NCBI GenBank assembly: GCA_040219515.1
Contig: JAVJSI010000011.1
Coordinates: forward strand, 124,001 to 188,000
From: Acidimicrobiales bacterium
GTDB taxonomy: Bacteria; Actinomycetota; Acidimicrobiia; Acidimicrobiales; Aldehydirespiratoraceae
Direction of reading: 5' to 3'
Length of the DNA: 64,000 nt
Both the position numbers and the translations under genes were made by a program. Each line of letters begins with the position of its first letter. The stretch's first letter is position 1. Below are positions 1 to 64,000 of the stretch, in pieces. The notes beneath the pieces are model-generated. The model did not search any database and had not been told where the DNA came from. It saw only the letters and a program-made list of their open reading frames with translations.

Positions 1-2
1 AC

Positions 3-1181
3 ACCATCATTTCGGCCGACTGTCACGCCGGGGCCGACATCCCGGGCTACAAGCCGTATCTGGCCGCCGAGTACCACGACGAGTTCGAGGCATGGGCCGA
101 CTCGTACGTGAACCCGTTCTCGGACCTCGAGGATCCGACCCGGGTGCGCAACTGGGACAACGACTATCGCCAGCGTGAACTCGAGGGTGATCTCCAGTCC
201 GCCGAGATCGTGTTCCCGAACACCGTGCCGCCGTTCTTTCCCACGGGTCAGCTGGTCGTGCGGCCACCGGCGAGCGGTCGCGATCACGAGCTGCGCCAGG
301 CCGGGCTCACCGCCCACAATCGATGGCTGGCCGACTGGTGCGCCGAGCTGCCCGGCCGCCGCGCCGGCCTCGCGCAGATCTTCCCCAACGACGTCGCGGC
401 GGCGGTGGCGGAGATCCACTGGGCCAAGGAGCACGGGCTGAAGGGCATTCTCTTCTCGGCCATTCCGCCCGATGCCGGCGTGCCCGCCCTCTGGGACCCG
501 ATCTACGACCCGGTGTGGGCCGCCGCGCAGGAAACCGGGCTGCCGATCAACCAGCACGGCGGCGCCGGCATCCCCGACATCGAGGGATCCCCCGGACGCA
601 ACATGTTGATGCTGATGGAGGTGCCCTTCTTCGCCAACCGAAGCCTCTGGCACCTCATCATCGGCGGCGTGTTCGAGCGCTACCCGGGGCTGAAGTTCGT
701 CATGACGGAGCAGGCCGTGGGCTGGGTACCCGATGTGCTGGCCCGGATGGACGTCTACTGGGGTCTGTTCAAGGAGAACGGCCGGGTCGGCGAGATGCCC
801 GCACCCGAGGACCTGCTCCCCCACGCCCCGTCGTTCTATTTCCACCGCAACTGCTGGATGGGCGCGAGCATGCCGTCGCCCGACGAGGCCGTGGCGATGC
901 AGGCGCTCGGCGTCGACCGGGTGATGTGGGGAAGCGACTACCCCCACAAGGAAGGCACCTACCCCTACACGCTCGAGTCGTTGCAACACACGTTCCACGA
1001 CTGGAACGAGGCTGACCTCCGCAAGGTGCTCGGCGAGACGGCCGCTGAGGTGTACGACCTCGACATGGCGGCGCTCGAGCCACTCGGCATCGGCCCCACC
1101 GTGGAGCAGGTCGCCACTCCCCTGGCCGAGAAGCCAACGGACACGTACAGCATGGCCTTCTCGCCCCGCCGTCTGGCCTAG
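3..1181 (+). CDS. Amidohydrolase-2 family metal-dependent hydrolase (5' truncated by window edge)
   Basis: The reading frame is open from the first bases of the window, so the start lies upstream; the GTG at 108 is internal. The visible 392 residues begin with ISADCHAG, the N-terminal strand typical of amidohydrolase-2 (COG2159) TIM-barrel hydrolases. A QHGGAG segment about 180 residues in and MWGSDYPH near the C terminus carry the usual His and Asp metal or catalytic residues. Family members hydrolyse or decarboxylate cyclic or aromatic acids in the cytosol; the substrate cannot be told here. The gene sits 9 bp before a dehydratase gene on the same strand, possibly one transcript. Family assignment is firm and the exact reaction unknown. 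Confidence 0.85.
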   Translation, partial: TIISADCHAGADIPGYKPYLAAEYHDEFEAWADSYVNPFSDLEDPTRVRNWDNDYRQRELEGDLQSAEIVFPNTVPPFFPTGQLVVRPPASGRDHELRQAGLTAHNRWLADWCAELPGRRAGLAQIFPNDVAAAVAEIHWAKEHGLKGILFSAIPPDAGVPALWDPIYDPVWAAAQETGLPINQHGGAGIPDIEGSPGRNMLMLMEVPFFANRSLWHLIIGGVFERYPGLKFVMTEQAVGWVPDVLARMDVYWGLFKENGRVGEMPAPEDLLPHAPSFYFHRNCWMGASMPSPDEAVAMQALGVDRVMWGSDYPHKEGTYPYTLESLQHTFHDWNEADLRKVLGETAAEVYDLDMAALEPLGIGPTVEQVATPLAEKPTDTYSMAFSPRRLA

Positions 1182-1190
1182 CGAGTCCGG

Positions 1191-2108
1191 ATGATCGCTC
1201 GTGTGGCCGTCGATGCGGCGTACGGACGTATCCGGGGACGGGTGCGGCGCACGCCGGTGATGGAGTTCTCGACGCCCGAGGGCGCGCCCATCACCCTCAA
1301 GCTCGAGCTGTTCCAGCACTCGGGTTCGTTCAAGGTGCGGGGTGGGTTCAACTCGGTGCTGGCGCAGGGCGTGCCCGAGGCCGGCCTCATCGCCGCGTCC
1401 GGGGGCAATCACGGTGCTGCGGTGGCATACATCGCCCGTGAGCTGGGCGTTCGCGCAGAGATCCACGTCCCCACGACGGCGGCGCCGGTCAAGATCGGAC
1501 GCATCCGCGCACTCGGCGCCGATGTCCGCGTGGCCGGGGCGCTCTACGCAGATGCCCAGGCCGCCTGCGACGAACGGATCGTCGAGTCGGGGGCACTCGC
1601 CATTCACCCCTTCGATGCCCCGCTCACGGTCGCCGGGCAGGGCACACTCGGGATCGAGATCGAGCAGCAACTGGAGGCGGTCGACACGGTCGTCGTCGCG
1701 ACCGGCGGTGGCGGGCTTGCGGGCGGCATTGCGGCCGCGCTCCCCCACGTTCGCCTGGTGTGCGTCGAGCCGGCGCAGTCCTGCTGCCTCCATGCTGCAC
1801 TTGCGGCCGGAGAGCCTGTGCCGGTGGAGATCGACAGCATCGCGGCCGACTCCCTGGGTGCCCGCCAGATCGGCGCCGTACCCTGGTCGGTGCTCGAGAC
1901 CCGGGCCGAGTCGGTCCTGGTGAGCGACGAGGCGATCATCGCGGCCCGTCAGTCGCTCTGGGACGAGGCGCAGCTCGTCGCCGAGATGGGTGGCGCCACT
2001 GCCTATGCCGCGCTCCACAGCGGCGCGTGGCGGCCCCAGCACGACGAGCGGGTCGTGGTGGTGGTCTGCGGGGCCAACACCGACCCCGCAGACCTGGTCA
2101 CCGGTTGA
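1191..2108 (+). CDS. PLP-dependent threonine/serine dehydratase-like enzyme
   Basis: A 305-residue fold-type II PLP enzyme. SGSFKVRG holds the Schiff-base lysine (K48). SGGNHG (about 70-75) is the substrate loop, and a TGGGGLAGG phosphate-binding loop lies near residue 171. This arrangement matches catabolic threonine dehydratase, serine dehydratase or serine racemase, which convert Thr or Ser to 2-oxobutyrate or pyruvate with loss of ammonia. It is shorter than biosynthetic IlvA and has no C-terminal ACT regulatory domain, so isoleucine feedback is unlikely. The ATG follows the amidohydrolase stop by 9 bp. It ends 2 bp from the convergent multicopper oxidase gene, leaving no room for a dedicated terminator. 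Confidence 0.85.
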   Translation: MIARVAVDAAYGRIRGRVRRTPVMEFSTPEGAPITLKLELFQHSGSFKVRGGFNSVLAQGVPEAGLIAASGGNHGAAVAYIARELGVRAEIHVPTTAAPVKIGRIRALGADVRVAGALYADAQAACDERIVESGALAIHPFDAPLTVAGQGTLGIEIEQQLEAVDTVVVATGGGGLAGGIAAALPHVRLVCVEPAQSCCLHAALAAGEPVPVEIDSIAADSLGARQIGAVPWSVLETRAESVLVSDEAIIAARQSLWDEAQLVAEMGGATAYAALHSGAWRPQHDERVVVVVCGANTDPADLVTG

Positions 2109-2110
2109 GG

Positions 2111-3448
2111 TCAGGCAACCACCATGGCCGTGACCATGCCGAACATGCCCTCCTCCTTCTCGACGTGGGTGAGGATGTGGCAGTGCCAGACCCAGGTGCC
2201 CAGGTCGGTGGCCTGGATCAGCACGGTGTATCGCTCCCCCGGTGCCACGTTGACGGTGTCGGCGTAGTACGGATTGTCGAGCGGGAAGCCGTCCTTGGCG
2301 AACACCAGCTGCGGGAACTGGTGCAGGTGCATCGGATGGATCTGGAGACCCTCGTTGTAGTACGTGACGGCGATCCAGTCGCCGGGTGCGACCACGTACG
2401 GTTCGGTGGCCGGGAACGACTTGCCGTTCAGCGAGTAGCCGATCACCCCGGCGTCGTTGAGCACCATCGGGATCTCGTGGTCGATGACGAGGTCCTCGGG
2501 AATCGTGTTGCCGCCGATCGTCTGACCCCGCGGAATCGGCAACTCGCCGATGCTGAACACCCCGAAGAGCCCGTTGGGGATCGCCATCTGGCCGTGGTGG
2601 TGGGCGTGGTACATCCCGATCGCCGGCTCGTCGGCCACGAATTCGTAGACATAGTCGTCTCCGGACTCGATGAGGTCCTGGGTGAGGGGCGCGACGCCGT
2701 CCTGGTCGTTGGGCGTGTGGACGCCGTGCCAGTGGATGTCGGTGCCCAGCGGCAGGTCGTTCTGCACGTTGACCCGGACCTTGTCACCCACGTCCACCCT
2801 GATCTCGGGGCCGGGGACCATGCCGTTGTACGTCCAGGCGTCGACGATCACACCCGGTGACACCTCCCAGGGGGTGATCGCCACGGTCAGGTCGAACTCC
2901 TTGGTGCCGTCGGGCAGGATCGTCGGCTCGAGCGGGATGTTGCCGAGCCCCTCGGTCTCGGCCGGGAACGCATTGATCGAGTCGATCATCGCGGCGTCGA
3001 GGTGGGCCCAGTCGTGCTCTTCGGTGCGCTCCGTCGAGATCGTCACGGCGCCGGAGTCCGCGCTCGGTACGACCTCGAGGGTCGCCGTCATTCCGGATTC
3101 GCGGTGGCCCGGGAGCTCGCACAAGAGTTCGTACGTGCCCGGTGACAGCTCGCCGAGATCGAGGAAGGTGCCATCGCCGGCGTTGAGGTCGGCGGTGATG
3201 GGGCCGTCGGCGAGCCGCAGGTTGTGCGGTGCCGCTCCCTGGTTCAGCACATCGAGCACCACGTGGCCCTCGGGCACGGCAAGATCGCCGCGGATGGCGA
3301 ACTCCGTCAGGTCGATGAGCGGAACGGTGGCATCGGCACTGATCTCACCCATTGCGACCTCGCCGCCCAGCGCGTCGTCCTCCGCGCACGAGGCGAGCAC
3401 GAAAACGAGCAGCCCGAAGAGCAACCAGCGGAAACGGGGGGTGGGCAT
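2111..3448 (-). CDS. Cupredoxin-multicopper oxidase fusion lipoprotein
   Basis: 445 residues. I chose the ATG at 3448 because it is preceded by GGAG and starts a lipoprotein signal ending LASC (Cys21); the frame stays open upstream, but that stretch has no such signal. Residues about 40-127 form a plastocyanin-like domain with H75, C110, H115 and M120 as type-1 copper ligands. A two-domain multicopper oxidase follows, with HWHG (239-242), HAHHH (281-285), HPMHLH (371-376) and HCHILTH (422-428). It should oxidise a small organic substrate or metal ion at the outer membrane face and reduce oxygen. The extra N-terminal cupredoxin could act as a built-in electron donor. Substrate unknown. Divergent from the aldehyde dehydrogenase gene across 166 bp. 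Confidence 0.88.
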   Translation of the reverse strand: MPTPRFRWLLFGLLVFVLASCAEDDALGGEVAMGEISADATVPLIDLTEFAIRGDLAVPEGHVVLDVLNQGAAPHNLRLADGPITADLNAGDGTFLDLGELSPGTYELLCELPGHRESGMTATLEVVPSADSGAVTISTERTEEHDWAHLDAAMIDSINAFPAETEGLGNIPLEPTILPDGTKEFDLTVAITPWEVSPGVIVDAWTYNGMVPGPEIRVDVGDKVRVNVQNDLPLGTDIHWHGVHTPNDQDGVAPLTQDLIESGDDYVYEFVADEPAIGMYHAHHHGQMAIPNGLFGVFSIGELPIPRGQTIGGNTIPEDLVIDHEIPMVLNDAGVIGYSLNGKSFPATEPYVVAPGDWIAVTYYNEGLQIHPMHLHQFPQLVFAKDGFPLDNPYYADTVNVAPGERYTVLIQATDLGTWVWHCHILTHVEKEEGMFGMVTAMVVA

Positions 3449-3614
3449 GAAGACTCCGATCGGACGCGCGTCGATGCCGACGCGGACACCACGATGCGTT
3501 CCGTGGGCAATACGGGGGAAGGGACCAAGGTCCCGGAGTGACGTCGACTCCGCCGAGTGGCAGAGTGGGTGGTAGACCCCCATCCCACTCCCCATCCAGG
3601 CTGAGAGGCACCAC

Positions 3615-5033
3615 ATGCGCGACTACGACCAGATCTACATCGACGGGGCGTGGGTGCCCTCCGAGGGCGCTGGCTCCATCGACGTCATCAATGCCGCCAC
3701 CGAAGAGGTCATGGGACGGATTCCCAACGGCGTCGCGGCCGACGTCGACAAGGCTGTTGCCGCGGCGAAGGCGGCGTTTCCGGCGTGGAGCCAGACCGAC
3801 GTCGAGGAGCGACAGAAGTACCTTCGTCGACTCCACGAGGGCCTCGCCGCCCGCAGCGGCGAGATCGCCGAGGTCATCGCCGGCGAGGTCGGCATGCCCA
3901 TCACCTGGGCCGGGATGATCCAGGCCGGGCTCCCCATGATGAACATGGAGAGCTACGCCAACCTGCTCGGCGAGGTCCAGTGGGAGGAGACGATCGGCAA
4001 CAGCCTGGTGGTGAAGGAGCCGGTTGGTGTCGTCGGCTGCATCACGCCGTGGAACTACCCGCTCCACCAGATCATCTGCAAGATCGGCGGCGCCTTCGCC
4101 GCAGGGTGCACGGTCGTGCTCAAGCCCACCGAGATCGCCCCGCTCAACGCCTACATCCTGGCCGAGATCATCCACGACGTCGGACTTCCGGCCGGTGTCT
4201 TCAACATGGTCATGGGCACCGGACCCGAGGTCGGCGAACGCATCGCGTCGCACCCCGACATCGACATGGTGTCGTTCACCGGTTCGACCCGAGCCGGAAA
4301 GCGCGTGGCCGCCGTGGCCGCCGAGACGGTCAAGCGGGTCGCCCTCGAGCTCGGCGGCAAGTCGGCCAACATCATCCTCGACGACGTCGAGGACTACGGC
4401 GCCGCCATCGGCGGTGGCGTGTTCGCCGCGTACCTCAACAACGGCCAGACGTGCACCGCCCACACCCGCATGCTCCTCCCCCGCTCTCGCTACGAGGAGG
4501 GCGTGGCCATCGCCGCTGCCGCAGCCGAGGCGATGGAGGTGAAGTCGCCCACCGAGGAGGGCATGCACATGGGTCCGCTCATCTCGCAGGCCCAGTGGGA
4601 CCGTGTCCAGGGCTACATCCAGAAGGGCATCGACGAGGGCGCTCGCGTGGTCGCCGGCGGACTCGGCAAGCCCGAGGGTCTCGACACCGGCTACTACGTG
4701 AAGCCGACGGTGTTCGCCGATGTCGAGAACTCGATGACCATCGCCCAGGAGGAGATCTTCGGGCCGGTGCTCTCGATCATCGCCTACGACGATGATGACG
4801 ACGCCGTCGCCATCGCCAACGACAGCCTCTACGGCCTGGCCGGCGGGGTGTGGGGCTCCGAGGAGCGAGCCATGAAGGTCGCTCGTCGTATGCGCACCGG
4901 TGCGGTCGATGTCAACGGCGGCAGCTTCAACATCCAGGCCCCGTTCGGTGGCTACAAGCAGTCGGGTTACGGCCGCGAGAACGGGCCCTACGGCATCGAG
5001 GAGTTCCTGCAGACCAAGTCGCTCCAGCTCTGA
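3615..5033 (+). CDS. NAD(P)-dependent aldehyde dehydrogenase
   Basis: A 472-residue full-length ALDH. FTGST (about 220) belongs to the cofactor fold, ELGGK holds the general base (Glu245), and NNGQTC holds the catalytic Cys280. EEIFGPVL and the C-terminal PFGGYKQSG are the usual late motifs. The enzyme oxidises an aldehyde to the acid in the cytosol. The nearest named relatives appear to be the broad-specificity or betaine-type ALDHs, but specificity cannot be read from sequence. The ATG is preceded by GAGAGG. The upstream 166 bp are shared with the divergent oxidase gene. Confidence 0.92.
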
Positions 5034-5082
5034 TTTACGCGGTGTTCGCCCCCGGGGAGTCGCTCCGGGGTGCGGGCGCCGA

Positions 5083-5088
5083 TACGGT
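5083..5088 (+). promoter_or_regulatory. -10 element TACGGT for the RGG-protein gene
   Basis: TACGGT lies 8 bases before the GTG at 5097. A transcript from here would be nearly leaderless, which favours GTG 5097 over the upstream in-frame GTG at 5070. Confidence 0.5.
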
Positions 5089-5096
5089 TGCCCACC

Positions 5097-6515
5097 GTGG
5101 CACGCAGGCTGGACATCGAACTCACCTCATCTCGCGACGACGGCACTTGGACGTGGCGCGCCGCGGGGGCGAAGAAGCCGAAGGGGGTGCTCGACGGCTC
5201 GCTCGTCCCCGAGGGCGTCGGCATCGGCGATGTCGTGAAGGTCGAGGCCGAGGCCTATCTCGAAGGACTCGAGATCACCACGATCTTCCCGCCCAAGGGC
5301 GGACGCAAGGAGCCCGAGACGATCGAGCTGCTCGGCTCCGGTCGCGACGAGCCGCTGGTCACCTCGGTGCTCGCAGGCAAGGGCCGCGGCCGGGGACGCG
5401 ACGGCGACCGTGGCGGCGGTCGCGGTCGTGACGGCGATCGTGGTCGTGGTCGTGACGGCGGTCGTGGTAGAGGCGGTCGTGACGACCGCGGTGGCCGCAG
5501 CGACGGCGGACGTGGTGGCGGGCGCAGCGAGGGTGGTCGCGGTGAGCGACGCGAACGACCGAAGGCGCCGGCCCGTCCGAAGGCGCCGCGTCTGCGCCCG
5601 GGCCGGGCCCATCGTCAGGCCGCGCTCACGGCGCTGCCGGAGATCCAGCACCAGCTGGCCGAAGAAGTCTTCAAGGGCGGTGTTCCCGGCCTGCGTCAGG
5701 CGGTCGACCGCATGAACGAGAAGGCCGTGGCCGAGGGAATGCCCAAGATCAAGACCGAGCCGCTGGTCGCGCTCGCCGAGAAGCTGGCGCCGAAGCTCAA
5801 GGCCGCCGAATGGCGCGATCGGGCCGAGGCTGCGCTGGCCGGCATCACCGAGATCGATGTGAAGGACATTCGCAGCGTCGTGGTGGCGGCCGACTCCGCC
5901 GCTCGTGACGACGAGTCCCGAGCGCTCGCCGACCAGCTGCGCGACGGTCTCACCGCTCGTGTCGATGCCGAACATCGCAAGTGGCTCGACGAGCTGGCCG
6001 AGAACATCCAGGAGGGCCGCACCGTGCGGGCCCTGCGGCACAGTTCGCGCCCGCCCAAGGCCGGTGCCCCGCTGCCGCCCGACATGGCCGAGCGGCTGGC
6101 CGCTGCCGCCTCGGCGTCGCTCACCAGCGAGATCACCCAGGACCGCTGGGCCACAGTGCTCGATGCGGTCGCCTTCTCCCCCGTCAAGGGCCTCGTGATC
6201 CCCGAGGGTGTTCCGGCCACACCCAACGATCAGTTGCTCTCGGCAGTGCGCAAGCACGCAACCAAGGTGCCCGCCATCGCCGCCCTGTTCGGCGTCGAGC
6301 CGCCGGCGCCCCGCAAGAAGGGTGGCCGCCGCACTCCCCCGCCGCCGCCCAAGCCCGCCGCCGGGCCCGAGTCCGTTGCGCCCGAAGCCGACGCGCCCGT
6401 CGCCGCGACCGCTCCCGAGCAGGACGCACCGGCGCCCGCCGCCATCGATGCAACGCCGGCTCCGGTGGAGGAGACACCTGCTCCCGCCGACGACGCACCC
6501 CGGGTCGCCGAATGA
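5097..6515 (+). CDS. Conserved protein with N-terminal beta domain and RGG/RD low-complexity tract
   Basis: 472 residues from the GTG at 5097. Residues 1-92 form a compact, probably beta-rich domain of unknown family. Residues about 94-152 are almost pure Arg-Gly-Asp repeats (RGRGRDG, RGGGRGRD, RGGRS). Residues 165-400 are helical, and the last 65 are Pro/Ala/Glu-rich. RGG boxes bind RNA and drive phase separation in eukaryotic proteins and in some bacterial RNA helicases, but no helicase or nuclease domain is visible here. An RNA- or nucleoid-associated role is inference only. The stop overlaps the start of the enoyl-CoA hydratase gene (ATGA), so the two are translationally coupled. Confidence 0.75.
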   Translation: MARRLDIELTSSRDDGTWTWRAAGAKKPKGVLDGSLVPEGVGIGDVVKVEAEAYLEGLEITTIFPPKGGRKEPETIELLGSGRDEPLVTSVLAGKGRGRGRDGDRGGGRGRDGDRGRGRDGGRGRGGRDDRGGRSDGGRGGGRSEGGRGERRERPKAPARPKAPRLRPGRAHRQAALTALPEIQHQLAEEVFKGGVPGLRQAVDRMNEKAVAEGMPKIKTEPLVALAEKLAPKLKAAEWRDRAEAALAGITEIDVKDIRSVVVAADSAARDDESRALADQLRDGLTARVDAEHRKWLDELAENIQEGRTVRALRHSSRPPKAGAPLPPDMAERLAAAASASLTSEITQDRWATVLDAVAFSPVKGLVIPEGVPATPNDQLLSAVRKHATKVPAIAALFGVEPPAPRKKGGRRTPPPPPKPAAGPESVAPEADAPVAATAPEQDAPAPAAIDATPAPVEETPAPADDAPRVAE

Positions 6516-7273
6516 TCGATTTCCGGGTCGACGGCCATGTGGCGATCATCACGCTCCAGCGGGTGGAGGCCCGCAACGCGATCAACGCTGCGATGGCCGA
6601 GGCCATCGAGGGCGCGATCGACCGTCTCGAGGACGATGACGACCTCTGGGTGGGCATTCTCACCCACGACGGCCCGGTGTTCTGCGCCGGCGCCGACCTC
6701 AAGGAGATCGCCGCCGGCAACGCCGGCGGGTTGGCCACGAAGCGGGGCGGCTTCGGTGGCATCGTCAGTCGCGAACGCACCAAGCCGCTGATCGCCGCCG
6801 TCGACGGCCACGCCGTGGCCGGCGGCACCGAGATCGCGCTGGCCTGCGATCTGCGGGTGGCGTCGTCCGCGTCGAAGTTCGGCATCCCCGAGGTGAAGCG
6901 ATCGTTGGTTGCCGCCGCCGGCGGTCTCGTGCGCCTTCCCCGGGTGCTTCCGCCTGCCATCGCGATGGAGCTCGCCATCACCGGCGACACCATCGATGCC
7001 GAACGCGCTGCGCACTTCGGCATGATCAACGAGGTCTGCGCGCCGGGCAGTTCGGTCGACGCCGCAATGGCCCTCGCCGGCCGCATCACGGCCAACGCGC
7101 CGCTCGCGGTGCGAGCCAGCCGGCAGCTCATCCTCGATGCCCCCGGACAGAGCGATCGAGAGGGCATGAGGGCGGCGGGGACGGTCCTGGCCGAGCTCTC
7201 TACGACCGAGGACTTTGCCGAGGGCCCACGAGCCTTCATAGAGAAGCGTGACCCCGTGTGGAAGGGTCGCTGA
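6512..7273 (+). CDS. Enoyl-CoA hydratase/isomerase (crotonase) family protein
   Basis: 253 residues starting at the ATG that overlaps the previous stop. FCAGADLKE supplies the first oxyanion-hole amide. AVDGHAVAGGTEIALACDLR is the second conserved block, with the GG turn and the acidic residue used by hydratases. FGIPEVKR follows, with the Glu typical of active hydratases. Length matches the family (about 255). Crotonases hydrate or isomerise acyl-CoA thioesters in beta-oxidation or related pathways; the exact substrate is open. The preceding RGG-protein gene is not metabolic, so the context does not help. Confidence 0.9.
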   Translation: MIDFRVDGHVAIITLQRVEARNAINAAMAEAIEGAIDRLEDDDDLWVGILTHDGPVFCAGADLKEIAAGNAGGLATKRGGFGGIVSRERTKPLIAAVDGHAVAGGTEIALACDLRVASSASKFGIPEVKRSLVAAAGGLVRLPRVLPPAIAMELAITGDTIDAERAAHFGMINEVCAPGSSVDAAMALAGRITANAPLAVRASRQLILDAPGQSDREGMRAAGTVLAELSTTEDFAEGPRAFIEKRDPVWKGR

Positions 7274-7283
7274 CCCGAACGCG

Positions 7284-7751
7284 CTACAGGGACCGGTGGA
7301 CCCGGAGCGCCCGAGCGACCATGCCGAACGACTCGAAGAAGTTCTTCGTCGCCCGGTCGCCGGGGAGGGCGATCGAGTCGACGCCGACGCACCCCTTCTT
7401 CCGGCACCACTCGTCGACGGCGTGCATCAGCGCCTCACCCACGCCCACACCGCGGGCTTCGGGCATGACGTAGAGATCGCGGAGATGGCCGACGAGCCGA
7501 CCGTCGTGCAGCCAGTGGAGCTCACAGGCGCTGTAGCCGACCACCACGTCGTCGATGGTGCCGGTCAGGAGGACGGCCTCGTCGTCGTCGATCGATTGCG
7601 CCAGCGCGGGGCCGACCGGCTCGGACCGCGCTTCCCACTGGCTCCATATGTCGCCGCCGCGGTTGGGGCGAAGCTCGGCGATGGCCGACTCGCACAGTGC
7701 GGTGACGACCTCGAGGTCATCGGCGCGGGCTTCTCGGGCTGCCACGTCCAC
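7284..7751 (-). CDS. GNAT-family N-acetyltransferase
   Basis: 155 residues with the GNAT acetyl-CoA loop RDLYVMPEARGVGVGEAL (core R-x-x-G-x-G at about 99-104) and the C-terminal FFESFGM strand. It transfers an acetyl group from acetyl-CoA to an unknown amine. The start is a GTG 5 bp after the stop of the upstream gene, so it is the third gene of a minus-strand operon with 7756-8223 and 8220-8672. It converges on the enoyl-CoA hydratase gene. Confidence 0.85.
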   Translation of the reverse strand: MDVAAREARADDLEVVTALCESAIAELRPNRGGDIWSQWEARSEPVGPALAQSIDDDEAVLLTGTIDDVVVGYSACELHWLHDGRLVGHLRDLYVMPEARGVGVGEALMHAVDEWCRKKGCVGVDSIALPGDRATKNFFESFGMVARALRVHRSL

Positions 7752-7755
7752 GGGA

Positions 7756-8223
7756 TCAGCTCTGCAGCTGGCGGACGCGATTGATGACGGTCGCTCGGCT
7801 GCGGTGGGCCTGTTCGTAGCGCAGCACCGTGTGCAACTCCTCCTCTGTCAGCGATGACAGGAATGGCAGGAGTTCGGGCGCAGTGAGATCGTCGTAGTCG
7901 TCGATCGGTAGAGGGGTCAGATCGAGCTGCTCGACGAGATCGCTGTTGGCCAGATCCACGAGCGTCTCGTCATCGACCGGTGGGTCGCCGGCCTCGCCGG
8001 CGAGCACCGTGCCGACCGCGTCGACCACCTGGTCGATCACCCTGCGGGCCTCGCCCTGTCCTCGTTGGCTGGCCATTCGTCCGGCCAGGCGGGTGAGCGC
8101 GATCTGTCCGCGTCCACGATCGGCGAGTTTGGGAATGAGCTCGCGAGCTTCGAGCGCCAAGCCGATCGGGGCGTAGACGAAGAGGTCCAGCACCTGATCC
8201 GCGAGCCCCTCGTCGTCGCTCAC
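7756..8223 (-). CDS. Conserved helical protein of unknown function
   Basis: 155 residues from a GTG (8223) that overlaps the upstream stop in a GTGA arrangement; an upstream in-frame start at 8256 would run further into the neighbour. The protein is predicted all-alpha. The N-terminal half has an amphipathic segment (VYAPIGLALEARELIPKL). The last 50 residues (ELLPFLSSLTEEEL, then a YE-x-x-HR-x-R-x-TV pattern) resemble the small helical tail seen in several uncharacterised actinobacterial proteins. No catalytic motif is visible. It is probably co-expressed with the zinc-ribbon protein and the GNAT enzyme. Confidence 0.75.
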   Translation of the reverse strand: MSDDEGLADQVLDLFVYAPIGLALEARELIPKLADRGRGQIALTRLAGRMASQRGQGEARRVIDQVVDAVGTVLAGEAGDPPVDDETLVDLANSDLVEQLDLTPLPIDDYDDLTAPELLPFLSSLTEEELHTVLRYEQAHRSRATVINRVRQLQS

Positions 8224-8672
8224 GGGACCTGAACCGGTCCCCCGCAATGTGGGCACTCGTCGTCGACGACGGACCGGGCGTTCACCAGCAGGAAGCAGTG
8301 GGGGCAGGAGAACTCGTTGTCCTGGCGTGCGAGGACCGGTTCAGCCTCGCCGGCCGGCGTCGGCGTCGGCTTCGGTGGCTTGTTGTCGTCTTCGTCGTCG
8401 TCTTCGTCCTCGTCATCGCCGGCCGCGATGCGGTCCTTCAGGATCGCGTCGAGGTCGGCTTCGACGTCGTCGTCATCTTCTTCGTCGTCGTCGGCCGGCC
8501 GGGCCGGGGTCGGGACGTCGTCGTCGTCATCATCATCGTCATCATCGTCGACGACGGCGTCGTCGTCGACTTCGAAGTCGTCCTCGCCGTCGTCGAACTC
8601 TTCGTCGTCGATCTCTTCGTCGTCGACGTCGGGATCGTCGATCTCGTCTTCAGGGGAGTCTTCGTCAGCCAT
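8220..8672 (-). CDS. Acidic protein with C-terminal zinc ribbon (DUF4193-like architecture)
   Basis: 150 residues. The first 105 are extremely acidic, with an uninterrupted run of aspartates near the middle and further D/E-only stretches. The C terminus holds CPHC, then NARSV, then CPHCG: a four-cysteine zinc ribbon. The order of a long acidic tail followed by EFSCPHCFLL is reminiscent of actinobacterial DUF4193, proposed here by resemblance only. Such a protein could bind RNA polymerase, a histone-like protein or cations. First gene of a three-gene operon with a recognisable upstream promoter. Confidence 0.8.
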   Translation of the reverse strand: MADEDSPEDEIDDPDVDDEEIDDEEFDDGEDDFEVDDDAVVDDDDDDDDDDDVPTPARPADDDEEDDDDVEADLDAILKDRIAAGDDEDEDDDEDDNKPPKPTPTPAGEAEPVLARQDNEFSCPHCFLLVNARSVVDDECPHCGGPVQVP

Positions 8673-8701
8673 GGGTTCCTGCGCCTCAGATGTTGCGGCG
8701 G

Positions 8702-8729
8702 ATCATAGACACTGCGAGCGCACACGCAA
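8702..8729 (-). promoter_or_regulatory. Promoter of the acidic zinc-ribbon operon
   Basis: On the minus strand, TTGCGT (8729-8724) and TATGAT (8707-8702) are separated by 16 bases, about 30 bases before the ATG at 8672. Confidence 0.5.
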
Positions 8730-8775
8730 CGTCCGTGATCGATTTGTTGCAATTGTGAGGTGGATCATGCCTGTT

Positions 8776-9933
8776 TCAGCTGCGCTGGCGGCGGATCTCC
8801 TCGATTGCGTCGGCGTAGGCCCCGCCATTGTCGCTGATGCCGTTGTCCTGCACGCTCTTCAGTCCCTGGCGCCAGGCGGCGACCGCGGCCCGTTCGCTGT
8901 CGGTGCGGTCGAGCAGGTAGCGCAGGTAGCGGGCGCCCATCTGGATGCCGTCGTCGGCCTCGAGCGGCTCCATGTCCCGTCCGAGGAGGCCGCCTTCGAT
9001 CAGGGCGACGGTGTCGGCGCTGAGCTGCATGATCCCCATGTGGCCGCTCGAGCCCACTGCGGTCGGGCTCCAGTTCGATTCCTTCCAGGCGATGGCCTCG
9101 AGGAGATCCTGGGGAACGGCGTAGACCTCGGCCCATCGGCTGAACATCGGCACGAGCAGAACCTCGTCAGCCTGACGCGGGGTCCCCGATGACGCAGGAG
9201 GCGCCGCCGTCGTGGTGGTCGGGGTCGCTTCGGTTGTCGTGGGCGTCGCCGTCGTGGTCGTCGTAGGGCTCGAAGCCGGGGTCGTCGTCGGGGTCGTGGT
9301 CGGGGTCGTGGTCGGGGTCGTCGTGGGGGTCGTCGTGGTGGTCGTCGTGGGGGGCGCCGCAGGTGCCGGCGCTCCGATCGTGAGCACCATGCCGATGACG
9401 ATGCGATCGGGGTCGCTGATGCCGTTGTCGGCCGCGAGCACACCGGTCTTCACGCCGTAGCGCTCGGCGATGGTGCTGAGCGTGTCGCCGGTCACGACCG
9501 TGTGGGTGGTCGTCGGCGCCGCGGTGGTCGTCGGGGTCGCCGACGCGTCGAGCACCAACGACTGGCCGACATAGATCCGATCGGGGTCGGCGAGATCGTT
9601 GGCTGCCGCGAGGGTGCGCACCGAGGTACTGAACCGGACGGCGATCGCCGAGAGGGTGTCACCGGCCGTGACCAGGTGCTTGCCGCTCGCGGCGGTGGCC
9701 GGCGCTGCGCCGTCGGGGGCCGACACGATGAGTGTCGATCCGGCGATGACCCGATCAGGGTCGTCGAGGCCGTTCCACTCGAGGAGCTCGGCCACGGTGA
9801 CGCCGTGCTGCTCCGCGAGCTCGGACAGGGTGTCGCCGGGGGCCACCGTGATGGTCGAGGTGGCGAACGTCGTGGCGGCGACGAGAGCGCCGGCCAGAGC
9901 CAACGGGCGCCAGATTTGCGAGTGCGGGTACAC
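8776..9933 (-). CDS. Secreted lytic transglycosylase with three LysM domains
   Basis: 385 residues with a signal peptide (hydrophobic stretch about 10-28). Three LysM repeats follow at about 28-73, 86-131 and 143-190, each with the GDTLS motif. A Pro/Thr-rich linker (about 192-245) precedes a transglycosylase SLT domain (about 262-370) in which LLEAIAWKESNW carries the catalytic Glu and GIMQL is the second motif. It should bind and cleave peptidoglycan outside the membrane, in wall growth or division. The start GTG has AGGAGG seven bases upstream and a TACTCT -10 element (9972-9967). Confidence 0.9.
   Translation of the reverse strand: MYPHSQIWRPLALAGALVAATTFATSTITVAPGDTLSELAEQHGVTVAELLEWNGLDDPDRVIAGSTLIVSAPDGAAPATAASGKHLVTAGDTLSAIAVRFSTSVRTLAAANDLADPDRIYVGQSLVLDASATPTTTAAPTTTHTVVTGDTLSTIAERYGVKTGVLAADNGISDPDRIVIGMVLTIGAPAPAAPPTTTTTTTPTTTPTTTPTTTPTTTPASSPTTTTTATPTTTEATPTTTTAAPPASSGTPRQADEVLLVPMFSRWAEVYAVPQDLLEAIAWKESNWSPTAVGSSGHMGIMQLSADTVALIEGGLLGRDMEPLEADDGIQMGARYLRYLLDRTDSERAAVAAWRQGLKSVQDNGISDNGGAYADAIEEIRRQRS
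9278..9325. repeat. Four 12-bp tandem repeats coding the Thr-Pro linker
   Basis: Four near-identical 12-bp units of the form GGGGTCGTSGTS lie end to end inside the transglycosylase gene and encode Thr-Thr-Pro-type repeats. They sit in a longer GTC/GTG low-complexity tract (about 9205-9355) that could vary in length by slippage. Confidence 0.8.
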
Positions 9934-9966
9934 GGGAGCCTCCTACGGCTCCACCCGCGTTCGAAG

Positions 9967-9972
9967 AGAGTA
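9967..9972 (-). promoter_or_regulatory. -10 element TACTCT for the LysM transglycosylase gene
   Basis: TACTCT immediately follows the stop of the upstream ThyX-like gene (9973) and lies 33 bases before the GTG. It implies a separate promoter with a short leader containing the AGGAGG ribosome site. Confidence 0.4.
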
Positions 9973-11592
9973 TCAGCCCAGGTCGCGACTGCGGCGACGT
10001 TCTTCGGCTCGGCGTTCGGCATCGAGCCGGCCGAGCGCCGGCTCGCCGGAGTGATCGACGAACTTCATCGCCTCGGCGAGGGCACGATGCCCGGCGGTTT
10101 CGGCGATGGCCGTGTGCATGCGCTGGCACACCCGGCGGTAGGCCTCGTGTCCCTGCGGCGTGGTGCGCAACTCGAGCATGTGCATGGCCTCACGGGCGTT
10201 GAACTGCATCGAGTAGCGCACTCGGTAGGCCAGCGAGACGGCGTAGGCCGCCTGATCGGGGTGCGTCTCCATCAGCGCCGCGTGCAGCGACGCCGAGCGT
10301 TCCATGGCGGCCCGGAACTCGCCCTCGACCCCGGCGGCGCTGACCGCTTCGGGCATGACGAAGCCGTGGCGCGGCGACAGCGGCTGCCAGTCGATCGTGA
10401 GCATCCGGTGGCGCTGGAGATCCCGGAAGGCGCCATAGTCGGAGAGCACGTCGAATCGATAGTCGGTGCGCTCGAAGGCCCGACCGGGTCGTTGCCGGCG
10501 GTTCTCCCGATGGCCGACGTAGGCCTTGATGACGTCGAGGCGGTCCTCGACCGACATCGTGCGTACACGCGCTTCGATGGTGGTCTCCGACAGCGATGTG
10601 TGGGGATAGAGCATGGCGGCGACGACCTTGACCTCGCCGTCGGGGTCGAAGTCGACCAGGTCCACGACGTCGTCGGCGACGACACCGCCGGTCTCGTCGC
10701 CGAAGAGATGGTCGACGACCGCGTCCATCGAGTCGCGTGTGTCGGCGAGATAGGCGCTGGTGCGCTCGCCGCGATCCGGGAGATCGACGCGCTTGAGGAA
10801 TGACGGCACGACCTTGCGCAGCTCGGTGAGCATCAGGTCGGCATAGGCCCGGCTCTCGGGCAGCGGGTGCGACCGCATCCGCAGCAACAGCGCCTCGTAG
10901 GCCTGGCCGGTGCCGTAGATCCCGAGGTTCGACAGCGACGAAGCGGGCAGCATGCCTCGCACCGCGTCGAGGGCGCGGGCCTTGATGGCGGTGCGGTATG
11001 CGAAGTCGCTGTCGGTGCCGGCCTTGGGGGTGATCGCCTTGAAGAACTCCTGCATCTGCGGCACCAGGCCCGAGTAGGAGTCGAAGATCCGGTCCATGTC
11101 GGCGACGTAGCGGGTGCCAAGGGGGCTGCTCAGGATGTCGGGATCGCGGTAGTAGCGGTAGCGGCCGCCCAGTCGTTGGTCGTAGGCGATGTAGCGGGTG
11201 CTCTGTTCGAGATAGGCCATGAGGCGGCCCCACTCGAGCACCTTCGTGAGCACGTTGCTGGCCTGCTCACAGGCCAGGTGTACGCCCCCGAGCTGGGCCA
11301 CGCTGTCGTCGCCGTACTCGAAGAAGACCTTGTCGTAGAGCTCCTCGGCCCGACGCAGTCCGACCGTGGCATCGATGGTCTGGTCACCCTCGATGTCGAG
11401 ATCGCCCACGAATTCCTGGAGGAAGAGGCGGCGCAGACTGAGCGGCGAGCGTGAGTAGCGGGCGAACAGCGCGCCCTTGACGACCTCGGGCAGATTCACC
11501 AGGGCGAAGACCGGCTGGTCGAGGTTCGTGAAATAGCGGCGGAGGATGTCGGCCTCGTCGGCGGTGAACTCCTCGGCGATGTAGACCGTCAT
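9973..11592 (-). CDS. Tandem (double-domain) ThyX-like FAD-dependent thymidylate synthase homologue
   Basis: 539 residues, about twice a normal ThyX. Both halves carry ThyX landmarks. The N half has EYGDDSVAQ (92-100), like the HGHxSxxEH helix. It also has WGRLMAYLEQSTRY (121-134), which aligns with RHRx7SxRY but lacks RHR. The C half keeps LQRHR (392-396) but not the downstream serine and RY, and ends with FNAREAMHMLELR, the ThyX C-terminal helix. Each half therefore keeps only part of the dUMP/FAD signature. The protein may be a fused pseudodimer making dTMP, or a ThyX relative with another role. A TAGGAT element lies 9 bases before the ATG. Confidence 0.78.
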   Translation of the reverse strand: MTVYIAEEFTADEADILRRYFTNLDQPVFALVNLPEVVKGALFARYSRSPLSLRRLFLQEFVGDLDIEGDQTIDATVGLRRAEELYDKVFFEYGDDSVAQLGGVHLACEQASNVLTKVLEWGRLMAYLEQSTRYIAYDQRLGGRYRYYRDPDILSSPLGTRYVADMDRIFDSYSGLVPQMQEFFKAITPKAGTDSDFAYRTAIKARALDAVRGMLPASSLSNLGIYGTGQAYEALLLRMRSHPLPESRAYADLMLTELRKVVPSFLKRVDLPDRGERTSAYLADTRDSMDAVVDHLFGDETGGVVADDVVDLVDFDPDGEVKVVAAMLYPHTSLSETTIEARVRTMSVEDRLDVIKAYVGHRENRRQRPGRAFERTDYRFDVLSDYGAFRDLQRHRMLTIDWQPLSPRHGFVMPEAVSAAGVEGEFRAAMERSASLHAALMETHPDQAAYAVSLAYRVRYSMQFNAREAMHMLELRTTPQGHEAYRRVCQRMHTAIAETAGHRALAEAMKFVDHSGEPALGRLDAERRAEERRRSRDLG

Positions 11593-11604
11593 CGGTCGGA
11601 GATC

Positions 11605-12780
11605 CTATTGCGTCGAGGGGAAGGCACCGCGGACCGCTCCCATGGTGGCTGCGTCGGCCCAGAGATCGACGATCGTGAGGGCCATCGCGAGTGCACCATC
11701 GATCACCGCGCGGTCGCCGGCTTCGCTGCGGGCGTGGCCGGCGAAGTCGGGCGTGTGGATCGCGCAGCCCTCCGGCGCGACCTTGATCATGGGATGGATG
11801 GCGGGAACGGCGTAGGACACGTTGCCCATGTCGGTGCTGCCGGCGACGATCGACATCGGGTTGGGTTCCGCCACGACCCGACCGACGTCGGCCGCGTTGG
11901 CGCAGTAGAGGTCGAGCAGCGGTGTGTTGTCGATCATGTCGAGGAACGGCGGATCGTTCCACTGGTGGGTCATCGTGCAGCCGGTCGCCGCGGCCCCGGC
12001 CTCGAGGCAGGCCAGCACCCGGGCCTTGAGGGGCTCGAGCGACGCCATGTTGCCGGAACGCACATACCACTGTGCCGCCGCGTGCTCGGGCACGATGTTG
12101 GGCTTCTCGCCGGCATCGGTGAACACGCCGTGGATGCGTTCTTCGGGCCGGATGTGCTGGCGCAGCGCGGCCACGTTGTTGTAGCCGAGCACCGCCGCGT
12201 CGAGGGCGTTGAGACCCTTGTGGGGCGCGGCGGCCGCATGGGCGGCTCGGCCCTCGTACTCGACATCGACGGTGTGGATGGCGATCGTCTGCATCCAGCG
12301 CAGGTCGTGGTCGGCGGGGTGGACCATCATCGCCGCGTCGATCTGGTCGAACGCGCCGCGCCGGATCATGAACTCCTTGCCGCCGCCGCCCTCCTCGGCC
12401 GGTGTGCCGAGGATCGCCAGGCGCCCGCCGAGGGCGTCGGCGACCGTGGCGGCGGCCAGGCCGGCACCCAGGCCGGCCGCGGCGATGATGTTGTGGCCGC
12501 AGGCGTGACCGATGCCCGGGAGCGCGTCGTATTCGCAACAGACGGCGATCGTCGGCCCTTCGCCGCCCACGCGGGCGTCGAAGGCGGTGGGCATGTCGTA
12601 GGCGCCACGTTCGACGCCGAGCCCCTGGTCCTCGAGGACCCCTGTCAGCGTGTCGTGGGCGAAGTGTTCCTCGAAGTTCAGCTCGGGGTGGGCATGGATC
12701 TCGTGGGAGACCTCGAGCAGGGTCGGGGTGAGCCGATCGATCTCGGCGCGAACCTTCTGCTTGGCCTCGGTGACGTCCAT
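11605..12780 (-). CDS. M20 family metallopeptidase/amidohydrolase
   Basis: 391 residues from the ATG at 12780, which is placed 6 bases after TACCAT (leaderless pattern). HPELNFEE, GHACGHN (metal ligands), GTPAEEGGGG (Glu pair) and a later DMGNVSY block are the standard M20D signatures of amidohydrolases such as p-aminobenzoyl-glutamate hydrolase subunits and N-acyl-amino-acid hydrolases. The enzyme should remove an acyl or aryl group from an amino acid using two divalent metals in the cytosol. Full length for the family; substrate unknown. The promoter of the ThyX-like gene overlaps its last codon. Confidence 0.9.
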   Translation of the reverse strand: MDVTEAKQKVRAEIDRLTPTLLEVSHEIHAHPELNFEEHFAHDTLTGVLEDQGLGVERGAYDMPTAFDARVGGEGPTIAVCCEYDALPGIGHACGHNIIAAAGLGAGLAAATVADALGGRLAILGTPAEEGGGGKEFMIRRGAFDQIDAAMMVHPADHDLRWMQTIAIHTVDVEYEGRAAHAAAAPHKGLNALDAAVLGYNNVAALRQHIRPEERIHGVFTDAGEKPNIVPEHAAAQWYVRSGNMASLEPLKARVLACLEAGAAATGCTMTHQWNDPPFLDMIDNTPLLDLYCANAADVGRVVAEPNPMSIVAGSTDMGNVSYAVPAIHPMIKVAPEGCAIHTPDFAGHARSEAGDRAVIDGALAMALTIVDLWADAATMGAVRGAFPSTQ

Positions 12781-12786
12781 GACTCC

Positions 12787-12792
12787 ATGGTA
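12787..12792 (-). promoter_or_regulatory. Leaderless promoter -10 TACCAT for the M20 peptidase gene
   Basis: TACCAT is followed by exactly 6 bases and then the ATG at 12780; no Shine-Dalgarno sequence fits in between. Confidence 0.55.
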
Positions 12793-12842
12793 CCGACCGC
12801 GACCAGCGGCGGCCGGACGAGGATATCGGTGGGGCGGAGAGC

Positions 12843-13445
12843 TCAGATCCAGAGGTCGACGGCCGCGGGTTCGACCCGGATGCTCAGGCTCTGCGCCGTG
12901 CCCACCCGATGTCCGTCGAGATGCACCGGCGTGGGGCCGGGAAGGTCGATCTGGACTGCCGCGACCCGCCGCGTGGTGATGTCCGGGTGGGGAACGTGGG
13001 TCCCCGTCGTCAGGCGTCGCCGCGCCTTGAGCCGATCGCCGAGCGAGAGGTCGGTGTCGAGCAGATCGAGACGGCCGTCGCCGGGGTGGGCTTTCGGTGC
13101 GATGTTCCAGTCGCCGAGGAAGGCGGCGTTGGCCACGACCACGATGCGCCCCCGCAGCCACGAACGCCGAGCGACGAGATGGGCCACGAACCAGTGCAGG
13201 CGACCATCGACCAGAACCGCACCGAGATCGACCGTCACATGGGTTCTCGGACGGGCCGTGTCGGGTTGGCCGCCCCCGAGGGTCCGGGCCAGATCGCCGG
13301 CGGTGAGCAGCATCGGCGGGATCGGGGTGTTGGCCCGGCGATGCGTGGCGGCGACCTCGGCCGCCTCGCGGTCCGAGCCCACCGTCACCGCATCGTCGGG
13401 CAGCGGGGCATCATCGCCCCAGTCCTGCCCCTTGCGGACGGTCAC
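12843..13445 (-). CDS. YegS/diacylglycerol-kinase C-terminal-domain-like protein
   Basis: 200 residues from a GTG overlapping the helicase stop (GTGA). The segment around residues 65-150 (VVANAAFLGDWNIAPKAHPGDGRLDLL) closely resembles the C-terminal beta-sandwich of bacterial lipid kinases of the YegS/DgkB type, where such residues form the lipid-side lobe. The N-terminal ATP-binding GGDGT domain is absent. It is therefore probably not a kinase by itself. It could bind lipid or be a diverged standalone domain. Translational coupling to the HelY-like gene is clear; a functional link is not. Confidence 0.7.
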   Translation of the reverse strand: MTVRKGQDWGDDAPLPDDAVTVGSDREAAEVAATHRRANTPIPPMLLTAGDLARTLGGGQPDTARPRTHVTVDLGAVLVDGRLHWFVAHLVARRSWLRGRIVVVANAAFLGDWNIAPKAHPGDGRLDLLDTDLSLGDRLKARRRLTTGTHVPHPDITTRRVAAVQIDLPGPTPVHLDGHRVGTAQSLSIRVEPAAVDLWI

Positions 13446-15943
13446 TCCACCTCCACCGAGCCCGACAACGCGACCACCCCGCGATGGATCGAGTCGGCGG
13501 CCTGGCGGGCCGAGCGGGCCGTGGTCGGGTCGGGTGCCACGACGGCGATCTGGCGGAGGAGATCCATCAGCTGCTTGATGTTGCGCACGAAGTCGCCGGC
13601 GTTCAACTCGTCGTCGGTGTCGAGGAGCACGGCGAGATCCTCGCCGGCCGCCCAGGCGTGGGCGATCGGCGCGAAGCCAGCCTCGGGTGGTCGAGTCGGG
13701 GGCACGCCATGGTGGGTCTCGTGGCCGGCGAGATCGCTCGCCAGCCGGTCGATCTCGCGAAAGCGTTGTTTCGCCGCCTTCGACGGGAACCAGGGTTCCG
13801 GCGGCGGTGTGGGGCGCCGGTGCTCGTAGGTGAAACACGAGACGAGCGACGCGAGTGCCGGCGGCTCCAAGCCGTCGAGATGACCGCCGTCGATCGCCTC
13901 GGCGATGAGGAGGTCGGACTCGTGGTAGACCCGGCCGAGCATGATGCCGCTGCGGGTGACGGTCCAGTCGTCGAGGTGGCCGCGGGACCGCAGCACCTCG
14001 CAGATCGCGTCGAAGCGGCGAGCGACCGAACCCTTGTCCCGTCGTGCTTTGCGCTCGAGATGGACGACCTCCTGCTCGAGCCGGGTCAGGGTGGCGCGGG
14101 GATCGTTGCGGGGTCGGGTGCGGCGCTGGCGACGCGCCCCTCCCCCGCCGCGGGCGCGACGCAGCAGCGTGGCGACCTCCTGGCGGTAGTCGATGCGTTC
14201 CGGTGCCATCGGCTGGGGAAGATCGATGTGGCCGACCGTGAGCGGCGCCTCGTCGAGCTCGGCCAGCTCCCACCGGATCTCGTGGGCGCTCTGGGTGACG
14301 AGCCGCATCCGGGCCCGTCCGCCCTTGCGCCACGACACGCCGAGCACGGCGAGGCGGTCGCCGTTGTCGTCGATCACCACATCGCCGGGCCGGAGCCGGG
14401 ACACCGCGTCGGCGATGGCGGCGGGGTCGGACTGCGCCGGTTCGTCGGCCGGTTCGTCGCCGAACGCCGCGGCCACCTCGGCGCGAAGGCTCTCGAGCTT
14501 GGCTCGTTCGCGCACCAGGCGTGCCTCGAGGCGGGCGACCCCGGCATCGGCCTGGTACTGGGCGAAACTCCGGGCCAGCAACGCGCGGGCCGCATCGGGC
14601 TCGAGCCGCTGCAGGAGGTTGACGGCCATGTTGTAGGTGGGCTGGAAGGCGGAGCGGAGCCGGAACGCCTTGCTCCCGGCCAGCGCCGACACCTGGTCGA
14701 ACTGGGTGAACGGCGACCAGGGCACGATGGCGTGGCCCCGCTCGTCGATGCCTCGCCGCCCGGCCCGGCCCGTGAGCTGGGTGAACTGGGCGGGCGTGAG
14801 CAGTTCGTGGTGTTCGCCGGTGAACTTCGACAACTTGTCGATCACCACGCTGCGGGCGGGCAGGTTCACCCCGAGGGCCAACGTCTCGGTGGCGAAGACG
14901 ACCCGCACGAGACCCTCGGCGAAGCAGATCTCGACGGCTTCCTTGAAGGCCGGGACGAGGCCGGCGTGGTGGCTGGCGATGCCCCGTTCGAGGCGGTCGA
15001 GCCAGCCGGCGGTGTCGAGCAGGGCGAGATCGCCGGGGTCGAGGCCGGCCAGGCGGTCTTCGGCGATGATGCGGATGCGTCGGGCCTCGTCCTTGTCGGT
15101 GAAGCGCACACCGGCCCGGCGCACGGTTGCCGCGGCCTCGTCGCAGCCCTTGCGGCTGAAGACGAACCAGATGACCGGCAGGAGGTCCTTGTCCTCGAGC
15201 TCGTCGAGCAGCTCGAGACGGGTGGGCGTGCGCCAGGGTGGCCGCTTCTTCTTGCGGTTGTCCCCACGACCGCGCCGCAGATCGGGGTCGAAACGATCAC
15301 CCTCGGGGTTGGGACGACCGTCGACGAGCGTGGGGATCACATGGAGGCGATCGCCGCGTCGGTCGCCCACGGCGTAGAGATTCGTCAGCTCGACGGGTCG
15401 CTTGGTCTCGACGACGATGCCGGTCGGGCCGCGTACGGACTCCAGCCAGCCGCCGACCTCGTCGCTGTTCGACACTGTGGCCGAGAGGCACACGAGCGCC
15501 ACGTGCGCGGGAAGGTGGAGGATGACCTCCTCCCACACCGGGCCACGGAACGAGTCCTCGAGATAGTGCACTTCGTCGAGCACGACGAACGCCAGCTCGT
15601 CGAGATTGCGACCCTCGTAGAGCATGTTGCGCAGGACTTCGGTGGTCATCACCACGACGTCGGCGTCGGGATTGATCGCGTTGTCGCCGGTGAGCAGGCC
15701 GACCCGCGAGGTGCCGATCCTCTGGGCGAGATCGCGGTACTTCTGGTTGGACAGCGCCTTGATCGGCGTGGTGTAGAAGGCGCGTTTCCCTTCGCTCACG
15801 GCGCGATCGATCGCGTGCTCCGCCACGACCGTCTTGCCGCTGCCGGTGGGCGCGCTGACGATGACCGACCGCCCGGCGTCGAGGTGTTCGATGGCGTCGA
15901 GTTGGAAGCGATCGAGTTGGAACGTGCGCTCCGCCGCGCTCAC
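13442..15943 (-). CDS. helY: HelY-like Ski2/Mtr4 family DExH RNA helicase
   Basis: 833 residues. Walker A is SAPTGSGKT (30-38) and motif Ia TPIKALSNQ. The DEVH box lies near residue 124, SAT is motif III, and QLTGRAGRRG is motif VI. A long C-terminal region with beta inserts and helices follows, as in Ski2-like helicases. Mycobacterial HelY (Rv2092c) is immediately beside tatC, exactly as here. An ATP-driven RNA-unwinding role in RNA processing or decay is expected from the family. The start overlaps the end of tatC by 4 bp, and its stop overlaps the next gene, so it is the middle of a tight tatA-tatC-helY operon. Confidence 0.92.
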   Translation of the reverse strand: MSAAERTFQLDRFQLDAIEHLDAGRSVIVSAPTGSGKTVVAEHAIDRAVSEGKRAFYTTPIKALSNQKYRDLAQRIGTSRVGLLTGDNAINPDADVVVMTTEVLRNMLYEGRNLDELAFVVLDEVHYLEDSFRGPVWEEVILHLPAHVALVCLSATVSNSDEVGGWLESVRGPTGIVVETKRPVELTNLYAVGDRRGDRLHVIPTLVDGRPNPEGDRFDPDLRRGRGDNRKKKRPPWRTPTRLELLDELEDKDLLPVIWFVFSRKGCDEAAATVRRAGVRFTDKDEARRIRIIAEDRLAGLDPGDLALLDTAGWLDRLERGIASHHAGLVPAFKEAVEICFAEGLVRVVFATETLALGVNLPARSVVIDKLSKFTGEHHELLTPAQFTQLTGRAGRRGIDERGHAIVPWSPFTQFDQVSALAGSKAFRLRSAFQPTYNMAVNLLQRLEPDAARALLARSFAQYQADAGVARLEARLVRERAKLESLRAEVAAAFGDEPADEPAQSDPAAIADAVSRLRPGDVVIDDNGDRLAVLGVSWRKGGRARMRLVTQSAHEIRWELAELDEAPLTVGHIDLPQPMAPERIDYRQEVATLLRRARGGGGARRQRRTRPRNDPRATLTRLEQEVVHLERKARRDKGSVARRFDAICEVLRSRGHLDDWTVTRSGIMLGRVYHESDLLIAEAIDGGHLDGLEPPALASLVSCFTYEHRRPTPPPEPWFPSKAAKQRFREIDRLASDLAGHETHHGVPPTRPPEAGFAPIAHAWAAGEDLAVLLDTDDELNAGDFVRNIKQLMDLLRQIAVVAPDPTTARSARQAADSIHRGVVALSGSVEVE

Positions 15944-16710
15944 GCGCTCGCCGACGTGCCGCCGGCCCTCCGTAGCCGGATGCGTCCGAACAGGATCGCC
16001 ACCTCGTAGAAGACGTACATCGGCACCGAGAGGACGGCCAGGGTGAACGGATCACCGCTCGGGGTGATCACCGCCACCAACGCGACGATGCCGACGATGG
16101 CGTACTGACGGCCGGCCCGCAGCGTCTTGTTCTCGACCAGACCGAGCATCTGCAGGAAGATCAGCGCGATCGGGAACTCGAACCCGAGGCCGAACGCCAA
16201 CATCATCTTCACGATGAAGCCGAAGTACTCCTCGGGAGCAAAAAGCGCTTCGAAGTTGTCACCACCCTGGCTGATGAGCCAGTCGAGCGCCTTGGGCACG
16301 CTCCAGTAGGCCAGGCCGGCGCCGAGGAAGAACAGCGCAACGGCAGAGGCGATGAAGGGGATCGCGTACTTCTTCTCGTGGCTGTAGAGGCCGGGGGCGA
16401 CGAAGCGCCAGGCCTGCCAGAGCACCACGGGCATCGCCATGATCACGCCGCTGTAGCCGGCGATGGTGAGCTTGACGTTGAAGAATTCGAGCGGCCCTCG
16501 GGCGACGACGGTGCACTGTTCGTCGGTCTCCACGATGCTGCAGTACGGCCGAAGCAGCTGATCGACGATCCAGTCGTAGGCCAGCCAACCGATGACGGCC
16601 CCGATACCGATGGCGATGAACGAGATGACCAGCCGGCGGCGCAGCTCGGTCAGGTGCTCGATGAGCGACATCCTCGCCTCGGTGACGGGCCGCTCCTCGG
16701 TGTCGGTCAC
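15940..16710 (-). CDS. tatC: Sec-independent protein translocase TatC
   Basis: 256 residues with six predicted membrane helices. The N-terminal SLIEHLTELRRRL is the TatC signature with the conserved Glu that contacts twin-arginine signal peptides. A loop with PxxF around GPLEFF and the Glu in FGLGFEFP match the family. TatC recognises RR signal peptides and recruits TatA for export of folded proteins. Its ATG overlaps the tatA/B stop (ATGA). The C-terminal tail is short and basic. Confidence 0.95.
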   Translation of the reverse strand: MTDTEERPVTEARMSLIEHLTELRRRLVISFIAIGIGAVIGWLAYDWIVDQLLRPYCSIVETDEQCTVVARGPLEFFNVKLTIAGYSGVIMAMPVVLWQAWRFVAPGLYSHEKKYAIPFIASAVALFFLGAGLAYWSVPKALDWLISQGGDNFEALFAPEEYFGFIVKMMLAFGLGFEFPIALIFLQMLGLVENKTLRAGRQYAIVGIVALVAVITPSGDPFTLAVLSVPMYVFYEVAILFGRIRLRRAGGTSASA

Positions 16711-17072
16711 TGCCCGTTTCCCTCATCCGGGGGCGTCGCCTCGTTCGCGGACGTCGCCTCGTTCGGCGAGGTCGTCGGATCCGGCGTGGGTGTGGGCTTC
16801 GCGGATTCGACCGGCTCGCTGAGCGCCTGGAACGGCTCGGTCACCGCGGACTTCGCCTTCTCCATCGAGCCTCGGGCGCGGGCCTCGGCTTCGATGATCG
16901 GATCCTGGACCGCCTCGCGGAACTCCTTCTGGAAGCCGGCCGACATCCGTCGTGCTTCGTTGACGAACTTGCCGACCTGGCGGGCCGCTTCGGGCAACTT
17001 GGTCGGTCCGAGCACGACCAGGGCGACGAGCATCACGAACAGGACCTCGAGGCCTCCGATGTTGGAGAACAT
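16707..17072 (-). CDS. tatA: Twin-arginine translocase subunit TatA/TatB
   Basis: 121 residues: one N-terminal membrane helix (FSNIGGLEVLFVMLVALVVL), the hinge GP, an amphipathic helix (KLPEAARQVGKFV) and a Pro/Glu/Ala-rich acidic tail. The Glu in the membrane helix and the GPTKLPE hinge are more TatB-like than TatA-like (FG-x-KLP). Gene position (tatA-tatC-helY) matches mycobacterial tatA, so the TatA/TatB choice remains open. It either forms the pore or bridges TatC and TatA. Confidence 0.88.
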   Translation of the reverse strand: MFSNIGGLEVLFVMLVALVVLGPTKLPEAARQVGKFVNEARRMSAGFQKEFREAVQDPIIEAEARARGSMEKAKSAVTEPFQALSEPVESAKPTPTPDPTTSPNEATSANEATPPDEGNGQ

Positions 17073-17078
17073 CTGACC

Positions 17079-17084
17079 AGCCTA
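17079..17084 (-). promoter_or_regulatory. Leaderless promoter -10 TAGGCT for tatA-tatC-helY
   Basis: TAGGCT, 6 bases, then ATG (17072). Drives the Tat/helicase operon and lies in the 9-bp gap after the upstream small gene. Confidence 0.6.
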
Positions 17085-17327
17085 CCGACGCCGGGTTCGC
17101 CGTCGGCTTCGGCGCAGGTCGGCTCGGTGGCGTTCCACCCGCTCGGCGTCGTGCATGGTGGCGGCGGTCTCGCGGCGCAATTCGTCGATCGCCACGCCGG
17201 CGGCCCGGCTCCGACGCAGCGAGCTGCGCAGCGCCGCGAGTTCGCCCTCGATGCGATGCATCGACCAGGCGAGCATGCACAGGGTCACGACGATGGCTGC
17301 GGCCGGGGCCAGGAGGGTCAGGCTCAC
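17082..17327 (-). CDS. Small single-pass membrane protein with basic coiled-coil tail
   Basis: 81 residues from the GTG at 17327, chosen because TAGCGT ends 7 bases upstream. Residues 1-21 form a membrane helix (SLTLLAPAAAIVVTLCML). The rest is a charged helix ending in an Arg-rich tail (RRSRRRTRRR). No family is recognised. It lies just upstream of the tat operon, but tatA has its own leaderless promoter, so co-function is not established. Confidence 0.6.
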   Translation of the reverse strand: MSLTLLAPAAAIVVTLCMLAWSMHRIEGELAALRSSLRRSRAAGVAIDELRRETAATMHDAERVERHRADLRRSRRRTRRR

Positions 17328-17334
17328 GATCCCG

Positions 17335-17340
17335 ACGCTA
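17335..17340 (-). promoter_or_regulatory. Leaderless promoter -10 TAGCGT for the 81-aa membrane protein
   Basis: TAGCGT followed by 7 bases and GTG at 17327. This argues against the upstream in-frame ATG at 17348. Confidence 0.5.
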
Positions 17341-17394
17341 CCGATCACAGCGGCGCCGAGTGGCGATGTGCCCGAGGACCCAGCCGTCGAGGAC

Positions 17395-17727
17395 TCAGCC
17401 GTCGAGGAGGTGCGCGAGGGCCTCGGTCCACGAGTTGCTGTCGTGGAGCTTGTCGTGGAACTCGAGCAGGTCGTCGTGGGTGATCGGCCGGCCGTCCTTG
17501 GTCTCGTCCAGCTCGGCGGGCAGGGACCACGTGTCCATGGCGACGCCGGAGGCGACGAGCAGGTCGATCGTGCGGGGCTCGGCGGCCTTGACGATGGTCA
17601 TCGCACAGGCGGGACAACGGAAGCTGTATTCGCCGCGGTTGTCGTTGATGCAGACCCGCACTCGCACATCAGCGGTCGTCAATTCGACGTCGCCGCAGTC
17701 TTCGCAACTCGCTCTGATCGTAGCCAT
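17395..17727 (-). CDS. Small zinc-ribbon protein of unknown function
   Basis: 110 residues. C8/C11 and C38/C41 form two CxxC knuckles of a zinc ribbon. The C-terminal half is acidic and helical, with DDLLEFHDKLHD like a short protein-interaction helix. Similar short zinc-ribbon proteins are widespread in actinobacteria without an assigned role. The 167 bp between it and the divergent GDPD-like gene hold both promoters, but I cannot place them firmly. Confidence 0.75.
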   Translation of the reverse strand: MATIRASCEDCGDVELTTADVRVRVCINDNRGEYSFRCPACAMTIVKAAEPRTIDLLVASGVAMDTWSLPAELDETKDGRPITHDDLLEFHDKLHDSNSWTEALAHLLDG

Positions 17728-17894
17728 GGTGTGCGGTAAGCCCCGTTCGTTCTGCCCGTGTGCTCAAGTCCATCGGCAGATTCGGAGAGGCGATAAAGGG
17801 TCCAGCGGCCCCGATTCGCTGGTCCGTTCGGCTCAGTTCCGGCCCGAATCAGCCGGGGTGTGCCCGATGCGGACACAGATGGGACGATGGCGCC

Positions 17895-18581
17895 ATGGCA
17901 ACACGGCTTCCCTCGCTGCTCGACCGAGCGATCCTGTTCGCTCACCGCCAGACGATCGAGTCGCTCTCCGTGGCGCTGCGACTCGGTGCCACGGGCCTGC
18001 GGGCCGATGCCTGGACCACGAACGACGGCCATGTGGTGCTCAGTCGGACCGGCCTCGTTCGGCGGTTCCCCAAACGCCGCATCCGTGATGTGGGTCGAGA
18101 CGCGATCGACGAGACCTTCGCGACCCTCGACGAGCTCTTCGCGCTGGACACTGATGTGCCGCTGCGTCTCGCGCCGAGCGACGACGAGACGGTGGCGCTG
18201 ATCATGGCAACGGCCCGAGAACGGGGCCAGGTCGACCGGGTGTGGCTCGCCCACCACGATCTCGAGGTGCTGGCCCGCTGGCGGGACCAGGCCGCGGACG
18301 TCCATCTCGTCAACTCGACGACGGTTCCCGACCTCCCACGCGGGCCCGAGCGTCGGGCGGCGGAACTCGCAGCCGCCCGGGTCGACGCCGTGGCGCTACC
18401 CGAGGCCGACTGGACCGGCGGGCTCGTGACCCTGTTTCACCGCTTCGAGGTGCTGGCCTTCGCCGACGATGCACAGTTCGAACGCCAGCTGGCGAGGTTG
18501 ATCGACATGGGGGTGGACGCGGTCAGCAGCGATCACGCGGACCGCATGGCCGCAGTGGCGGCCACCTTCCACACGCCGTAG
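17895..18581 (+). CDS. Degenerate glycerophosphodiester phosphodiesterase-like protein
   Basis: 228 residues from the ATG at 17895. The N terminus follows the GDPD pattern FAHRxxxES..A...GA.GLR.D...T.DGHVVL. However, the catalytic HRG is HRQ, the PENT Glu region is IES, the metal-binding E-x-D is R-x-D, and the HD after the beta strand is SR. Most metal and catalytic residues of active GDPDs are thus replaced while the TIM-barrel outline remains. It is likely a pseudoenzyme or has a changed substrate. It lies between a zinc-ribbon gene and lepB, convergent with lepB across 6 bp. Confidence 0.75.
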   Translation: MATRLPSLLDRAILFAHRQTIESLSVALRLGATGLRADAWTTNDGHVVLSRTGLVRRFPKRRIRDVGRDAIDETFATLDELFALDTDVPLRLAPSDDETVALIMATARERGQVDRVWLAHHDLEVLARWRDQAADVHLVNSTTVPDLPRGPERRAAELAAARVDAVALPEADWTGGLVTLFHRFEVLAFADDAQFERQLARLIDMGVDAVSSDHADRMAAVAATFHTP

Positions 18582-18587
18582 GCGGCG

Positions 18588-19349
18588 TCAGAGGAAACCG
18601 ATGTCGCCGAGCGGCCACACCTTCATGAATGCCCGACCCACGATCGAATCCTGGTCGATCGGGCCGAAATAGCGCGAGTCCTGGCTCGCCAGACGGTTGT
18701 CGCCCATCACGAACACCATGCCGTCGGGGACCTGACAGGTGTCGGCCAGTGCCGGGGCGTTGTCGCAACCCTCGATGACCGGCCCCGGGTTCGACTGCGC
18801 CCCTTCGACATAGCTCTCGGTGAGCCGTTCGCCGTCGATGAACACGCTGCCGTCACTGAACGAGACCGTCTCGCCGGGCAGGCCGACCACCCGTTTGATG
18901 AAGTCGTCGATTTCGCCGCCGGCGCCTTCGGGCTTCTCGAACACGATGACGTCGCCGCGTTGGACGTCGCCGACGCGGTAGCTCAGCTTGTTCACGAGGA
19001 CCCGGTCGTCCTCGTGCAGGGTCGGCTCCATCGAGGCCGACGGGATGTAGAAGGCCTGCAGCAGGAACGCCTTGATCACGAGTGCGACGACGAGGGCCCC
19101 GATCGCGACCGCGACCCACTCCATGACGGTGCGAATACCGGTCTGGACGTCGAAGGGTGCGCTCGCCTCGGCCTCGTCTTCGTCACGCCAGAAATCGACC
19201 GCCGACGGGGGCCGATTCGGCTCGGCAGCGCCGCGGGCCGCAGACCTGTTGGCCCCGTTGACATCACCGGCACCGACCCGGGGACGGGGTCCGGACGAAG
19301 AGGAGCCTCGGTCACCCGGGGTCGAGGGAGGAACGCCGGAGTCGGTCAC
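18588..19349 (-). CDS. lepB: Type I signal peptidase
   Basis: 253 residues. A long, charged, disordered N-terminal cytoplasmic tail (1-70) precedes one membrane helix (about 75-100). IPSASMEPT follows with the nucleophile Ser106, and KRVVGLPGE holds the general-base Lys152. FVMGDNR is box D, with SxDSR after it. It removes signal peptides from exported proteins outside the membrane. The start GTG lies 8 bases after TACCCT (19363-19358). Confidence 0.95.
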   Translation of the reverse strand: MTDSGVPPSTPGDRGSSSSGPRPRVGAGDVNGANRSAARGAAEPNRPPSAVDFWRDEDEAEASAPFDVQTGIRTVMEWVAVAIGALVVALVIKAFLLQAFYIPSASMEPTLHEDDRVLVNKLSYRVGDVQRGDVIVFEKPEGAGGEIDDFIKRVVGLPGETVSFSDGSVFIDGERLTESYVEGAQSNPGPVIEGCDNAPALADTCQVPDGMVFVMGDNRLASQDSRYFGPIDQDSIVGRAFMKVWPLGDIGFL

Positions 19350-19357
19350 GAATCACG

Positions 19358-19363
19358 AGGGTA
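19358..19363 (-). promoter_or_regulatory. -10 element TACCCT for lepB
   Basis: TACCCT with 8 bases to the GTG start at 19349; near-leaderless. Confidence 0.45.
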
Positions 19364-19398
19364 CCGGTCCATCACCACCGAGCCGTCGACCCTGGTCC

Positions 19399-20349
19399 TC
19401 AGGGGCGATAGCGAGTGAGGATGCGGGCAGCCGCGGCGGCCGCGAGCCCGATCTCGAGCGGCGGATCCACGTCGAGAATCTCCGCGTCGTCCCCGAGTCG
19501 GAGCAGGAGACGTTCGAGCCACGGCACCGCCGTGACGGCCATCACCACGTCGAGTCGGCCGTCGTCGAGCGTGGTGACCATGTCGGTCGGATACTGCTCG
19601 ACCACCCACGTGGCGCTCGGTCGCAGGACGAGGCGCACACGCGGGTCGTCGCCGCCCGGAGTGAACGATGCGCCGCCGCCCTCGAGCGGATGCACGATCG
19701 CGTCGTCGGTGGGCCGGGCGTCGCGAATGCGGTCGACGCGAAACACCCGTTCGTCGTCGGCGCGATGGCAGTAGCCGTGGAGATACCAGTTGCCGTGGTC
19801 GCTGAAGACCCGAGCCGGATCGACCCGCCGGGTCGTCAGTTCGTCGCGACCGTAGGTGTAGTAATCGAGTTCGACCTGGGTGCCACGGCCGACGGCTTGA
19901 CGGAGTGTGCCGAGGGTCGCCTCGGGCGCGTTGCCGAGGCGGACGTCGACGGCGCTGTCGGCGCCCTCGCCGAGCGCCATGCCGAGCTTCGCCAGTGCCC
20001 GCAGCAGCGGGCTGGAGCCCTCGTCGGCGGTCATCGACAGCACCGTGCGGCCGGCGGTGAGGAGGCGGGCGCCCTCCTCGGGAGTGAGGCGCAGCGGCTG
20101 GGAGAACCAGTCGGCGTAGCGGATCTGCACCCGGTCGTCGGTGATGTCCACCTCGATCAGCGAGTCGGGGGTGAAGGGGTGCACACCGACGAACAGCACG
20201 ACCTGCGTGAGGTCATCGACGAGTTGCTTGCGGGGGTAGTCGAAACGAGCGGTGATGTCGTCGAGCAGGGCGCCGTCCTGTTCGACGACCCACGGGATCA
20301 CCGCCAGCAGGCGGGTCATCCGTTCGCGAGCGGTGAGTTTGGCACTCAT
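19399..20349 (-). CDS. pafC: WYL-domain transcription regulator PafC
   Basis: 316 residues from the ATG at 20349, which overlaps the pafB stop (ATGA). An N-terminal winged helix (SAKLTARERMTRLLAVIPW...) is followed by a WYL domain with NWYLHGYCHRADDERVFRVDRI and a C-terminal WCX-like domain. In mycobacteria PafB and PafC form a heterodimer that activates the LexA-independent DNA-damage response. Gene order pafA-pafB-pafC is conserved. Third gene of that operon; lepB follows with its own promoter. Confidence 0.92.
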   Translation of the reverse strand: MSAKLTARERMTRLLAVIPWVVEQDGALLDDITARFDYPRKQLVDDLTQVVLFVGVHPFTPDSLIEVDITDDRVQIRYADWFSQPLRLTPEEGARLLTAGRTVLSMTADEGSSPLLRALAKLGMALGEGADSAVDVRLGNAPEATLGTLRQAVGRGTQVELDYYTYGRDELTTRRVDPARVFSDHGNWYLHGYCHRADDERVFRVDRIRDARPTDDAIVHPLEGGGASFTPGGDDPRVRLVLRPSATWVVEQYPTDMVTTLDDGRLDVVMAVTAVPWLERLLLRLGDDAEILDVDPPLEIGLAAAAAARILTRYRP

Positions 20350-21236
20350 GCAAAGGTCTCCAGCCACGCGACCATCTCGTCGCGCAGACGGGGCGGCTCG
20401 AGGATCTCCGCGTGCTCGAGGAAGCTGAGCACGAAGGAACGAAACGCTTGCTCGTTGCGCACGGCCATCTCGGCCACGACTCCCCCGTCGGGCAGCTCCT
20501 CGACCGGGCCGAGGAGGTGGCGGGCATGAGCGGCCCGGGCCGCGTCGATGCGGACGAGCGCCCGCACCGGTTCGCCGTCGCCCAACTCCCAGCCGCGCAG
20601 GTCACTCGGGTCGTTCGGGGTGCCGACCTCCTGAATTGCCGCGTCGCCCATCTCGACGGCGCTGCTGATGCGGTCGACGCGATAGAGCCGCTCTGCATCG
20701 CGGGTGCGATCCCAGCCGGCGAGATACCAGTGACCGCGGGTGAACGACAGCCGCCACGGTTCGACGGTGCGGGCCGTGTCGCCGTAGGTGAACGTGACGG
20801 CCTTGCGGTCGGCCGCGGCGGCGATCATGACCGCCACGGCATCGTCGAAGGGGACACGACCGACCTCGTCGGCTGTGTCGGCCGCTCCCCCACCGAGCTT
20901 GCGTAGACCGGTGTCGGCCCCATCGAGGCGGACCAGGTTCGTCGCCAGATGCAGGGCCGCGAGCTCGTCCGGTTCCAGTCGCAGTTCGTGGCCGGAGTAG
21001 TCCGCCCGGCGCATGCGATAGCCGTCGAGCGGTGGATCGGTGCCGGGCACCGGCTCGACGTTCAGGGGCAGCCCCATGGCCCGCAAGTCGTCCTTGTCGC
21101 GCTCGAAGGTGCGACGAAACGAGGCCTTCGCCTCGGGATAGCCGCCGATGCGGTCGCGGAGTTCGTCGGCCGTCATTGGACGGTCGGCATCGAGCAGCGC
21201 GGCGGCGAGGTTGAGGAGGCGTTCGAGCTTGTCCAT
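20346..21236 (-). CDS. pafB: WYL-domain transcription regulator PafB
   Basis: 296 residues from the ATG at 21236, which overlaps the pafA stop by one base (TGATG). DKLERLLNLAAALLDADRPMTADEL is the HTH region, and HWYLAGWDRTRDAERLYRVDRI is the WYL core. Forms the PafBC activator with the next gene product. WYL domains are thought to sense single-stranded nucleic acid or similar ligands. The strict coupling of pafA, pafB and pafC is the conserved actinobacterial arrangement, although PafBC acts on DNA repair rather than on pupylation itself. Confidence 0.92.
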   Translation of the reverse strand: MDKLERLLNLAAALLDADRPMTADELRDRIGGYPEAKASFRRTFERDKDDLRAMGLPLNVEPVPGTDPPLDGYRMRRADYSGHELRLEPDELAALHLATNLVRLDGADTGLRKLGGGAADTADEVGRVPFDDAVAVMIAAAADRKAVTFTYGDTARTVEPWRLSFTRGHWYLAGWDRTRDAERLYRVDRISSAVEMGDAAIQEVGTPNDPSDLRGWELGDGEPVRALVRIDAARAAHARHLLGPVEELPDGGVVAEMAVRNEQAFRSFVLSFLEHAEILEPPRLRDEMVAWLETFA

Positions 21237-22594
21237 CAGAGACTGGCGATGAGCTTTTCCACGCGTTCGTCGTGGGCCTTGAACGGGTCCTTGCACAGCA
21301 CGGTGCGCTGTGCCTGGTCGTTGAGCTTCAGGTGCACCCAGTCGACGGTGTAGTCGCGCTTTTGCTCCTTGGCCCGGCGGATGAACTCGCCGCGGAGCCG
21401 CGCTCGGGTGGTCTCCGGCGGGTGCTCGACCGCGTGCGAGATCTCCTCGTCGGTCACCATGCGCTCGACCATGCCCCGCTTCTGCATGCGATAGAAGAGC
21501 CCGCGGTCGCGATTGATGTCGTGGTACTGGAGATCGACGAGCGCGATCCTGGCGTCGTTGAGTTCGATCCCGTGACGTTCGCGGTAGCTCTCGATGAGCT
21601 TGTACTTGATCACCCAGTCGATCTCGCGATCGAGTTTCATCGGATCGTTGGCCAGCTGGGTCAGGCAGTGTTCCCACATGTCGAGCGCGAGCTGTTCCTG
21701 TTCGCTCAGCTCGTTGTGTTCGGCGAAACGGATCGCCCGTTCGAGGTACTCGGACTGGATGTCGAGGGCCGACACCTCCCGCCCGTTGGCGAGCCGGACC
21801 CGCCGGGTGCAGGTCATGTCGTGGCTGATCTCACGAATGGCCCGGATGGGGTTCTCGAGGGTCATGTCGCGCAGCACGACCTTGGGTTCCTCGAGCATTC
21901 GCAACATGAGGGCGCAGGCACCGACCTTCAAGAAGTTGGTGTACTCGCTCATGTTGGAGTCGCCCACGATGACGTGGAGCCGACGGTAGCGCTCGGCGTC
22001 GGCGTGGGGCTCGTCGCGGGTGTTGATGATGGGACGCGAGCGGGTGGTCGCCGACGACACGCCTTCCCAGATGTGTTCGGCTCGCTGGCTGACGCAGTAC
22101 ATGGCGCCGCGGGCGGTCTGGAGGACCTTGCCGGCACCGGCGTAGATCTGCCGGCTCACCAGGAACGGGATGAGCACCTCGCCGTAGGCGCTGAAGTCGT
22201 CCTTGCGGGTGGTGCAGTAGTTCTCGTGGCAGCCGTAGCTGTTGCCGGCGGAGTCGGTGTTGTTCTTGAAGAGATAGATGTCGCCGTGGATGCCCTCGTC
22301 ACCGAGTCGCTCCTCGGCGCTGGTGAGCAGCTGTTCGAGGATGCGTTCGCCGGCCTTGTCGTGGACGACCAGGTCGTGGACCGAGTCGCATTCGGGCGTG
22401 GCGTACTCGGGGTGGCTGCCGACATCGAGATAGAGGCGGGCCCCGTTGCCGAGGAACACGTTGCTGCTACGCCCCCAGGACACGACCCTGCGGAACAGGT
22501 AGCGGGCGACCTCGTCAGGGCTGAGGCGACGCTGACCGCGCAAGGTGCACGTGACTCCGTACTCGTTCTCGATCCCGAAGATCCGACGCTGCAC
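21236..22594 (-). CDS. pafA: Pup-protein ligase PafA
   Basis: 452 residues if started at GTG 22594, which is 6 bases after TAGGTT; GTG 22597 is the alternative. [13 protein letters not shown] is the glutamine-synthetase-like ATP/Mg site. [17 protein letters not shown] and [29 protein letters not shown] are the PafA/Dop-family blocks. It phosphorylates the Glu (after deamidation) at the C terminus of Pup and joins it to substrate lysines. The residue distinguishing ligase from deamidase cannot be checked without alignment, but gene order and the short length compared with Dop (502) fit PafA. Confidence 0.95.
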
Positions 22595-22600
22595 CACGAC

Positions 22601-22606
22601 AACCTA
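22601..22606 (-). promoter_or_regulatory. Leaderless promoter -10 TAGGTT for pafA-pafB-pafC
   Basis: TAGGTT ends 6 bases before GTG 22594 (3 before GTG 22597). The pafA operon is thus transcribed separately from the dop-pup-prcBA genes. Confidence 0.5.
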
Positions 22607-22624
22607 ACGGCCCCGCCCGCCAAG

Positions 22625-22661
22625 AAGGTGGGACGACGGGGTCAGACCCCCGTCCCACCTT
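22625..22661. repeat. Nested palindrome between prcA and pafA
   Basis: AAGGTGGGACG (22625-22635) and CGTCCCACCTT (22651-22661) are a perfect 11-bp inverted repeat. It encloses GGGGTC-A-GACCCC (22638-22650), itself a perfect palindrome. There is no T run, so it is a repeat or hairpin rather than a classic terminator, though it lies where the prcBA transcript should end. Confidence 0.85.
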
Positions 22662-22688
22662 CCGGCCCAGATCCCCCCGACCGGTTGG

Positions 22689-22730
22689 GACGGGTGTCTG
22701 ACACCGGCAGGACGGGTGTCTGACACCGGC
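22689..22730. repeat. Two direct repeats with GGTGTCTGACACC palindrome
   Basis: The 20-bp unit GACGGGTGTCTGACACCGGC occurs at 22689-22708 and 22711-22730, with a partial third start at 22733. Each copy contains the perfect palindrome GGTGTC-T-GACACC. Related in style to the neighbouring GGGGTCAGACCCC element. Confidence 0.85.
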
Positions 22731-22737
22731 GGGACGG

Positions 22738-23421
22738 TCAGGGGGTGAGGATGGCGGTGAGCTCGGGGCCTTCGAGGCGGCGGAAGGCACGGCGACCGGT
22801 GCCGCGTTCGAGGATGGCGACTTCGAGGTCGCCACCGGCCAGGGTGCGCTCGGGTCCGCCGAGGGCCGCAACGGCACGGGCGACGCCGTCGGCGAGTGTC
22901 GGCGGGGCGTCGAGGTCGCCGAAGCGCTGCCGGATGGTGTCGGTTTCGCCACCCAGGACGACCGACATGTCCTCGTCCATCACGGTGCCGTCGTAGAGGA
23001 TGTGGAAGAGCTGGTCCTGCGACCCGTCCTCGGCGGTGCCGATCTCGGCGACGAGGATCTCGACCTCCATCGGCTTCATCTCGTGGGTGAAGACCTGGCC
23101 CAGGCTCTGGGCGTACTGGTTGGCGAGACTGCGGGCATCGACGTCCTCGCGGCTGAACGAGTAGCCCTTGAGGTCGGCGTGGCGCACGCCGGCGATGCGC
23201 AGCTGGTCGAACTCGTTGTACTTGCCGACGCCGGCGAAGGCGATGCGGTCGTAGATCTCGCTCACCTTGCGGAGCGTGGACGAGGTGTTCTCGGCGCAGA
23301 TGGCGATGCCGCCCTCGAAGCGGAAGGCGATCAGGCTCCGGCCGCGGGCGATGCCCTTGCGGGCGTAGTCGGCGCGGTCCTTCATGACCTGTTCGGGGGC
23401 GACGTAGAAGGGCATGTTCAT
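22738..23421 (-). CDS. prcA: 20S proteasome alpha subunit PrcA
   Basis: 227 residues (or 225 from the second Met). MPFYVAPEQVMKDRADYARKGIARGRS is the alpha-subunit N-terminal helix, and RGRSLIAFRFEGGIAICAEN is the start of the proteasome sandwich. There is no N-terminal nucleophile, as expected for an alpha ring. The helix forms the gated entry to the chamber and docks the GQYL tail of Mpa. Located 9 bp after prcB. Confidence 0.95.
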   Translation of the reverse strand: MNMPFYVAPEQVMKDRADYARKGIARGRSLIAFRFEGGIAICAENTSSTLRKVSEIYDRIAFAGVGKYNEFDQLRIAGVRHADLKGYSFSREDVDARSLANQYAQSLGQVFTHEMKPMEVEILVAEIGTAEDGSQDQLFHILYDGTVMDEDMSVVLGGETDTIRQRFGDLDAPPTLADGVARAVAALGGPERTLAGGDLEVAILERGTGRRAFRRLEGPELTAILTP

Positions 23422-23430
23422 GGCGATCCC

Positions 23431-24234
23431 CTACTGGTTCTGGCGACGGTCGATGAGGGCGCGGGTGCGCTCGGCGAGCTCGACGTCGTCGACGCGTGTG
23501 TAGCCGGCTGCGTTGATCAGGGCGACCACCGGGAAGATGCCCCGGACGAGATCCGGCCCGCCGGTGGCGGAGTCCTCGTCGGCTGCTTCGTAGAGCGACT
23601 CGAGGGCGAGATCCGTGACCGCCGCCGCATCGAGGGACTCCCGGAAGCCGAGCTTGAGCACGGTACCGGCATGGAGACTGCCCGAGCCGGTACTGGCGTG
23701 CTGGGTCTCCTCGTAGCGGCCGCCGGTGACGTCGTACTCGAAGAGTCGACCCTCGTCGCGACCGACGTCGAAGCCCGCGAAGATGGGCACGACGGCCAGC
23801 CCCTGCATCGCCGCGGGAAGGTTGCCGCGGATCATCTGGCCGAGCTGGTTGGCCTTGCCCTCCAGGCTCAGCGCCCCGCCTTCGACCTTCTCGTAGTGCT
23901 CGAGCTGGAGCTGGAACAGCTTCACCATCTCGATCGCCGGTCCGGCGGCGCCGGCGATGGCCACCCCGCTGTGGCGGTCGGCCGGGAACACCTTCTCGAT
24001 GGTGCGATGGCTGATCAGGTTGCCGGAAGTGGCCCGGCGGTCGCCGGCCAGCAACACGCCGTCGGCGTAGCGCACGGCGACACACGTCGTGCCGTGACGG
24101 AACTCCGACGCGGGCACAGCGGAGTCGATGGCCACCGTGTCGGAGAAGCCGGTCCGCTTCAGGAGTTCGGCGAAGCTGGGCCCCGGATCGTCCTGGGCCT
24201 GGAACAGCGGCAGATTCACGGGGCTACTGTCCAC
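23431..24234 (-). CDS. prcB: 20S proteasome beta subunit PrcB
   Basis: 267 residues including a propeptide of about 48. FRHG is followed by [20 protein letters not shown], so autocleavage before Thr49 exposes the catalytic N-terminal threonine. The Lys of the beta fold appears in [11 protein letters not shown]. It forms the proteolytic inner rings. The GTG at 24234 overlaps the pup stop by 11 bp; a second in-frame GTG at 24219 is possible and would shorten the propeptide to 43. Confidence 0.95.
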
Positions 24235-24418
24235 CCTTCTGGATGTAGGACTTCACGAAGTCCTCGGCGTTGGTCTCGAGGACCTCGTCGATCTCGTCGA
24301 GGAGGTCGTCGAGTTCCGCCTTCAGTTCGTCGCCCCGTTCCGATGTCGCGGGGGCGGCAGCGGTTTCCGCTTCACGCTCCGCGGGGGCGGGCTTACGGAT
24401 TTGTTCACGCTCGGCCAT
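24224..24418 (-). CDS. pup: Prokaryotic ubiquitin-like protein Pup
   Basis: 64 residues. The N-terminal half is disordered and charged. The C-terminal half is the coiled-coil segment bound by Mpa ([21 protein letters not shown]), and it ends KSYIQKGGQ. The final Gln must be deamidated by Dop before PafA can ligate it. Size and tail match mycobacterial Pup. Between dop (30 bp upstream) and prcB (overlapping). Confidence 0.97.
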
Positions 24419-24448
24419 GCGTTGCTCCGTTGGTCGTCGGTCGTTTGC

Positions 24449-25957
24449 TCAGTTGCCCAGACGACGGAGAAGGTCCGTCGCCGAGTCGCACTCATCGAAC
24501 AAGGTACCCACGTGGGCCTCGGTCCCGCGCAATGGTTCCATCATCGGCACCCGGCGCAGGGCCTCGGTGCCGACGTCGAACACCAGCGAGTCCCAGTTCG
24601 CGGCGACGACGGCGTCGGGAAAGCGCTGGAGACAGCGGCCGCGGAAGAAGGCCCGGGTGTCGTGGGGCGGTTCGGTCTTGGCTCGTTCGGCGTCGGCCTC
24701 GTCGACGAGGCGCTCGAGGTCGACGCGCGCCGCGAGGGACTTGCTCGGACGCAGGTCGCTGTACTGGATGTCCATGGCGCGGAGCCGGGCGTCGGACCAT
24801 TCGAGGTCGTGGCGGTCGCGATAGCCGTTGACCAGGCGGTACTTGGCGACCCAGTCGACCTGGCCCGCCAGGGTCATCGGGTCGTCCTCGAGGCCGGCCA
24901 GCACGAACTCCCACCGGCGGAGCACATCGAGCGCCACGTCACCGCCGACGTCGTCGGTGCCGTTGGCCTCGACGTACTTCTTCGACTGGTCGAGCAACTC
25001 CCATTGCACCTCGAGCGCGGTGATGGTGGTGCCGTCGTCGAGTTCGAGCGGAGCACGAAGCGAGAGATCGTGGGACACCTGGCGCATTGCCGGCACCGGT
25101 GTGCGAAACGTGAAGTCGCGAGTGAACGCGTCGTCCTCGGTGAGCGCCAGCACGAGGGCCGTGGTGCCGACCTTCAGATAGGTGGCCACCTGCGCCATGT
25201 TGGCGTCGCCGACGATCACGTGGAGACGCCGGTACTTGCGCGCGTCGGCGTGGGGCTCGTCGCGGGTGTTGATGATCGGGCGCTTCAGGGTGGTCTCCAG
25301 TCCCACCTCCTCCTCGAAAAAATCGGCCCGCTGGGTGAGCTGGAAGCCGACGTCGTCGGTGCGCATCCCGGGTGCCTCGGCGCCGACCTTGCCCGCACCG
25401 GTGAAGATCTGGCGGGTGATGAAGTGGGCCGTTGCCCGGTTGACGATGCGCCCGAACGGCGTCGCCCGGTCGACGAGATAGTTCTCGTGACAGCCGTAGC
25501 TGTTGCCCTTGCCGTCGCTGTTGTTCTTGTAGAGGACGATCTCCTCGTCCGGCGGCAGCAGGCGGTTGGCGGCTTCCATGGACTGCGCGGCGATGAGTTC
25601 GGCGGCCCGGTCGAACCGCACCACCGAGAGGGCATCGGCGCATTCGGGCGTGCTGAGTTCGGGGTGGGCGTGGTCGACGTAGTAGCGGGCGCCGTTGGTG
25701 AGCACCGCGTTGACCAGGTGGGTCTCCACGTCGGGCGGCATCGCGCCGGTGGGTGCGTAGCCACGGGCGTCCATGCCCGGTGTCTCGTCGATGAAATCCC
25801 AGTGGACCGACGCGTCCCGGCTGTCGGTGCGATAGCCGGCATCGTAGAGGTACGCGTTGATGAGCACGGACGAGGCCGCGATCGGGTTCGGATCGTCGGT
25901 GCCCTTGTGGACGATGCCGTACTCGGTCTCGATGCCGAGGGTCTTCGGGATAGCCAT
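24449..25957 (-). CDS. dop: Pup deamidase/depupylase Dop
   Basis: 502 residues. IPKTLGIETEYGI is the glutamine-synthetase-like ATP site, and [21 protein letters not shown] and [29 protein letters not shown] match the PafA/Dop family. The length and the insertion after the first motif (about residues 35-80, the Dop-loop region) distinguish it from PafA. It converts Pup-Gln to Pup-Glu and removes Pup from substrates. First gene of dop-pup-prcB-prcA. Confidence 0.95.
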   Translation of the reverse strand: MAIPKTLGIETEYGIVHKGTDDPNPIAASSVLINAYLYDAGYRTDSRDASVHWDFIDETPGMDARGYAPTGAMPPDVETHLVNAVLTNGARYYVDHAHPELSTPECADALSVVRFDRAAELIAAQSMEAANRLLPPDEEIVLYKNNSDGKGNSYGCHENYLVDRATPFGRIVNRATAHFITRQIFTGAGKVGAEAPGMRTDDVGFQLTQRADFFEEEVGLETTLKRPIINTRDEPHADARKYRRLHVIVGDANMAQVATYLKVGTTALVLALTEDDAFTRDFTFRTPVPAMRQVSHDLSLRAPLELDDGTTITALEVQWELLDQSKKYVEANGTDDVGGDVALDVLRRWEFVLAGLEDDPMTLAGQVDWVAKYRLVNGYRDRHDLEWSDARLRAMDIQYSDLRPSKSLAARVDLERLVDEADAERAKTEPPHDTRAFFRGRCLQRFPDAVVAANWDSLVFDVGTEALRRVPMMEPLRGTEAHVGTLFDECDSATDLLRRLGN

Positions 25958-25964
25958 TCCGGCG

Positions 25965-25970
25965 ACCCTA
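25965..25970 (-). promoter_or_regulatory. Leaderless promoter -10 TAGGGT for dop-pup-prcB-prcA
   Basis: TAGGGT, 7 bases, then the ATG of dop at 25957. Places the proteasome core operon under one leaderless promoter. Confidence 0.6.
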
Positions 25971-26020
25971 CTCGCCCGCCAAGTCGGACCACCGCCGCGC
26001 GAGGGCGCCCGATCGACGGC

Positions 26021-26830
26021 TCAGAGGATCTGGGAGAGGAAGAGCTTTGTCCGCTCCTCCTGGGGGTTCGTGAAGAAGTGCTCGGGGGTGCCGACCTCGA
26101 CGATTTCGCCGCTCGCCATGAAGGCGACTCGGTCGGCGACCGCTCGGGCGAAGCCCATCTCGTGGGTGACGACGATCATCGTCATGCCCGACTCGGCGAG
26201 GTCCTGCATGGCGTCGAGCACCTCTTTGACCATCTCGGGGTCGAGCGCCGAGGTGGGCTCGTCGAACAGCATGACCTTGGGTTCCATGGCGAGCGCCCGG
26301 GCGATGGCGACCCGCTGCTGCTGACCGCCCGAGAGCTGTCCGGGGTGCTTCTTCGCCTGCTCGGGAATCTTGACCATCTCGAGGAGCTCCATCGCTGCTT
26401 TCTCCGCCGCAGCCTTCGGCTTCTTGCGCACCCGGCGGGGCCCGAGCGTGATGTTGTCGAGCACCGTCATGTGTGGGAACAGGTTGAAGGACTGGAAGAC
26501 CATCCCGCACTCTCGACGGATCTCCCGGATGTTGCGGATGTCCGAGGTCAGTTCGACGCCGTCGACGACGATCGTGCCGTTCGTGTGCTCTTCGAGATGG
26601 TTGATGCAGCGGATGAGCGTCGACTTGCCGGAGCCGGACGGGCCGATGACCACGACGACCTCCTGCTTGCCGACGACCAGGTTCACGTTCGTGAGCGCCT
26701 GGAACTCGCCGAAGAACTTGTCGACCCCCTGCACCGTGATGATCGGCTCGCCGGTGCCGCCGGCGACGGTGGCCGTGTTGGTCAGAGAGGTCATGCCTGG
26801 GGTTCCGTTGTCAGTTGGTTGATCGCTCAT
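26021..26830 (-). CDS. aapP: General amino-acid ABC transporter ATP-binding protein
   Basis: 269 residues. The Walker A motif is GPSGSGKST and [15 protein letters not shown] is the Q-loop. [17 protein letters not shown] is the ABC signature, [13 protein letters not shown] is Walker B, and VTHEMGFA is the H-loop. All are typical of the GlnQ/AapP polar amino-acid subgroup. An extra 25-residue Thr/Gly-rich N terminus precedes the domain, so Met at 26794 is an alternative start. Overlaps the upstream permease stop. Last gene of aapJ-Q-M-P. Confidence 0.93.
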
Positions 26831-28107
26831 CGCGTTCCTACTCCGAGTCGGGTTTCGAGACGTTGTGCTGCCCGTGACATCGAGAAGCACAAGGTCCAGT
26901 AGATGGTCCCCACGAAGGCGTAGGCCTCCGGCGTGTAGCCCTGGTTGGTGAACTCCGGTCGAGCCAGGACGACGTCGACGATGCCCAGCATCTCCTGGAG
27001 GCCGATGATCACCAGCAGCGAGACGTCCTTCAGCAACGAGATGAACTGGCCGATCAAGGCGGGGATCGAGTTGCGCAGCGCCTGGGGAAGCACGATCTGC
27101 CGGGTGATGGTGAAGGGGGAGAGTCCGAGCGCCTTGCCCGCCTCGACCTGCCCGGCCGGGACCGATTGGAGACCGCCGCGAACGACCTCGGCGACGTAGG
27201 CGCCGGAGAAGAGAGTGATCATGATGATCGCGCGGGGAATCGGGCCCGGAAGGGTTGCGCCCGGTGGGAACAGGAAGCCGAGGGCGAACTGGCCGATGAA
27301 GAGCAGGCTGATGAGCGGCACACCGCGGATGAGTTCGATGTAGCCGACCGCCAACGGCCGGATCAGCGGGAAGGTCGATCGGCGGGCGAGTGCCATGATG
27401 ACGCCGATCGGGAAGCTCAGCGAGACACCGGCGAAGGCCACGACGATGGTGAGCAGAAGCCCACCGAACTCGTCGATGTTGGACGGCGTGAAGTCGGTGA
27501 TGAGCCCGAAGGCCAGGAGGGTCAGCGCCAGCAGGATCCAGCCGGATCGGCGGCGAACGACCTGCGGCAATCGGCGCCCGAGCTGGTTGCCCGCGGCCAG
27601 CACGACGACCGCGCCCACCGTCAGCAGCGTCGGGGTGATCGTGCGGGTCATCGAGAGGATGAAGACGATGCCGACCAATGGGCCGCCGATCATCGCGGCG
27701 CGGGCCCCGAGCCGCATCGGCGGCGCTTCCTCGTTGTAGCCGAGGCCGGTCCCGATGCCCATGGCGAGCATGGCCGTGTAGATGCCGGCCCACAGCATCT
27801 CGTAGGAGATCCCCGTCCGGCCGAAGTCCTTGCCCACCATGTAGAACTCGAGCGGGCCGTTGTAGATGACTTCCCAGCGGGCCGTGATGAAGACGTAGTT
27901 GAACGTCTTGAACAGCACGAAGAGGATGAGCCCCCCGAAGAGCAGGGTCAGGATCGAGTTCTTCGTGTCCTTGAAGAGGTTCTTCCGGAGGATCTCGCGT
28001 ACTCCCCATCCGCTCTCGAGGAGCGGTGGGGGCTCGGATGCGATCGGCGTGCCGTCCACTCCCCCGCCCCCGTGGAGCCCGGTCGGAAGCTGTGCGTCGG
28101 GGGCCAT
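26827..28107 (-). CDS. aapM: General amino-acid ABC transporter permease (AapM type)
   Basis: 426 residues with an N-terminal hydrophilic tail and about eight hydrophobic segments. The C-terminal BPD_transp_1 domain has the coupling motif [25 protein letters not shown]. The extended N-terminal half is typical of AapM/BztC permeases rather than the short GlnP type. The ATG overlaps the aapQ stop by one base (TGATG), and its own stop overlaps aapP. Pairs with aapQ as a heterodimer in the membrane. Confidence 0.9.
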
Positions 28108-29291
28108 CAGCGGGACTCCAGCGACAGTCGTCGGTTGAAGAAGTTGGCGATCAGCGAGATGCCGAGGCTGAAGGTCAGGTAGCAGAACATCAGGATGATC
28201 AGCGCCTGCAACGCGGGTGTGGCGTTGTTCGACACCCGCCCGAAGATCGAGGTGATCTCCACGTACGAAATCGCGACGGCGAGCGACGAGTTCTTGGTGA
28301 TGTTCAGGTACTGGCTGGCCAGCGGCGGGATCATGATCCGGAAGGCCTGCGGCAGGATGACGTAGCGGTACCGCTGGAACGTCGAGAGCGCGATGGCCTG
28401 CGCCGCCTCGGCCTGCCCCTTGTGGATCGCCTGGATGGACCCTCGCACGATCTCGGCGACGTGGCTCGCGGTGTAGAGCACCAGGGCGATGGTGAGACCG
28501 ATGTAGGGCGGGAAGATGTTCATGCCGCCACCGACCTGGCGGCCGTCGATGACCGCCGGATCGAGCGAGAGCGCGTTGCCGGCGACGAAGTTGCCGATGG
28601 CCAGCACGATCAGGAAAGCGATGCCGCCGTAGAGCAGACCCCGTGGAGGTTCGCCGGTCTCCTCGTTGACCTTGCGCCGCCACAGGCTGACACCGACCAC
28701 GGCGAGCATTGCGACACCGACGAAGCCGACGAACATGAGGAGGTTGGCATCGGGGTTGAACCACGGGATACCGATGCCGCGGTTCGAGATCACGAAGGCA
28801 TCGAACGGGGTGACGTCGTCGGTGATCTGGGGAAGGTTCAGGAGGATGATCACCAGGTAGGTGATGAAGATCCACAGCAGGACCGGGATGTTGCGGAAGA
28901 CCTCGACATAGATGGTGCCGACGGCCCGAACGAGCAGGTTTTCGCTCAGACGCATGATGCCGATGATCACGCCGAGCGCGGTGCACAGCGGGATACCCAC
29001 GACGATCACCCGGAGGGTGTTGAGGTACCCGGCCCAGTAGGCCTTGCGAATCGAGTAGTCGGCGCTGTCGGCGAGCCCGGGAATGGCGAAGCGGGCCTGA
29101 TTGTCGAGGAAGTCGAAACCGGTGGGCAGACCGGCATCCTCGAGGTTGGTGATCGCGTTGTCGTAGAGGCGGTAGACCACGTAGGCGACGACGCCCACGA
29201 CCGCGAATTGAAACGCCCAGCGGAGGACGCGCACGTTGCGGTACAGCGGCGGCTTCGTCGGCGTGTGGATCTCCTGCTCGACGGTCGTCAA
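28107..29291 (-). CDS. aapQ: General amino-acid ABC transporter permease (AapQ type)
   Basis: 394 residues from a TTG at 29291 preceded by AAAGGA; the frame continues upstream but without a ribosome site. The coupling motif is [48 protein letters not shown] is the classic early permease block, and the long middle insertion is characteristic of AapQ/BztB. A strong intercistronic hairpin pair lies between aapJ and this gene, so permease levels are probably lower than those of the binding protein. Confidence 0.9.
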
Positions 29292-29325
29292 GAAGGTTCC
29301 TTTCAGGTGTGAATCCGGCGACGAA

Positions 29326-29355
29326 TGTGGGGCAGGGCCGAAGCCCTGCCCCACA
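29326..29355 (-). terminator. Intercistronic hairpin (attenuator or RNA stabiliser) between aapJ and aapQ
   Basis: TGTGGGGCAGGGC (29326-29338) pairs perfectly with GCCCTGCCCCACA (29343-29355) around a CGAA loop: 13 bp, very GC-rich. No T run follows, so partial termination or protection of the upstream aapJ mRNA is more likely than full termination. Confidence 0.7.
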
Positions 29356-29368
29356 GCTCGTTCGCTGA

Positions 29369-29390
29369 CTTCAGGTCAGATGACCTGAAG
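29369..29390 (-). terminator. Second intercistronic hairpin after aapJ
   Basis: CTTCAGGTCA (29369-29378) and TGACCTGAAG (29381-29390) are perfect inverted repeats with two bases between them, starting 5 bp past the aapJ stop. In tandem with the GC-rich hairpin at 29326-29355. Confidence 0.6.
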
Positions 29391-29395
29391 CGGAA

Positions 29396-30520
29396 TCAGT
29401 TGACCGGGGCTCCGTAGAGGATGCCGCCCTGGGTGTAGAGCTGGTTGTATCCCTCGGGAATCCCCAGCGGGGCGATGTTGCGGTCGTAGATCTCCTGATA
29501 GTTGCCCACCGCTTCGATGACACGGACTGCCCAGTCAGCGGTCGGGAACCCGAGGCCGGACTCCGCGTCGTTGACGAACTTGTCGATGGCACCGTTCTCA
29601 CCAGGGGTGACGTCACCGATGTTCTCGGAAGTGAGTCCGAACTCCTCGGCGTTGAACGTGGCGAACACGACCCACTGAACGACGTCGAAGAAATCGTCGT
29701 CGCCTTCACGGGTGGCCGGGCCGAGGGGCTCCTTCGACATGGTGTCGTCGAGGATGGTCACGTCGCCGTCGTAGGTCGCCGCGAAGGAGGCGAGCCCGGA
29801 CTTGTCCGTCACGTAGCCGTCGCAGGCGCCACTCGAGAAGTTCGAGGTGACTGCGGCCTCGTCGGCAACATTCAACGGCTCGTAGCTGATGCCGAGGTTG
29901 CTGAAGTAGATCTCGAGGTTGATCTCGGTGGTCGTACCGGTCTGCACGCAGATGATGGTGCCGTCCATGTCGGCGACCTCGGTGAAGCCGGAGTCCGCGT
30001 TCACGAGCATGCCCGCACCGTCGTAGAAGGTCGTGGCGGCCCACTGGAGGCCCAGGGCGCCGTCTCGCGACGAGGTCCATGTGCCGTTTCGGATCAGTAC
30101 GTCGATTTCGCCCGACTGAAGGGCCGTGAAGCGAGTCTCGGCGGTGAGGTCGGTGTATTCCACCGCATCGGGATCGTCGAGCAGCGCGGCAGCGATGGCC
30201 CGGCAGTAGTCGACATCGAGGCCGGTGTAGTTGCCGTCGGCATCGACGTTGGAGAACCCGAGCAGCTGGCCGTTGACGCCACAGTTCAGCACACCGCGGT
30301 CGATGATCGTCTGGATGGTCTGTCCCTCGTCCTGGACGAGGTCGACGGTGTCGTCGTCGTCGCCGCCGGTGTCACCGGTGTCGGTGTCGCCGCCGTCGGT
30401 GTCACCGCTGTCGGTGTCGCCGCCGTCGGCGTCGTCAGAACTGTCGTCGCCGCACGCGGTCGCGAGCAGGGTGAAACTGAACAGGACGGCGAGAAGCCGC
30501 AACATCCAATGGTTTCGCAT
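29396..30520 (-). CDS. aapJ: General amino-acid ABC transporter substrate-binding lipoprotein
   Basis: 374 residues. The signal peptide ends LLATAC, a lipobox. It is followed by a 45-residue Asp/Gly/Thr linker (GDTDSGDTDGG...), then an SBP_bac_3 fold of the AapJ/BztA type (RGVLNCGVNGQLLGFSNVDADGNYTGLDVDYCRAIAAA). It captures a broad range of L-amino acids outside the membrane for AapQMP. The acidic linker resembles those of other actinobacterial lipoproteins and probably spans the wall matrix. First gene of the operon, with a good upstream promoter. Confidence 0.93.
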   Translation of the reverse strand: MRNHWMLRLLAVLFSFTLLATACGDDSSDDADGGDTDSGDTDGGDTDTGDTGGDDDDTVDLVQDEGQTIQTIIDRGVLNCGVNGQLLGFSNVDADGNYTGLDVDYCRAIAAALLDDPDAVEYTDLTAETRFTALQSGEIDVLIRNGTWTSSRDGALGLQWAATTFYDGAGMLVNADSGFTEVADMDGTIICVQTGTTTEINLEIYFSNLGISYEPLNVADEAAVTSNFSSGACDGYVTDKSGLASFAATYDGDVTILDDTMSKEPLGPATREGDDDFFDVVQWVVFATFNAEEFGLTSENIGDVTPGENGAIDKFVNDAESGLGFPTADWAVRVIEAVGNYQEIYDRNIAPLGIPEGYNQLYTQGGILYGAPVN

Positions 30521-30556
30521 TATCCCTCCAATGGGTTCCCTATTTGGGTGAAGACG

Positions 30557-30585
30557 ACCCTACACAGTGTTGACTTCGCTGTCAG
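30557..30585 (-). promoter_or_regulatory. Promoter of aapJQMP
   Basis: On the minus strand, CTGACA (30585-30580) and TAGGGT (30562-30557) are separated by exactly 17 bases, giving a leader of about 30 bases that contains GGAGGG before the ATG. It is the best sigma-70-type promoter seen in the window. The rest of the 30521-30752 gap holds no gene or clear terminator for mpa. Confidence 0.65.
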
Positions 30586-30752
30586 CAGATGGTCGCCGAT
30601 GCGACAGTTGACGTTCACCCGCCGGACACACACATTGCGCAGCACAACAGGCCGCAACGGTGTTCTTCAGCACATGGCGGCCACAGGAACGTAAAGGCTC
30701 TGCAACAACGCGGCGGCCCCCATTGGACCCACGACCCGGGTCGAACGGGTGC

Positions 30753-32492
30753 TCAGAGGTACTGGCCGGTGGCCACCGAGTCGATCGACTTCCCGCCGGA
30801 TGCGTCGTTGTCGGTGTGGATGAGCGTGCGCACGTAGACGATGCGTTCGCCCTTCTTTCCCGAGATCTTCGCCCAGTCGTCGGGGTTGGTGGTGTTCGGA
30901 AGGTCTTCGTGCTCCTTGAATTCCTGGCGGATCGAGGAGAGCAGGTCGTCGGTGCGGATACCGCGCTCGCCGCCGGCGATCTCGCGCTTGATGGCCAACT
31001 TCTTGGCCCGGCGCACGATGTTCTCGATCATGGCGCCCGAAGAGAAGTCCTTGAAGAACATGACCTCTTTGTCGCCGTTCTGGTACGTGACTTCGAGGAA
31101 GCGGTTCGCGTCGTCTTCTCGGTACATCTCGCGAACGGTGTCTTCGATCATCGCCTGAATGGCCTTGTGGATGTCGCCGCCACCCTCGGTCTCGATCATG
31201 CCCTCGTCGATGGGGACATCGGCCGTGAGATAGCGGGCGAAGATCGGAATGGCCGCCTCGGCGTCGGGGCGCTCGATCTTGATCTTCACGTCGAGTCGTC
31301 CGGGCCGGAGGATGGCCGGATCGATGAGATCCTCCCGGTTCGACGCACCGATGACGATGACGTTGCGCAGCGTCTCGACGCCGTCGATCTCGGCCAACAG
31401 CTGGGGCACGATGGTGGACTCGATGTCGGAGCTGATCCCACTGCCTCGGGTGCGGAACAGTGATTCCATCTCGTCGAAGAACACGATGACCGGCCAGCCC
31501 TCCTCGCTCTTCTCGCGAGCCCGCTGGAACACCAGGCGTATCTGGCGCTCGGTCTCCCCCACGTACTTGTTGAGCAGCTCCGGGCCCTTGATGTTGAGAA
31601 AGAAGCTGCGGGCCTCCTTGTCGCCGGAGACCTCGGCCACCTTCTTGGCCAGACTGTTGGCCACGGCCTTCGCGATGAGTGTCTTGCCGCAGCCGGGTGG
31701 ACCGTAGAGCAGGATCCCCTTCGGTGCGGGCAGGTCGTACTCGGCGAACAACGCGCTGTGGACGAAGGGCAGCTCGACCGCGTCGGTGATCTCCTCGATC
31801 TGCGTGTCGAGGCCGCCGACGTCGTCGTAGGACACGTCGGGCACCTCCTCGAGCACGAGATCCTCCACCTCGGGGCGCGGGAGCCGCTCGAGCACCACAC
31901 CGGCACGCGGGTCGATGAGCAGGGTGTCGCCGCTGCGGAGGGGTTGGGAACGGGCGACGTCGCCGATCTCCACGACCCGTTCCTCGTCGGCGCGGCCGAT
32001 GATCAGGGCACGGTCGCCGCCGTCGAGCACGTCCTTGAGCGTGGCGACCTCGCCGGTGCGATCCGGGTTGCGCGCCAGGACGACGTTGAACGACTCGTTG
32101 AGCACGACCTCCTGGCCGAGTTCGAGCTGTCCGGCGAGTTCGGGCTGCACCGCGACACGCATCTTGCGGCCGCCGGCGTGGACGTCGACCGTCCCGTCGT
32201 CGTTGGCACCGAGCACCGTGCCGTAGCCCGAGGGCGGCTGGGTCAGCTTGTCCACCTCGTCGCGCAGGGTGGAGATGTGTTCGCGTGCTTCGCGCAGGGT
32301 GTAGGTGAGCTTCTCGTTCTGGGACACGGCCTTGCTGAGTTGCCCCTTGGTCTCGAGCAGGCGCTCCTCGAGGGTGCGTACCCGCTTGGGCGAGTCCTGG
32401 AGACGACGCCGCAGCGCGGTCACCTCGTCCTCGAGTTCGGCGGCGAGCATCCGAAGCCGGTTCACCTCGGCGGCGGTGTCATGGTCCTCCAC
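30753..32492 (-). CDS. mpa: Proteasome-activating AAA ATPase Mpa/ARC
   Basis: 579 residues from GTG 32492, with GGAGG four bases upstream. An N-terminal coiled coil (about 8-85) captures Pup, and two OB domains (about 90-230) follow. The AAA domain has [23 protein letters not shown] as sensor 1 and RPGRLD. The extreme C terminus is GQYL, the docking motif for the proteasome alpha ring. It unfolds pupylated proteins and feeds them to PrcAB. Separated from dop here by the aap operon. Confidence 0.96.
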
Positions 32493-32528
32493 GGTTCCTC
32501 CATCTCGTCGGCAACCCAACTCGGGGTC

Positions 32529-32534
32529 ACCCTA
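32529..32534 (-). promoter_or_regulatory. -10 element TAGGGT for mpa
   Basis: TAGGGT lies 36 bases before the GTG, leaving a short leader with the GGAGG ribosome site. No good -35 is visible. Confidence 0.45.
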
Positions 32535-32683
32535 GACCCGGCTCCCGTACTGTCGTCGGACGCCCCGAGCCTGGCACAAGGTGAGCCACGCTCCGTGGCG
32601 ACCCGGCGGCGTGTTGGATTTCACCGGCCAGGATGACGGTCGAACTTGATTCCGACCGTTATGCTGCCGACCAGTAAGGTGTT

Positions 32684-32711
32684 CCGACGTTCGGGTCTCC
32701 CGACGTTCGGG
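32684..32711. repeat. Two direct repeats CCGACGTTCGGG upstream of the ferredoxin gene
   Basis: CCGACGTTCGGG occurs at 32684-32695 and 32700-32711 (16-bp period), in the region between mpa and the ferredoxin gene. Possible operator for a dimeric regulator of the ferredoxin gene. A TATGCT -10-like sequence is at 32660-32665. Confidence 0.5.
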
Positions 32712-32769
32712 ACGCGAGTACGCCAGAGCGGGTCACCCGCTTCGAAACACAGTGAGGTCAGCACCACTC

Positions 32770-33003
32770 ATGAAGGTTTGGATCGACCAGGATCTTTGCA
32801 CCGGCGATGGCCTCTGCGAAGAAATCGCCCCCGACGTCTTCACCCTTCTCGACGACGGACTGGCCTATGTGAAGGAAGGCGACAAGATCTACTCCGACCC
32901 GGGCGGCCCCGAGGGCCTCGCGGTCGTGAAGGCCGGCCAGGAAGAGGCCACCATCGAGTCGGCCGAAGAGTGCCCCGGCGAGTGCATCTTCATCGAGATC
33001 TGA
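32770..33003 (+). CDS. Small ferredoxin, CxxDxxC...C type
   Basis: 77 residues from the ATG at 32770. C10, D13 and C16 (CTGDGLC) and C68-P form the ferredoxin ligand set. The Asp takes the place of the second cysteine, as in the Pyrococcus-type cluster, which can exist as 3Fe-4S or 4Fe-4S. An additional C72 replaces the usual Ala in CPxxAI. Actinobacterial relatives donate electrons to cytochromes P450 and related oxygenases; none is in the window. Convergent with the serine protease gene across a hairpin terminator. Confidence 0.9.
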   Translation: MKVWIDQDLCTGDGLCEEIAPDVFTLLDDGLAYVKEGDKIYSDPGGPEGLAVVKAGQEEATIESAEECPGECIFIEI

Positions 33004-33043
33004 TCGAAATCGCCGCACGGCGCCGACGACGAATTCGCGAATG

Positions 33044-33071
33044 AACGAGGGGGGCTGCGGCCCCTCTCGTT
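33044..33071. terminator. Bidirectional terminator between ferredoxin and serine protease genes
   Basis: AACGAGGGGGGC (33044-33055), loop TGCG, then GCCCCTCTCGTT (33060-33071): a 12-bp stem with one G-U pair, lying between convergent stops. Confidence 0.75.
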
Positions 33072-33087
33072 TCGCGTCGGGCCCGTC

Positions 33088-33849
33088 TCAGCAATCCGGG
33101 ACGGTCTGGTTCGGGTCGAGACCGCGGGCCATGAGCTCCTCGATGGCGGTGCTGCGCACCGCGTAGCCCACGCCTTCCCCCGCCGTGGAGGTGGCGAAGG
33201 CGACACCGATCACCTCGCCGGTGCGGTCGACGAGCGCGGCGCCCGAGTCCCCCACTTGGACCTCGGCGGCGATGAGCCAGGCCGGCCGTTCGACCCGTGT
33301 GGTGCTGCCGACCGACTCGATGCGCACGGTGACCCGTCGCTCGACGCGATAGGGCGTGGGGTCGGCGAAGCCGCCGCGCTCCCAGCCGACGAGCACGCCG
33401 GTCGAGCCGTTGGCCGCGCGTTCGGTGAGCGGCAGCGGCACGAAGTCGGCATCGGGCACGTCGAGAATCGCAAGGTCGGCGTCGGCGTCGAACGCCACCG
33501 GGGTACCGATGAACTCGTCACCGTCGAACGTGTGGACGGTGATCTCGTCGATGCCCAGGATCACATGGGCGTTGGTGACCACCAGCGTGTCGGTGAGCGC
33601 GAACCCCGATCCCGAGGCGACGCGGCCGCAGGCCACGCCCTGGATGCTCACCGTCGACGGCAGCACGGCGGCGAGCTGCTGTTCGGAAAGGCCGTGATCG
33701 TCGGGAACCGGGCCCACGTCGGGAGTGGTGGCCGAGGCCGCGGGTGTGGCGACGGGATCGTCGCTGCCGCAGGCGGACACGGACGCGACCAGGGCCATGG
33801 CAACGACGGACTGCAGCCACCGCACCCGTCGGCGGCCGGGAGGCCTCAT
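33088..33849 (-). CDS. Trypsin-like serine protease lipoprotein
   Basis: 253 residues. The ATG overlaps the trmI stop (ATGA). The signal peptide ends VSAC, giving a lipidated Cys27. The chymotrypsin-fold triad is H95 (VVTNAHVIL), D125 (DADADLAIL) and S202 (VQVGDSGAAL). No PDZ domain follows, unlike HtrA. It resembles mycobacterial MarP-like or small DegP-like proteases acting outside the membrane; substrate unknown. Last gene of the long minus-strand operon that starts at 38680. Confidence 0.88.
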   Translation of the reverse strand: MRPPGRRRVRWLQSVVAMALVASVSACGSDDPVATPAASATTPDVGPVPDDHGLSEQQLAAVLPSTVSIQGVACGRVASGSGFALTDTLVVTNAHVILGIDEITVHTFDGDEFIGTPVAFDADADLAILDVPDADFVPLPLTERAANGSTGVLVGWERGGFADPTPYRVERRVTVRIESVGSTTRVERPAWLIAAEVQVGDSGAALVDRTGEVIGVAFATSTAGEGVGYAVRSTAIEELMARGLDPNQTVPDC

Positions 33850-34625
33850 TCCTCCAGGAGCCGGGCGTGCGTGAGGAAGCCCGTGTGGGCCACCATCCGG
33901 TGGTCGGGACGCACGGCGGTGCCCTGCACGTGCCATCCGCGATTGAGCACTTCGACGGTCTCGGCGAAGCCGAGCTTGGATTCCTCGAGCGCGTCGTGGA
34001 GTTGGGAGACCTGGATGATGCTCGGCGTGTAGGCCACGAAGATGCCGCCGGGCCGGAGGGCCTTCTCGGCATGGGGTACGACCTGCCACGGTTCGGGCAG
34101 ATCCAGGACGATCCGGTCGAGGTCGGTCTCGTCGATGCCCTCGTAGACGTCGTGGAGATGGGTGGTGTAGTGCTCCATCGCCGCCGGGCCGAGGAAGCGG
34201 GTCACGTTCTCCCGGGCCTTCTCGAGGAAGTCCTCGCGGATCTCGTAGCCGGTGATCTCGGCGCCCGCCCGCAGCATCCCGATGGACAACGCGCCACTAC
34301 CGAGACCGGACTCGAGCACCCGAGCGCCAGGGAAGATGTCGGCCAGGATGAGGATCGGGCCGATGTCCTTCGGGTAGATGACCTGCGCGCCGCGGGGCAT
34401 CTTCAGAATGAAGTCGCTGATGGTCGGGCGCAGGGCGGTGAAGACCATGCCGCGGGTGGAACGAAACGTGGTGCCCTCCGGCGACCCGATCATGTCGTCG
34501 TGGGGCAGGACACCCGAGTGGGAATGGAACTCTCCCCCATCGGCCAGGTCGATCAGGTAGCGCCGCAGCTTGCGGTCGATCAGCATGACCGGCTCGCCCG
34601 CAGTGAGCGGTCCGCTGCGGCTCAT
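33846..34625 (-). CDS. trmI: tRNA (adenine-58-N1)-methyltransferase TrmI
   Basis: 259 residues. An N-terminal beta domain is followed by a SAM-binding Rossmann fold with VLESGLGSGALS (motif I). GYEIREDFLEKA and DRIVLDLPEPW (motif IV) are the standard TrmI signatures. It methylates A58 in the tRNA T-loop. The mycobacterial orthologue Rv2118c also lies near mpa. The ATG overlaps the ttuA stop (ATGA), so TrmI and the T-loop thiolation enzyme are translationally coupled. Confidence 0.94.
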   Translation of the reverse strand: MSRSGPLTAGEPVMLIDRKLRRYLIDLADGGEFHSHSGVLPHDDMIGSPEGTTFRSTRGMVFTALRPTISDFILKMPRGAQVIYPKDIGPILILADIFPGARVLESGLGSGALSIGMLRAGAEITGYEIREDFLEKARENVTRFLGPAAMEHYTTHLHDVYEGIDETDLDRIVLDLPEPWQVVPHAEKALRPGGIFVAYTPSIIQVSQLHDALEESKLGFAETVEVLNRGWHVQGTAVRPDHRMVAHTGFLTHARLLEE

Positions 34626-35578
34626 CGCCGTGCCCCCGAGCGGCGGCGGGTGCGCCCCAGCTCGATCGGAACGGCATCGGTGGCCCGTTCGGTGAGGCGG
34701 CAGAACGCACAGACGTCGTTGGAGCTCGGCGCGCCGCAGCGCGCACAGGGGGTGATGATCACGTCGGCAGTCTCGCCCGTCGGGACGACAAAGCGGTCGG
34801 CGGCGCGGTCGAGGAACCCGAAGAAGAACGCGTGCTTCGCGCCCGGCGAGTCGACCTCGATGTCGTTCAGGGCGGCCTTGTAGGAGAGATGCTTGTTGCC
34901 GGCCGCCATGGGGCACTCGTCGACGAGATAGTCGATTCCGCGCATCAGGCAGTAGGCCGCGGTCTCGCGTTCGGTCAGCCGGACGAGCGGTTTCACCTTC
35001 TTCGGAAAGCCGTTGGCCGCAGGGAGATGGGGCGACTGGCGGCCCAGGTAGTCGGTCTGCCAGTGCAACACGTTGCCCATCAGCACGGCGGCTTCGTCGT
35101 CGAGGTTGTGGCCGGTGACGATGGCGTCGTAGCCGCCCCGGCGAGCCGCCTCGTCGAAGAGGTGACGCTTCGACAACCCGCAGGCCGAGCAGGGCGCCCG
35201 CTTGGCGGCGCGGCTGCCGTGGGGAACGTCGAAGCCGTGGTCGCGCAACAGGTCGTCGACCAACAGCGTCAGACCACGGGCCTCGGCGAAGCGCTCGGCG
35301 AACCCCCGCGACTCGCGGCTGTACTCGCCGATGCCGAGCCCGATGTAGAACCCGTCGGCCTGGTAGCCGAGCTCGAGCAGGATGTCCCAGACGGCGAGCG
35401 AGTCCTTGCCGCCGCTGACGGCAACCAGCACCCGGTCGTCGTCGGCGAGCATCGAGAACTCGTCGATCGCCTTCCTGGTCTGATCGCGGCAGAGGCGAAG
35501 GAAGTGTTCCTGGCAGAAGTTCGCGTTGTGGCGGCGAACATCGATCAGGGCCGGGCCCCGGCACACCTGGCACTTCAC
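34622..35578 (-). CDS. ttuA: TtuA/Ncs6-family tRNA 2-thiolation enzyme
   Basis: 318 residues. There is an N-terminal zinc finger (C3, C6, C22, H25). The PP-loop is VAVSGGKDS (52-60). C130/C133 and C222 are placed as the Fe-S cluster ligands of TtuA, and a C-terminal second zinc knuckle is present (CARC...CAFC). The family activates uridine with ATP and inserts sulfur from a ubiquitin-like carrier, at position 54 in TtuA. The neighbours are a ThiS/TtuB-like carrier 24 bp upstream and TrmI overlapping downstream. Position 54 rather than 34 is inferred from this context. Confidence 0.88.
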   Translation of the reverse strand: MKCQVCRGPALIDVRRHNANFCQEHFLRLCRDQTRKAIDEFSMLADDDRVLVAVSGGKDSLAVWDILLELGYQADGFYIGLGIGEYSRESRGFAERFAEARGLTLLVDDLLRDHGFDVPHGSRAAKRAPCSACGLSKRHLFDEAARRGGYDAIVTGHNLDDEAAVLMGNVLHWQTDYLGRQSPHLPAANGFPKKVKPLVRLTERETAAYCLMRGIDYLVDECPMAAGNKHLSYKAALNDIEVDSPGAKHAFFFGFLDRAADRFVVPTGETADVIITPCARCGAPSSNDVCAFCRLTERATDAVPIELGRTRRRSGARR

Positions 35579-35602
35579 GGCAGGGTCTCCGTCACGGGGG
35601 CC

Positions 35603-35806
35603 TCAGTCATGGGCGCCACCGGAGATCACGGAGCGGATCTCGACGACGGCGTCCTTCCCGAGCGTCTTGTCGCCGGGCACGAGCTGACCGTCCTCGATCA
35701 CGAGGTGTGATTCCCGGTTGAGGTCGAGCCGCTGCAACAGCACGGAGACCTGCACCGGTCCGTCCATCTCGACCTCGCGCGACGGGTTGCGAAGGAGGAC
35801 CTTCAC
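35603..35806 (-). CDS. Ubiquitin-like sulfur-carrier protein (TtuB/ThiS type) with extended tail
   Basis: 67 residues from a GTG placed directly after the upstream stop. It has a beta-grasp pattern ([37 protein letters not shown]) and a C-terminal SGGAHD. Carriers of this class need a free Gly-Gly end to accept sulfur as a thiocarboxylate. Here three residues follow the GG, so a peptidase would have to trim AHD, as in processed ubiquitin precursors. Sits just before ttuA in the same operon. An E1-like activating enzyme (TtuC/MoeB) is not in the window. Confidence 0.85.
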
Positions 35807-36046
35807 TCAGGACTTTCCACGGGTGTCGGTGGTGTGGCGGATCACGAGCTCTTCGCCGGGCTGGAGCGCTTCGGAGAATCGGACCGGCATCTCGCCGCGC
35901 TTCGTGACGTTGCCCATCCACCGCACCACGTAGCTCAGCCCGAAGATGGTGAGCCAGAAACGCGAACCGCCGAGCAGGCCCTTGCGGACGCTGTTCGTGC
36001 GGATCATTCGCTTGGCGTAGGTGGGCCCGAAGCCGCGACCGGCCAT
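35807..36046 (-). CDS. Small conserved protein with one hydrophobic segment
   Basis: 79 residues. A central stretch SRFWLTIFGLSYVVRWM may enter the membrane, with a basic N terminus and a charged C terminus (EELVIRHTTDTRGKS). Family not recognised. Its stop directly abuts the GTG of the sulfur-carrier gene, so the two are co-translated. Confidence 0.65.
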   Translation of the reverse strand: MAGRGFGPTYAKRMIRTNSVRKGLLGGSRFWLTIFGLSYVVRWMGNVTKRGEMPVRFSEALQPGEELVIRHTTDTRGKS

Positions 36047-36285
36047 CAGATGCGCCGAATCTCCACGACCGTCGACTTCGTGGTGCCGACGCGTTTGCCG
36101 AGTCGGTAGACGACGAAGAGCACGAGCAGGCCGCCACCGACGACGACCGGCATCATCTTCCTGGCGGTGCTCTGGACCGTCTTCTCGGCTTCACCGACGA
36201 AGCTGCGCAGGCCCGCTTCGATGTCGTCGCGGGTGATCGGCTCACCGACGGTCGCGTTCTTCTCGGACTTGCGGTCGGATGCCAT
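36046..36285 (-). CDS. Small single-pass membrane protein
   Basis: 79 residues from the ATG at 36285 (TGATG overlap with the upstream gene). A hydrophilic helical N terminus (ITRDDIEAGLRSFVGEAEKTVQ) precedes one membrane helix (MMPVVVGGGLLVLFVVYRLG) and a basic tail. Function unknown. It forms a pair of small membrane proteins with the next-upstream gene. Confidence 0.7.
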   Translation of the reverse strand: MASDRKSEKNATVGEPITRDDIEAGLRSFVGEAEKTVQSTARKMMPVVVGGGLLVLFVVYRLGKRVGTTKSTVVEIRRI

Positions 36286-36581
36286 CACAGGCTCCTCTTC
36301 GTGATGCGCCAGACGAGCAGGGCGATGATCACCAGGGCGGCGCCGAGCGTGGCGAGGTACGGAAACCACGAGAGATTGCCCGTGAACGTCGACCCGGTCT
36401 CCTCCTGGAGGACACGGAGCATCGACATGGTGAGCGCCACGCCACCCAGCATGAGCAGCACGCTGCCGGCGATGCCGAAACCGACCCATCGGCCGGCCCC
36501 GCGCAGCGGCTCGATTGTCTCTTGTCGTGCGTATGCCTTGACCAACTCGAAGAAGTCGCCCGGGCCCATTCGATCTGCCAT
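36285..36581 (-). CDS. Small two-helix membrane protein (holin/Act-superfamily-like)
   Basis: 98 residues with a soluble N-terminal helix (DFFELVKAYARQETIEPL) and two membrane helices (about 31-53 and 72-92). The layout resembles the Phage_holin_3_6 or actinobacterial holin-superfamily proteins that accompany housekeeping operons; that resemblance is weak. Ends overlapping the start of the next gene. Confidence 0.7.
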   Translation of the reverse strand: MADRMGPGDFFELVKAYARQETIEPLRGAGRWVGFGIAGSVLLMLGGVALTMSMLRVLQEETGSTFTGNLSWFPYLATLGAALVIIALLVWRITKRSL

Positions 36582-36593
36582 TGGAAAAACACC

Positions 36594-37229
36594 CTATCCG
36601 CGCTCGTCGGCCAGAGCCTCCAGCATCTCGGCGCGTTCTCGCACGAGGCCCTCGGCGAGGTGGAGTCGTTCGGCCGCGCCGGGAGTGCGCAACAGGGTGG
36701 TCGTGTCGAGGCTGTTGAGCTGCGCGAACCCTGCGGCCTCCCAGGTCGCCTGGGCCGGGTCGTCGCTCAGTGTCGGCACATCGACGGGGTGGTCGGGTTG
36801 GAGGCGCGCGACGGCCGCGCCGATCCGTTCGAGCTCGGCCGTCATGGTCGTCAGCGGATCGTCGCCGAGCTGCGCGACATAGCGGTCCGCGTCGTCGTCG
36901 GGCCAATCCTCGACCCGGGCCCGCGGGTACGGATCGTCGGTCAGCCACTCGATCACGCGCAGGCGTCGGGTGGCGACGGCGATCAGCGCCCACCGGCCGT
37001 CGGGGTACTCCTCGAAGTCGACGACGCGGGCGACGACGGCGACGTCGGCGCGCACGTCCTCGCCGCCGACCTCGCGGCCCCGCTCGATCGGCGCGATGCC
37101 GAACTCGGGTTCGTCGAGGGAGGTGACCGCGGCGGCGAGGGCCCGATACCGGGGTTCGAAGATGTGCAGCGGCACCACCGCGGTCGGTGCGACCGTGTGC
37201 TCCAGTGGGAACATCGGCAGCTCGTACAC
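36594..37229 (-). CDS. LON substrate-binding domain protein (no protease domain)
   Basis: 211 residues starting YELPMFPLEHTVAPTAVVPLHIFEPRYRAL, the LON N-terminal domain. Typical later features are FGIAPIERG and a helical C terminus. The AAA and Ser-Lys protease domains of Lon are absent. Standalone LAN proteins are common in actinobacteria and may recognise unfolded proteins; partners unknown. It starts 2 bp after the S13 peptidase stop. Confidence 0.88.
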   Translation of the reverse strand: MYELPMFPLEHTVAPTAVVPLHIFEPRYRALAAAVTSLDEPEFGIAPIERGREVGGEDVRADVAVVARVVDFEEYPDGRWALIAVATRRLRVIEWLTDDPYPRARVEDWPDDDADRYVAQLGDDPLTTMTAELERIGAAVARLQPDHPVDVPTLSDDPAQATWEAAGFAQLNSLDTTTLLRTPGAAERLHLAEGLVRERAEMLEALADERG

Positions 37230-37231
37230 GG

Positions 37232-38680
37232 CTATCCGGCCGGGAGCGGGGTCAGTTGCTCGAGCAGCGGCCCCGCTGGATGGTCGGCGATCGCCTCGAG
37301 CACCGCCGGGAACAGTCCGTCACAGACGGCCTGTGGCGCGTAGGCCCCGTTCTCGCCGGGCAGCCAGTTGGCGATCATGGAGAAGGTGATGACGTCGCCG
37401 TTACCGGCAACCGCCCGCCCGGCCATCGAGGTCACCTCGGGACGCGCCGCGGCGAGGACGTGCAGTGACGTGAGCCCGGCCGGCGCGCAGTCGGCCAGGC
37501 TCGTGGTCTCGACCGGGGGCAGCGACTCGGCCGCGAGACTCGACGCGTCGCCGTCGAGGGCACCGGTGAACGTGTCGCAGCGGGCCCGGTTGAGCAGCGA
37601 CAGCCCCGACCCGTCGTACTTGGGGAAGTTGCCGGCCTCGTCGTTCGGGAGCAGACCGAGCTCGACGAGCGACGCGTTGACGGCGGCGAGGGCGCCGAAG
37701 GGGTTGCCGCTGCGCACCGCGATTTCACGCCACAGCATCTCGGCCGTGGTGCCGTCGACCAGAGCCCGCTTCGCGATGTCGTCGAGCGGCGGCGAACTGA
37801 TCCTGGCGACGGACTGACGGCTGATGGTGGCGGGCGCGTCGCCGGCGCTCGACCCACCGACGACCGGCATCTCGGCGCCGTTCAGGAGAGAGGCGAAAAC
37901 GGAGGCGGCATGGGCGGTTCCGTCGGCGCTGCGCACATCGCTGGCGAGGTCGACCTCGGTGGGGAACGACGACAGCCCGTTGTCGACCAGCAGGCCCGAC
38001 GTGACCCCGACGGTGCCCGATGCGATCTCGGCGTTGGTCCAGAAGTCGCCGAACACCTGCGGAGTACCGGCGTACTTGGCGTCGACCCCGATCACCTGGC
38101 CGCCGATGGCGGTGATCCCCTCGTCTCGCAGCGCGGCGACCGTGTCGGCGACCAGCTCCTCGAGCGGGGTGAACGCCCGGTCGTCGCCGAAGCGGCTGAT
38201 GTAGTCGTCGGTGGACAACACCGGGTCGGCGCCACCGATGAGCCAGAGATCTCCCTCGAGCACACCTTCGTCGTTGATGACCGCGTCGCCGGACCGGACG
38301 ACTTCGGTGGTGAACCCGCCGCTGCCGAGGGTGTCGAGGGCGATGACCGTGAGCAACCGCTGGATTTCGCCGGGGATGAAGGCCTGGGTGGCCGCGATGT
38401 CGGTGACGGGCTCACCGTTGACGTGGACGGATGCGCAGACGGCGCCGGCCTGGCCGACGGTGTCGATCGGCGCCTGCACCGCAGCCGCCAGCAGGTTGCT
38501 GGTGGTCGGCTGGCGCAGCCACTCGGGGGTGCGCCGCATGCTCAGGACGGGGGTGGTGAGCGATACTGCGTCGTCGCCGGCCGGGTCGTTCGGATCCGCG
38601 GCGTCGTTGGCCTGTCCCGCGAGGAACGACGCCGCGATGGCGACGGCGAGGACGATGACAGGGAGGATGGACCGACGCAT
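37232..38680 (-). CDS. S13-type D-Ala-D-Ala carboxypeptidase fold with altered catalytic motifs
   Basis: 482 residues with an N-terminal membrane anchor or signal (PVIVLAVAIAASFLAG). The order and spacing of conserved blocks follow PBP4/DacB, including DLWLIGGADPVL, VIGVDAKYAG and YDGSGLSLLNR. However, the PAS-x-x-K nucleophile motif reads PGEIQR (E105, R108). The KTG segment before SMAGRAVAG is also not recognisable. It is therefore probably a non-catalytic penicillin-binding relative outside the membrane. First gene of the operon ending with the serine protease. Confidence 0.82.
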   Translation of the reverse strand: MRRSILPVIVLAVAIAASFLAGQANDAADPNDPAGDDAVSLTTPVLSMRRTPEWLRQPTTSNLLAAAVQAPIDTVGQAGAVCASVHVNGEPVTDIAATQAFIPGEIQRLLTVIALDTLGSGGFTTEVVRSGDAVINDEGVLEGDLWLIGGADPVLSTDDYISRFGDDRAFTPLEELVADTVAALRDEGITAIGGQVIGVDAKYAGTPQVFGDFWTNAEIASGTVGVTSGLLVDNGLSSFPTEVDLASDVRSADGTAHAASVFASLLNGAEMPVVGGSSAGDAPATISRQSVARISSPPLDDIAKRALVDGTTAEMLWREIAVRSGNPFGALAAVNASLVELGLLPNDEAGNFPKYDGSGLSLLNRARCDTFTGALDGDASSLAAESLPPVETTSLADCAPAGLTSLHVLAAARPEVTSMAGRAVAGNGDVITFSMIANWLPGENGAYAPQAVCDGLFPAVLEAIADHPAGPLLEQLTPLPAG

Positions 38681-38689
38681 GTGGGACGA

Positions 38690-38695
38690 AGGTTA
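38690..38695 (-). promoter_or_regulatory. -10 element TAACCT for the S13/TtuA/TrmI operon
   Basis: TAACCT, 9 bases, then ATG 38680. It would give a transcript with almost no leader covering genes down to 33088. Confidence 0.45.
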
Positions 38696-38733
38696 CGCGG
38701 CCCGGCGGCCCAGGTAGTGCCGCCCCCACTCGT

Positions 38734-39366
38734 TCATGTCGAGGGGGGCTCGAGCGCGGCCCGGAACAACTCACGGATGTGGGTCAATCGGGCGTTGAGC
38801 GAGGCCTCGTCGAGCGGGTCGCGAAGCAGCAGATCGCCGATGAAGGCGACATCGGAGAAATAGGACAGGAGCGCCCCGTAGCCGGTGAGGAGGAGCTGCT
38901 CGGCGTCGTGGCGACGGAACCGGCCGGCGTTCATCTCGCGCTCGAAGTACTCGACGGCGCGAGCGAACAGTGGCTGGAGCGCGACGCCCAGCTCGATGTG
39001 GCCGGTGCCCTCCTCGGCGAGGGCTTCGCGGCGAACGATGCGCACGAAGTCCGGATTGTCCTTGAAGAAGTCGAAGCCGGCGGCCAGCACGAAGTCGACC
39101 TTGTCCCACCCGCTCGCCGAGGTCTGTGAGACCGCGGACTCGACCCGCTGGTACCACTCGGCGAGCGCCCGTTCGAAGACGTCGCGATACATCGCTTCCT
39201 TCGACGGGAAGTGATGGAGGAGGCTCTGGCGGCGGATGCCGACCACCGCCGCGATGTCGTTCAAGGACGTGCCGTCGAAGCCGCGTTCGGCAAAAAGTCG
39301 GCGCGCCGCGGTACCGATCGCCTCACGCGTGGGCACGTCGGAGTCGGCGGTGGCCATGTCGGTCAC
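38734..39366 (-). CDS. TetR-family transcription regulator
   Basis: 210 residues from GTG 39366, chosen because TACGCT ends 7 bases upstream. The HTH is [49 protein letters not shown], a standard TetR N terminus. The C-terminal helical ligand domain is unassigned. Divergent from the 143-aa protein and FIST genes across only 50 bp, so it may control them and itself. Confidence 0.9.
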
Positions 39367-39373
39367 GAGCCGA

Positions 39374-39379
39374 AGCGTA
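39374..39379 (-). promoter_or_regulatory. Leaderless promoter -10 TACGCT for tetR-type gene
   Basis: TACGCT with 7 bases to GTG 39366. It faces the divergent promoter at 39405, so one operator could control both. Confidence 0.5.
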
Positions 39380-39404
39380 GTGGGATCGGTACCGCAGGCC
39401 CCGA

Positions 39405-39410
39405 TAGCGT
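39405..39410 (+). promoter_or_regulatory. Leaderless promoter -10 TAGCGT for the 143-aa protein and FIST genes
   Basis: TAGCGT with 6 bases to ATG 39417. Only 25 bp separate it from the divergent -10 at 39374-39379. Confidence 0.55.
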
Positions 39411-39416
39411 GCGCGC

Positions 39417-39848
39417 ATGCCTCCAACGACCGACTCCTCGCCCGACGCAGCGCCGGCCATGCAGATCGTTTCGGCGCTCTTCATCGACGAGATCGACCTT
39501 CGTCAGGTCGAGGGTCCGGCGACCCGGATCGACCTGAAGGGCATCCAGTTCAGCGCAGCGGCCCCCACGCCGGTGCCGCTCACCTGGGCGCCCCATCTGT
39601 GCGTCATCGTGCGCTGTCCCACCGAAGCGTCGGGGCAGGGCGTGCTCGAGGTCACCTTCCATCGCGACGACGAGCAGATCGCCCGGAACGTGCAGCCCTT
39701 CGACGTCGAGCCGGGCAAGTTCACCTATCGGCTCGTGCGGGCCGAGCTCGAATTCACCGACTATGGATCGATCGAGGCGCGGTGTCGCATCGGTCACGGT
39801 CCGCACACCACCGTTCCCTACACGCTGCTCCCGCCCACGGAGGGCTGA
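39417..39848 (+). CDS. Conserved hypothetical protein (DUF6941-like)
   Basis: 143 residues, beta-rich, with no signal peptide. [16 protein letters not shown] near the start and a central [10 protein letters not shown] strand recall DUF6941-type single-domain proteins, by weak resemblance. Start set by the leaderless promoter; an internal Met at residue 15 is less likely. It lies 2 bp before the FIST gene and probably shares its transcript. Confidence 0.65.
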
Positions 39849-39850
39849 GC

Positions 39851-41002
39851 GTGGTCGCCGCCGGCGCGGCCACCTTCGGGTCGGCGGTGAGCGAACACCC
39901 CGACGCGGCGCATGCCGTGGCCGAGGCGGCAGGGGCGGTGCTCGACCGGGTCGGGCAGGGTGCCGACATCGCGTTGTTGTTCGTGACCGGCCCGCATGTC
40001 GACGCCATGACGGACCTCGCGGCCGCGGTGCACGCGATTCTCGCGCCGGGCGCCCTCATCGGCACCACTGCCATCGGCGTGATCGGCGGTCCGTCCGAAG
40101 TCGAGGAGGTGCCGGCGGTGTCGGTGTGGGCCGGTCGCACCGGTCCCGCCGAGGCGGTGCGCCTCGAGGTGATCCACTCCCCCGACGGCGTCGCCGTGGT
40201 CGGGATGCCCGACGACGCCGCGGTCGGTCGTCGCACACTGATCCTGCTCACCGACCCGTCGTCGTTTCCGACCGAGGCCTTCGTCAAGGCGACGAACGAG
40301 CAGTACCCGAACCTCTCCGTCGTCGGCGGAATGGCCTCGGCCGGCGGACCGGGTGCCAACCGGCTCGTGGTGCAGGGCGAGGTGCACTCCGACGGTGCCG
40401 TCGCCATTCTGCTCCCCGAGGGATCCGACGACGCAACACTGGTGTCGCAGGGCTGCCGGCCGGTGGGCGATCCACTGATCGTCACGGCTTCGGACCGGAA
40501 CCTGGTCACGGGGTTGGCCTCGCGCCCGGCGCTCGAACGGCTGCAGTCGCTGCTCGACGATGCGGACGACGACGAGCGATCTCTGCTCGCCCACGGCCTC
40601 CATGTGGGCCTGGTGATCGACGAGCAGGCCGAGCAGTTCGAACGGGGCGACTTCTTGATCCGCGGCGTGCTCGGCACCGACGCCGAGTCCGGCGCGGTGC
40701 GCATCGGCGACCATGCGCCCGTCGGCACCACGCTGCAGTTCCACGTGCGTGACGCCGAGACGGCATCCGATGACCTGCGTTCGCTCCTCGCGCCCGTGGA
40801 TGCCGACGCTGCCCTGGTGTTCACCTGCAACGGTCGGGGTACCCGGATGTTCGCCACGCCCGACCACGACGCCGAACTCGTGCACGACGCCGTCCACGGC
40901 GGCGCCGTTGCCGGCATGTTCTGTGCCGGCGAGATCGGTCCCGTTCGGGGCCGGAACCACGTCCACGGTCTCACCGCGTCGGTGCTGCTGTTCTACGGCT
41001 GA
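39851..41002 (+). CDS. FIST N- and C-domain signal-sensing protein
   Basis: 383 residues from GTG 39851. The N-terminal FIST domain has DIALLFVTGPHVD and GTTAIGVIGG, a central LSVVGGMASAGG block follows, and the FIST_C domain ends with GRGTRMF and GMFCAGEIGPV. FIST proteins are small-ligand (probably amino-acid) sensors coupled to signalling or used as standalone binding proteins. No kinase or cyclase is nearby. Full two-domain length for the family. Confidence 0.88.
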   Translation: MVAAGAATFGSAVSEHPDAAHAVAEAAGAVLDRVGQGADIALLFVTGPHVDAMTDLAAAVHAILAPGALIGTTAIGVIGGPSEVEEVPAVSVWAGRTGPAEAVRLEVIHSPDGVAVVGMPDDAAVGRRTLILLTDPSSFPTEAFVKATNEQYPNLSVVGGMASAGGPGANRLVVQGEVHSDGAVAILLPEGSDDATLVSQGCRPVGDPLIVTASDRNLVTGLASRPALERLQSLLDDADDDERSLLAHGLHVGLVIDEQAEQFERGDFLIRGVLGTDAESGAVRIGDHAPVGTTLQFHVRDAETASDDLRSLLAPVDADAALVFTCNGRGTRMFATPDHDAELVHDAVHGGAVAGMFCAGEIGPVRGRNHVHGLTASVLLFYG

Positions 41003-41049
41003 GGAACATCCGGACCGGGTCGGGCCGGTTCGTGGCGGAATCGCGCGGA

Positions 41050-41055
41050 TAGTCT
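41050..41055 (+). promoter_or_regulatory. -10 element TAGTCT for the transketolase gene
   Basis: TAGTCT lies 27 bases before ATG 41083, leaving a short leader with GGAGG at 41074-41078. Confidence 0.5.
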
Positions 41056-41082
41056 CCGACAGGATCCCGACCTGGAGGACGA

Positions 41083-43035
41083 ATGACCGATTTCGACGCG
41101 CGTGCCATCAGCACGATCCGTGGGCTGGCCATGGATGCACCGCACGCCGCCCGCTCGGGACACCAGGGCACGGCCATGTCGCTCGCTCCCCTCGCCCACG
41201 TGTTGTTCACGCGGGTGATGGACTACGACGCCGGCCGCCCCGACTGGGTCGACCGTGACCGCTTCGTCCTGTCCGCCGGCCACGCGTCGATCCTGCAGTA
41301 CTCGATCCTGCATCTCGCCGGTTTCGGCCTGACGATCGAGGACCTCGAGCAGTTCCGTCAGTGGGGATCGAACACGCCCGGCCACCCCGAGGTCGGCCAC
41401 ACGACCGGTGTCGAGGTCACCACCGGTCCGCTCGGCCAGGGTGTTGCGAACGTCGTCGGCATGGCCATCGCCGAAGCCCAGCTGCGTTCCCGCTACGGGG
41501 CCGACATCGTCGATCACCACGTGTTCGGCATCTGCGGCGACGGCGACCTGTCCGAAGGCATCAGCCACGAGGCGGCCTCGCTCGCCGGACACCTCGGGTT
41601 GGGCAAGATCGTTCTCTGCTACGACGACAACCACATCACGATCGACGGTGAGACCGAGCTCGCGCTCACCGACGACGCCGCCGCCCGGTTCCGGGCCTAC
41701 GGGTGGGACGTCCACGAACTGGGCGGGGTCGGGGACGATCTCGACGCGCTCGAGGCCGGCCTGCGGGCCGCCATGGCCGTCACCGACAAGCCCTCGCTCG
41801 TCATCATCCGCACGATCATCGCCACGCCCGCGACCGAGTCGGCCAACACGCCGGATGCCCACGGCTACGCGATCTTCGACGAGGAGATCGCCGCCACGAA
41901 GACGGTGATGGGGATGCCGGCCGACAAGTCCTTCCACGTCCCCGACGACGTCCTCGAGGAGTATCGCCGTCGAGGCACCCGTGGGGTGAGCGCTCGCGAG
42001 GCCTGGGAGTCGCGTGTCGCCGCGTTCGACGGTGACCGCAACTCTCTCGAGGCGCAACTCAGCGGCACCGGCCTTCCCGGCTGGGAGGATGCGCTGCCCA
42101 CGTTCGACGTGGGTGACTCGATCGCCACCCGCAAGGCGTCGAATGCCGTGCTGCAGGCGCTGGTGCCGCTCGTGCCGGGTCTCACCGGCGGCGGCGCCGA
42201 CCTCACCGGCAACACCGGCACCGTCATCAAGGACGAAGGCGTCTTCTCGGCGGCCGACCCGGGCGGCCGCCAGATCTACTTCGGGGTTCGGGAGCACGCG
42301 ATGGGCGCCATCGCCAACGGCATGGCGCTGCACGGCGGGGCGATTCCGGTGGTCGGCACCTTCCTCGTGTTCGCCGACTACATGCGCGGCGCGGTTCGTC
42401 TCGCCGCACTGTCCTCGGCCCACACGATCTTCGTCTGGAGCCACGACTCGGTCGGCGTGGGCGAGGACGGGCCCACACACCAGCCGGTCGAACACCTCGC
42501 CTCGCTGCGGGCCATCCCCGACCTGCGGGTGATCCGACCGGCCGATGCCAACGAGACCGCTGCGGCATGGCGGGTGGCAGTTGCGTCGGGGGGCCCCACT
42601 GCCCTCGTCCTCACCCGACAGAACGTTCCCGTGCTCGAGGGCACGTCGGCCGAGGGCGTCGCCCAGGGTGCCTACGTGCTGCAGGAGGCGGCCGACGCGG
42701 CGGTCACGCTGGTCGGCACCGGTTCCGAGGTTTCGTTGTGCGTCGACGCCGCCGAGAAGCTGGCCGAGGGCGGGGTCGCCGCCCGGGTCGTGTCGATGCC
42801 GTCGTGGGAACTCTTCGAGGCGGCCGATGCCGACGTCCGTGACGCCGTGCTCCCCCGCTCGATTCCGTCGATCGCCATCGAAGCGGGCGTGACCCAGGGT
42901 TGGCACCGGTGGGTCGACGACGTGGTCGGTATCGATCGCTTCGGTGCGTCGGCCCCCGGCGATACGGTGTTGGCAGAACTCGGGATGACCAGCGATCACC
43001 TGGTGGCCCGGGTCCACGCACTTCTCGCCCCCTGA
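41083..43035 (+). CDS. tkt: Transketolase
   Basis: 650 residues. GHQGTAMSLAPLAHVLF and FVLSAGHAS are N-terminal substrate-site blocks. GVEVTTGPLGQG and GDGDLSEGISHEAASLAGHLGLGKIVLCYDDNHI make up the thiamine diphosphate/Mg motif. A pyrimidine domain with REHAMGAIANGMALHGG and the C-terminal domain follow. It transfers two-carbon ketol units in the non-oxidative pentose phosphate pathway in the cytosol. Transaldolase follows 60 bp downstream. Confidence 0.96.
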   Translation: MTDFDARAISTIRGLAMDAPHAARSGHQGTAMSLAPLAHVLFTRVMDYDAGRPDWVDRDRFVLSAGHASILQYSILHLAGFGLTIEDLEQFRQWGSNTPGHPEVGHTTGVEVTTGPLGQGVANVVGMAIAEAQLRSRYGADIVDHHVFGICGDGDLSEGISHEAASLAGHLGLGKIVLCYDDNHITIDGETELALTDDAAARFRAYGWDVHELGGVGDDLDALEAGLRAAMAVTDKPSLVIIRTIIATPATESANTPDAHGYAIFDEEIAATKTVMGMPADKSFHVPDDVLEEYRRRGTRGVSAREAWESRVAAFDGDRNSLEAQLSGTGLPGWEDALPTFDVGDSIATRKASNAVLQALVPLVPGLTGGGADLTGNTGTVIKDEGVFSAADPGGRQIYFGVREHAMGAIANGMALHGGAIPVVGTFLVFADYMRGAVRLAALSSAHTIFVWSHDSVGVGEDGPTHQPVEHLASLRAIPDLRVIRPADANETAAAWRVAVASGGPTALVLTRQNVPVLEGTSAEGVAQGAYVLQEAADAAVTLVGTGSEVSLCVDAAEKLAEGGVAARVVSMPSWELFEAADADVRDAVLPRSIPSIAIEAGVTQGWHRWVDDVVGIDRFGASAPGDTVLAELGMTSDHLVARVHALLAP

Positions 43036-43095
43036 ACCCGATCGTCACACCCGCTCGTCGAAACCCTCTCGTCGAAAACCTGTCCCGGAGGACCC

Positions 43096-44187
43096 ATGAC
43101 CCGCCTGCACGATCTCTTCGCCGAGCAGGGACAGAGCCCGTGGCTCGACAACATTCGCCGTGGCTGGATCACCAGCGGCGAGCTCGAGAACTGGGTGGCG
43201 CGCGGGGTGCGTGGGCTCACGTCGAACCCGTCGATCTTCCAGAAGGCCATCCAGGGTTCGTCCGAGTACGACGACGAGTTCGGCGAAGCAGTGGGTGAAG
43301 GGCTCGACGTCGAGGCCTCGTACTGGCGACTGGTCACCAGCGACATCCGTTCGGCGCTCGAGATCCTTCGTCCGGTCCACGACGAGTCCGACGGTCTCGA
43401 TGGCTACGTCTCGGTCGAGGTCGACCCAGGCCTCGCCCGAGACTCGGCGGGCACCGAGGCCGCGGCGCGCTCGCTCGACGAACAGCTGCAGGCCCCCAAC
43501 CTCTTCGTCAAGATCCCCGCCACCGCCGAGGGACTCGCACCGATCCAGCAGATGATCGCCGAGGGTCGCTCGATCAACGTCACCCTCATCTTCTCCCTCG
43601 ACCGCTACGCCGAGGTGATGGAGGCCTACCTCGCCGGTCTCGAACGGGCCGAGGGTGATCTCTCCGCCATCGCGAGCGTGGCGTCGTTCTTCATCAGCCG
43701 CCTCGACGTCGAGATCGATCGTCGACTCGAGGCCATCGGCACCCACGAGGCCCTCGCGCTGCGGGGCACGGCCGCAGTGGCCAACGGGCAGCTGGCCTAC
43801 GCCCGTTTCCTCGAGACCTTCTCCGGTCCGCGCTGGGACGCGCTGGTGGCGCGGGGCGCACGTGTGCAGCGCCCGCTGTGGGCCTCGACCTCCACCAAGG
43901 ACCCCGACTACCCCGACACGCTCTACGTCGACGAACTCATCGGTCCCGACACGGTGAACACGTTGCCCGACAGCACCCTCGAGGCGTTCGAGGACCACGG
44001 CACGATCGCCCGCACCGTGGATGCCGACGTCGGCGCCGCGCAGGAGGTCATCTCGGCACTCGCGACGGTGGGGGTGGACCTCGACGACGTCACCCAGCAG
44101 CTCGAGAACGAAGGCGTCGCCGCCTTCGAGAAGAGCTTCGACGAGTTGCTGACCGCGCTCGCGACCAAGGCCGAGGGTCTGCGCTGA
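43096..44187 (+). CDS. tal: Transaldolase
   Basis: 363 residues. GLTSNPSIFQKAI is the N-terminal signature, LFVKIPAT holds the Schiff-base Lys139, and INVTLIFS and RPLWASTSTKDP follow. The length fits the actinobacterial Tal class (about 365). It moves a three-carbon unit between sugar phosphates. ATG preceded by GGAGGA. tkt-tal adjacency is conserved in actinobacteria; pyruvate kinase is elsewhere in the window. Confidence 0.96.
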   Translation: MTRLHDLFAEQGQSPWLDNIRRGWITSGELENWVARGVRGLTSNPSIFQKAIQGSSEYDDEFGEAVGEGLDVEASYWRLVTSDIRSALEILRPVHDESDGLDGYVSVEVDPGLARDSAGTEAAARSLDEQLQAPNLFVKIPATAEGLAPIQQMIAEGRSINVTLIFSLDRYAEVMEAYLAGLERAEGDLSAIASVASFFISRLDVEIDRRLEAIGTHEALALRGTAAVANGQLAYARFLETFSGPRWDALVARGARVQRPLWASTSTKDPDYPDTLYVDELIGPDTVNTLPDSTLEAFEDHGTIARTVDADVGAAQEVISALATVGVDLDDVTQQLENEGVAAFEKSFDELLTALATKAEGLR

Positions 44188-44264
44188 CGGATCGGTTCGC
44201 CGAGCCCGGCCCGGCGGTTTCCTTGCGCCTCCCGGCCATGGGGTGGGGTTCGGCCCCGTTGTCG

Positions 44265-44270
44265 TAGACT
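44265..44270 (+). promoter_or_regulatory. -10 element TAGACT upstream of the SNF2 helicase leader
   Basis: TAGACT lies about 170 bases before the likely start of the helicase gene. It would produce a long untranslated leader. Confidence 0.45.
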
Positions 44271-44276
44271 CAGGTG

Positions 44277-44442
44277 CAGGCTGTTGTTGCCGAAGGGCAT
44301 ACCAGCAGAGTCCGATGCGGATCACGGAGCCGACATCGGATGGTCGTGTCAGGCGTGACTCCCTGCGGGTCACGAAGGCGCGACGCCGGATCGACACGTT
44401 CCCGCAGGGGAGGTCGTGTCCCGCCCGCCGTAGGAGAGAACA
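44277..44442 (+). promoter_or_regulatory. Structured 5' leader of the SNF2 helicase gene (three hairpins)
   Basis: Three inverted repeats follow in order: TCCGATG/CATCGGA (44311-44317/44334-44340), CGTGAC/GTCACG (44354-44359/44369-44374) and GACACG/CGTGTC (44393-44398/44415-44420). The last encloses a CCC-GCA-GGG stem. An AGGAG ribosome site lies at 44432-44436. It does not match a riboswitch class I recognise. Together with the upstream part of the gap (44188-44264, no feature seen), it fills the 255 bp between tal and the helicase. Confidence 0.45.
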
Positions 44443-47400
44443 GTTACGAACACCGACGGGGCCGTCCTGACATCGAGCCAGCTCGATCGTCTGGTCCAAG
44501 CCCACCTCGACGGCCGTGCGACCGCCGAGGACACCGCATATCTCGAACAACGTCAGCCCGCCTGGGTCGCCAGTCTCTGGCGTCTGCTCGACGAGTCCGA
44601 ACAGCGCCTCGCCACCGCGCGTCGCGAGCTGCGCGGGGCCGAGCGGGCCCTGGTACTGGCTGATCTCGACCGCGACTGTTGGCGCATCGACGAGGTGCTC
44701 ACCCAGCTCCTCGGCGAGCCCGACGAATCCGAGCTGCAACCGCCGACCGAGGGCCAGCGCTCGTCGCCGCAGCAGACCCCGACCGACACGCCGGTCGGTG
44801 CCGTGCAGTTGCACCTGTCACGGTCCGACGGCCGCATCGTGGCCTGGGCCTCCGGCCTCGGTCAGCGTGCGGAATCCGACGAACAGGTGTTGCAGCGGAT
44901 CCGCGATCTCGGCGGCGTCGTCGACGACTGGGACGAGCGCGCAACCGTGAAGATCCCCGGCAACGGCCGGGTCGCCACGGTGTCGGCGCCACTCGGCAAG
45001 GTGCTGGGCTGGCTCGCACCGCTCGGATCGACCATCGACGACGATCGTGTCGGCACCAGCGTGGCGTGGATGGGCATCGCCACGGCCGCCGCGATCGAGA
45101 TGGTCATGCAGGGCCGCTACGTGCCCCAGCTCGTGCAGCAGAAGCGGCGGCGCAAGGATCCGTCGGCCCCCGACACCGGCACGTTCCGGATGCGGTGGAG
45201 TCCGGCCCTGGTCGACGACGACGTACTCGATGGTCTGGTTGCGTCGGTCCCCGGTGCGGCCATGCTCGGTAGTCGCGAGCAGGAGAAGGACAAGTTCGCG
45301 ATGGCGGCGCTCACCGACCTCACCGACGCCATCGTCTCGTTTGCGGCGGGCCAGCTCGAGACCCCCGCGCTTCCCCCGAAGATCTCCACGAAGCAGGACG
45401 TGGCCGAGGCGGCGCTCTGTCAGCTCGACGGCGAACCGTTCGTGGCACCGACCAAGGCCGGGGGCGAGCTCGTCCGCCGGATGAGTCAATGGGCACAGCC
45501 CGTTCTCGGGGCCACCGGTCGGCGGCTCGTGGTGCAGCTCGATCCGCCCGATCCGGCCGGTGCGTGGCACGTCGCTGTGCTGGCGCCCTCCGAGGAAGGC
45601 AATCTCGAACCGGTCGAGGTCGCCGTCACGACCGGCAGCAAGACCCGGGCGAAGCAGACCGCCGCGCAGCTGGCCCGCCTCGAACGCCTGTTCCCCGAGC
45701 TCCTGCGGCTCGGCGGGCGTCGTCGCGGCGAGGTCATCCTCTCCCAGGACGAGGCCTGGAACCTGATGACGACATCGGGTGACATCCTCCGGGCCGCCGG
45801 ATTCGACGTGCGGGTTCCCGAACTCCGACGGCAGAAGGCGACGGCATCGCTCCGTCTCACCTCCGAGGCCGAGGACAGTGTCGTCGGCGCGCAGCAGCTG
45901 GCCGACGTGCGGTGGTCGGCGGTGTTCGACGAGGTCGAGCTCTCGGCGGCCGACATCGCCCGTCTCGCCGCCGAGGCCCGCCCGCTGGTGAAGTCACGCG
46001 GCCAGTGGGTCGAGCTCGACAAGGCCGACCTGGTCGAAGCCGCCGCCGCGCTCGCGGAGCGGGCCGACAAGACCCGGCTCACGGGCGCCGACATGCTCCG
46101 CCATGCCCTGGGACTCGAGGGTTCGCCCCTCGCCGGTGGCGTCAGCATCGTGGGCGAGGGGTGGGCGGCCGAGCTCCTCCGCAGCGTCGAATCGCTGCCC
46201 GAGTCGCCCGAGACCACGCCCGACGGCTTCGAGGGCGAGCTGCGGAGCTATCAGGCCGACGCCCTCGCCTGGCTGAATTTCCTCGGCGACGCCGGACTGG
46301 GTGGTTGTCTGGCCCTCGACATGGGCCTCGGCAAGACCCCGACGACCCTGGCGAACATCTACGCCAACCGCGACCTCGGCACCGGCCTGGTGATCGCGCC
46401 CCCCGCCGTGGTCGGCAACTGGGCCAGCGAGGCACGAAAGTTCGTTCCCGACCTGAAGGTCCTCGTGCACCACGGCGCCAACCGCGCCAAGGGGCCGTCC
46501 CTCGGCACGGCGATCCGAAAGGCCGACCTGGTGATCACCACCTACGGCACGGCCGTTCGCGACATGGACCAGCTGAGCGAGTACCAGTGGGGCAAGGTCG
46601 TCATCGACGAGGCCCAGGCCATCAAGAACCCGGCGGCGGAGACCAGCAAGGAACTCCGTCGGCTCGATGCCCACACCCGCATCGCCCTCACGGGCACGCC
46701 GATCGAGAACGGCCTCGGCGACCTCTGGGCCATCATGGACTGGGCCAACCCGGGCCTGCTCGGCCCTCGCGCGGCCTTCGTGTCGCAGCTCACCCCCGAG
46801 AAGCTGAACGGCCAGGCATCCAACGACGGCGAGCAGGCCCTGCGAGCGCTCAACGGCATCCTCGTGTACCGCCGCACCAAGTCGGAGCCGGCCATCGCGG
46901 CCGAACTGCCCGACCGCATCGACGAACTCGAGCACTGCGCCATGACCCCCGAGCAGATCGGCCTGTACCAGGCGGTCATCGACACCCTCATCGCCGACAG
47001 TCAGCAGAAGGAGCCGGGCACGCCCGAGCGGAAGGGCGCGGTGCTCGCCGCGATCACCGCTCTCAAGCAGATCTGCAACCACCCGGTGAACTATCAGGCC
47101 GACGACCGCGGCATCGAGGGTCGCTCCGGCAAGCTCGTGCGACTCAACGAGATCATCGAGAACGTGTTCGCGGCCAACGAGAAGGTCCTGGTCTTCACCC
47201 ACTTCGCCACCTGGGGCGTGACGCTGGCCGACTACCTCAGCGAACGCACGGGCAAGAAGATCGAGTGCTATCACGGCGGCCTCGGCCGCAGCGCTCGTGA
47301 CCAGCTGGTCGACGAGTTCCAGAAGGCCCCCGGCGCGGGCGCGATGGTGCTGTCGCTGAAGGCGGGCGGCACCGGCCTCAACCTCACCGCCGCGAATCAC

Positions 47401-47709
47401 GTCGTGCTCTACGACCGCTGGTGGAACCCTGCGGTGGAAGATCAGGCTCGCGACCGGGTGTGGCGCATCGGCCAGGAGAACACCGTCATCTGTCATCGCC
47501 TGGTGTGCCCGGGCACCATCGACGAGCGGGTCGAGGAAGTGGTGGCCGGCAAGCGCCAGATCGCCAACCTCACGCTGCCGAAGTCGAGCTCGATCGCCGA
47601 TCTCGATGCGAGCCAACTCCAGATGGCCCTGGGTATCGATGCCTCGCTGTTGCTCGACGTCGACGAGGAACTGGCCGAGGAATCGCTGCCCGCGGAGGTC
47701 GGCTCGTGA
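44443..47709 (+). CDS. SNF2-family DEAQ helicase with apparent non-canonical start
   Basis: 1088 residues from GTT 44443, or 1004 from the first conventional start, GTG 44695. The extra 84 residues read as a helical, coding-like N terminus (LTSSQLDRLVQAHLDGRAT...). AGGAG ends 6 bases before GTT, and an in-frame stop precedes it. A 540-residue N-terminal region of unknown fold comes first. The helicase core has DMGLGKT, VITTYGT, VIDEAQ, LTGTPIEN, HGGLGRS and QARDRVWRIGQ. It should be an ATP-driven DNA translocase acting in transcription recycling or repair. Confidence 0.85.
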   Translation, partial: VTNTDGAVLTSSQLDRLVQAHLDGRATAEDTAYLEQRQPAWVASLWRLLDESEQRLATARRELRGAERALVLADLDRDCWRIDEVLTQLLGEPDESELQPPTEGQRSSPQQTPTDTPVGAVQLHLSRSDGRIVAWASGLGQRAESDEQVLQRIRDLGGVVDDWDERATVKIPGNGRVATVSAPLGKVLGWLAPLGSTIDDDRVGTSVAWMGIATAAAIEMVMQGRYVPQLVQQKRRRKDPSAPDTGTFRMRWSPALVDDDVLDGLVASVPGAAMLGSREQEKDKFAMAALTDLTDAIVSFAAGQLETPALPPKISTKQDVAEAALCQLDGEPFVAPTKAGGELVRRMSQWAQPVLGATGRRLVVQLDPPDPAGAWHVAVLAPSEEGNLEPVEVAVTTGSKTRAKQTAAQLARLERLFPELLRLGGRRRGEVILSQDEAWNLMTTSGDILRAAGFDVRVPELRRQKATASLRLTSEAEDSVVGAQQLADVRWSAVFDEVELSAADIARLAAEARPLVKSRGQWVELDKADLVEAAAALAERADKTRLTGADMLRHALGLEGSPLAGGVSIVGEGWAAELLRSVESLPESPETTPDGFEGELRSYQADALAWLNFLGDAGLGGCLALDMGLGKTPTTLANIYANRDLGTGLVIAPPAVVGNWASEARKFVPDLKVLVHHGANRAKGPSLGTAIRKADLVITTYGTAVRDMDQLSEYQWGKVVIDEAQAIKNPAAETSKELRRLDAHTRIALTGTPIENGLGDLWAIMDWANPGLLGPRAAFVSQLTPEKLNGQASNDGEQALRALNGILVYRRTKSEPAIAAELPDRIDELEHCAMTPEQIGLYQAVIDTLIADSQQKEPGTPERKGAVLAAITALKQICNHPVNYQADDRGIEGRSGKLVRLNEIIENVFAANEKVLVFTHFATWGVTLADYLSERTGKKIECYHGGLGRSARDQLVDEFQKAPGAGAMVLSLKAGGTGLNLTAANHVVLYDRWWNPAVEDQARDRVWRIGQENTVICHRLVCPGTIDERVEEVVAGKRQIANLTLPKSSSIADLDASQLQMALGIDASLLLDVDEELAEESLPAEVGS

Positions 47710-48038
47710 ACGAACGCAACCAGCCTCGCCGGAAGCGCAACCGGTCGCGATCGCGGGGCGGCTCGCCCCAACAGAAGAACCAGGGCGGACAGAAGAACGC
47801 CGCGCCGAAGGTCGACCCGGAGGAGTTCTGGGGCAACCCGGAACGGCTCCCCGACCGCATCGACGGGCTCCAGCACTCACCCGACGTCCGGGCCGTGCTG
47901 CATTCACTCGGTCGTCCGCCCCTGACCGGCAACGAAACGCCGGCCGAACACTGGTTCTCGATGGTCTACGAGCGGGCGGCGTTCCTCGCCGGCGCGCTGG
48001 CCGCCGCCGGTGATCTCGACGACCCGACCTCGACATAG
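47706..48038 (+). CDS. Small conserved protein with basic N-terminal tail
   Basis: 110 residues from GTG 47706, overlapping the helicase stop (GTGA). The first 35 residues are Arg/Lys/Gln-rich and disordered. The rest is a small helical domain (DPEEFWGNPERLPDRIDGLQHSPDVRAVLHSLG). Family not recognised. The tight coupling suggests a helicase partner; the basic tail could bind nucleic acid. Confidence 0.7.
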   Translation: MNERNQPRRKRNRSRSRGGSPQQKNQGGQKNAAPKVDPEEFWGNPERLPDRIDGLQHSPDVRAVLHSLGRPPLTGNETPAEHWFSMVYERAAFLAGALAAAGDLDDPTST

Positions 48039-48139
48039 GTCGATCGGCCCAATTTCCCTCGGGGCCGGCGCGAACTATCAAGCAACGGGCCCCGGCCGTC
48101 GACACCGAATGGACGTCCCGCGCGACCAGAGGGTGATCC

Positions 48140-49150
48140 ATGCGCCGCACATTCCCGACCGCCTGCGCCGCCATCTCCACGGTCGTCATTCTTCTGCTGT
48201 CGACCGACTCGCAGGCATCGGTCGCCGGGTTCGGTGACATCGCCGGTGATGACTACTACGCCGAAGCCGTGCAGTGGATGGTCGACAACGACATCACCGG
48301 CGGTACCGCGCCCGGTTGCTTCTCTCCCGACGTGGCCACGAGCCGGGGTCAGGTGGCGACGTTCATCCACCGTGTGGCCGACCGGCCGCCCGCCGCCCGC
48401 TCGGGCTTTCGCGACGTCGCCGACCAGGCCTTCTACGCCGACGCGGTCGGTTGGATGGTCGCCGCGGGCATCACCACGGGCACGACGCCGAGCACCTTCT
48501 CCCCCGAGCGGCCGGTCACCCGTGGCGAACTGGCCACCTTCCTCCACCGGGCTGCGGGCTCACCCTCGAGCGGGGCCGAGTTCTTCGACGATGTGGACAC
48601 CGGCGACTTCTACGCCGATGCCGTCGGTTGGATGGTCGCCGAGGGGATCACCACCGGCACGTCGCCCACCTCGTTCTCGCCTGATCGACCGGTGACCCGC
48701 GGCGAGGTCGCGGCCTTTCTCCATCGAGCGGCCGGAAGCCCGACGGTGACGGTGGCCGAAGCCGGTGTGTGCACCGAGGCCGCCGAGGTCCCCGAGCTGG
48801 TTGCTGCCGAGGCGTACTCGTTCGAGCTGATCAACCAGCTCCGGGTCGATGGCGGCCTCGCTCCGCTGATCCGCGTGCCGGCGATGGACGCCGAAGCCCG
48901 TGATTGGTCGGCCACGATGGATCGCACCGGCGTCTTCGAGCACAGCTCGCTCCCCTACGGCGAGAACATCGCGTGGTGGAGTGCCGGTTCGGCCGGACCC
49001 GGCGACGCTGCCGACAAGATGCACGGCATGTGGGTGAACAGCCCGCCGCACCTCGCCAACATGATGAACCCGGACTACTCGTCGATCGGGGTGGGCTTCT
49101 GGCGCACCGACGGGGGCGGCTGGAACGCGACCCACGTGTTCACGTACTGA
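48140..49150 (+). CDS. Secreted SLH-CAP domain protein
   Basis: 336 residues with a signal peptide (TACAAISTVVILLLSTDSQA). Three SLH repeats follow, of the FxDVxxxxFYADAVGWMVAxGITTG type (about 30-75, 92-135 and 150-195). A C-terminal CAP/SCP domain (about 225-335) has HSSLPYGENIAWW and NSPPHLANMMNPDYSSIGVGFW. SLH repeats anchor proteins to a surface layer or wall polymer. CAP domains are cell-surface modules with varied roles. It carries its own upstream gap of about 100 bp with no gene. Confidence 0.88.
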   Translation: MRRTFPTACAAISTVVILLLSTDSQASVAGFGDIAGDDYYAEAVQWMVDNDITGGTAPGCFSPDVATSRGQVATFIHRVADRPPAARSGFRDVADQAFYADAVGWMVAAGITTGTTPSTFSPERPVTRGELATFLHRAAGSPSSGAEFFDDVDTGDFYADAVGWMVAEGITTGTSPTSFSPDRPVTRGEVAAFLHRAAGSPTVTVAEAGVCTEAAEVPELVAAEAYSFELINQLRVDGGLAPLIRVPAMDAEARDWSATMDRTGVFEHSSLPYGENIAWWSAGSAGPGDAADKMHGMWVNSPPHLANMMNPDYSSIGVGFWRTDGGGWNATHVFTY

Positions 49151-49201
49151 CCCGGGGGTTGGTTGCGAATCGCAACCCACTGAATCTAGAGTCCGTGGGC
49201 C

Positions 49202-49699
49202 ATGTCTCCTCGCCTCCGCCCACCGTCCCCGCCTCTCGGGGCACATGACTGTTCCATCCAGCGCACGCTGGATGTGATCGGCGATCGATGGACGCTGCTG
49301 ATCCTGCGGGACGTGTTTCGGGGTGTGCGCCGGTTCTCCCGGATCCAGAACGATCTCGGCATCGCCAAGAACCTGCTGACCGACCGCCTTGCCGCGCTGG
49401 TCGAGGCCGGCGTGGTCGAGAAGGTCCCGTACCAGGACCGTCCGGTGCGCCACGAGTACCGCCTGACGGACAAGGGGCGGGCCCTCTCCCCCGCGCTCCT
49501 CGCGCTGATGCGGTGGGGCGACGCCTGGTGCGGCGACGACGGTGCCCCGACCGAGCTGGTGCACGACGACTGCGGCACGCGCCTCGAGCTTCAGCCGTGG
49601 TGCACCAGCTGTAATTCGCCCGTCTCCCCCACCGAGATCTCGTCACGGCCGGGTCCCGGCCGCCAGACCACCGAGGAGACGATCAATGCCGCGTCCTGA
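49202..49699 (+). CDS. HxlR-family winged-helix transcription regulator
   Basis: 165 residues. DCSIQRTLDVIGDRWTLLILRDVFRGVRRFSRIQNDLGIAKNLLTDRL is the HxlR signature. The C-terminal extension carries C, CTSC-type cysteines (DDCG, CTSCNSP) that could bind metal. TAGAGT ends 9 bases before the ATG. It overlaps fbiC by 14 bp, so it may regulate F420 synthesis, which is inference from position. Confidence 0.9.
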   Translation: MSPRLRPPSPPLGAHDCSIQRTLDVIGDRWTLLILRDVFRGVRRFSRIQNDLGIAKNLLTDRLAALVEAGVVEKVPYQDRPVRHEYRLTDKGRALSPALLALMRWGDAWCGDDGAPTELVHDDCGTRLELQPWCTSCNSPVSPTEISSRPGPGRQTTEETINAAS

Positions 49700-52091
49700 C
49701 CTTCTGGCGCTCCCCCTCGACACGCTTATGGCGCAGGCCCGCATCGTGCGAGACGGCGTTCACGGCACGCTGATCACCTTCTCCCCCAAGGTGTTCATCC
49801 CGCTCACGATGCTGTGTCAGGACAAGTGCGGGTACTGCACGTTCGCCCAGCCGCCGGCCCGCCTGGACGCCCCCTACCTCGAACCCGAGCAGGTGCTCGA
49901 CATCGCCCGGCGGGGGGCCGAGATGGGCTGTCACGAGGCGTTGTTCACCCTCGGGGAACGTCCCGAGAAGCGCTACCCGGTGGCCAGGGACTGGCTCCAA
50001 CGGCACGGCTACGACACCACGGTCGACTACGTGGTCGCCATGGCCCGGCTCGTCCTCGACGAGACCGGCCTGCTCCCCCATGCCAACACCGGGGCGATGT
50101 ACGCCGACGAGCTCGCCCGCCTCCGCGAGGTGTCGCCCAGCCAGGGAATGATGATCGAGTCGCTGCGCGACGATCTCGACTGCCACCGGGGAGCCCCCGA
50201 CAAGGTGCCGCAGCGCCGTCTCGACACCCTCGAGTGGGCCGGCGAGCAGAAGATCCCCTACACCACCGGCATTCTCGTCGGCATCGGTGAGAACCGCGAA
50301 GACCGAGTCGAGGCGCTCGAGGCCATCGCCGCCTCGCACGCCCGCCATGGCCACGTGCAGGAAGTGATCGTGCAGAACTTCCTGCCCAAGGAGGGCACGG
50401 CGATGCACCAGGCGCCGGCCTGCCCCCGACCGGACTATCTCGAGGCCATCGCCCTCGCCCGCCTGATCCTTCCCCCCGAGGTGCACGTCCAGGCCCCACC
50501 CAACCTGTCCGACGAGTTCGGCGATCTCCTCGAGGCCGGGGTCAGCGACTGGGGCGGTGTCTCCCCCGTCACCGCCGACCATGTGAACCCCGAACGCCCC
50601 TGGCCCGATCTCGACCGGCTGCGCGAGGTGACCGAGGCCCACGGCCACATGCTCGCGCCGCGGCTCACCGCCCATCCGCGCTACGTGTGCGATCCCGACA
50701 ACTGGATCGACGAAGGGCTCCGCTTCGCGGTCATGGATCGCTCCGACAGCGACGGGTTCGCCCGCGACGACCCGGGCTCGGTCTGGCCCGAACGCACCAT
50801 GGAGAAGGCCAAGGTGGGCGACGGCGCCGAGTTCGATCTCGTCGGCACCGTGTCGACCCAGTGGTACGTCGGCGCCGGCGGCGATCCGCAGGTGCTCGTC
50901 CCCGGTCTCGCCCCGAATGCTGCGAAGGGTGCCGTGGACGAGGTGCTCCAGGGTGTTTCCGCTGGTCAGGATGTGGGTTTCGACGAAATCCTGACGCTGT
51001 TCCGAGCCCGGGGGCCCGAGGTCGCCGCGGTCGCCGCGGTGGCCGATCAGCTCCGGTCCGAGATCGTCGGCGACGACGTCACCTGGGTGGCGAATCGCAA
51101 CATCAACTACACCAACGTGTGCACGTTCAAGTGCCGTTTCTGCGGCTTCTCGAAGGGCCCGCTGTCGCTCAACCTGCGGGGCACGCCGTATCTGCTCACG
51201 CTCGACGACATCGCCGAGCGTGTCATCGAAGCCGCCGAACTCGGCGCGACCGAGGTGTGCCTCCAGGGCGGTATCCATCCCGATTTCGACGGCGACTACT
51301 ACATCGACGTCGCCAAGGCCGTCCATGCCGCCGTGCCCGGGATGCACATCCACGGGTTCACGGCCCTCGAAGTGACCGAGGGCGCCAAGCGCAACGGAGA
51401 GCCCCTGGTCGACTATCTCTCCCGCCTCCGGGACGCCGGTCAGCGTTCGCTGCCGGGTACCGCCGCGGAGATCCTCGTCGACGAGGTTCGTGAGACCCTG
51501 TGCCCCGACAAGATCGACACCGACGAATGGCTCGAAGCGCATCGTGTGGCCCATTCGGTCGGGCTCGGGTCCAACGTCACGATCATGTTCGGCTCGATGG
51601 AGCGGCCCGAGCACTGGGTCCACCACATCCTGCGAACCCGTGCGCTCCAGGAGGAGACAGGAGGGTTCACCGAGTTCGTGGGTCTCCCGTTCGTGCACAT
51701 GGCGTCACCCATCTACCTGCGAAAGATGGCCCGTCGGGGTCCCACGTGGCGCGAGGTACTGCTGATGCACGCCGTTGCCCGTATCGCCTATCGCGGTCGT
51801 ATCGACAACATCCAGGGTTCCTGGGTGAAACTCGGCTTCGGCTCGATCACCCAGCTGCTGCAGGCGGGCGCCAACGATCTCGGCGGCACTCTGATCGACG
51901 AGAACATCTCGCGCGCCGCCGGTGCCGATCACGGCACCGGCGTCACCGCCGAGGACTTCCGGCGGGTGGTCGAGCCGCTCGGCCGCCGTCTGGTGCAGCG
52001 CACCACGCTCTACGGACGACCGGACTTCGATGTGTTGCCCCTGGCGACCACACGGCGGACCCGCACGGTCATCCCGGTGGCCGGCGCCTAG
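49686..52091 (+). CDS. fbiC: FO synthase FbiC (CofG-CofH fusion)
   Basis: 801 residues with two radical-SAM domains. The first cluster is C44-x3-C48-x2-C51 (CQDKCGYC, CofG half), and the second is C479-x3-C483-x2-C486 (CTFKCRFC, CofH half). Later blocks include LQGGIHPDF and PGTAAEIL. It joins tyrosine and 5-amino-6-ribitylaminouracil to make FO, the deazaflavin core of coenzyme F420, in the cytosol. The fused two-domain form is characteristic of actinobacteria. Confidence 0.96.
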   Translation: MPRPDLLALPLDTLMAQARIVRDGVHGTLITFSPKVFIPLTMLCQDKCGYCTFAQPPARLDAPYLEPEQVLDIARRGAEMGCHEALFTLGERPEKRYPVARDWLQRHGYDTTVDYVVAMARLVLDETGLLPHANTGAMYADELARLREVSPSQGMMIESLRDDLDCHRGAPDKVPQRRLDTLEWAGEQKIPYTTGILVGIGENREDRVEALEAIAASHARHGHVQEVIVQNFLPKEGTAMHQAPACPRPDYLEAIALARLILPPEVHVQAPPNLSDEFGDLLEAGVSDWGGVSPVTADHVNPERPWPDLDRLREVTEAHGHMLAPRLTAHPRYVCDPDNWIDEGLRFAVMDRSDSDGFARDDPGSVWPERTMEKAKVGDGAEFDLVGTVSTQWYVGAGGDPQVLVPGLAPNAAKGAVDEVLQGVSAGQDVGFDEILTLFRARGPEVAAVAAVADQLRSEIVGDDVTWVANRNINYTNVCTFKCRFCGFSKGPLSLNLRGTPYLLTLDDIAERVIEAAELGATEVCLQGGIHPDFDGDYYIDVAKAVHAAVPGMHIHGFTALEVTEGAKRNGEPLVDYLSRLRDAGQRSLPGTAAEILVDEVRETLCPDKIDTDEWLEAHRVAHSVGLGSNVTIMFGSMERPEHWVHHILRTRALQEETGGFTEFVGLPFVHMASPIYLRKMARRGPTWREVLLMHAVARIAYRGRIDNIQGSWVKLGFGSITQLLQAGANDLGGTLIDENISRAAGADHGTGVTAEDFRRVVEPLGRRLVQRTTLYGRPDFDVLPLATTRRTRTVIPVAGA

Positions 52092-52261
52092 AGCCCGGTC
52101 AGGCCGCCACTACCCGTTTCGGCATGGGCTCGGAACTCGGCGTGGCCGGCGGTGGCCTCATTGGCAGTGCTGACCGCCCGTCGCGAGCCGATCGGCTGAC
52201 CCTTGCCGCCCACGTTGAGCAGTCGTTTCACGAATCTGAGGACTCGCACTCGAAAGGTCAT
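52088..52261 (-). CDS. Predicted small basic protein (leaderless)
   Basis: 57 residues (MTFRVRVLRFVKRLLN at the start, Ser/Gly/Thr-rich end), too short to be convincing by coding signal alone. Support comes from TACGGT ending 7 bases before the ATG and from the divergent layout with the DUF3052 gene. Its stop overlaps the fbiC stop by 3 bases. Unrecognised family; could also be a non-translated transcript. Confidence 0.4.
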   Translation of the reverse strand: MTFRVRVLRFVKRLLNVGGKGQPIGSRRAVSTANEATAGHAEFRAHAETGSGGLTGL

Positions 52262-52268
52262 GCCAACG

Positions 52269-52274
52269 ACCGTA
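52269..52274 (-). promoter_or_regulatory. Leaderless promoter -10 TACGGT for the 57-aa gene
   Basis: TACGGT, 7 bases, then ATG 52261. The opposite-strand -10 at 52310 lies 36 bp away. Confidence 0.45.
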
Positions 52275-52309
52275 CCAGGCGGGCGAACGACGGCTCGACG
52301 GACGGCGTC

Positions 52310-52315
52310 TACGAT
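52310..52315 (+). promoter_or_regulatory. Leaderless promoter -10 TACGAT for DUF3052 gene
   Basis: TACGAT, 6 bases (GGCGCC), then ATG 52322. Confidence 0.6.
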
Positions 52316-52321
52316 GGCGCC

Positions 52322-52738
52322 ATGGCTTCGGCCGGCTACAGCGGAACGCCCCTGGCGAAGAAGCTCGGGATCAAGGACGGGCACACCGTCGCGGCGCTCG
52401 ACGCACCGACCCATCTGGCCGAGCTCCTCGCGCCCCTGCCGGAAGACGTCGTGGTACGCAACTCCGCTCGTGGCACCCCCGATGTCAGCCTCGTCTTCTG
52501 CACCACCCGTCGCGCCCTCGACCGTCGTCGCCGTCAGCTCTGGACACTCGCGTTCCCTGACCGATCGGTGTGGATCTGCTGGCCCAAGAAATCCAGTCCG
52601 TTGTTCGTCGACCTCACAGAAGACCAGGTCAGAGAGGTCGTGCTGCCCGATGGACTCGTCGACGTGAAGGTCTGCGCGGTCGACGACGACTGGTCCGGCC
52701 TCAAGCTCGTGGTGCGTCGCGAGCTACGCACCAGCTGA
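52322..52738 (+). CDS. DUF3052 family protein
   Basis: 138 residues beginning ASAGYSGTPLAKKLGIKDGHTVAALD, the DUF3052 signature, with VWICWPKKSS in the middle and a C-terminal GLVDVKVCAVDDDWSGLKLVVR. Widespread in actinobacteria; the biochemical role is not established. Stands alone between fbiC and the LOG gene, each with its own promoter. Confidence 0.9.
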   Translation: MASAGYSGTPLAKKLGIKDGHTVAALDAPTHLAELLAPLPEDVVVRNSARGTPDVSLVFCTTRRALDRRRRQLWTLAFPDRSVWICWPKKSSPLFVDLTEDQVREVVLPDGLVDVKVCAVDDDWSGLKLVVRRELRTS

Positions 52739-52742
52739 GCGC

Positions 52743-52748
52743 TAGCTT
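52743..52748 (+). promoter_or_regulatory. Leaderless promoter -10 TAGCTT for the LOG-family gene
   Basis: TAGCTT, 6 bases, then GTG 52755, just after the DUF3052 stop. Confidence 0.5.
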
Positions 52749-52754
52749 CGGACG

Positions 52755-53792
52755 GTGACCGAATTCCCCTCCCGCTACCGAACGGGCGACGACGAGCTCG
52801 ACCAGGAGCTCCTGAAACTGCTCGAGAAGGTCGATCCGGCCGACCACGAGTACGTGTTCGAACTCATGGTCTCGGCCCTCCGGCTCTCCCGCGAGGACGT
52901 GGACCGCGGCGAGCTGAAGATGGTGTCCGCTGCCGTGAAGGAGTTCCGCTACTCGTTCGGCGTGTTCGCACCCTACGACGGCATCCGCAAGTGCACGGTC
53001 TACGGGAGTGCCCGCACCGAGGTCGGCGACCCCGCCTACGTCGCGGCCCACGACTTCGCCCAGGCCATCACCGCGCACGACTGGATGGTCATCACCGGCG
53101 CCGGACCCGGGATCATGGAGGCGGCCCACGAAGGGGCCGGGGCCGAGATGAGCTTCGGTGTCAACATCGTCCTCCCGTTCGAGGCGATGGCCAACAAGGT
53201 CATCCTCGACGACCCGAAGCTCATCAACTTCAAGTACTTCTTCACCCGCAAGGTGATGTTCGTCAAGGAGTCGCACGGCTACGTGATGCTGCCGGGCGGA
53301 TTCGGCACGATGGACGAGGCGTTCGAGTTGCTCACCCTCATCCAGACGGGCAAATCCGTGCCCGCGCCCATCGTCCTGCTCGACCCTCCGGGCGGCACGT
53401 ACTGGAAGCTCTGGAAGGAGTTCGTCGAGATCGAGCTCCGTGACAACGGGTTGATCGCACCCGACGACCTGTCCCTCGTGATGGTGACCGACTCGATCGA
53501 CGCCGCCGTCGAGGAGATCTGCCGGTTCTACCGGACGTATCACTCGATCCGGTTCGTCGGCTCGCGCCTGGTGCTCCGGCTGCAGCGCGAGATCGGCGAC
53601 GAGGAACTCGCCCGTCTCAACGAGGACTTCGGACATGTCGTGGCGAAGGGCGAGATCGAGCGCATCGATCCCACCGAGGCCGAGGTTCGAGACGCCGACC
53701 ACATCGAACTCCACCGCATCGCCTTTCGTTTCGATCGACGGAGTTGGGCCGGGGTGCGTCGAATGATCGACGCCCTCAACGATGCCACCTGA
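52755..53792 (+). CDS. LOG-family Rossmann nucleotide-binding protein
   Basis: 345 residues. A helical N-terminal extension (1-75) precedes the LOG core with VYGSAR, VITGAGPGIMEAAHEGA and PGGFGTMDE, the PGGxGTxxE motif of cytokinin-activating LOG proteins and related phosphoribohydrolases. It is longer than classic LOG (about 190) because of the N-terminal and C-terminal extensions, as in the actinobacterial two-domain group. It probably cleaves a nucleoside monophosphate; substrate not assigned. Confidence 0.88.
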   Translation: MTEFPSRYRTGDDELDQELLKLLEKVDPADHEYVFELMVSALRLSREDVDRGELKMVSAAVKEFRYSFGVFAPYDGIRKCTVYGSARTEVGDPAYVAAHDFAQAITAHDWMVITGAGPGIMEAAHEGAGAEMSFGVNIVLPFEAMANKVILDDPKLINFKYFFTRKVMFVKESHGYVMLPGGFGTMDEAFELLTLIQTGKSVPAPIVLLDPPGGTYWKLWKEFVEIELRDNGLIAPDDLSLVMVTDSIDAAVEEICRFYRTYHSIRFVGSRLVLRLQREIGDEELARLNEDFGHVVAKGEIERIDPTEAEVRDADHIELHRIAFRFDRRSWAGVRRMIDALNDAT

Positions 53793-53801
53793 GCGGGCGA
53801 A

Positions 53802-54008
53802 CTAGGCGAAAGGATCGTCGTTCGGTTCGTCGAGGAGATGGATCGCCTTCTCCACTGCCCGCCGAGCGCGGGTCAGGCGCTTCTCGTCGACCGGCAGCTC
53901 CTGGCCCCCCGCGTCGATCGACTCGCGCAGCCGCTGAATGGCCAGGTCGGCCAGCTCCTCGGCGATCATCTCGAGCCGACTCCGGATCTCGTCGAATTCT
54001 CCTGCCAC
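53802..54008 (-). CDS. Small conserved helical protein
   Basis: 68 residues from GTG 54008, set by TACGGT 7 bases upstream. MIAEELADLAIQRLRESID and KRLTRARRAVEKAIHLL form two amphipathic helices seen in short actinobacterial proteins of unknown role. Divergent from the Cys-rich gene with the two -10 elements 17 bp apart. Confidence 0.75.
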   Translation of the reverse strand: MAGEFDEIRSRLEMIAEELADLAIQRLRESIDAGGQELPVDEKRLTRARRAVEKAIHLLDEPNDDPFA

Positions 54009-54015
54009 GCCGGAG

Positions 54016-54021
54016 ACCGTA
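54016..54021 (-). promoter_or_regulatory. Leaderless promoter -10 TACGGT for the 68-aa gene
   Basis: TACGGT, 7 bases, then GTG 54008. Confidence 0.5.
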
Positions 54022-54038
54022 TCGGCAGATGCCGGGGC

Positions 54039-54044
54039 TACCGT
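54039..54044 (+). promoter_or_regulatory. Leaderless promoter -10 TACCGT for the Cys-rich/McrB-like/McrC-like trio
   Basis: TACCGT, 6 bases, then ATG 54051. It is the only promoter candidate before the three-gene module. Confidence 0.55.
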
Positions 54045-54050
54045 CGCACA

Positions 54051-54809
54051 ATGGACGCGGCCGAACTCCACGAGTGGGTGACCTTCACTGACGACGACGG
54101 CAACAGCTGGCAGTTCGACGTCACCTTCATGATGAGCAACTACGGCTGCATCTACGGTCGAGGCTGTCCCGGGGTGTTCACCGAACTCGCCCCCGAATAC
54201 GAGCACGGCTGCTGTACCTATGGTGCTCATTTCGTCGACAAGGCCGATCGTCAGGCCACCCTGGCCCGGGCGGCCGAGCTCGGTCCCGACGAGTGGGAAC
54301 TGCGAGATCGGGCCGAGGAGATGGGCGGCCCGCTGGTGAAGAACGACGACGGCGACTGGGTCACCCAGACCGTCGACGACGCCTGCATCTTCCTGAATCG
54401 GCCCGGTTTCGCCAACGGTGCGGGGTGTGCGTTCCATCAGGCGGCCGTGGCTCGTGACGAACGCCCCCTCGACTGGAAACCGCAGGTCTGTTGGCAGCTG
54501 CCACTTCGCTTCGACGAGTGGACCGACCAGAACGACCACACGACGTACCTGTTGCGCGAGTGGAAACGCCGTGACTGGGGCGAAGGCGGAGCGGAGTTCG
54601 CCTGGTGGTGCACCGACGATCCGCTCGCGTTCAACGAGGATCGGCCGGTCTGGCGGTCGTTGCGCGACGAGATCGTCGAGCTCGTGGGCGAGGGTCCCTA
54701 CGAGAAGCTGGTCGACTACCTCGTCCACCGTGAGGCCACCCACCCCGAGGCACCGGTGTTCCTTCCTCACCCCCAGGTTCGCCGCCGCGACGAGAATCCC
54801 TCGATCTGA
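54051..54809 (+). CDS. Cysteine-rich conserved protein (YkgJ/DUF3109-like)
   Basis: 252 residues with clustered cysteines: CIYGRGCPG near 39-45, GCCTYG near 60, ACIFLNRPGFANGAGC near 110-125 and QVCW near 145. The pattern resembles Fe-S or zinc-chelating domains of the YkgJ/DUF3109 group; assignment is tentative. No signal peptide. It lies 37 bp before the McrB-like gene on the same strand and is expected to share its transcript. Confidence 0.65.
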   Translation: MDAAELHEWVTFTDDDGNSWQFDVTFMMSNYGCIYGRGCPGVFTELAPEYEHGCCTYGAHFVDKADRQATLARAAELGPDEWELRDRAEEMGGPLVKNDDGDWVTQTVDDACIFLNRPGFANGAGCAFHQAAVARDERPLDWKPQVCWQLPLRFDEWTDQNDHTTYLLREWKRRDWGEGGAEFAWWCTDDPLAFNEDRPVWRSLRDEIVELVGEGPYEKLVDYLVHREATHPEAPVFLPHPQVRRRDENPSI

Positions 54810-54846
54810 CGCTCAGGTCGGCCCGCTTGCGGCCGAAAGGAGCGTC

Positions 54847-55782
54847 GTGACTGCCTTTACCAGCGACGACCTCAATGCCGCGGCCGATGAAGCGGGGATG
54901 ATCTTCCCCGCCTACGTGATCGACCAGCTGGTCGCCGCCATCGACGCCGGCAAACACGTGATCCTCACCGGACCGCCCGGCACCGGCAAGACCACGCTCG
55001 CCTACATGGCATCAGAGGTCGCCCGCAAGGCGATGTTCTGCACCGGCTATCTGCCGACCACGGCCACGACCGAGTGGACGACCTTCGAGACGATCGGTGG
55101 CCTCCAGCCCACCGCCGAGGGACTCATCTTCCGCCCCGGCCTCTTCGTGGAAGCGATCGAGACCGGACGCTGGCTCGTCATCGACGAGCTGAATCGCTCG
55201 AACTTCGACCGTGCGTTCGGTCAGCTCTTCACCGTGCTGTCGGGTTCGGCCGTCGTGCTCCCGTTCAAGCGCAAGGGCTCGCCCCAGCCGCTGTCGCTCG
55301 TGCCCAGCGGTGTCGAGGCGCCCGACGACACCGACGTCATCCGGGTGTCGGCCAACTGGCGCATCATCGCCACGATGAACGTCTTCGACAAGAATCTGCT
55401 GTTCGAGATGTCCTACGCCCTCATGCGCCGCTTCGCGTTCATCGAGGTCGGCACACCGCCGGAGGGCGCCTATCGGGAACTCCTCCAGGGCAAGGGCGAG
55501 ATCGTGCAGCGTCTGCTCGGACTGCGCCAGTTCACCGATCTCGGCCCGGCCGTCTACCTCGATGCCGCCAAGTACGCGGCCCGTCGAGCCCGCGACGGCA
55601 TCTCCGAGTCCCGCCTGATCTACGAAGTCTTCTACGCCTACTTCCTCCCCCAGTTCGAGGGCATGGAAGAACGCCGGGCGATGACGCTCTACCGCACCGT
55701 GGCCGAGCATCTCGAACCCGCGGAGCAGCTCGAGGCACAGCGGACGATCAGCGACATCCTCGGTGTCGAGCTCGTGGTGTGA
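54847..55782 (+). CDS. McrB/MoxR-like AAA ATPase
   Basis: 311 residues from GTG 54847, with AAAGGAG upstream. Walker A is GPPGTGKTT (42-50) and Walker B is WLVIDELNR (about 107-115). ATMNVFDKN is sensor 1, and an Arg-Arg-Phe (MRRFAF) follows, as in McrB GTP/ATPases. No methyl-DNA-binding N domain is present. It ends overlapping the start of the McrC-like gene (GTGA), the usual McrB-McrC coupling. The motor part of a possible DNA-processing or defence module. Confidence 0.87.
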   Translation: MTAFTSDDLNAAADEAGMIFPAYVIDQLVAAIDAGKHVILTGPPGTGKTTLAYMASEVARKAMFCTGYLPTTATTEWTTFETIGGLQPTAEGLIFRPGLFVEAIETGRWLVIDELNRSNFDRAFGQLFTVLSGSAVVLPFKRKGSPQPLSLVPSGVEAPDDTDVIRVSANWRIIATMNVFDKNLLFEMSYALMRRFAFIEVGTPPEGAYRELLQGKGEIVQRLLGLRQFTDLGPAVYLDAAKYAARRARDGISESRLIYEVFYAYFLPQFEGMEERRAMTLYRTVAEHLEPAEQLEAQRTISDILGVELVV

Positions 55783-56789
55783 CCGGCCCTCGAATCGATC
55801 CCTTCGCCGGCACGCTCGAGGCCACCGCGGAGTTGTGGAGCCGGCTCGCCCGGCCCTTCGACATGGGCCACACCGTCGATGCCCTCCTCGGACTCTCGAC
55901 CGACGTGGTCGAACAACTCGTGGGTGTGCTCGTCGCCACGTGTGACGAGGCGGAGACGCTCCTCCACGGCATGCCGAAGATTCTCCGCACGCTGAAGACG
56001 TCGGTCGGTTCGAACAACGAACGGTGCATCGGCGAACTCCGCGGACCGGTGCAGTGGTCCGAGACGCTGGCCGCCCAGGCCTCGAGTCTCGGGAACCGCG
56101 ACGTCTTCGTCTGCTCCTCGACCCGGCGGGCGTACGACATCGAGGAGAATCAGGTGCTGGTCGGCGCCCTCCAGGCCGTTGCCCGCGCCGGCGCCGGTGT
56201 GGACATCGTGAGCCACGACTCCTACGAGGACGAAGGACTGCGCCGGGCCCGCCACAACGCCAAAGTGGCCCGCCGCTACCTGGATCACCGCACCCTCGAG
56301 GCGATCGAGGTGAAGGGCCGGCCCAGTCCCCGCGCCATCAAGCGCACACGTAGTGGAAAGACCAGCGCCGCCTACCGGCCGGCGCTGGCCATGCTCGAGC
56401 GGGTCAACGAGCCCCTCTCGCTCGACGAGCTGTCGCCGTACTGCGACCGCCGCACCCGCGTGCAGCACGGCGTGCTGATCGGTGTCGTCGAGGAACTCGA
56501 GTCCCGCGGTATGCGCGTTCCGGCCCTGCGGGCCGAGGGCGGTTCGCTCTTCGCCGGGCCGGTGGAGTTCATCCATCCGCGCCGACGCGGTGATCGCTCA
56601 CGGTTGCACGGGCTCCTCATCGGCAACGTCCTCGTCGACGTGCCGGAGAGTCTCAAGAATCTCGATCGTGCCGCCGCCGAGGCGGAGTTGCGGACCCGAT
56701 CCCACGGTCGGCGGGTGGTGCCCATCGTCGATGCCGACGACATCGTGCACGCGGTCGACGTCGCCGTGATCGCCGCTCGGGGCGGCTGA
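55779..56789 (+). CDS. McrC/DUF2357-like partner protein without visible nuclease motif
   Basis: 336 residues from GTG 55779, overlapping the AAA gene. CIGELRGPVQWSETLAAQ and RAYDIEENQVLVGALQAV match the McrC/DUF2357 N-terminal pattern (RG-x-x-x-W-x-x-T ... EN-x-x-L). The C-terminal half (RLHGLLIGNVLVDVPESL) has no PD-(D/E)xK signature that I can see. If it is a McrC relative, it would be a regulator or stimulator rather than an endonuclease. Function inferred only from the adjacent AAA gene. Confidence 0.65.
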   Translation: MTGPRIDPFAGTLEATAELWSRLARPFDMGHTVDALLGLSTDVVEQLVGVLVATCDEAETLLHGMPKILRTLKTSVGSNNERCIGELRGPVQWSETLAAQASSLGNRDVFVCSSTRRAYDIEENQVLVGALQAVARAGAGVDIVSHDSYEDEGLRRARHNAKVARRYLDHRTLEAIEVKGRPSPRAIKRTRSGKTSAAYRPALAMLERVNEPLSLDELSPYCDRRTRVQHGVLIGVVEELESRGMRVPALRAEGGSLFAGPVEFIHPRRRGDRSRLHGLLIGNVLVDVPESLKNLDRAAAEAELRTRSHGRRVVPIVDADDIVHAVDVAVIAARGG

Positions 56790-56839
56790 GCCGGCCCCAT
56801 CGGTGTCACCCGCCGCCTTCCGGTGTAGGAAGGGGCGAC

Positions 56840-58537
56840 GTGAAGAAGTATCTCGCCGCCGCTCGAGGCGGCAACGATGTCCGACTCCTGGCTGCCTCGG
56901 TTGCGACCGGTGTCATCGTCGCGGTCATCGTGGCGATCTTCGAGGCGCTCACGCAGCCCGTGTTGTTCGAGTGGCTCCTGGACCAGTCACTACCGGTGCT
57001 CATGGCCGCGCCGATCGTGGGAATCGGTGTGGCGCAGCTGATCCTGCGCTACGTCGGTCGGGGCACGTCGACGTCGACGTCCGACGAGTACATCCGTGTC
57101 TTTCACGAACGACAGCCGCGACTCCCGGTCGCCGAACTTCCCGGGAAGCTGCTCGCGGGCGTTGCCACCATCGGCATGGGTGGGGCGATGGGGCTCGAAG
57201 GCCCGTCGATCTATGCTGGCTCGTCGCTCGGCCTCTGGGTGCACGAGAAGACGGGTGGGTTCCTGCATCGCGACGAAGCCCGGATGCTGCTCACGGCGGG
57301 TGCTGCGGCCGGCGTGGCCGCCGTCTTCAAGGCGCCGGCGACCGGCGTCATCTTCGCGATGGAGGCGCCCTATCGAGACGACGTCACCCCGCAAGCCCTC
57401 CTCCCGTCGTTGCTGGCCGCGGCGGCCAGCTACGCCACCTACGTCTCGCTGGTCGGTACCGAGCCGGTCATTCCGTTCTTCGCGGAGGGAAGCGTCTTCC
57501 TCGAGGAGGAGGGCGGCGTCTCGGTGCTCGGTGTCGATCTCGTCGACCTTCTCGGCGCGCTGGCCATCGGCATCGCCGCCGGACTCGGCGGCCGAGGGTT
57601 CGCCTGGCTGATCCGCAAGGCGAAGACCGGGGCCAAGACCGTCCCGCTGCCCACACGTCTCGCCACCGGTGGCGTCGCGCTCGCCGCACTCGCCTGGATC
57701 GGCCAGGAGGCCTTCGGCGAGCCGCTCACCCTCGGGCCGGGCACCGAGGCCATGGGCTGGGTGGTCGGTGGTCGCGGGATGGGCCTGATCGCGCTCCTCT
57801 TCGGTCTGCGGATCGCGGCCACGATGGCGACGGCCTTCGCGGGCGGCGTGGGTGGCATGTTCATCCCCCTGGCCGTGCTCGGCGTGGTCCTGGGCGAGTT
57901 CGTCGGCGTCGCGTTGGGTGAAACCGACACGACCCTCTACCCCATCCTCGGCCTCGCGGCCTTCCTCGGCGCCGGTTATCGCGCCCCGATCGCGGCGGTC
58001 ATGTTCGTCGCCGAATCCACGGGTGGAGTGGGTTCGTTCGTCGTCCCCGCGCTGGTTGCTGCGGCGGTGAGCCAGGTGGTTGCCGGCCCGGTCTCGGTGG
58101 CCGACTATCAGCGGGCGAAACGGCTCGGCCACCTGGAACGACGCTTCACGCTGCCGCTCACCTCGATCCTGTCGACCGACGTCTTCACGGTGCCCTCCGA
58201 CGCCACGGTGTCGGAGTTCGTCTACGTGCACGTCCTCGGCCGACGCGAGCGCATCGTGCCCGTGGTCGACGGCGGCCGATTCAAGGGCATGGCACGGCTC
58301 GAGGACATCTCCGGGCTCGATCGCGACCAATGGGAGCACACGACGGTCGGTGAGTCGATGGACACCGACCTGCCGACCGGTCAACCGTCGTGGACGCTGC
58401 GCGACGCCGTGGCCGCGATGGAGATGTCGAGCACCGACGTCCTCGCGGTCACCGATGGTGACGGCAACTTCGTCGGCGTGGTCACCGCCGACGAGATCCT
58501 GAAGCTCGACGAGATCCTCGACGAGACGGGCGGCTGA
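56840..58537 (+). CDS. CLC-family chloride channel/transporter with two CBS domains
   Basis: 565 residues from GTG 56840. The N-terminal CLC membrane domain (about 1-420) has GLEGPS (gating Glu about 118) and GVAAVFKAPATGVIFAMEA. The usual GSGIP selectivity motif is replaced by a TSTSTSDEY stretch in the corresponding loop. Two CBS domains follow (about 445-500 and 515-565). It moves anions across the membrane, possibly coupled to protons because the gating Glu is kept. The CBS pair could bind adenine nucleotides. Confidence 0.88.
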   Translation: MKKYLAAARGGNDVRLLAASVATGVIVAVIVAIFEALTQPVLFEWLLDQSLPVLMAAPIVGIGVAQLILRYVGRGTSTSTSDEYIRVFHERQPRLPVAELPGKLLAGVATIGMGGAMGLEGPSIYAGSSLGLWVHEKTGGFLHRDEARMLLTAGAAAGVAAVFKAPATGVIFAMEAPYRDDVTPQALLPSLLAAAASYATYVSLVGTEPVIPFFAEGSVFLEEEGGVSVLGVDLVDLLGALAIGIAAGLGGRGFAWLIRKAKTGAKTVPLPTRLATGGVALAALAWIGQEAFGEPLTLGPGTEAMGWVVGGRGMGLIALLFGLRIAATMATAFAGGVGGMFIPLAVLGVVLGEFVGVALGETDTTLYPILGLAAFLGAGYRAPIAAVMFVAESTGGVGSFVVPALVAAAVSQVVAGPVSVADYQRAKRLGHLERRFTLPLTSILSTDVFTVPSDATVSEFVYVHVLGRRERIVPVVDGGRFKGMARLEDISGLDRDQWEHTTVGESMDTDLPTGQPSWTLRDAVAAMEMSSTDVLAVTDGDGNFVGVVTADEILKLDEILDETGG

Positions 58538-58747
58538 TCAGTCGCCGTCGGCGCTGTCTTCCGTGTCGTCGGCGGCCGAGTCGTCGAACTCGTCGGCCCA
58601 GGCGAGATGCTCGGGCTTGAGCTCTCCCCCTTCGCCATCGTCGAAACTGTCGAGGAGAGCGTCGAAGTCGCCATCGTGTGAGCGTTTCAGCTCACGGGCT
58701 TCTTCATAGCGCCGGTGTCGCCCCTTCTTCACCTGATGAGCTCCCAT
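58538..58747 (-). CDS. Small acidic conserved protein
   Basis: 69 residues. The N-terminal half is basic (KKGRHRRYEEARELKRSHDG) and the C-terminal half very acidic (DEFDDSAADDTEDSADGD). A TACAAT -10 element (58774-58769) lies 21 bases before the ATG. Unrecognised family; the stop abuts the CLC gene stop. Confidence 0.55.
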   Translation of the reverse strand: MGAHQVKKGRHRRYEEARELKRSHDGDFDALLDSFDDGEGGELKPEHLAWADEFDDSAADDTEDSADGD

Positions 58748-58800
58748 TCGACAACGTCAAGACCACCGATTGTAGCCCCCGTTGACGTCATCCACCCACG

Positions 58801-59970
58801 TCAGCCGACAGGTCGACCGGAACGTTCTTCGAGAACGACGGCGCCCGCCTCGAACGCGAGGGCGGCATCGCCCGAAACGAGCCGCCGAATCGGTCCCCCG
58901 GCGAGGTCGGCCCGCCATCCCGAAGCCAGCCGGGCATCGTCGTCGCCCCGCACCAGGGCCTCGACGTCGGCCCGTGTGGCCAACAGGGCCGGGTCGAGTG
59001 AGCGGTCGTGGGCCAACTGGTTGACCCACGCCGCGACGAGGGCGACCGCGGGCCGGAGGTCACGGGTGTCGGCAGCACGGCGCGGGGGTCGGGGCGGCTG
59101 CCAGTCCGACGCCACGCCGTCGGCGACGGCCTCGAGAATCGCCGGGCCGATCGAGCCCTTCGCGACGCCCTTGTCCACGCCGCGCACGCGCGCGAGCGCA
59201 TCGAGGTCGGTCGGGGCGGCCTGCGCCACGCCCACCACTGCGATGTCGGACAGCACGAATCGCACCGGCTGGTCGATCTCGGCCGCGCGGCGTTCGCGCC
59301 AGCCGGCCACCGCCCGCACCACCGTGAGCGCCTTGCCCTTGAGGTGGCGGGCCTCCTTGATCTTTCGCCAGGCCTCGTCGGGATCGCGAGGGCCGCGCCA
59401 CCGGGTACGCATGATCTCGCACTCGTCGTCGGCCCACGCCACGCGACCGAAGGACTCGAGCTGTTCCACGAGGCGATCGTGGAGTTCGAGCAGGCGTTCG
59501 ACATCCGACGCGGCGTAGTCGAGCTGGGCCTTGCCGAGGGGACGGACGAGCCAGTCGGTCATCCGATTTCCCTTGGGCAGCTGCACACCCAGTTCGCGCT
59601 CGTGCAACGAGGCCAACGACGGGGTCGACATGCCGAGGAAGCCGGCCGCGATCTGAGTGTCGAACAGCCGTCGGGGCACGGCCCCCGTGGCGAGTTCGAG
59701 CACCTCGAGGTCCTGCGATGCAGCGTGGAGCACGGCCAAGGTGTCGCTCTCCATCACCGGGCGCAACGGGGCCAGATCGACCGCGAGTGGATCGATCAGC
59801 ACGAGATCACCGGGCCAGGCGATCTGCACCAGCGCCACCTTCGGCCAGTAGGTGCGTTCGCGATGGAACTCGGTGTCGAGGGCGTAGCGGGGCTGTGCGA
59901 GCAGGGCTTCGACGACGGCGTCGAGATCCTGTTGACGATCGATGATGCGATAGTCGGCCGCTCGGCTCAT
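58801..59970 (-). CDS. rnd: Ribonuclease D-type 3'-5' exonuclease with HRDC domains
   Basis: 389 residues from ATG 59970 (TGATG overlap with the upstream gene). The DEDD exonuclease motifs are D32-T-E34 (LDTEFHRERTYWPK), HAASQDLEVL, FDTQIAAGFLG and the YAASDVERLL Tyr/Asp of DEDDy enzymes. C-terminal HRDC-like helical domains follow. It trims the 3' ends of tRNA and other stable RNAs. Confidence 0.92.
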   Translation of the reverse strand: MSRAADYRIIDRQQDLDAVVEALLAQPRYALDTEFHRERTYWPKVALVQIAWPGDLVLIDPLAVDLAPLRPVMESDTLAVLHAASQDLEVLELATGAVPRRLFDTQIAAGFLGMSTPSLASLHERELGVQLPKGNRMTDWLVRPLGKAQLDYAASDVERLLELHDRLVEQLESFGRVAWADDECEIMRTRWRGPRDPDEAWRKIKEARHLKGKALTVVRAVAGWRERRAAEIDQPVRFVLSDIAVVGVAQAAPTDLDALARVRGVDKGVAKGSIGPAILEAVADGVASDWQPPRPPRRAADTRDLRPAVALVAAWVNQLAHDRSLDPALLATRADVEALVRGDDDARLASGWRADLAGGPIRRLVSGDAALAFEAGAVVLEERSGRPVG

Positions 59971-60869
59971 CAGCTGTCGCCGGCGCTGACGGGCTGTCCG
60001 GCCTCGATCCACGCGCCCATGCCCCCGGCGACGTTGACGGCGTCGACGCCCTGGGAGCGCAGGAACTCGACCGCGCGGGCGCTGCGGCCGCCTTTGGCGC
60101 AGATGACGTAGACGGGTCGGCCGCTGGGGAACCGCTCGACCGAATCGGTCACCGTGCCCAGCGGAACCAGCGTGGCGCCGTCGATGTGGGCTTCCTCCCA
60201 CTCGTCGTCCTCGCGCACATCGAACACCGGCGCACCTTCGTCGAGCTTGCGGGCGAGGTCGTTGACGTCGATTTCCGGCATGTCCATTCGAGCGATGCTA
60301 GCGAGGTCCTCGGGTCGGTCGGCATCGTGGAACCAGGCGGGATCGCCGCCGAGCACCTCGGCGACCTCCAGCGAGTCGACCGCATCCCTCGGTGCCCGCA
60401 CGCCCGCCTCGAATCGGGCCCTGAGGGCCGGGAGCGCCGATCGCCGCCACACCGCGTGCATCCACTGCGTCCGGCCGTCGACGACCGGTACGGCCACATC
60501 GGCCGTACCGAGCGCGCCGACGACGCGGGCGACCGCGCTCGCCGAGGCATCGGTGAGGTCACACGACAGCACCGCGACCAGCTCGGTGTCGAGCGCCGAC
60601 AGCGCAGTGATGATCCCGCCGAGAGGACCCTCCCCCGGCCACCGATCGTCGACGACCGTGAGACCGAGACGTTCGAGCGCCGCCCGATCCCCGCCGACGA
60701 CGACGACCGGATCCGCACCGGCGGCGGTCAGGGCGCTGACCGCCCGTTCGACCAGTGCGACACCGTCGATGGTGATGAGCGACTTGTCGGTGCCCATGCG
60801 GCGGGACCGTCCGCCGGCGAGCACTGTCCCTCCGAACCCGGTGCCGCCGAGGCGGCCCGGTGCGATCAC
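59970..60869 (-). CDS. MobA-like nucleotidyltransferase fused to a rhodanese domain
   Basis: 299 residues from GTG 60869 (GTGA overlap with DUF3151). Residues about 12-195 have the MobA/IspD-like core LAGGRSRRMGTDKSL and a later SCDLTDA (metal site). Residues about 205-295 form a rhodanese with the active loop ICAKGGRSARA (catalytic Cys about 257). MobA attaches GMP to molybdopterin, and rhodaneses move sulfane sulfur. The fusion suggests coupling of cofactor maturation to sulfur transfer, or use of the N domain on another substrate. No molybdopterin-pathway genes are in the window. Confidence 0.85.
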   Translation of the reverse strand: MIAPGRLGGTGFGGTVLAGGRSRRMGTDKSLITIDGVALVERAVSALTAAGADPVVVVGGDRAALERLGLTVVDDRWPGEGPLGGIITALSALDTELVAVLSCDLTDASASAVARVVGALGTADVAVPVVDGRTQWMHAVWRRSALPALRARFEAGVRAPRDAVDSLEVAEVLGGDPAWFHDADRPEDLASIARMDMPEIDVNDLARKLDEGAPVFDVREDDEWEEAHIDGATLVPLGTVTDSVERFPSGRPVYVICAKGGRSARAVEFLRSQGVDAVNVAGGMGAWIEAGQPVSAGDS

Positions 60870-61291
60870 TCGGCCGGGGGCCAGTCGGGATCGAGTTGCT
60901 TGAGGAAGAGGGCGCAGCGCTCGTCCTCGTCGGTCTCGTCGATCTCGGCCGCCATGCGCTGGAGTCCGCTGAGCGCCCGCAGGAACCCGCGGTTGGTCTC
61001 GTTGCGCCACCGCACGAAGCCACTCCCCCGCCATCCGCTGGCCCGCAGACGGTCGAGTCCGCGGTGATAGCCGGTGCGGTACGCGGCGTAGGCCAGCGCC
61101 GGTTCGTCGACGGCGTCGCCGAGCGACGCCCAGGCGGCCAGGAACATCGGCCATTCGGCACAGACCGCGCCGATCGCGGCGACCGGTTCGTCGGCAGTGA
61201 GCGCCGATTCCAGGGCGGCCAGCGCCTCGGGCGGTTCGGGGGCGAGCACCGTGTCGGGCGGGCCCTCTCGGTACAGGTTCACGTCGGTCAT
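60866..61291 (-). CDS. DUF3151 family protein
   Basis: 141 residues, all-alpha. DTVLAPEPPEALAALESALTADEPV and GSGFVRWRNETNRGFLRALSGLQ match actinobacterial DUF3151, whose function is unknown. The start is fixed by TAGGCT 6 bases upstream of the ATG. First gene of the operon DUF3151, MobA-rhodanese, RNase D. Confidence 0.9.
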   Translation of the reverse strand: MTDVNLYREGPPDTVLAPEPPEALAALESALTADEPVAAIGAVCAEWPMFLAAWASLGDAVDEPALAYAAYRTGYHRGLDRLRASGWRGSGFVRWRNETNRGFLRALSGLQRMAAEIDETDEDERCALFLKQLDPDWPPAE

Positions 61292-61297
61292 GGCAGG

Positions 61298-61303
61298 AGC
61301 CTA
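61298..61303 (-). promoter_or_regulatory. Leaderless promoter -10 TAGGCT for the DUF3151 operon
   Basis: TAGGCT, 6 bases, then ATG 61291. Divergent to the leaderless promoter at 61337, 33 bp away. Confidence 0.6.
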
Positions 61304-61336
61304 GCGACGCGGTCCCTCGACCTCGGATCGCACGCC

Positions 61337-61342
61337 TACAGT
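61337..61342 (+). promoter_or_regulatory. Leaderless promoter -10 TACAGT for the 110-aa membrane protein gene
   Basis: TACAGT, 6 bases, then GTG 61349. Confidence 0.5.
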
Positions 61343-61348
61343 CGTCCC

Positions 61349-61681
61349 GTGCAATTGGCCGCCCTTCCCGAATGGCTCGACCCCGAGATGCTCACCTGGA
61401 TCCTCCTCGTGGTGATCGTCGTGCTGATCTACCTGATGTACGTCGTGGTCCGGTTCATCCAGCGGGTGGCCCTCAAGACGGTGTTGTTCGTCGCGCTGGC
61501 CGGACTCGGCCTGTCGTTGTGGGTGCAGCGCAGCGACCTCGACCACTGCGCCCGCACGTGCGAGTGCAGCCTGTACGGGCAGACCGTCGAGGTTCCGTGG
61601 GATCAGCTGCCCGAGGATGTGCGGGTGCGTCTCGCCGATGGCGAAGTCGGTTGCCGACCGCTCGTCGGCACCGATGCCTGA
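61349..61681 (+). CDS. Small membrane protein with C-terminal Cys-containing domain
   Basis: 110 residues from GTG 61349. Two hydrophobic segments (about 14-33 and 45-60) form a hairpin in the membrane. The C-terminal 45 residues contain C-x3-C-x-C (CARTCEC) and a further Cys, probably outside the membrane or metal-binding. Unrecognised family. Convergent with pyk. Confidence 0.7.
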   Translation: MQLAALPEWLDPEMLTWILLVVIVVLIYLMYVVVRFIQRVALKTVLFVALAGLGLSLWVQRSDLDHCARTCECSLYGQTVEVPWDQLPEDVRVRLADGEVGCRPLVGTDA

Positions 61682-61696
61682 CGGCCGACGGCGGGG

Positions 61697-63127
61697 CTAC
61701 GGCACCCGCTCGATGCGAAGGACGTTGGTGGAACGGCTGCGGCTGTCGGAGCCGGCGAGCACCGCGACGGACTCACCCGAGCGGATGAGGCCTTCGGCCT
61801 TGGCGTGACGCACCGCCTCGGCAACCATGTCCTCGTTGCTGTCGCGGGGTTGGATCAGCATCGGTGTGGTGCCCCAGCTGAGGGTGAGCTGCTGCACGGT
61901 CGCCTCGTTGACGGAGAATCCGAGGATCTGGGCCTCGGGGCGAAAGCGGGCGATCGAGCGGACCGTGAAGCCGGACCCGGAGATGCAGAGCACGTGTTCG
62001 ATGCCGAGTTCCTGGGTGGCGCGCCAGGTGGCCATGGTCATGGCGTCGGTGACCGACGCGGCACCCGCTTCCTCGTCGGTCATCCGGAAGTCGGCCAGCA
62101 TCTGCGCCCACTGCTCGTGATCCATCTCCTCGTCGGCGCGGCGGGCGATGCGGCTCATCGTGCGCACGACGTTGACCGGGTCGACACCGATGGCCGTCTC
62201 GCCGGACAGCATCACCGCCGAGGAGCCGTCGAACACCGCGTTGGCGACGTCGGACGCCTCGGCCCGGGTGGGCGCCGGGCTGGTCACCATCGACTCGAGC
62301 ATCTGGGTCGCCGTGATCACCGGGCGGCCGCCGGCGATGCAGTCGCGGATGATGCGCTTCTGGAGGTGTGGGAGGTCCTCGAGGCTGCACTCGTTGCCGA
62401 GGTCGCCACGAGCGACCATCACGGCACCCGACGCTTCGATGATGCCGGGGAGGTTGTCGACCGCGGCGCGGGTCTCGATCTTGGCGACGAGCAGCGGGCC
62501 GCGTGGGTGGGGTTCGGTGCCGACCCGGCGGATGTCATGGGCCGAACGCACGAAACTGATGGCGATCATGTCGACACCCACGTCGACGAAGGCATCGAGG
62601 GCGATGAAGTCCTCTTCGGTGGGCGTGGCCATCTGGAGCCGGTCGGAGGGTACGTGGATGCCGGGCCGGCCCCGGAGCCGACTGCCCGCGATCACGGTCG
62701 CGAGGAGCTTCTCCGCGGACTTCTCGGTGATCTCGAGTACCGCCCCGCCGTCGCCGACCGTGACCCGGTCGCCGAGCTGCACGTCGGTCAGGAGGCCCTC
62801 GTAGTCGACTTCGATCACGGCGGCGGTGGATTCGTCGGTGCCGGTGCGCAGCTCCACGGTGTGGCCGGTCGGCAGGTCGACGCCGCCGTCGGCGAAGGAC
62901 GCGGCTCGCACTTTCGGGCCGGGGAGGTCGACGAGGATGCCGACCCGACGGCCTTCGTCGGCGGCGACCTTGCGGACCCGGTGGAAGCGTTCGAGTCCGT
63001 CGTCGATCGTGCCGTGGGCCAGGCCGATGCGGGCGACGTCCATGCCGGCCCGGATCATCTCCCGCAGGGTGCTCTCGTCCTGTGAGGCTGGCCCGATGGT
63101 GGCGACGATCTTGGTGCGGCGGTGCAT
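61697..63127 (-). CDS. pyk: Divergent pyruvate kinase
   Basis: 476 residues from ATG 63127, set by TACCCT 6 bases upstream. RRTKIVATIGPAS, VAKIETRAAVDNL (with the catalytic Lys), MVARGDLG and TATQMLESM are pyruvate-kinase blocks. However, the usual RLNFSHG reads RIGLAHG, and DTKGPEIR reads DLPGPKVR. The K+/Mg ligands on those loops (Asn and Ser, and the Thr of DT) are therefore replaced. It should convert PEP and ADP to pyruvate and ATP, perhaps without K+ dependence, or belong to a pyruvate-kinase-like subgroup of other specificity. Confidence 0.85.
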   Translation of the reverse strand: MHRRTKIVATIGPASQDESTLREMIRAGMDVARIGLAHGTIDDGLERFHRVRKVAADEGRRVGILVDLPGPKVRAASFADGGVDLPTGHTVELRTGTDESTAAVIEVDYEGLLTDVQLGDRVTVGDGGAVLEITEKSAEKLLATVIAGSRLRGRPGIHVPSDRLQMATPTEEDFIALDAFVDVGVDMIAISFVRSAHDIRRVGTEPHPRGPLLVAKIETRAAVDNLPGIIEASGAVMVARGDLGNECSLEDLPHLQKRIIRDCIAGGRPVITATQMLESMVTSPAPTRAEASDVANAVFDGSSAVMLSGETAIGVDPVNVVRTMSRIARRADEEMDHEQWAQMLADFRMTDEEAGAASVTDAMTMATWRATQELGIEHVLCISGSGFTVRSIARFRPEAQILGFSVNEATVQQLTLSWGTTPMLIQPRDSNEDMVAEAVRHAKAEGLIRSGESVAVLAGSDSRSRSTNVLRIERVP

Positions 63128-63133
63128 GGTTCG

Positions 63134-63139
63134 AGGGTA
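63134..63139 (-). promoter_or_regulatory. Leaderless promoter -10 TACCCT for pyruvate kinase gene
   Basis: TACCCT, 6 bases, then ATG 63127. Confidence 0.6.
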
Positions 63140-63186
63140 GCCCGGCCCACCTTCGGCCTCGGACCACCTCGGGGACTTGTTCGTCT

Positions 63187-63966
63187 CTAGTTCAGGCGGG
63201 CCCGGAGGCGGCCGGCCCGATCGCGCGCCCGGTCCGCGGTCGCGTCGGGCGGTCCGTGGTCGACCGCCCGCTCGAGGAGGCTCGCCGCCTCGTCGTAGCG
63301 GCCGCGCAGTTCGCACAGTTCGGCGAGCGCACGGAGGTCCGTTGGCTCGGCCGGGAGTCGAATCCGGATGTCGAGCAGCCAGTCGAGGTCTCGCGGGCTG
63401 CGGTTGCGGAAGCTCACGGTCAGGTTGTTGAGCACCCGCTGCACGATCGAACGGGCCGGCACCGGCGCCAGATAACTCGGATGGAAGACTGCGCCGGCAC
63501 CGTGCAGCGACCGGAACCGTGCTTCGCAGGCAGCAGCCGAGATGCGGGTGCCCTCGTGGAACGGATCGATGAAGCCGTCGACGTCGTCTCGTTCCCGGAC
63601 GAGGAAGTGGCCCGGCATTCCCACCCCGACGAGATCGACGCCGACCCGACGCCCGACCTCGATGACGACGACGGCGAGGGTGATCGGCATGCCGACGCGG
63701 CGGCGGATGACCTGGTCGAGGTAGGAGTTCCGCGGGTCGTGGTAGTCGGCGCGGTCACCGCCGAAACCCTCGCCGACGTAGAGGTGGCGCACGAGGGACC
63801 CGACCGTCGCATCCGGACACGAGTCCGCGAATTCGTCGAGGGAGGCGATACCGCGCCCCACGTCGGCGCCGTCCGGCCGGGCGGCAGCCAACAGCAGGAG
63901 CATCTCGTCGAGCGGCGCCTCGCGTTCACCGGACATCATCTCGGTCAGGCGATGCGCAGGGCTCAC
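63187..63966 (-). CDS. SirB1-like transglutaminase-core protein with TPR-like C terminus
   Basis: 259 residues from GTG 63966. FGGDRADYHDPRNSYLDQVIRRRVGMPITLAVVVIEVGRRVGV is the Transglut_core2/SirB1 signature. It is followed by GVGMPGHFLVR and FIDPFHEG. The C-terminal 60 residues are TPR-like helices (LRALAELCELRGRYDEAASLLERAV). The catalytic Cys of true transglutaminases is not present at the expected position, as in most SirB1 proteins. Role unknown. TACGGT lies 6 bases before the start. Confidence 0.88.
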   Translation of the reverse strand: MSPAHRLTEMMSGEREAPLDEMLLLLAAARPDGADVGRGIASLDEFADSCPDATVGSLVRHLYVGEGFGGDRADYHDPRNSYLDQVIRRRVGMPITLAVVVIEVGRRVGVDLVGVGMPGHFLVRERDDVDGFIDPFHEGTRISAAACEARFRSLHGAGAVFHPSYLAPVPARSIVQRVLNNLTVSFRNRSPRDLDWLLDIRIRLPAEPTDLRALAELCELRGRYDEAASLLERAVDHGPPDATADRARDRAGRLRARLN

Positions 63967-63972
63967 ACGGCG

Positions 63973-63978
63973 ACCGTA
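63973..63978 (-). promoter_or_regulatory. Leaderless promoter -10 TACGGT for the SirB1-like gene
   Basis: TACGGT, 6 bases, then GTG 63966. The remaining 22 bases to the window end hold no supported feature. Confidence 0.5.
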
Positions 63979-64000
63979 GCCAACTACGGTGACCACGTGT

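Follow-up and report, generated by a model that had tools for sequence, protein, structure and literature searches.

A putative TtuB-TtuA-TrmI operon for T-loop tRNA modification with a probable TtuB-like carrier precursor in an Acidimicrobiales bacterium

Reviews describe the thiolation of tRNA U54 by TtuA and TtuB as a feature of thermophiles, with the sulfur held on the C-terminal Gly of the carrier. In Thermus, cells lacking the JAMM peptidase were found to form abnormal TtuB conjugates and roughly half the thiouridine, and the same source covers the roles of the TtuA cluster cysteines and of K137, which is modified by TtuB in this organism (PMC3980101). The m1A58 modification was also found to speed Thermus TtuA (PMC6418473). 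Proteolysis at Gly-Gly has been described for other proteins, including: (i) mycobacterial MoaX, which is cut between Gly82 and Ser83 and is inactive if uncut (PMC4326299); (ii) Deinococcus MoaD-MoaE, which is cut by DrJAMM (PMC8832034); and (iii) SUMO, whose Gly-Gly is exposed by proteolysis (PMC12645042). Mec+ acts on CysO-cysteine (PMC3227635), and the processing of related carriers was predicted in PMC1779556. A maturation step for TtuB was not found described in the portions of the literature searched, in line with the statement in the initial annotation of the present locus; related carriers nevertheless provide close precedents (MoaX, DrJAMM on MoaD-MoaE, and the prediction in PMC1779556).

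The window, that is, the whole 64,000-nt stretch of Acidimicrobiales DNA analysed, carries on its minus strand (33846-35806) a three-gene row of carrier, TtuA and TrmI (Table 1). The initial annotation had read this row as a 67-aa carrier ending SGGAHD, a TtuA-type enzyme with cysteines C130, C133 and C222, and TrmI, joined in a single module; these identities and the module were borne out by sequence features and by relatives, as 107 of the 110 loci in the first set read contained a carrier match together with TtuA and the arrangement is thus not due to chance. Its description of the module as overlapping was correct for TtuA and TrmI, which share 4 bp (ATGA), but not for the carrier and TtuA, which are separated by 24 nt. 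Third-position GC was alike in the three genes (0.88-0.91), and a TrmI frame on the same strand, extending past TtuA, was detected in 154 of 178 non-redundant loci. Among the 35 loci that span at least 8 kb, a relative of the 79-aa protein upstream was present in 13 and a relative of the downstream trypsin-like peptidase in 21; the peptidase is probably a mere neighbour. No tRNA was found when the window was searched. We regard the row as likely to be a T-loop modification operon, in which the TtuA/TtuB system would occur as a processed "pro-TtuB" variant.

Table 1. Positions of the module genes, the predicted processing site and the flanking genes in the window.
Feature	Coordinates	Strand	Remarks
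TtuB-like carrier precursor (apparent), ubiquitin fold	35603..35806	-	67 aa; GTG start; ends VISGG-AHD
Gly63-Gly64 codons	35615..35620	-	predicted cleavage after Gly64; S62-G63-G64 invariant (22-sequence alignment)
Ala-His-Asp tail, predicted to be removed	35606..35614	-	Ala/Ser after GG in 122/142 non-redundant carriers (tailed or fused)
TtuA-type tRNA 2-thiouridine synthase	34622..35578	-	318 aa; PP-loop; C130/C133/C222; K137; two zinc fingers
TrmI, tRNA m1A58 methyltransferase	33846..34625	-	259 aa; GCD14 + TrmI-like_N
79-aa protein, putative module member only; stop abuts carrier start	35807..36046	-	no Pfam/NCBIfam match
Trypsin-like peptidase, downstream; start overlaps TrmI stop	33088..33849	-	Trypsin_2 5.1e-18

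The carrier was examined by profile and structure comparison. Its best Pfam match was SAMP2, which narrowly missed the cut-off (26.7 bits against 27; 7.6e-6), and a profile of 22 carrier relatives matched TtuB at 2.6e-15 (5gha_E) and 3.2e-15 (5ztb_E). An AF2 model of residues 1-65 (pLDDT 88.6) found TtuB 5ztb_E as its best Foldseek match, with a TM of 0.88. By the profile and the model, the carrier has a ubiquitin-like beta-grasp fold close to that of TtuB, yet the encoded protein ends in GGAHD rather than in the Gly-Gly expected of TtuB, and it appears to be a TtuB-like precursor.

TtuA was assigned from its motifs and its scores. The PP-loop (SGGKDS, residues 55-60), C130, C133, C222 and K137, and the four cysteines C278, C281, C290 and C293, were all invariant in an alignment of 13 sequences. 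Both TtuA_LIM_N (33.5 bits, cut-off 27) and ATP_bind_3 passed their cut-offs, while the best NCBIfam match, the Pyrococcus TtuA model NF049949, reached 252.8 bits, which is below its cut-off of 450 but exceeds the 102.1 bits for NcsA. Similarly, the enzyme scored 293 bits against Thermus TtuA (5gha/5b4e) versus 84 bits against the U34 thiolase 6scy. TrmI was above the cut-off for both GCD14 (88.6 bits) and TrmI-like_N (69.8 bits). Position 54 is inferred for the module from family membership, and the coordination of positions 54 and 58 proposed by the initial annotation is suggested by the gene order and the Thermus literature. The 2-thioribothymidine named there is an unlikely product: TrmFO (TIGR00137) was over the cut-off in none of 148 class genomes, the genome of this bacterium included (17 had weak matches of about 24 bits or less), and no TrmA-type protein (PF05958) was found in the bacterium's own genome, so that s2U54 would be expected instead. 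Among the 80 genomes having TtuA or a relative, 25 had a PF05958 match.

The residues that follow Gly-Gly were compared across relatives after redundancy was reduced (136 carriers to 112; 210 loci to 178, the latter step also removing TtuA pieces shorter than 230 aa), with 18 of the 178 loci left out of the carrier-state counts for want of a readable adjacent carrier. In the remaining 160 loci, the carrier beside TtuA was tailed in 111, fused in frame to TtuA in 31, and ended cleanly in GG in 18. Tails or fusions in 142 loci from many genomes rule out sequencing error, which the initial annotation had entertained together with cleanly ending homologs; its surmise that the carrier needs C-terminal maturation appears sound and more general than it suspected. 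The first residue after Gly-Gly was Ala in 93 and Ser in 29 of the 142 carriers, with an entropy of 1.68 bits compared with 3.23 bits at the second residue, which takes 15 values. Over 82 rows, parsimony required 20 changes at the first tail residue and 47 at the second; the contrast of Ala/Ser versus other residues was milder on the tree (7 and 11 changes, respectively). Ala was encoded by all four of its codons and Ser by TCN and AGC. A conserved tail motif was considered and rejected, as a clear bias is confined to the first residue while tail length and the later residues vary.

The fusions bear most directly on cleavage. Between Gly-Gly and the first zinc-finger Cys of TtuA, 28 of the 31 lacked ATG, GTG or TTG (CTG was present in three of the 28, and three were from single-contig genomes). 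Such a fusion would be made as one polyprotein on which no thiocarboxylate could form unless it were cut; thus, a cut after Gly-Gly becomes more likely given that many relatives fuse the carrier to its enzyme. A GTG or ATG located 4-5 codons before the GG end was observed in 16 of the 28, where it may start a near-full TtuA; this is a point against the reading of a processed precursor. On a TtuA tree of 106 of the 178 loci, with the tailed rows partly drawn at random, the fused state required 7 changes, of which starred branches compel 4 or more, and the clean state 11, of which they compel 6 or more. The carrier states therefore interchange, as expected if all give the same mature protein. 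An AF2 model of one fusion (L112) was too poor for distances, with a mean pLDDT of 54.6 and values below 50 at junction residues 60-66.

Both kinds of protein that the initial annotation suggested seeking, one E1-like and the other a JAMM peptidase, are present in the bacterium's own genome. The candidate TtuC-like activator is a MoeB/MoeZ-type E1 with an N-terminal rhodanese domain (L041:5894-7060, minus strand; 543.9 bits to PRK08762). The JAMM peptidase is encoded on contig C8 (L039:5704-6120; HSHTHTTNYPSPTD) and has an intact HxHx7SxxD motif; it scored 61.4 bits for Prok-JAB, above the cut-off, and its best NCBIfam match was desampylase at 58.2 bits, below the cut-off of 130. No JAMM gene was found in the module flanks of the 178 loci, which cover 1.5-4 kb in most cases, with 35 loci reaching at least 8 kb. 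A JAMM was present in 98 of 103 genomes with an internal Gly-Gly and 16 of 20 clean genomes (raw Fisher p 0.038), counted over 123 of 124 hand-listed genomes (G111 dropped) rather than all genomes searched; the phylogenetic pairs test gave six starred pairs, too few for significance, and a median p of 1. JAMM searches of two fusion genomes (G177, 94% complete, and G161) returned only weak matches with the motif HNHPSGDP, which we take to be RadC-like, and none was found in three tailed genomes (G100, G378 and G165). JAMM was also present in 58 of 60 genomes with a strong TtuA compared with 106 of 148 class genomes overall, but this class-wide co-occurrence was not used as evidence since 14 of the 20 listed JAMM-less genomes (42 in all) are ~1-Mb genomes of one family with no TtuA match. 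Moreover, a JAMM is expected anyway because the actinobacterial enzyme (Mec+) also serves CysO; a second, clean-GG carrier with SAMP1 as its best model, presumably CysO-like, and a CysM-like enzyme are encoded in the same genome. With these reservations, we tentatively infer that the Mec/desampylase-type JAMM of contig C8 is the most likely candidate for the processing enzyme.

Several other explanations were weighed. The short tail may be a by-product of translational coupling, in which the Gly-Gly codons serve as the TtuA ribosome-binding site, the tail merely fixes the distance to a start that overlaps, and general carboxypeptidases remove it. A length of two residues is indeed the commonest among unfused tails (56 of 106), 48 of these 56 have stops that overlap the TtuA start by 4 bp and so place GGNGGN a few nucleotides ahead of it, and GGA is used at the first Gly in 26 of 112 carriers, against a share of 11.4% among the Gly codons of TtuA frames (binomial p 5e-4, kinship ignored). 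However, coupling leaves unexplained the fusions, the tails of 10-64 residues that also occur, and the restriction of the Ala/Ser bias to the first residue, and in the window there is no overlap between the two genes; we consider it unlikely as the full account, and it may explain how tails arose while processing still renders them harmless. That the module thiolates another position, such as U34 in the manner of NcsA, is more improbable: NcsA and TtuA share a superfamily and are both Ncs6-type enzymes (PMC3980101, PMC8584467), but the scores above favour TtuA, MnmA for U34 is present in the genome (231 bits), and the partner gene is TrmI.

Slightly less probable again is a carrier that is vestigial or a docking domain only, with TtuA using free sulfide via its [4Fe-4S] cluster and trimming unneeded. 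A sulfide route has been proposed for organisms without TtuB (PMC8584467), and no carrier lies beside TtuA in its distant relatives of the f51 type. Yet tailed, clean and fused carriers all retain Gly-Gly, for which a docking domain would have no use, and an E1 is present. The least credible reading is that the carrier chiefly modifies proteins for the neighbouring Pup-proteasome locus; in Thermus, TtuB is indeed conjugated to proteins (PMC3980101), and 26 of the 35 loci that span at least 8 kb contain a protein related to ARC/Mpa, the proteasome ATPase. Against it, the tightest link of the carrier is to TtuA. The proximity to ARC/Mpa may be inherited, since TrmI lies near Mpa in mycobacteria too.

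In the favoured model of a processed carrier, the TtuB-like protein would be translated as a precursor with residues past Gly-Gly, and an endopeptidase recognising the ubiquitin fold would cut after Gly-Gly, tolerating a small next residue (Ala or Ser). This cut would remove the tail (Ala-His-Asp here) or, in relatives, split a TtuB-TtuA polyprotein into carrier and enzyme. The Gly exposed in this way would be adenylated and thiocarboxylated by the bacterium's own rhodanese-E1, TtuA with a [4Fe-4S] cluster on its three cysteines would transfer the sulfur to C2 of U54 to give s2U54, and TrmI would methylate A58, a step that speeds U54 thiolation in Thermus. A wider and rather doubtful extension is that in actinobacteria and some other bacteria the thiolation carrier may be a ubiquitin-style precursor, often made as a TtuB-TtuA polyprotein from which a JAMM shared with CysO releases the parts one-to-one, and that the processed carrier may also tag proteins; the maturation of ubiquitin precursors would then have a bacterial parallel, in a pathway to s2U54 beyond the thermophiles. 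The putative U54 thiolation genes commonly occur as a row, across a large fraction of the sampled class genomes, the carrier must apparently be cut first, and the natural fusions would make the cut near compulsory. The module thus offers a clean test case for bacterial ubiquitin-like precursor processing tied to tRNA modification, predicts unmethylated s2U54, and may help to name the peptidase that cuts mycobacterial MoaX.

Compared with Thermus thermophilus TtuA/TtuB, which makes s2T54, the present system is alike in its TtuA numbering (C222, K137), its TtuB-fold carrier, an available E1 with a rhodanese domain, and TrmI acting on the same loop; the TtuA cysteines also match those of Pyrococcus TtuA two residues on. 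It differs from the Thermus system in its internal Gly-Gly, its operon-like gene row, the fusions in relatives, and the lack of a detected m5U54 methyltransferase. In QbsE/QbsD and HcyS/HcyD, of siderophore and methionine biosynthesis, respectively, the sulfur carrier likewise has residues past Gly-Gly, which a JAMM peptidase takes off; the gene of that peptidase adjoins the carrier gene, unlike here, where the module flanks examined contain no peptidase gene of this kind. MoaX and Deinococcus MoaD-MoaE share with the fused relatives a ubiquitin-fold sulfur carrier joined to its enzyme and cut after Gly-Gly before a small residue (GG|S in MoaX), but they belong to another carrier family and the molybdopterin pathway, and the MoaX peptidase is left unnamed in PMC4326299. 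CysO/Mec+ likewise involves a peptidase acting at the C-terminal Gly-Gly of a carrier, although CysO ends cleanly in GG and the substrate is CysO-cysteine. Finally, SUMO and other ubiquitin-like precursors have their Gly-Gly bared by proteolysis, as predicted for the carrier described here, but they are eukaryotic and use other peptidases.

The carrier, TtuA and TrmI genes lie in a row on one strand, and their third-position GC of 0.88 to 0.91 indicates that all three are coding. The initial annotation had described one overlapping module; TtuA and TrmI do overlap by 4 bp, but the carrier is set 24 nt from TtuA. The window TtuA scored 293 bits against Thermus TtuA versus 84 bits against a U34 thiolase, and its motif and residues listed below were all kept in the alignment (C222 and K137 in the Thermus TtuA numbering of PMC3980101). 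A profile of 22 carriers matched the solved TtuB at 2.6e-15, and TtuB was also the closest solved fold to the AF2 model of the carrier (pLDDT 88.6; TM 0.88). The 79-aa protein ending immediately before the carrier had no match in Pfam or NCBIfam. Among the 35 loci at least 8 kb long, relatives of the neighboring genes were found for ARC/Mpa in 26, the ferredoxin (a putative electron or cluster donor that could serve TtuA) in 24, the holin-like protein in 31, and the Lon-domain protein in 23.

Coordinates of the module, its neighbors, and further own-genome loci (window positions unless a contig or locus is named)
Feature	Position	Strand	Remark
Pup-proteasome ATPase ARC/Mpa	30753-32519	-	763 bits to pup_AAA
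4Fe-4S ferredoxin	32752-33003	+	
TrmI	33846-34625	-	third in row after carrier and TtuA
TtuA-type enzyme	34622-35578	-	PP-loop, C130, C133, C222, K137
Ubiquitin-like carrier, 67 aa	35603-35806	-	TtuB-like
Holin-like membrane protein	36285-36581	-	Pfam match under cut-off
Lon substrate-binding-domain protein	36594-37229	-	
Third ThiS-family match (L036)	C18:246727-246948		54.4 bits
YukD-like small protein, E1, and JAB peptidase in a row	L040:5739-8655		YukD-like protein 26.5 bits (cut-off 27)

TtuA was matched at E ≤ 0.001 in 68 of the 148 class-sample genomes (60 at E < 1e-50). The sample includes just one further member of the family to which the window belongs, and TtuA was not matched there; the closest named relatives are mostly Acidimicrobiia metagenome genomes. 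A carrier match accompanied TtuA in 107 of 110 loci and a TrmI match in 102. When further genomes were added and near copies removed, 178 TtuA loci were obtained, with a readable adjacent carrier at 160 and a same-strand TrmI frame beyond TtuA at 154. Four modules (L050, L058, L074, and L095) are Acidimicrobiia-like in records titled Bifidobacterium breve, titles that look wrong. Distant TtuA relatives of about 30% identity (L188-L199 and L201) had no adjacent carrier and may use another sulfur source; JAMM was absent from the seven genomes tested of group f51, which carries such relatives.

The predicted need for C-terminal maturation proved wider than first described: among the 160 carriers, 111 have a tail past Gly-Gly and 31 run in frame into TtuA, with 18 ending cleanly. 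Tails were also seen in records titled Chloroflexota, Leptospirillum, Nitrospirae, Rokuibacteriota, and Bacillota, and very long ones at L018 (55 residues, with a repeated segment), L125 (64), and L137 (27), the last two starting alike. In the fusions, 4 to 11 residues link Gly-Gly to the first zinc-finger cysteine of TtuA, and 28 of the 31 linkers lack ATG, GTG, or TTG (three of the 28 have CTG). Assembly error is an unlikely cause, as three of these 28 (G276, G215, and G374) are in single-contig genomes. Sixteen of the 28 have a GTG or ATG 4 to 5 codons ahead of the Gly-Gly end, from which a TtuA with a few extra residues could be translated; readthrough of the carrier in those 16 still yields a polyprotein. 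Translational coupling may be how tails arise. Of the 56 carriers with two-residue tails, 48 have a stop codon that shares 4 bp with the start of TtuA. This overlap places the GGN GGN codons at ribosome-binding-site distance before that start, and GGA occupies the first Gly in 26 of 112 carriers, twice its TtuA-frame frequency (11.4%). However, such an origin is no substitute for processing.

The residues after Gly-Gly point to a cut. Of 142 tailed or fused carriers, 122 have Ala (93) or Ser (29) in first place, while 15 different residues occur in second place (n = 132), with entropies of 1.68 and 3.23 bits, respectively. Over 82 rows of the tree, the first residue changed 20 times versus 47 for the second (7 and 11 with a cruder Ala/Ser-versus-rest split). 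Ala is encoded by all four codons and Ser by both codon families, so the constraint seems to act on protein rather than DNA. Carrier states also interchange repeatedly on the tree (11 changes for the clean state, of which at least 6 are forced, and 7 for the fused state, of which at least 4 are). Both the residue bias and the interchange are as expected if the precursor were cut after Gly-Gly with a small residue next. The best precedent for this predicted cut, by analogy, is MoaX, which mycobacteria cleave between Gly82 and Ser83 and which is inactive uncut; that study leaves the peptidase unnamed and describes the expected product as absent in E. coli (PMC4326299). JAB peptidases were suggested to free fused ThiS/MoaD domains (Iyer et al., PMC1779556).

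The initial annotation had called for a genome search for an E1-like protein and a JAMM peptidase, and both were found: a MoeB/MoeZ-type E1 with an N-terminal rhodanese domain, and a JAMM with an intact metal motif whose best model is desampylase (58.2 bits; cut-off 130). A CysM-like enzyme is on the same contig as this JAMM. Two other ThiS-family carriers examined, which we take to be CysO-like and MoaD-like, end cleanly in GG; a third family match was also noted (L036). A single E1 could plausibly serve several carriers, since mycobacterial MoeZR thiocarboxylates MoaD and CysO alike (PMC3227635). A second JAMM belongs to the YukD-E1-JAB row, which may be a ubiquitin-like system linked to type VII secretion. 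Across genomes, a JAMM match over cut-off was found in 25 of 25 fusion genomes of one set. Over the 123 genomes with a carrier examined, JAMM was present in 98 of 103 with tailed or fused carriers versus 16 of 20 with clean ones (Fisher p 0.038, with too few phylogenetic pairs for a tree-based test to decide). Two fusion genomes gave only weak matches, presumably RadC-like, and three tailed genomes gave no JAMM match; completeness of the JAMM-poor genomes is 81 to 94% where given (G161 and G165 carry no value). For these reasons JAMM is only the leading candidate processor, with roughly an even chance of being the enzyme.

The predicted tRNA product differs from the 2-thio-ribothymidine of the initial annotation. 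For U34 the genome has MnmA. TrmFO was found over cut-off in none of the 148 class genomes, and a search of the bacterium's own genome gave no PF05958 protein; s2U54 rather than m5s2U54 would therefore be expected in this bacterium. Other lineages may differ, as PF05958 was matched, mostly weakly or partially, in 25 of the 80 genomes that carry TtuA or a relative. Coordination of positions 54 and 58 is a fair inference by analogy, given TrmI in the same row and the acceleration of thiolation by m1A58 in Thermus (PMC6418473 and PMC7912444).

Neither a TtuB-TtuA fusion nor a TtuB tail was found in the accessible portions of the open-licence literature on TtuA/TtuB or on fused, cleaved, or precursor forms. 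The observation itself is real, and the sequences predict a precursor form of TtuB. Compared with the known TtuA/TtuB systems, what is new is this precursor-type carrier and the natural TtuB-TtuA fusions.
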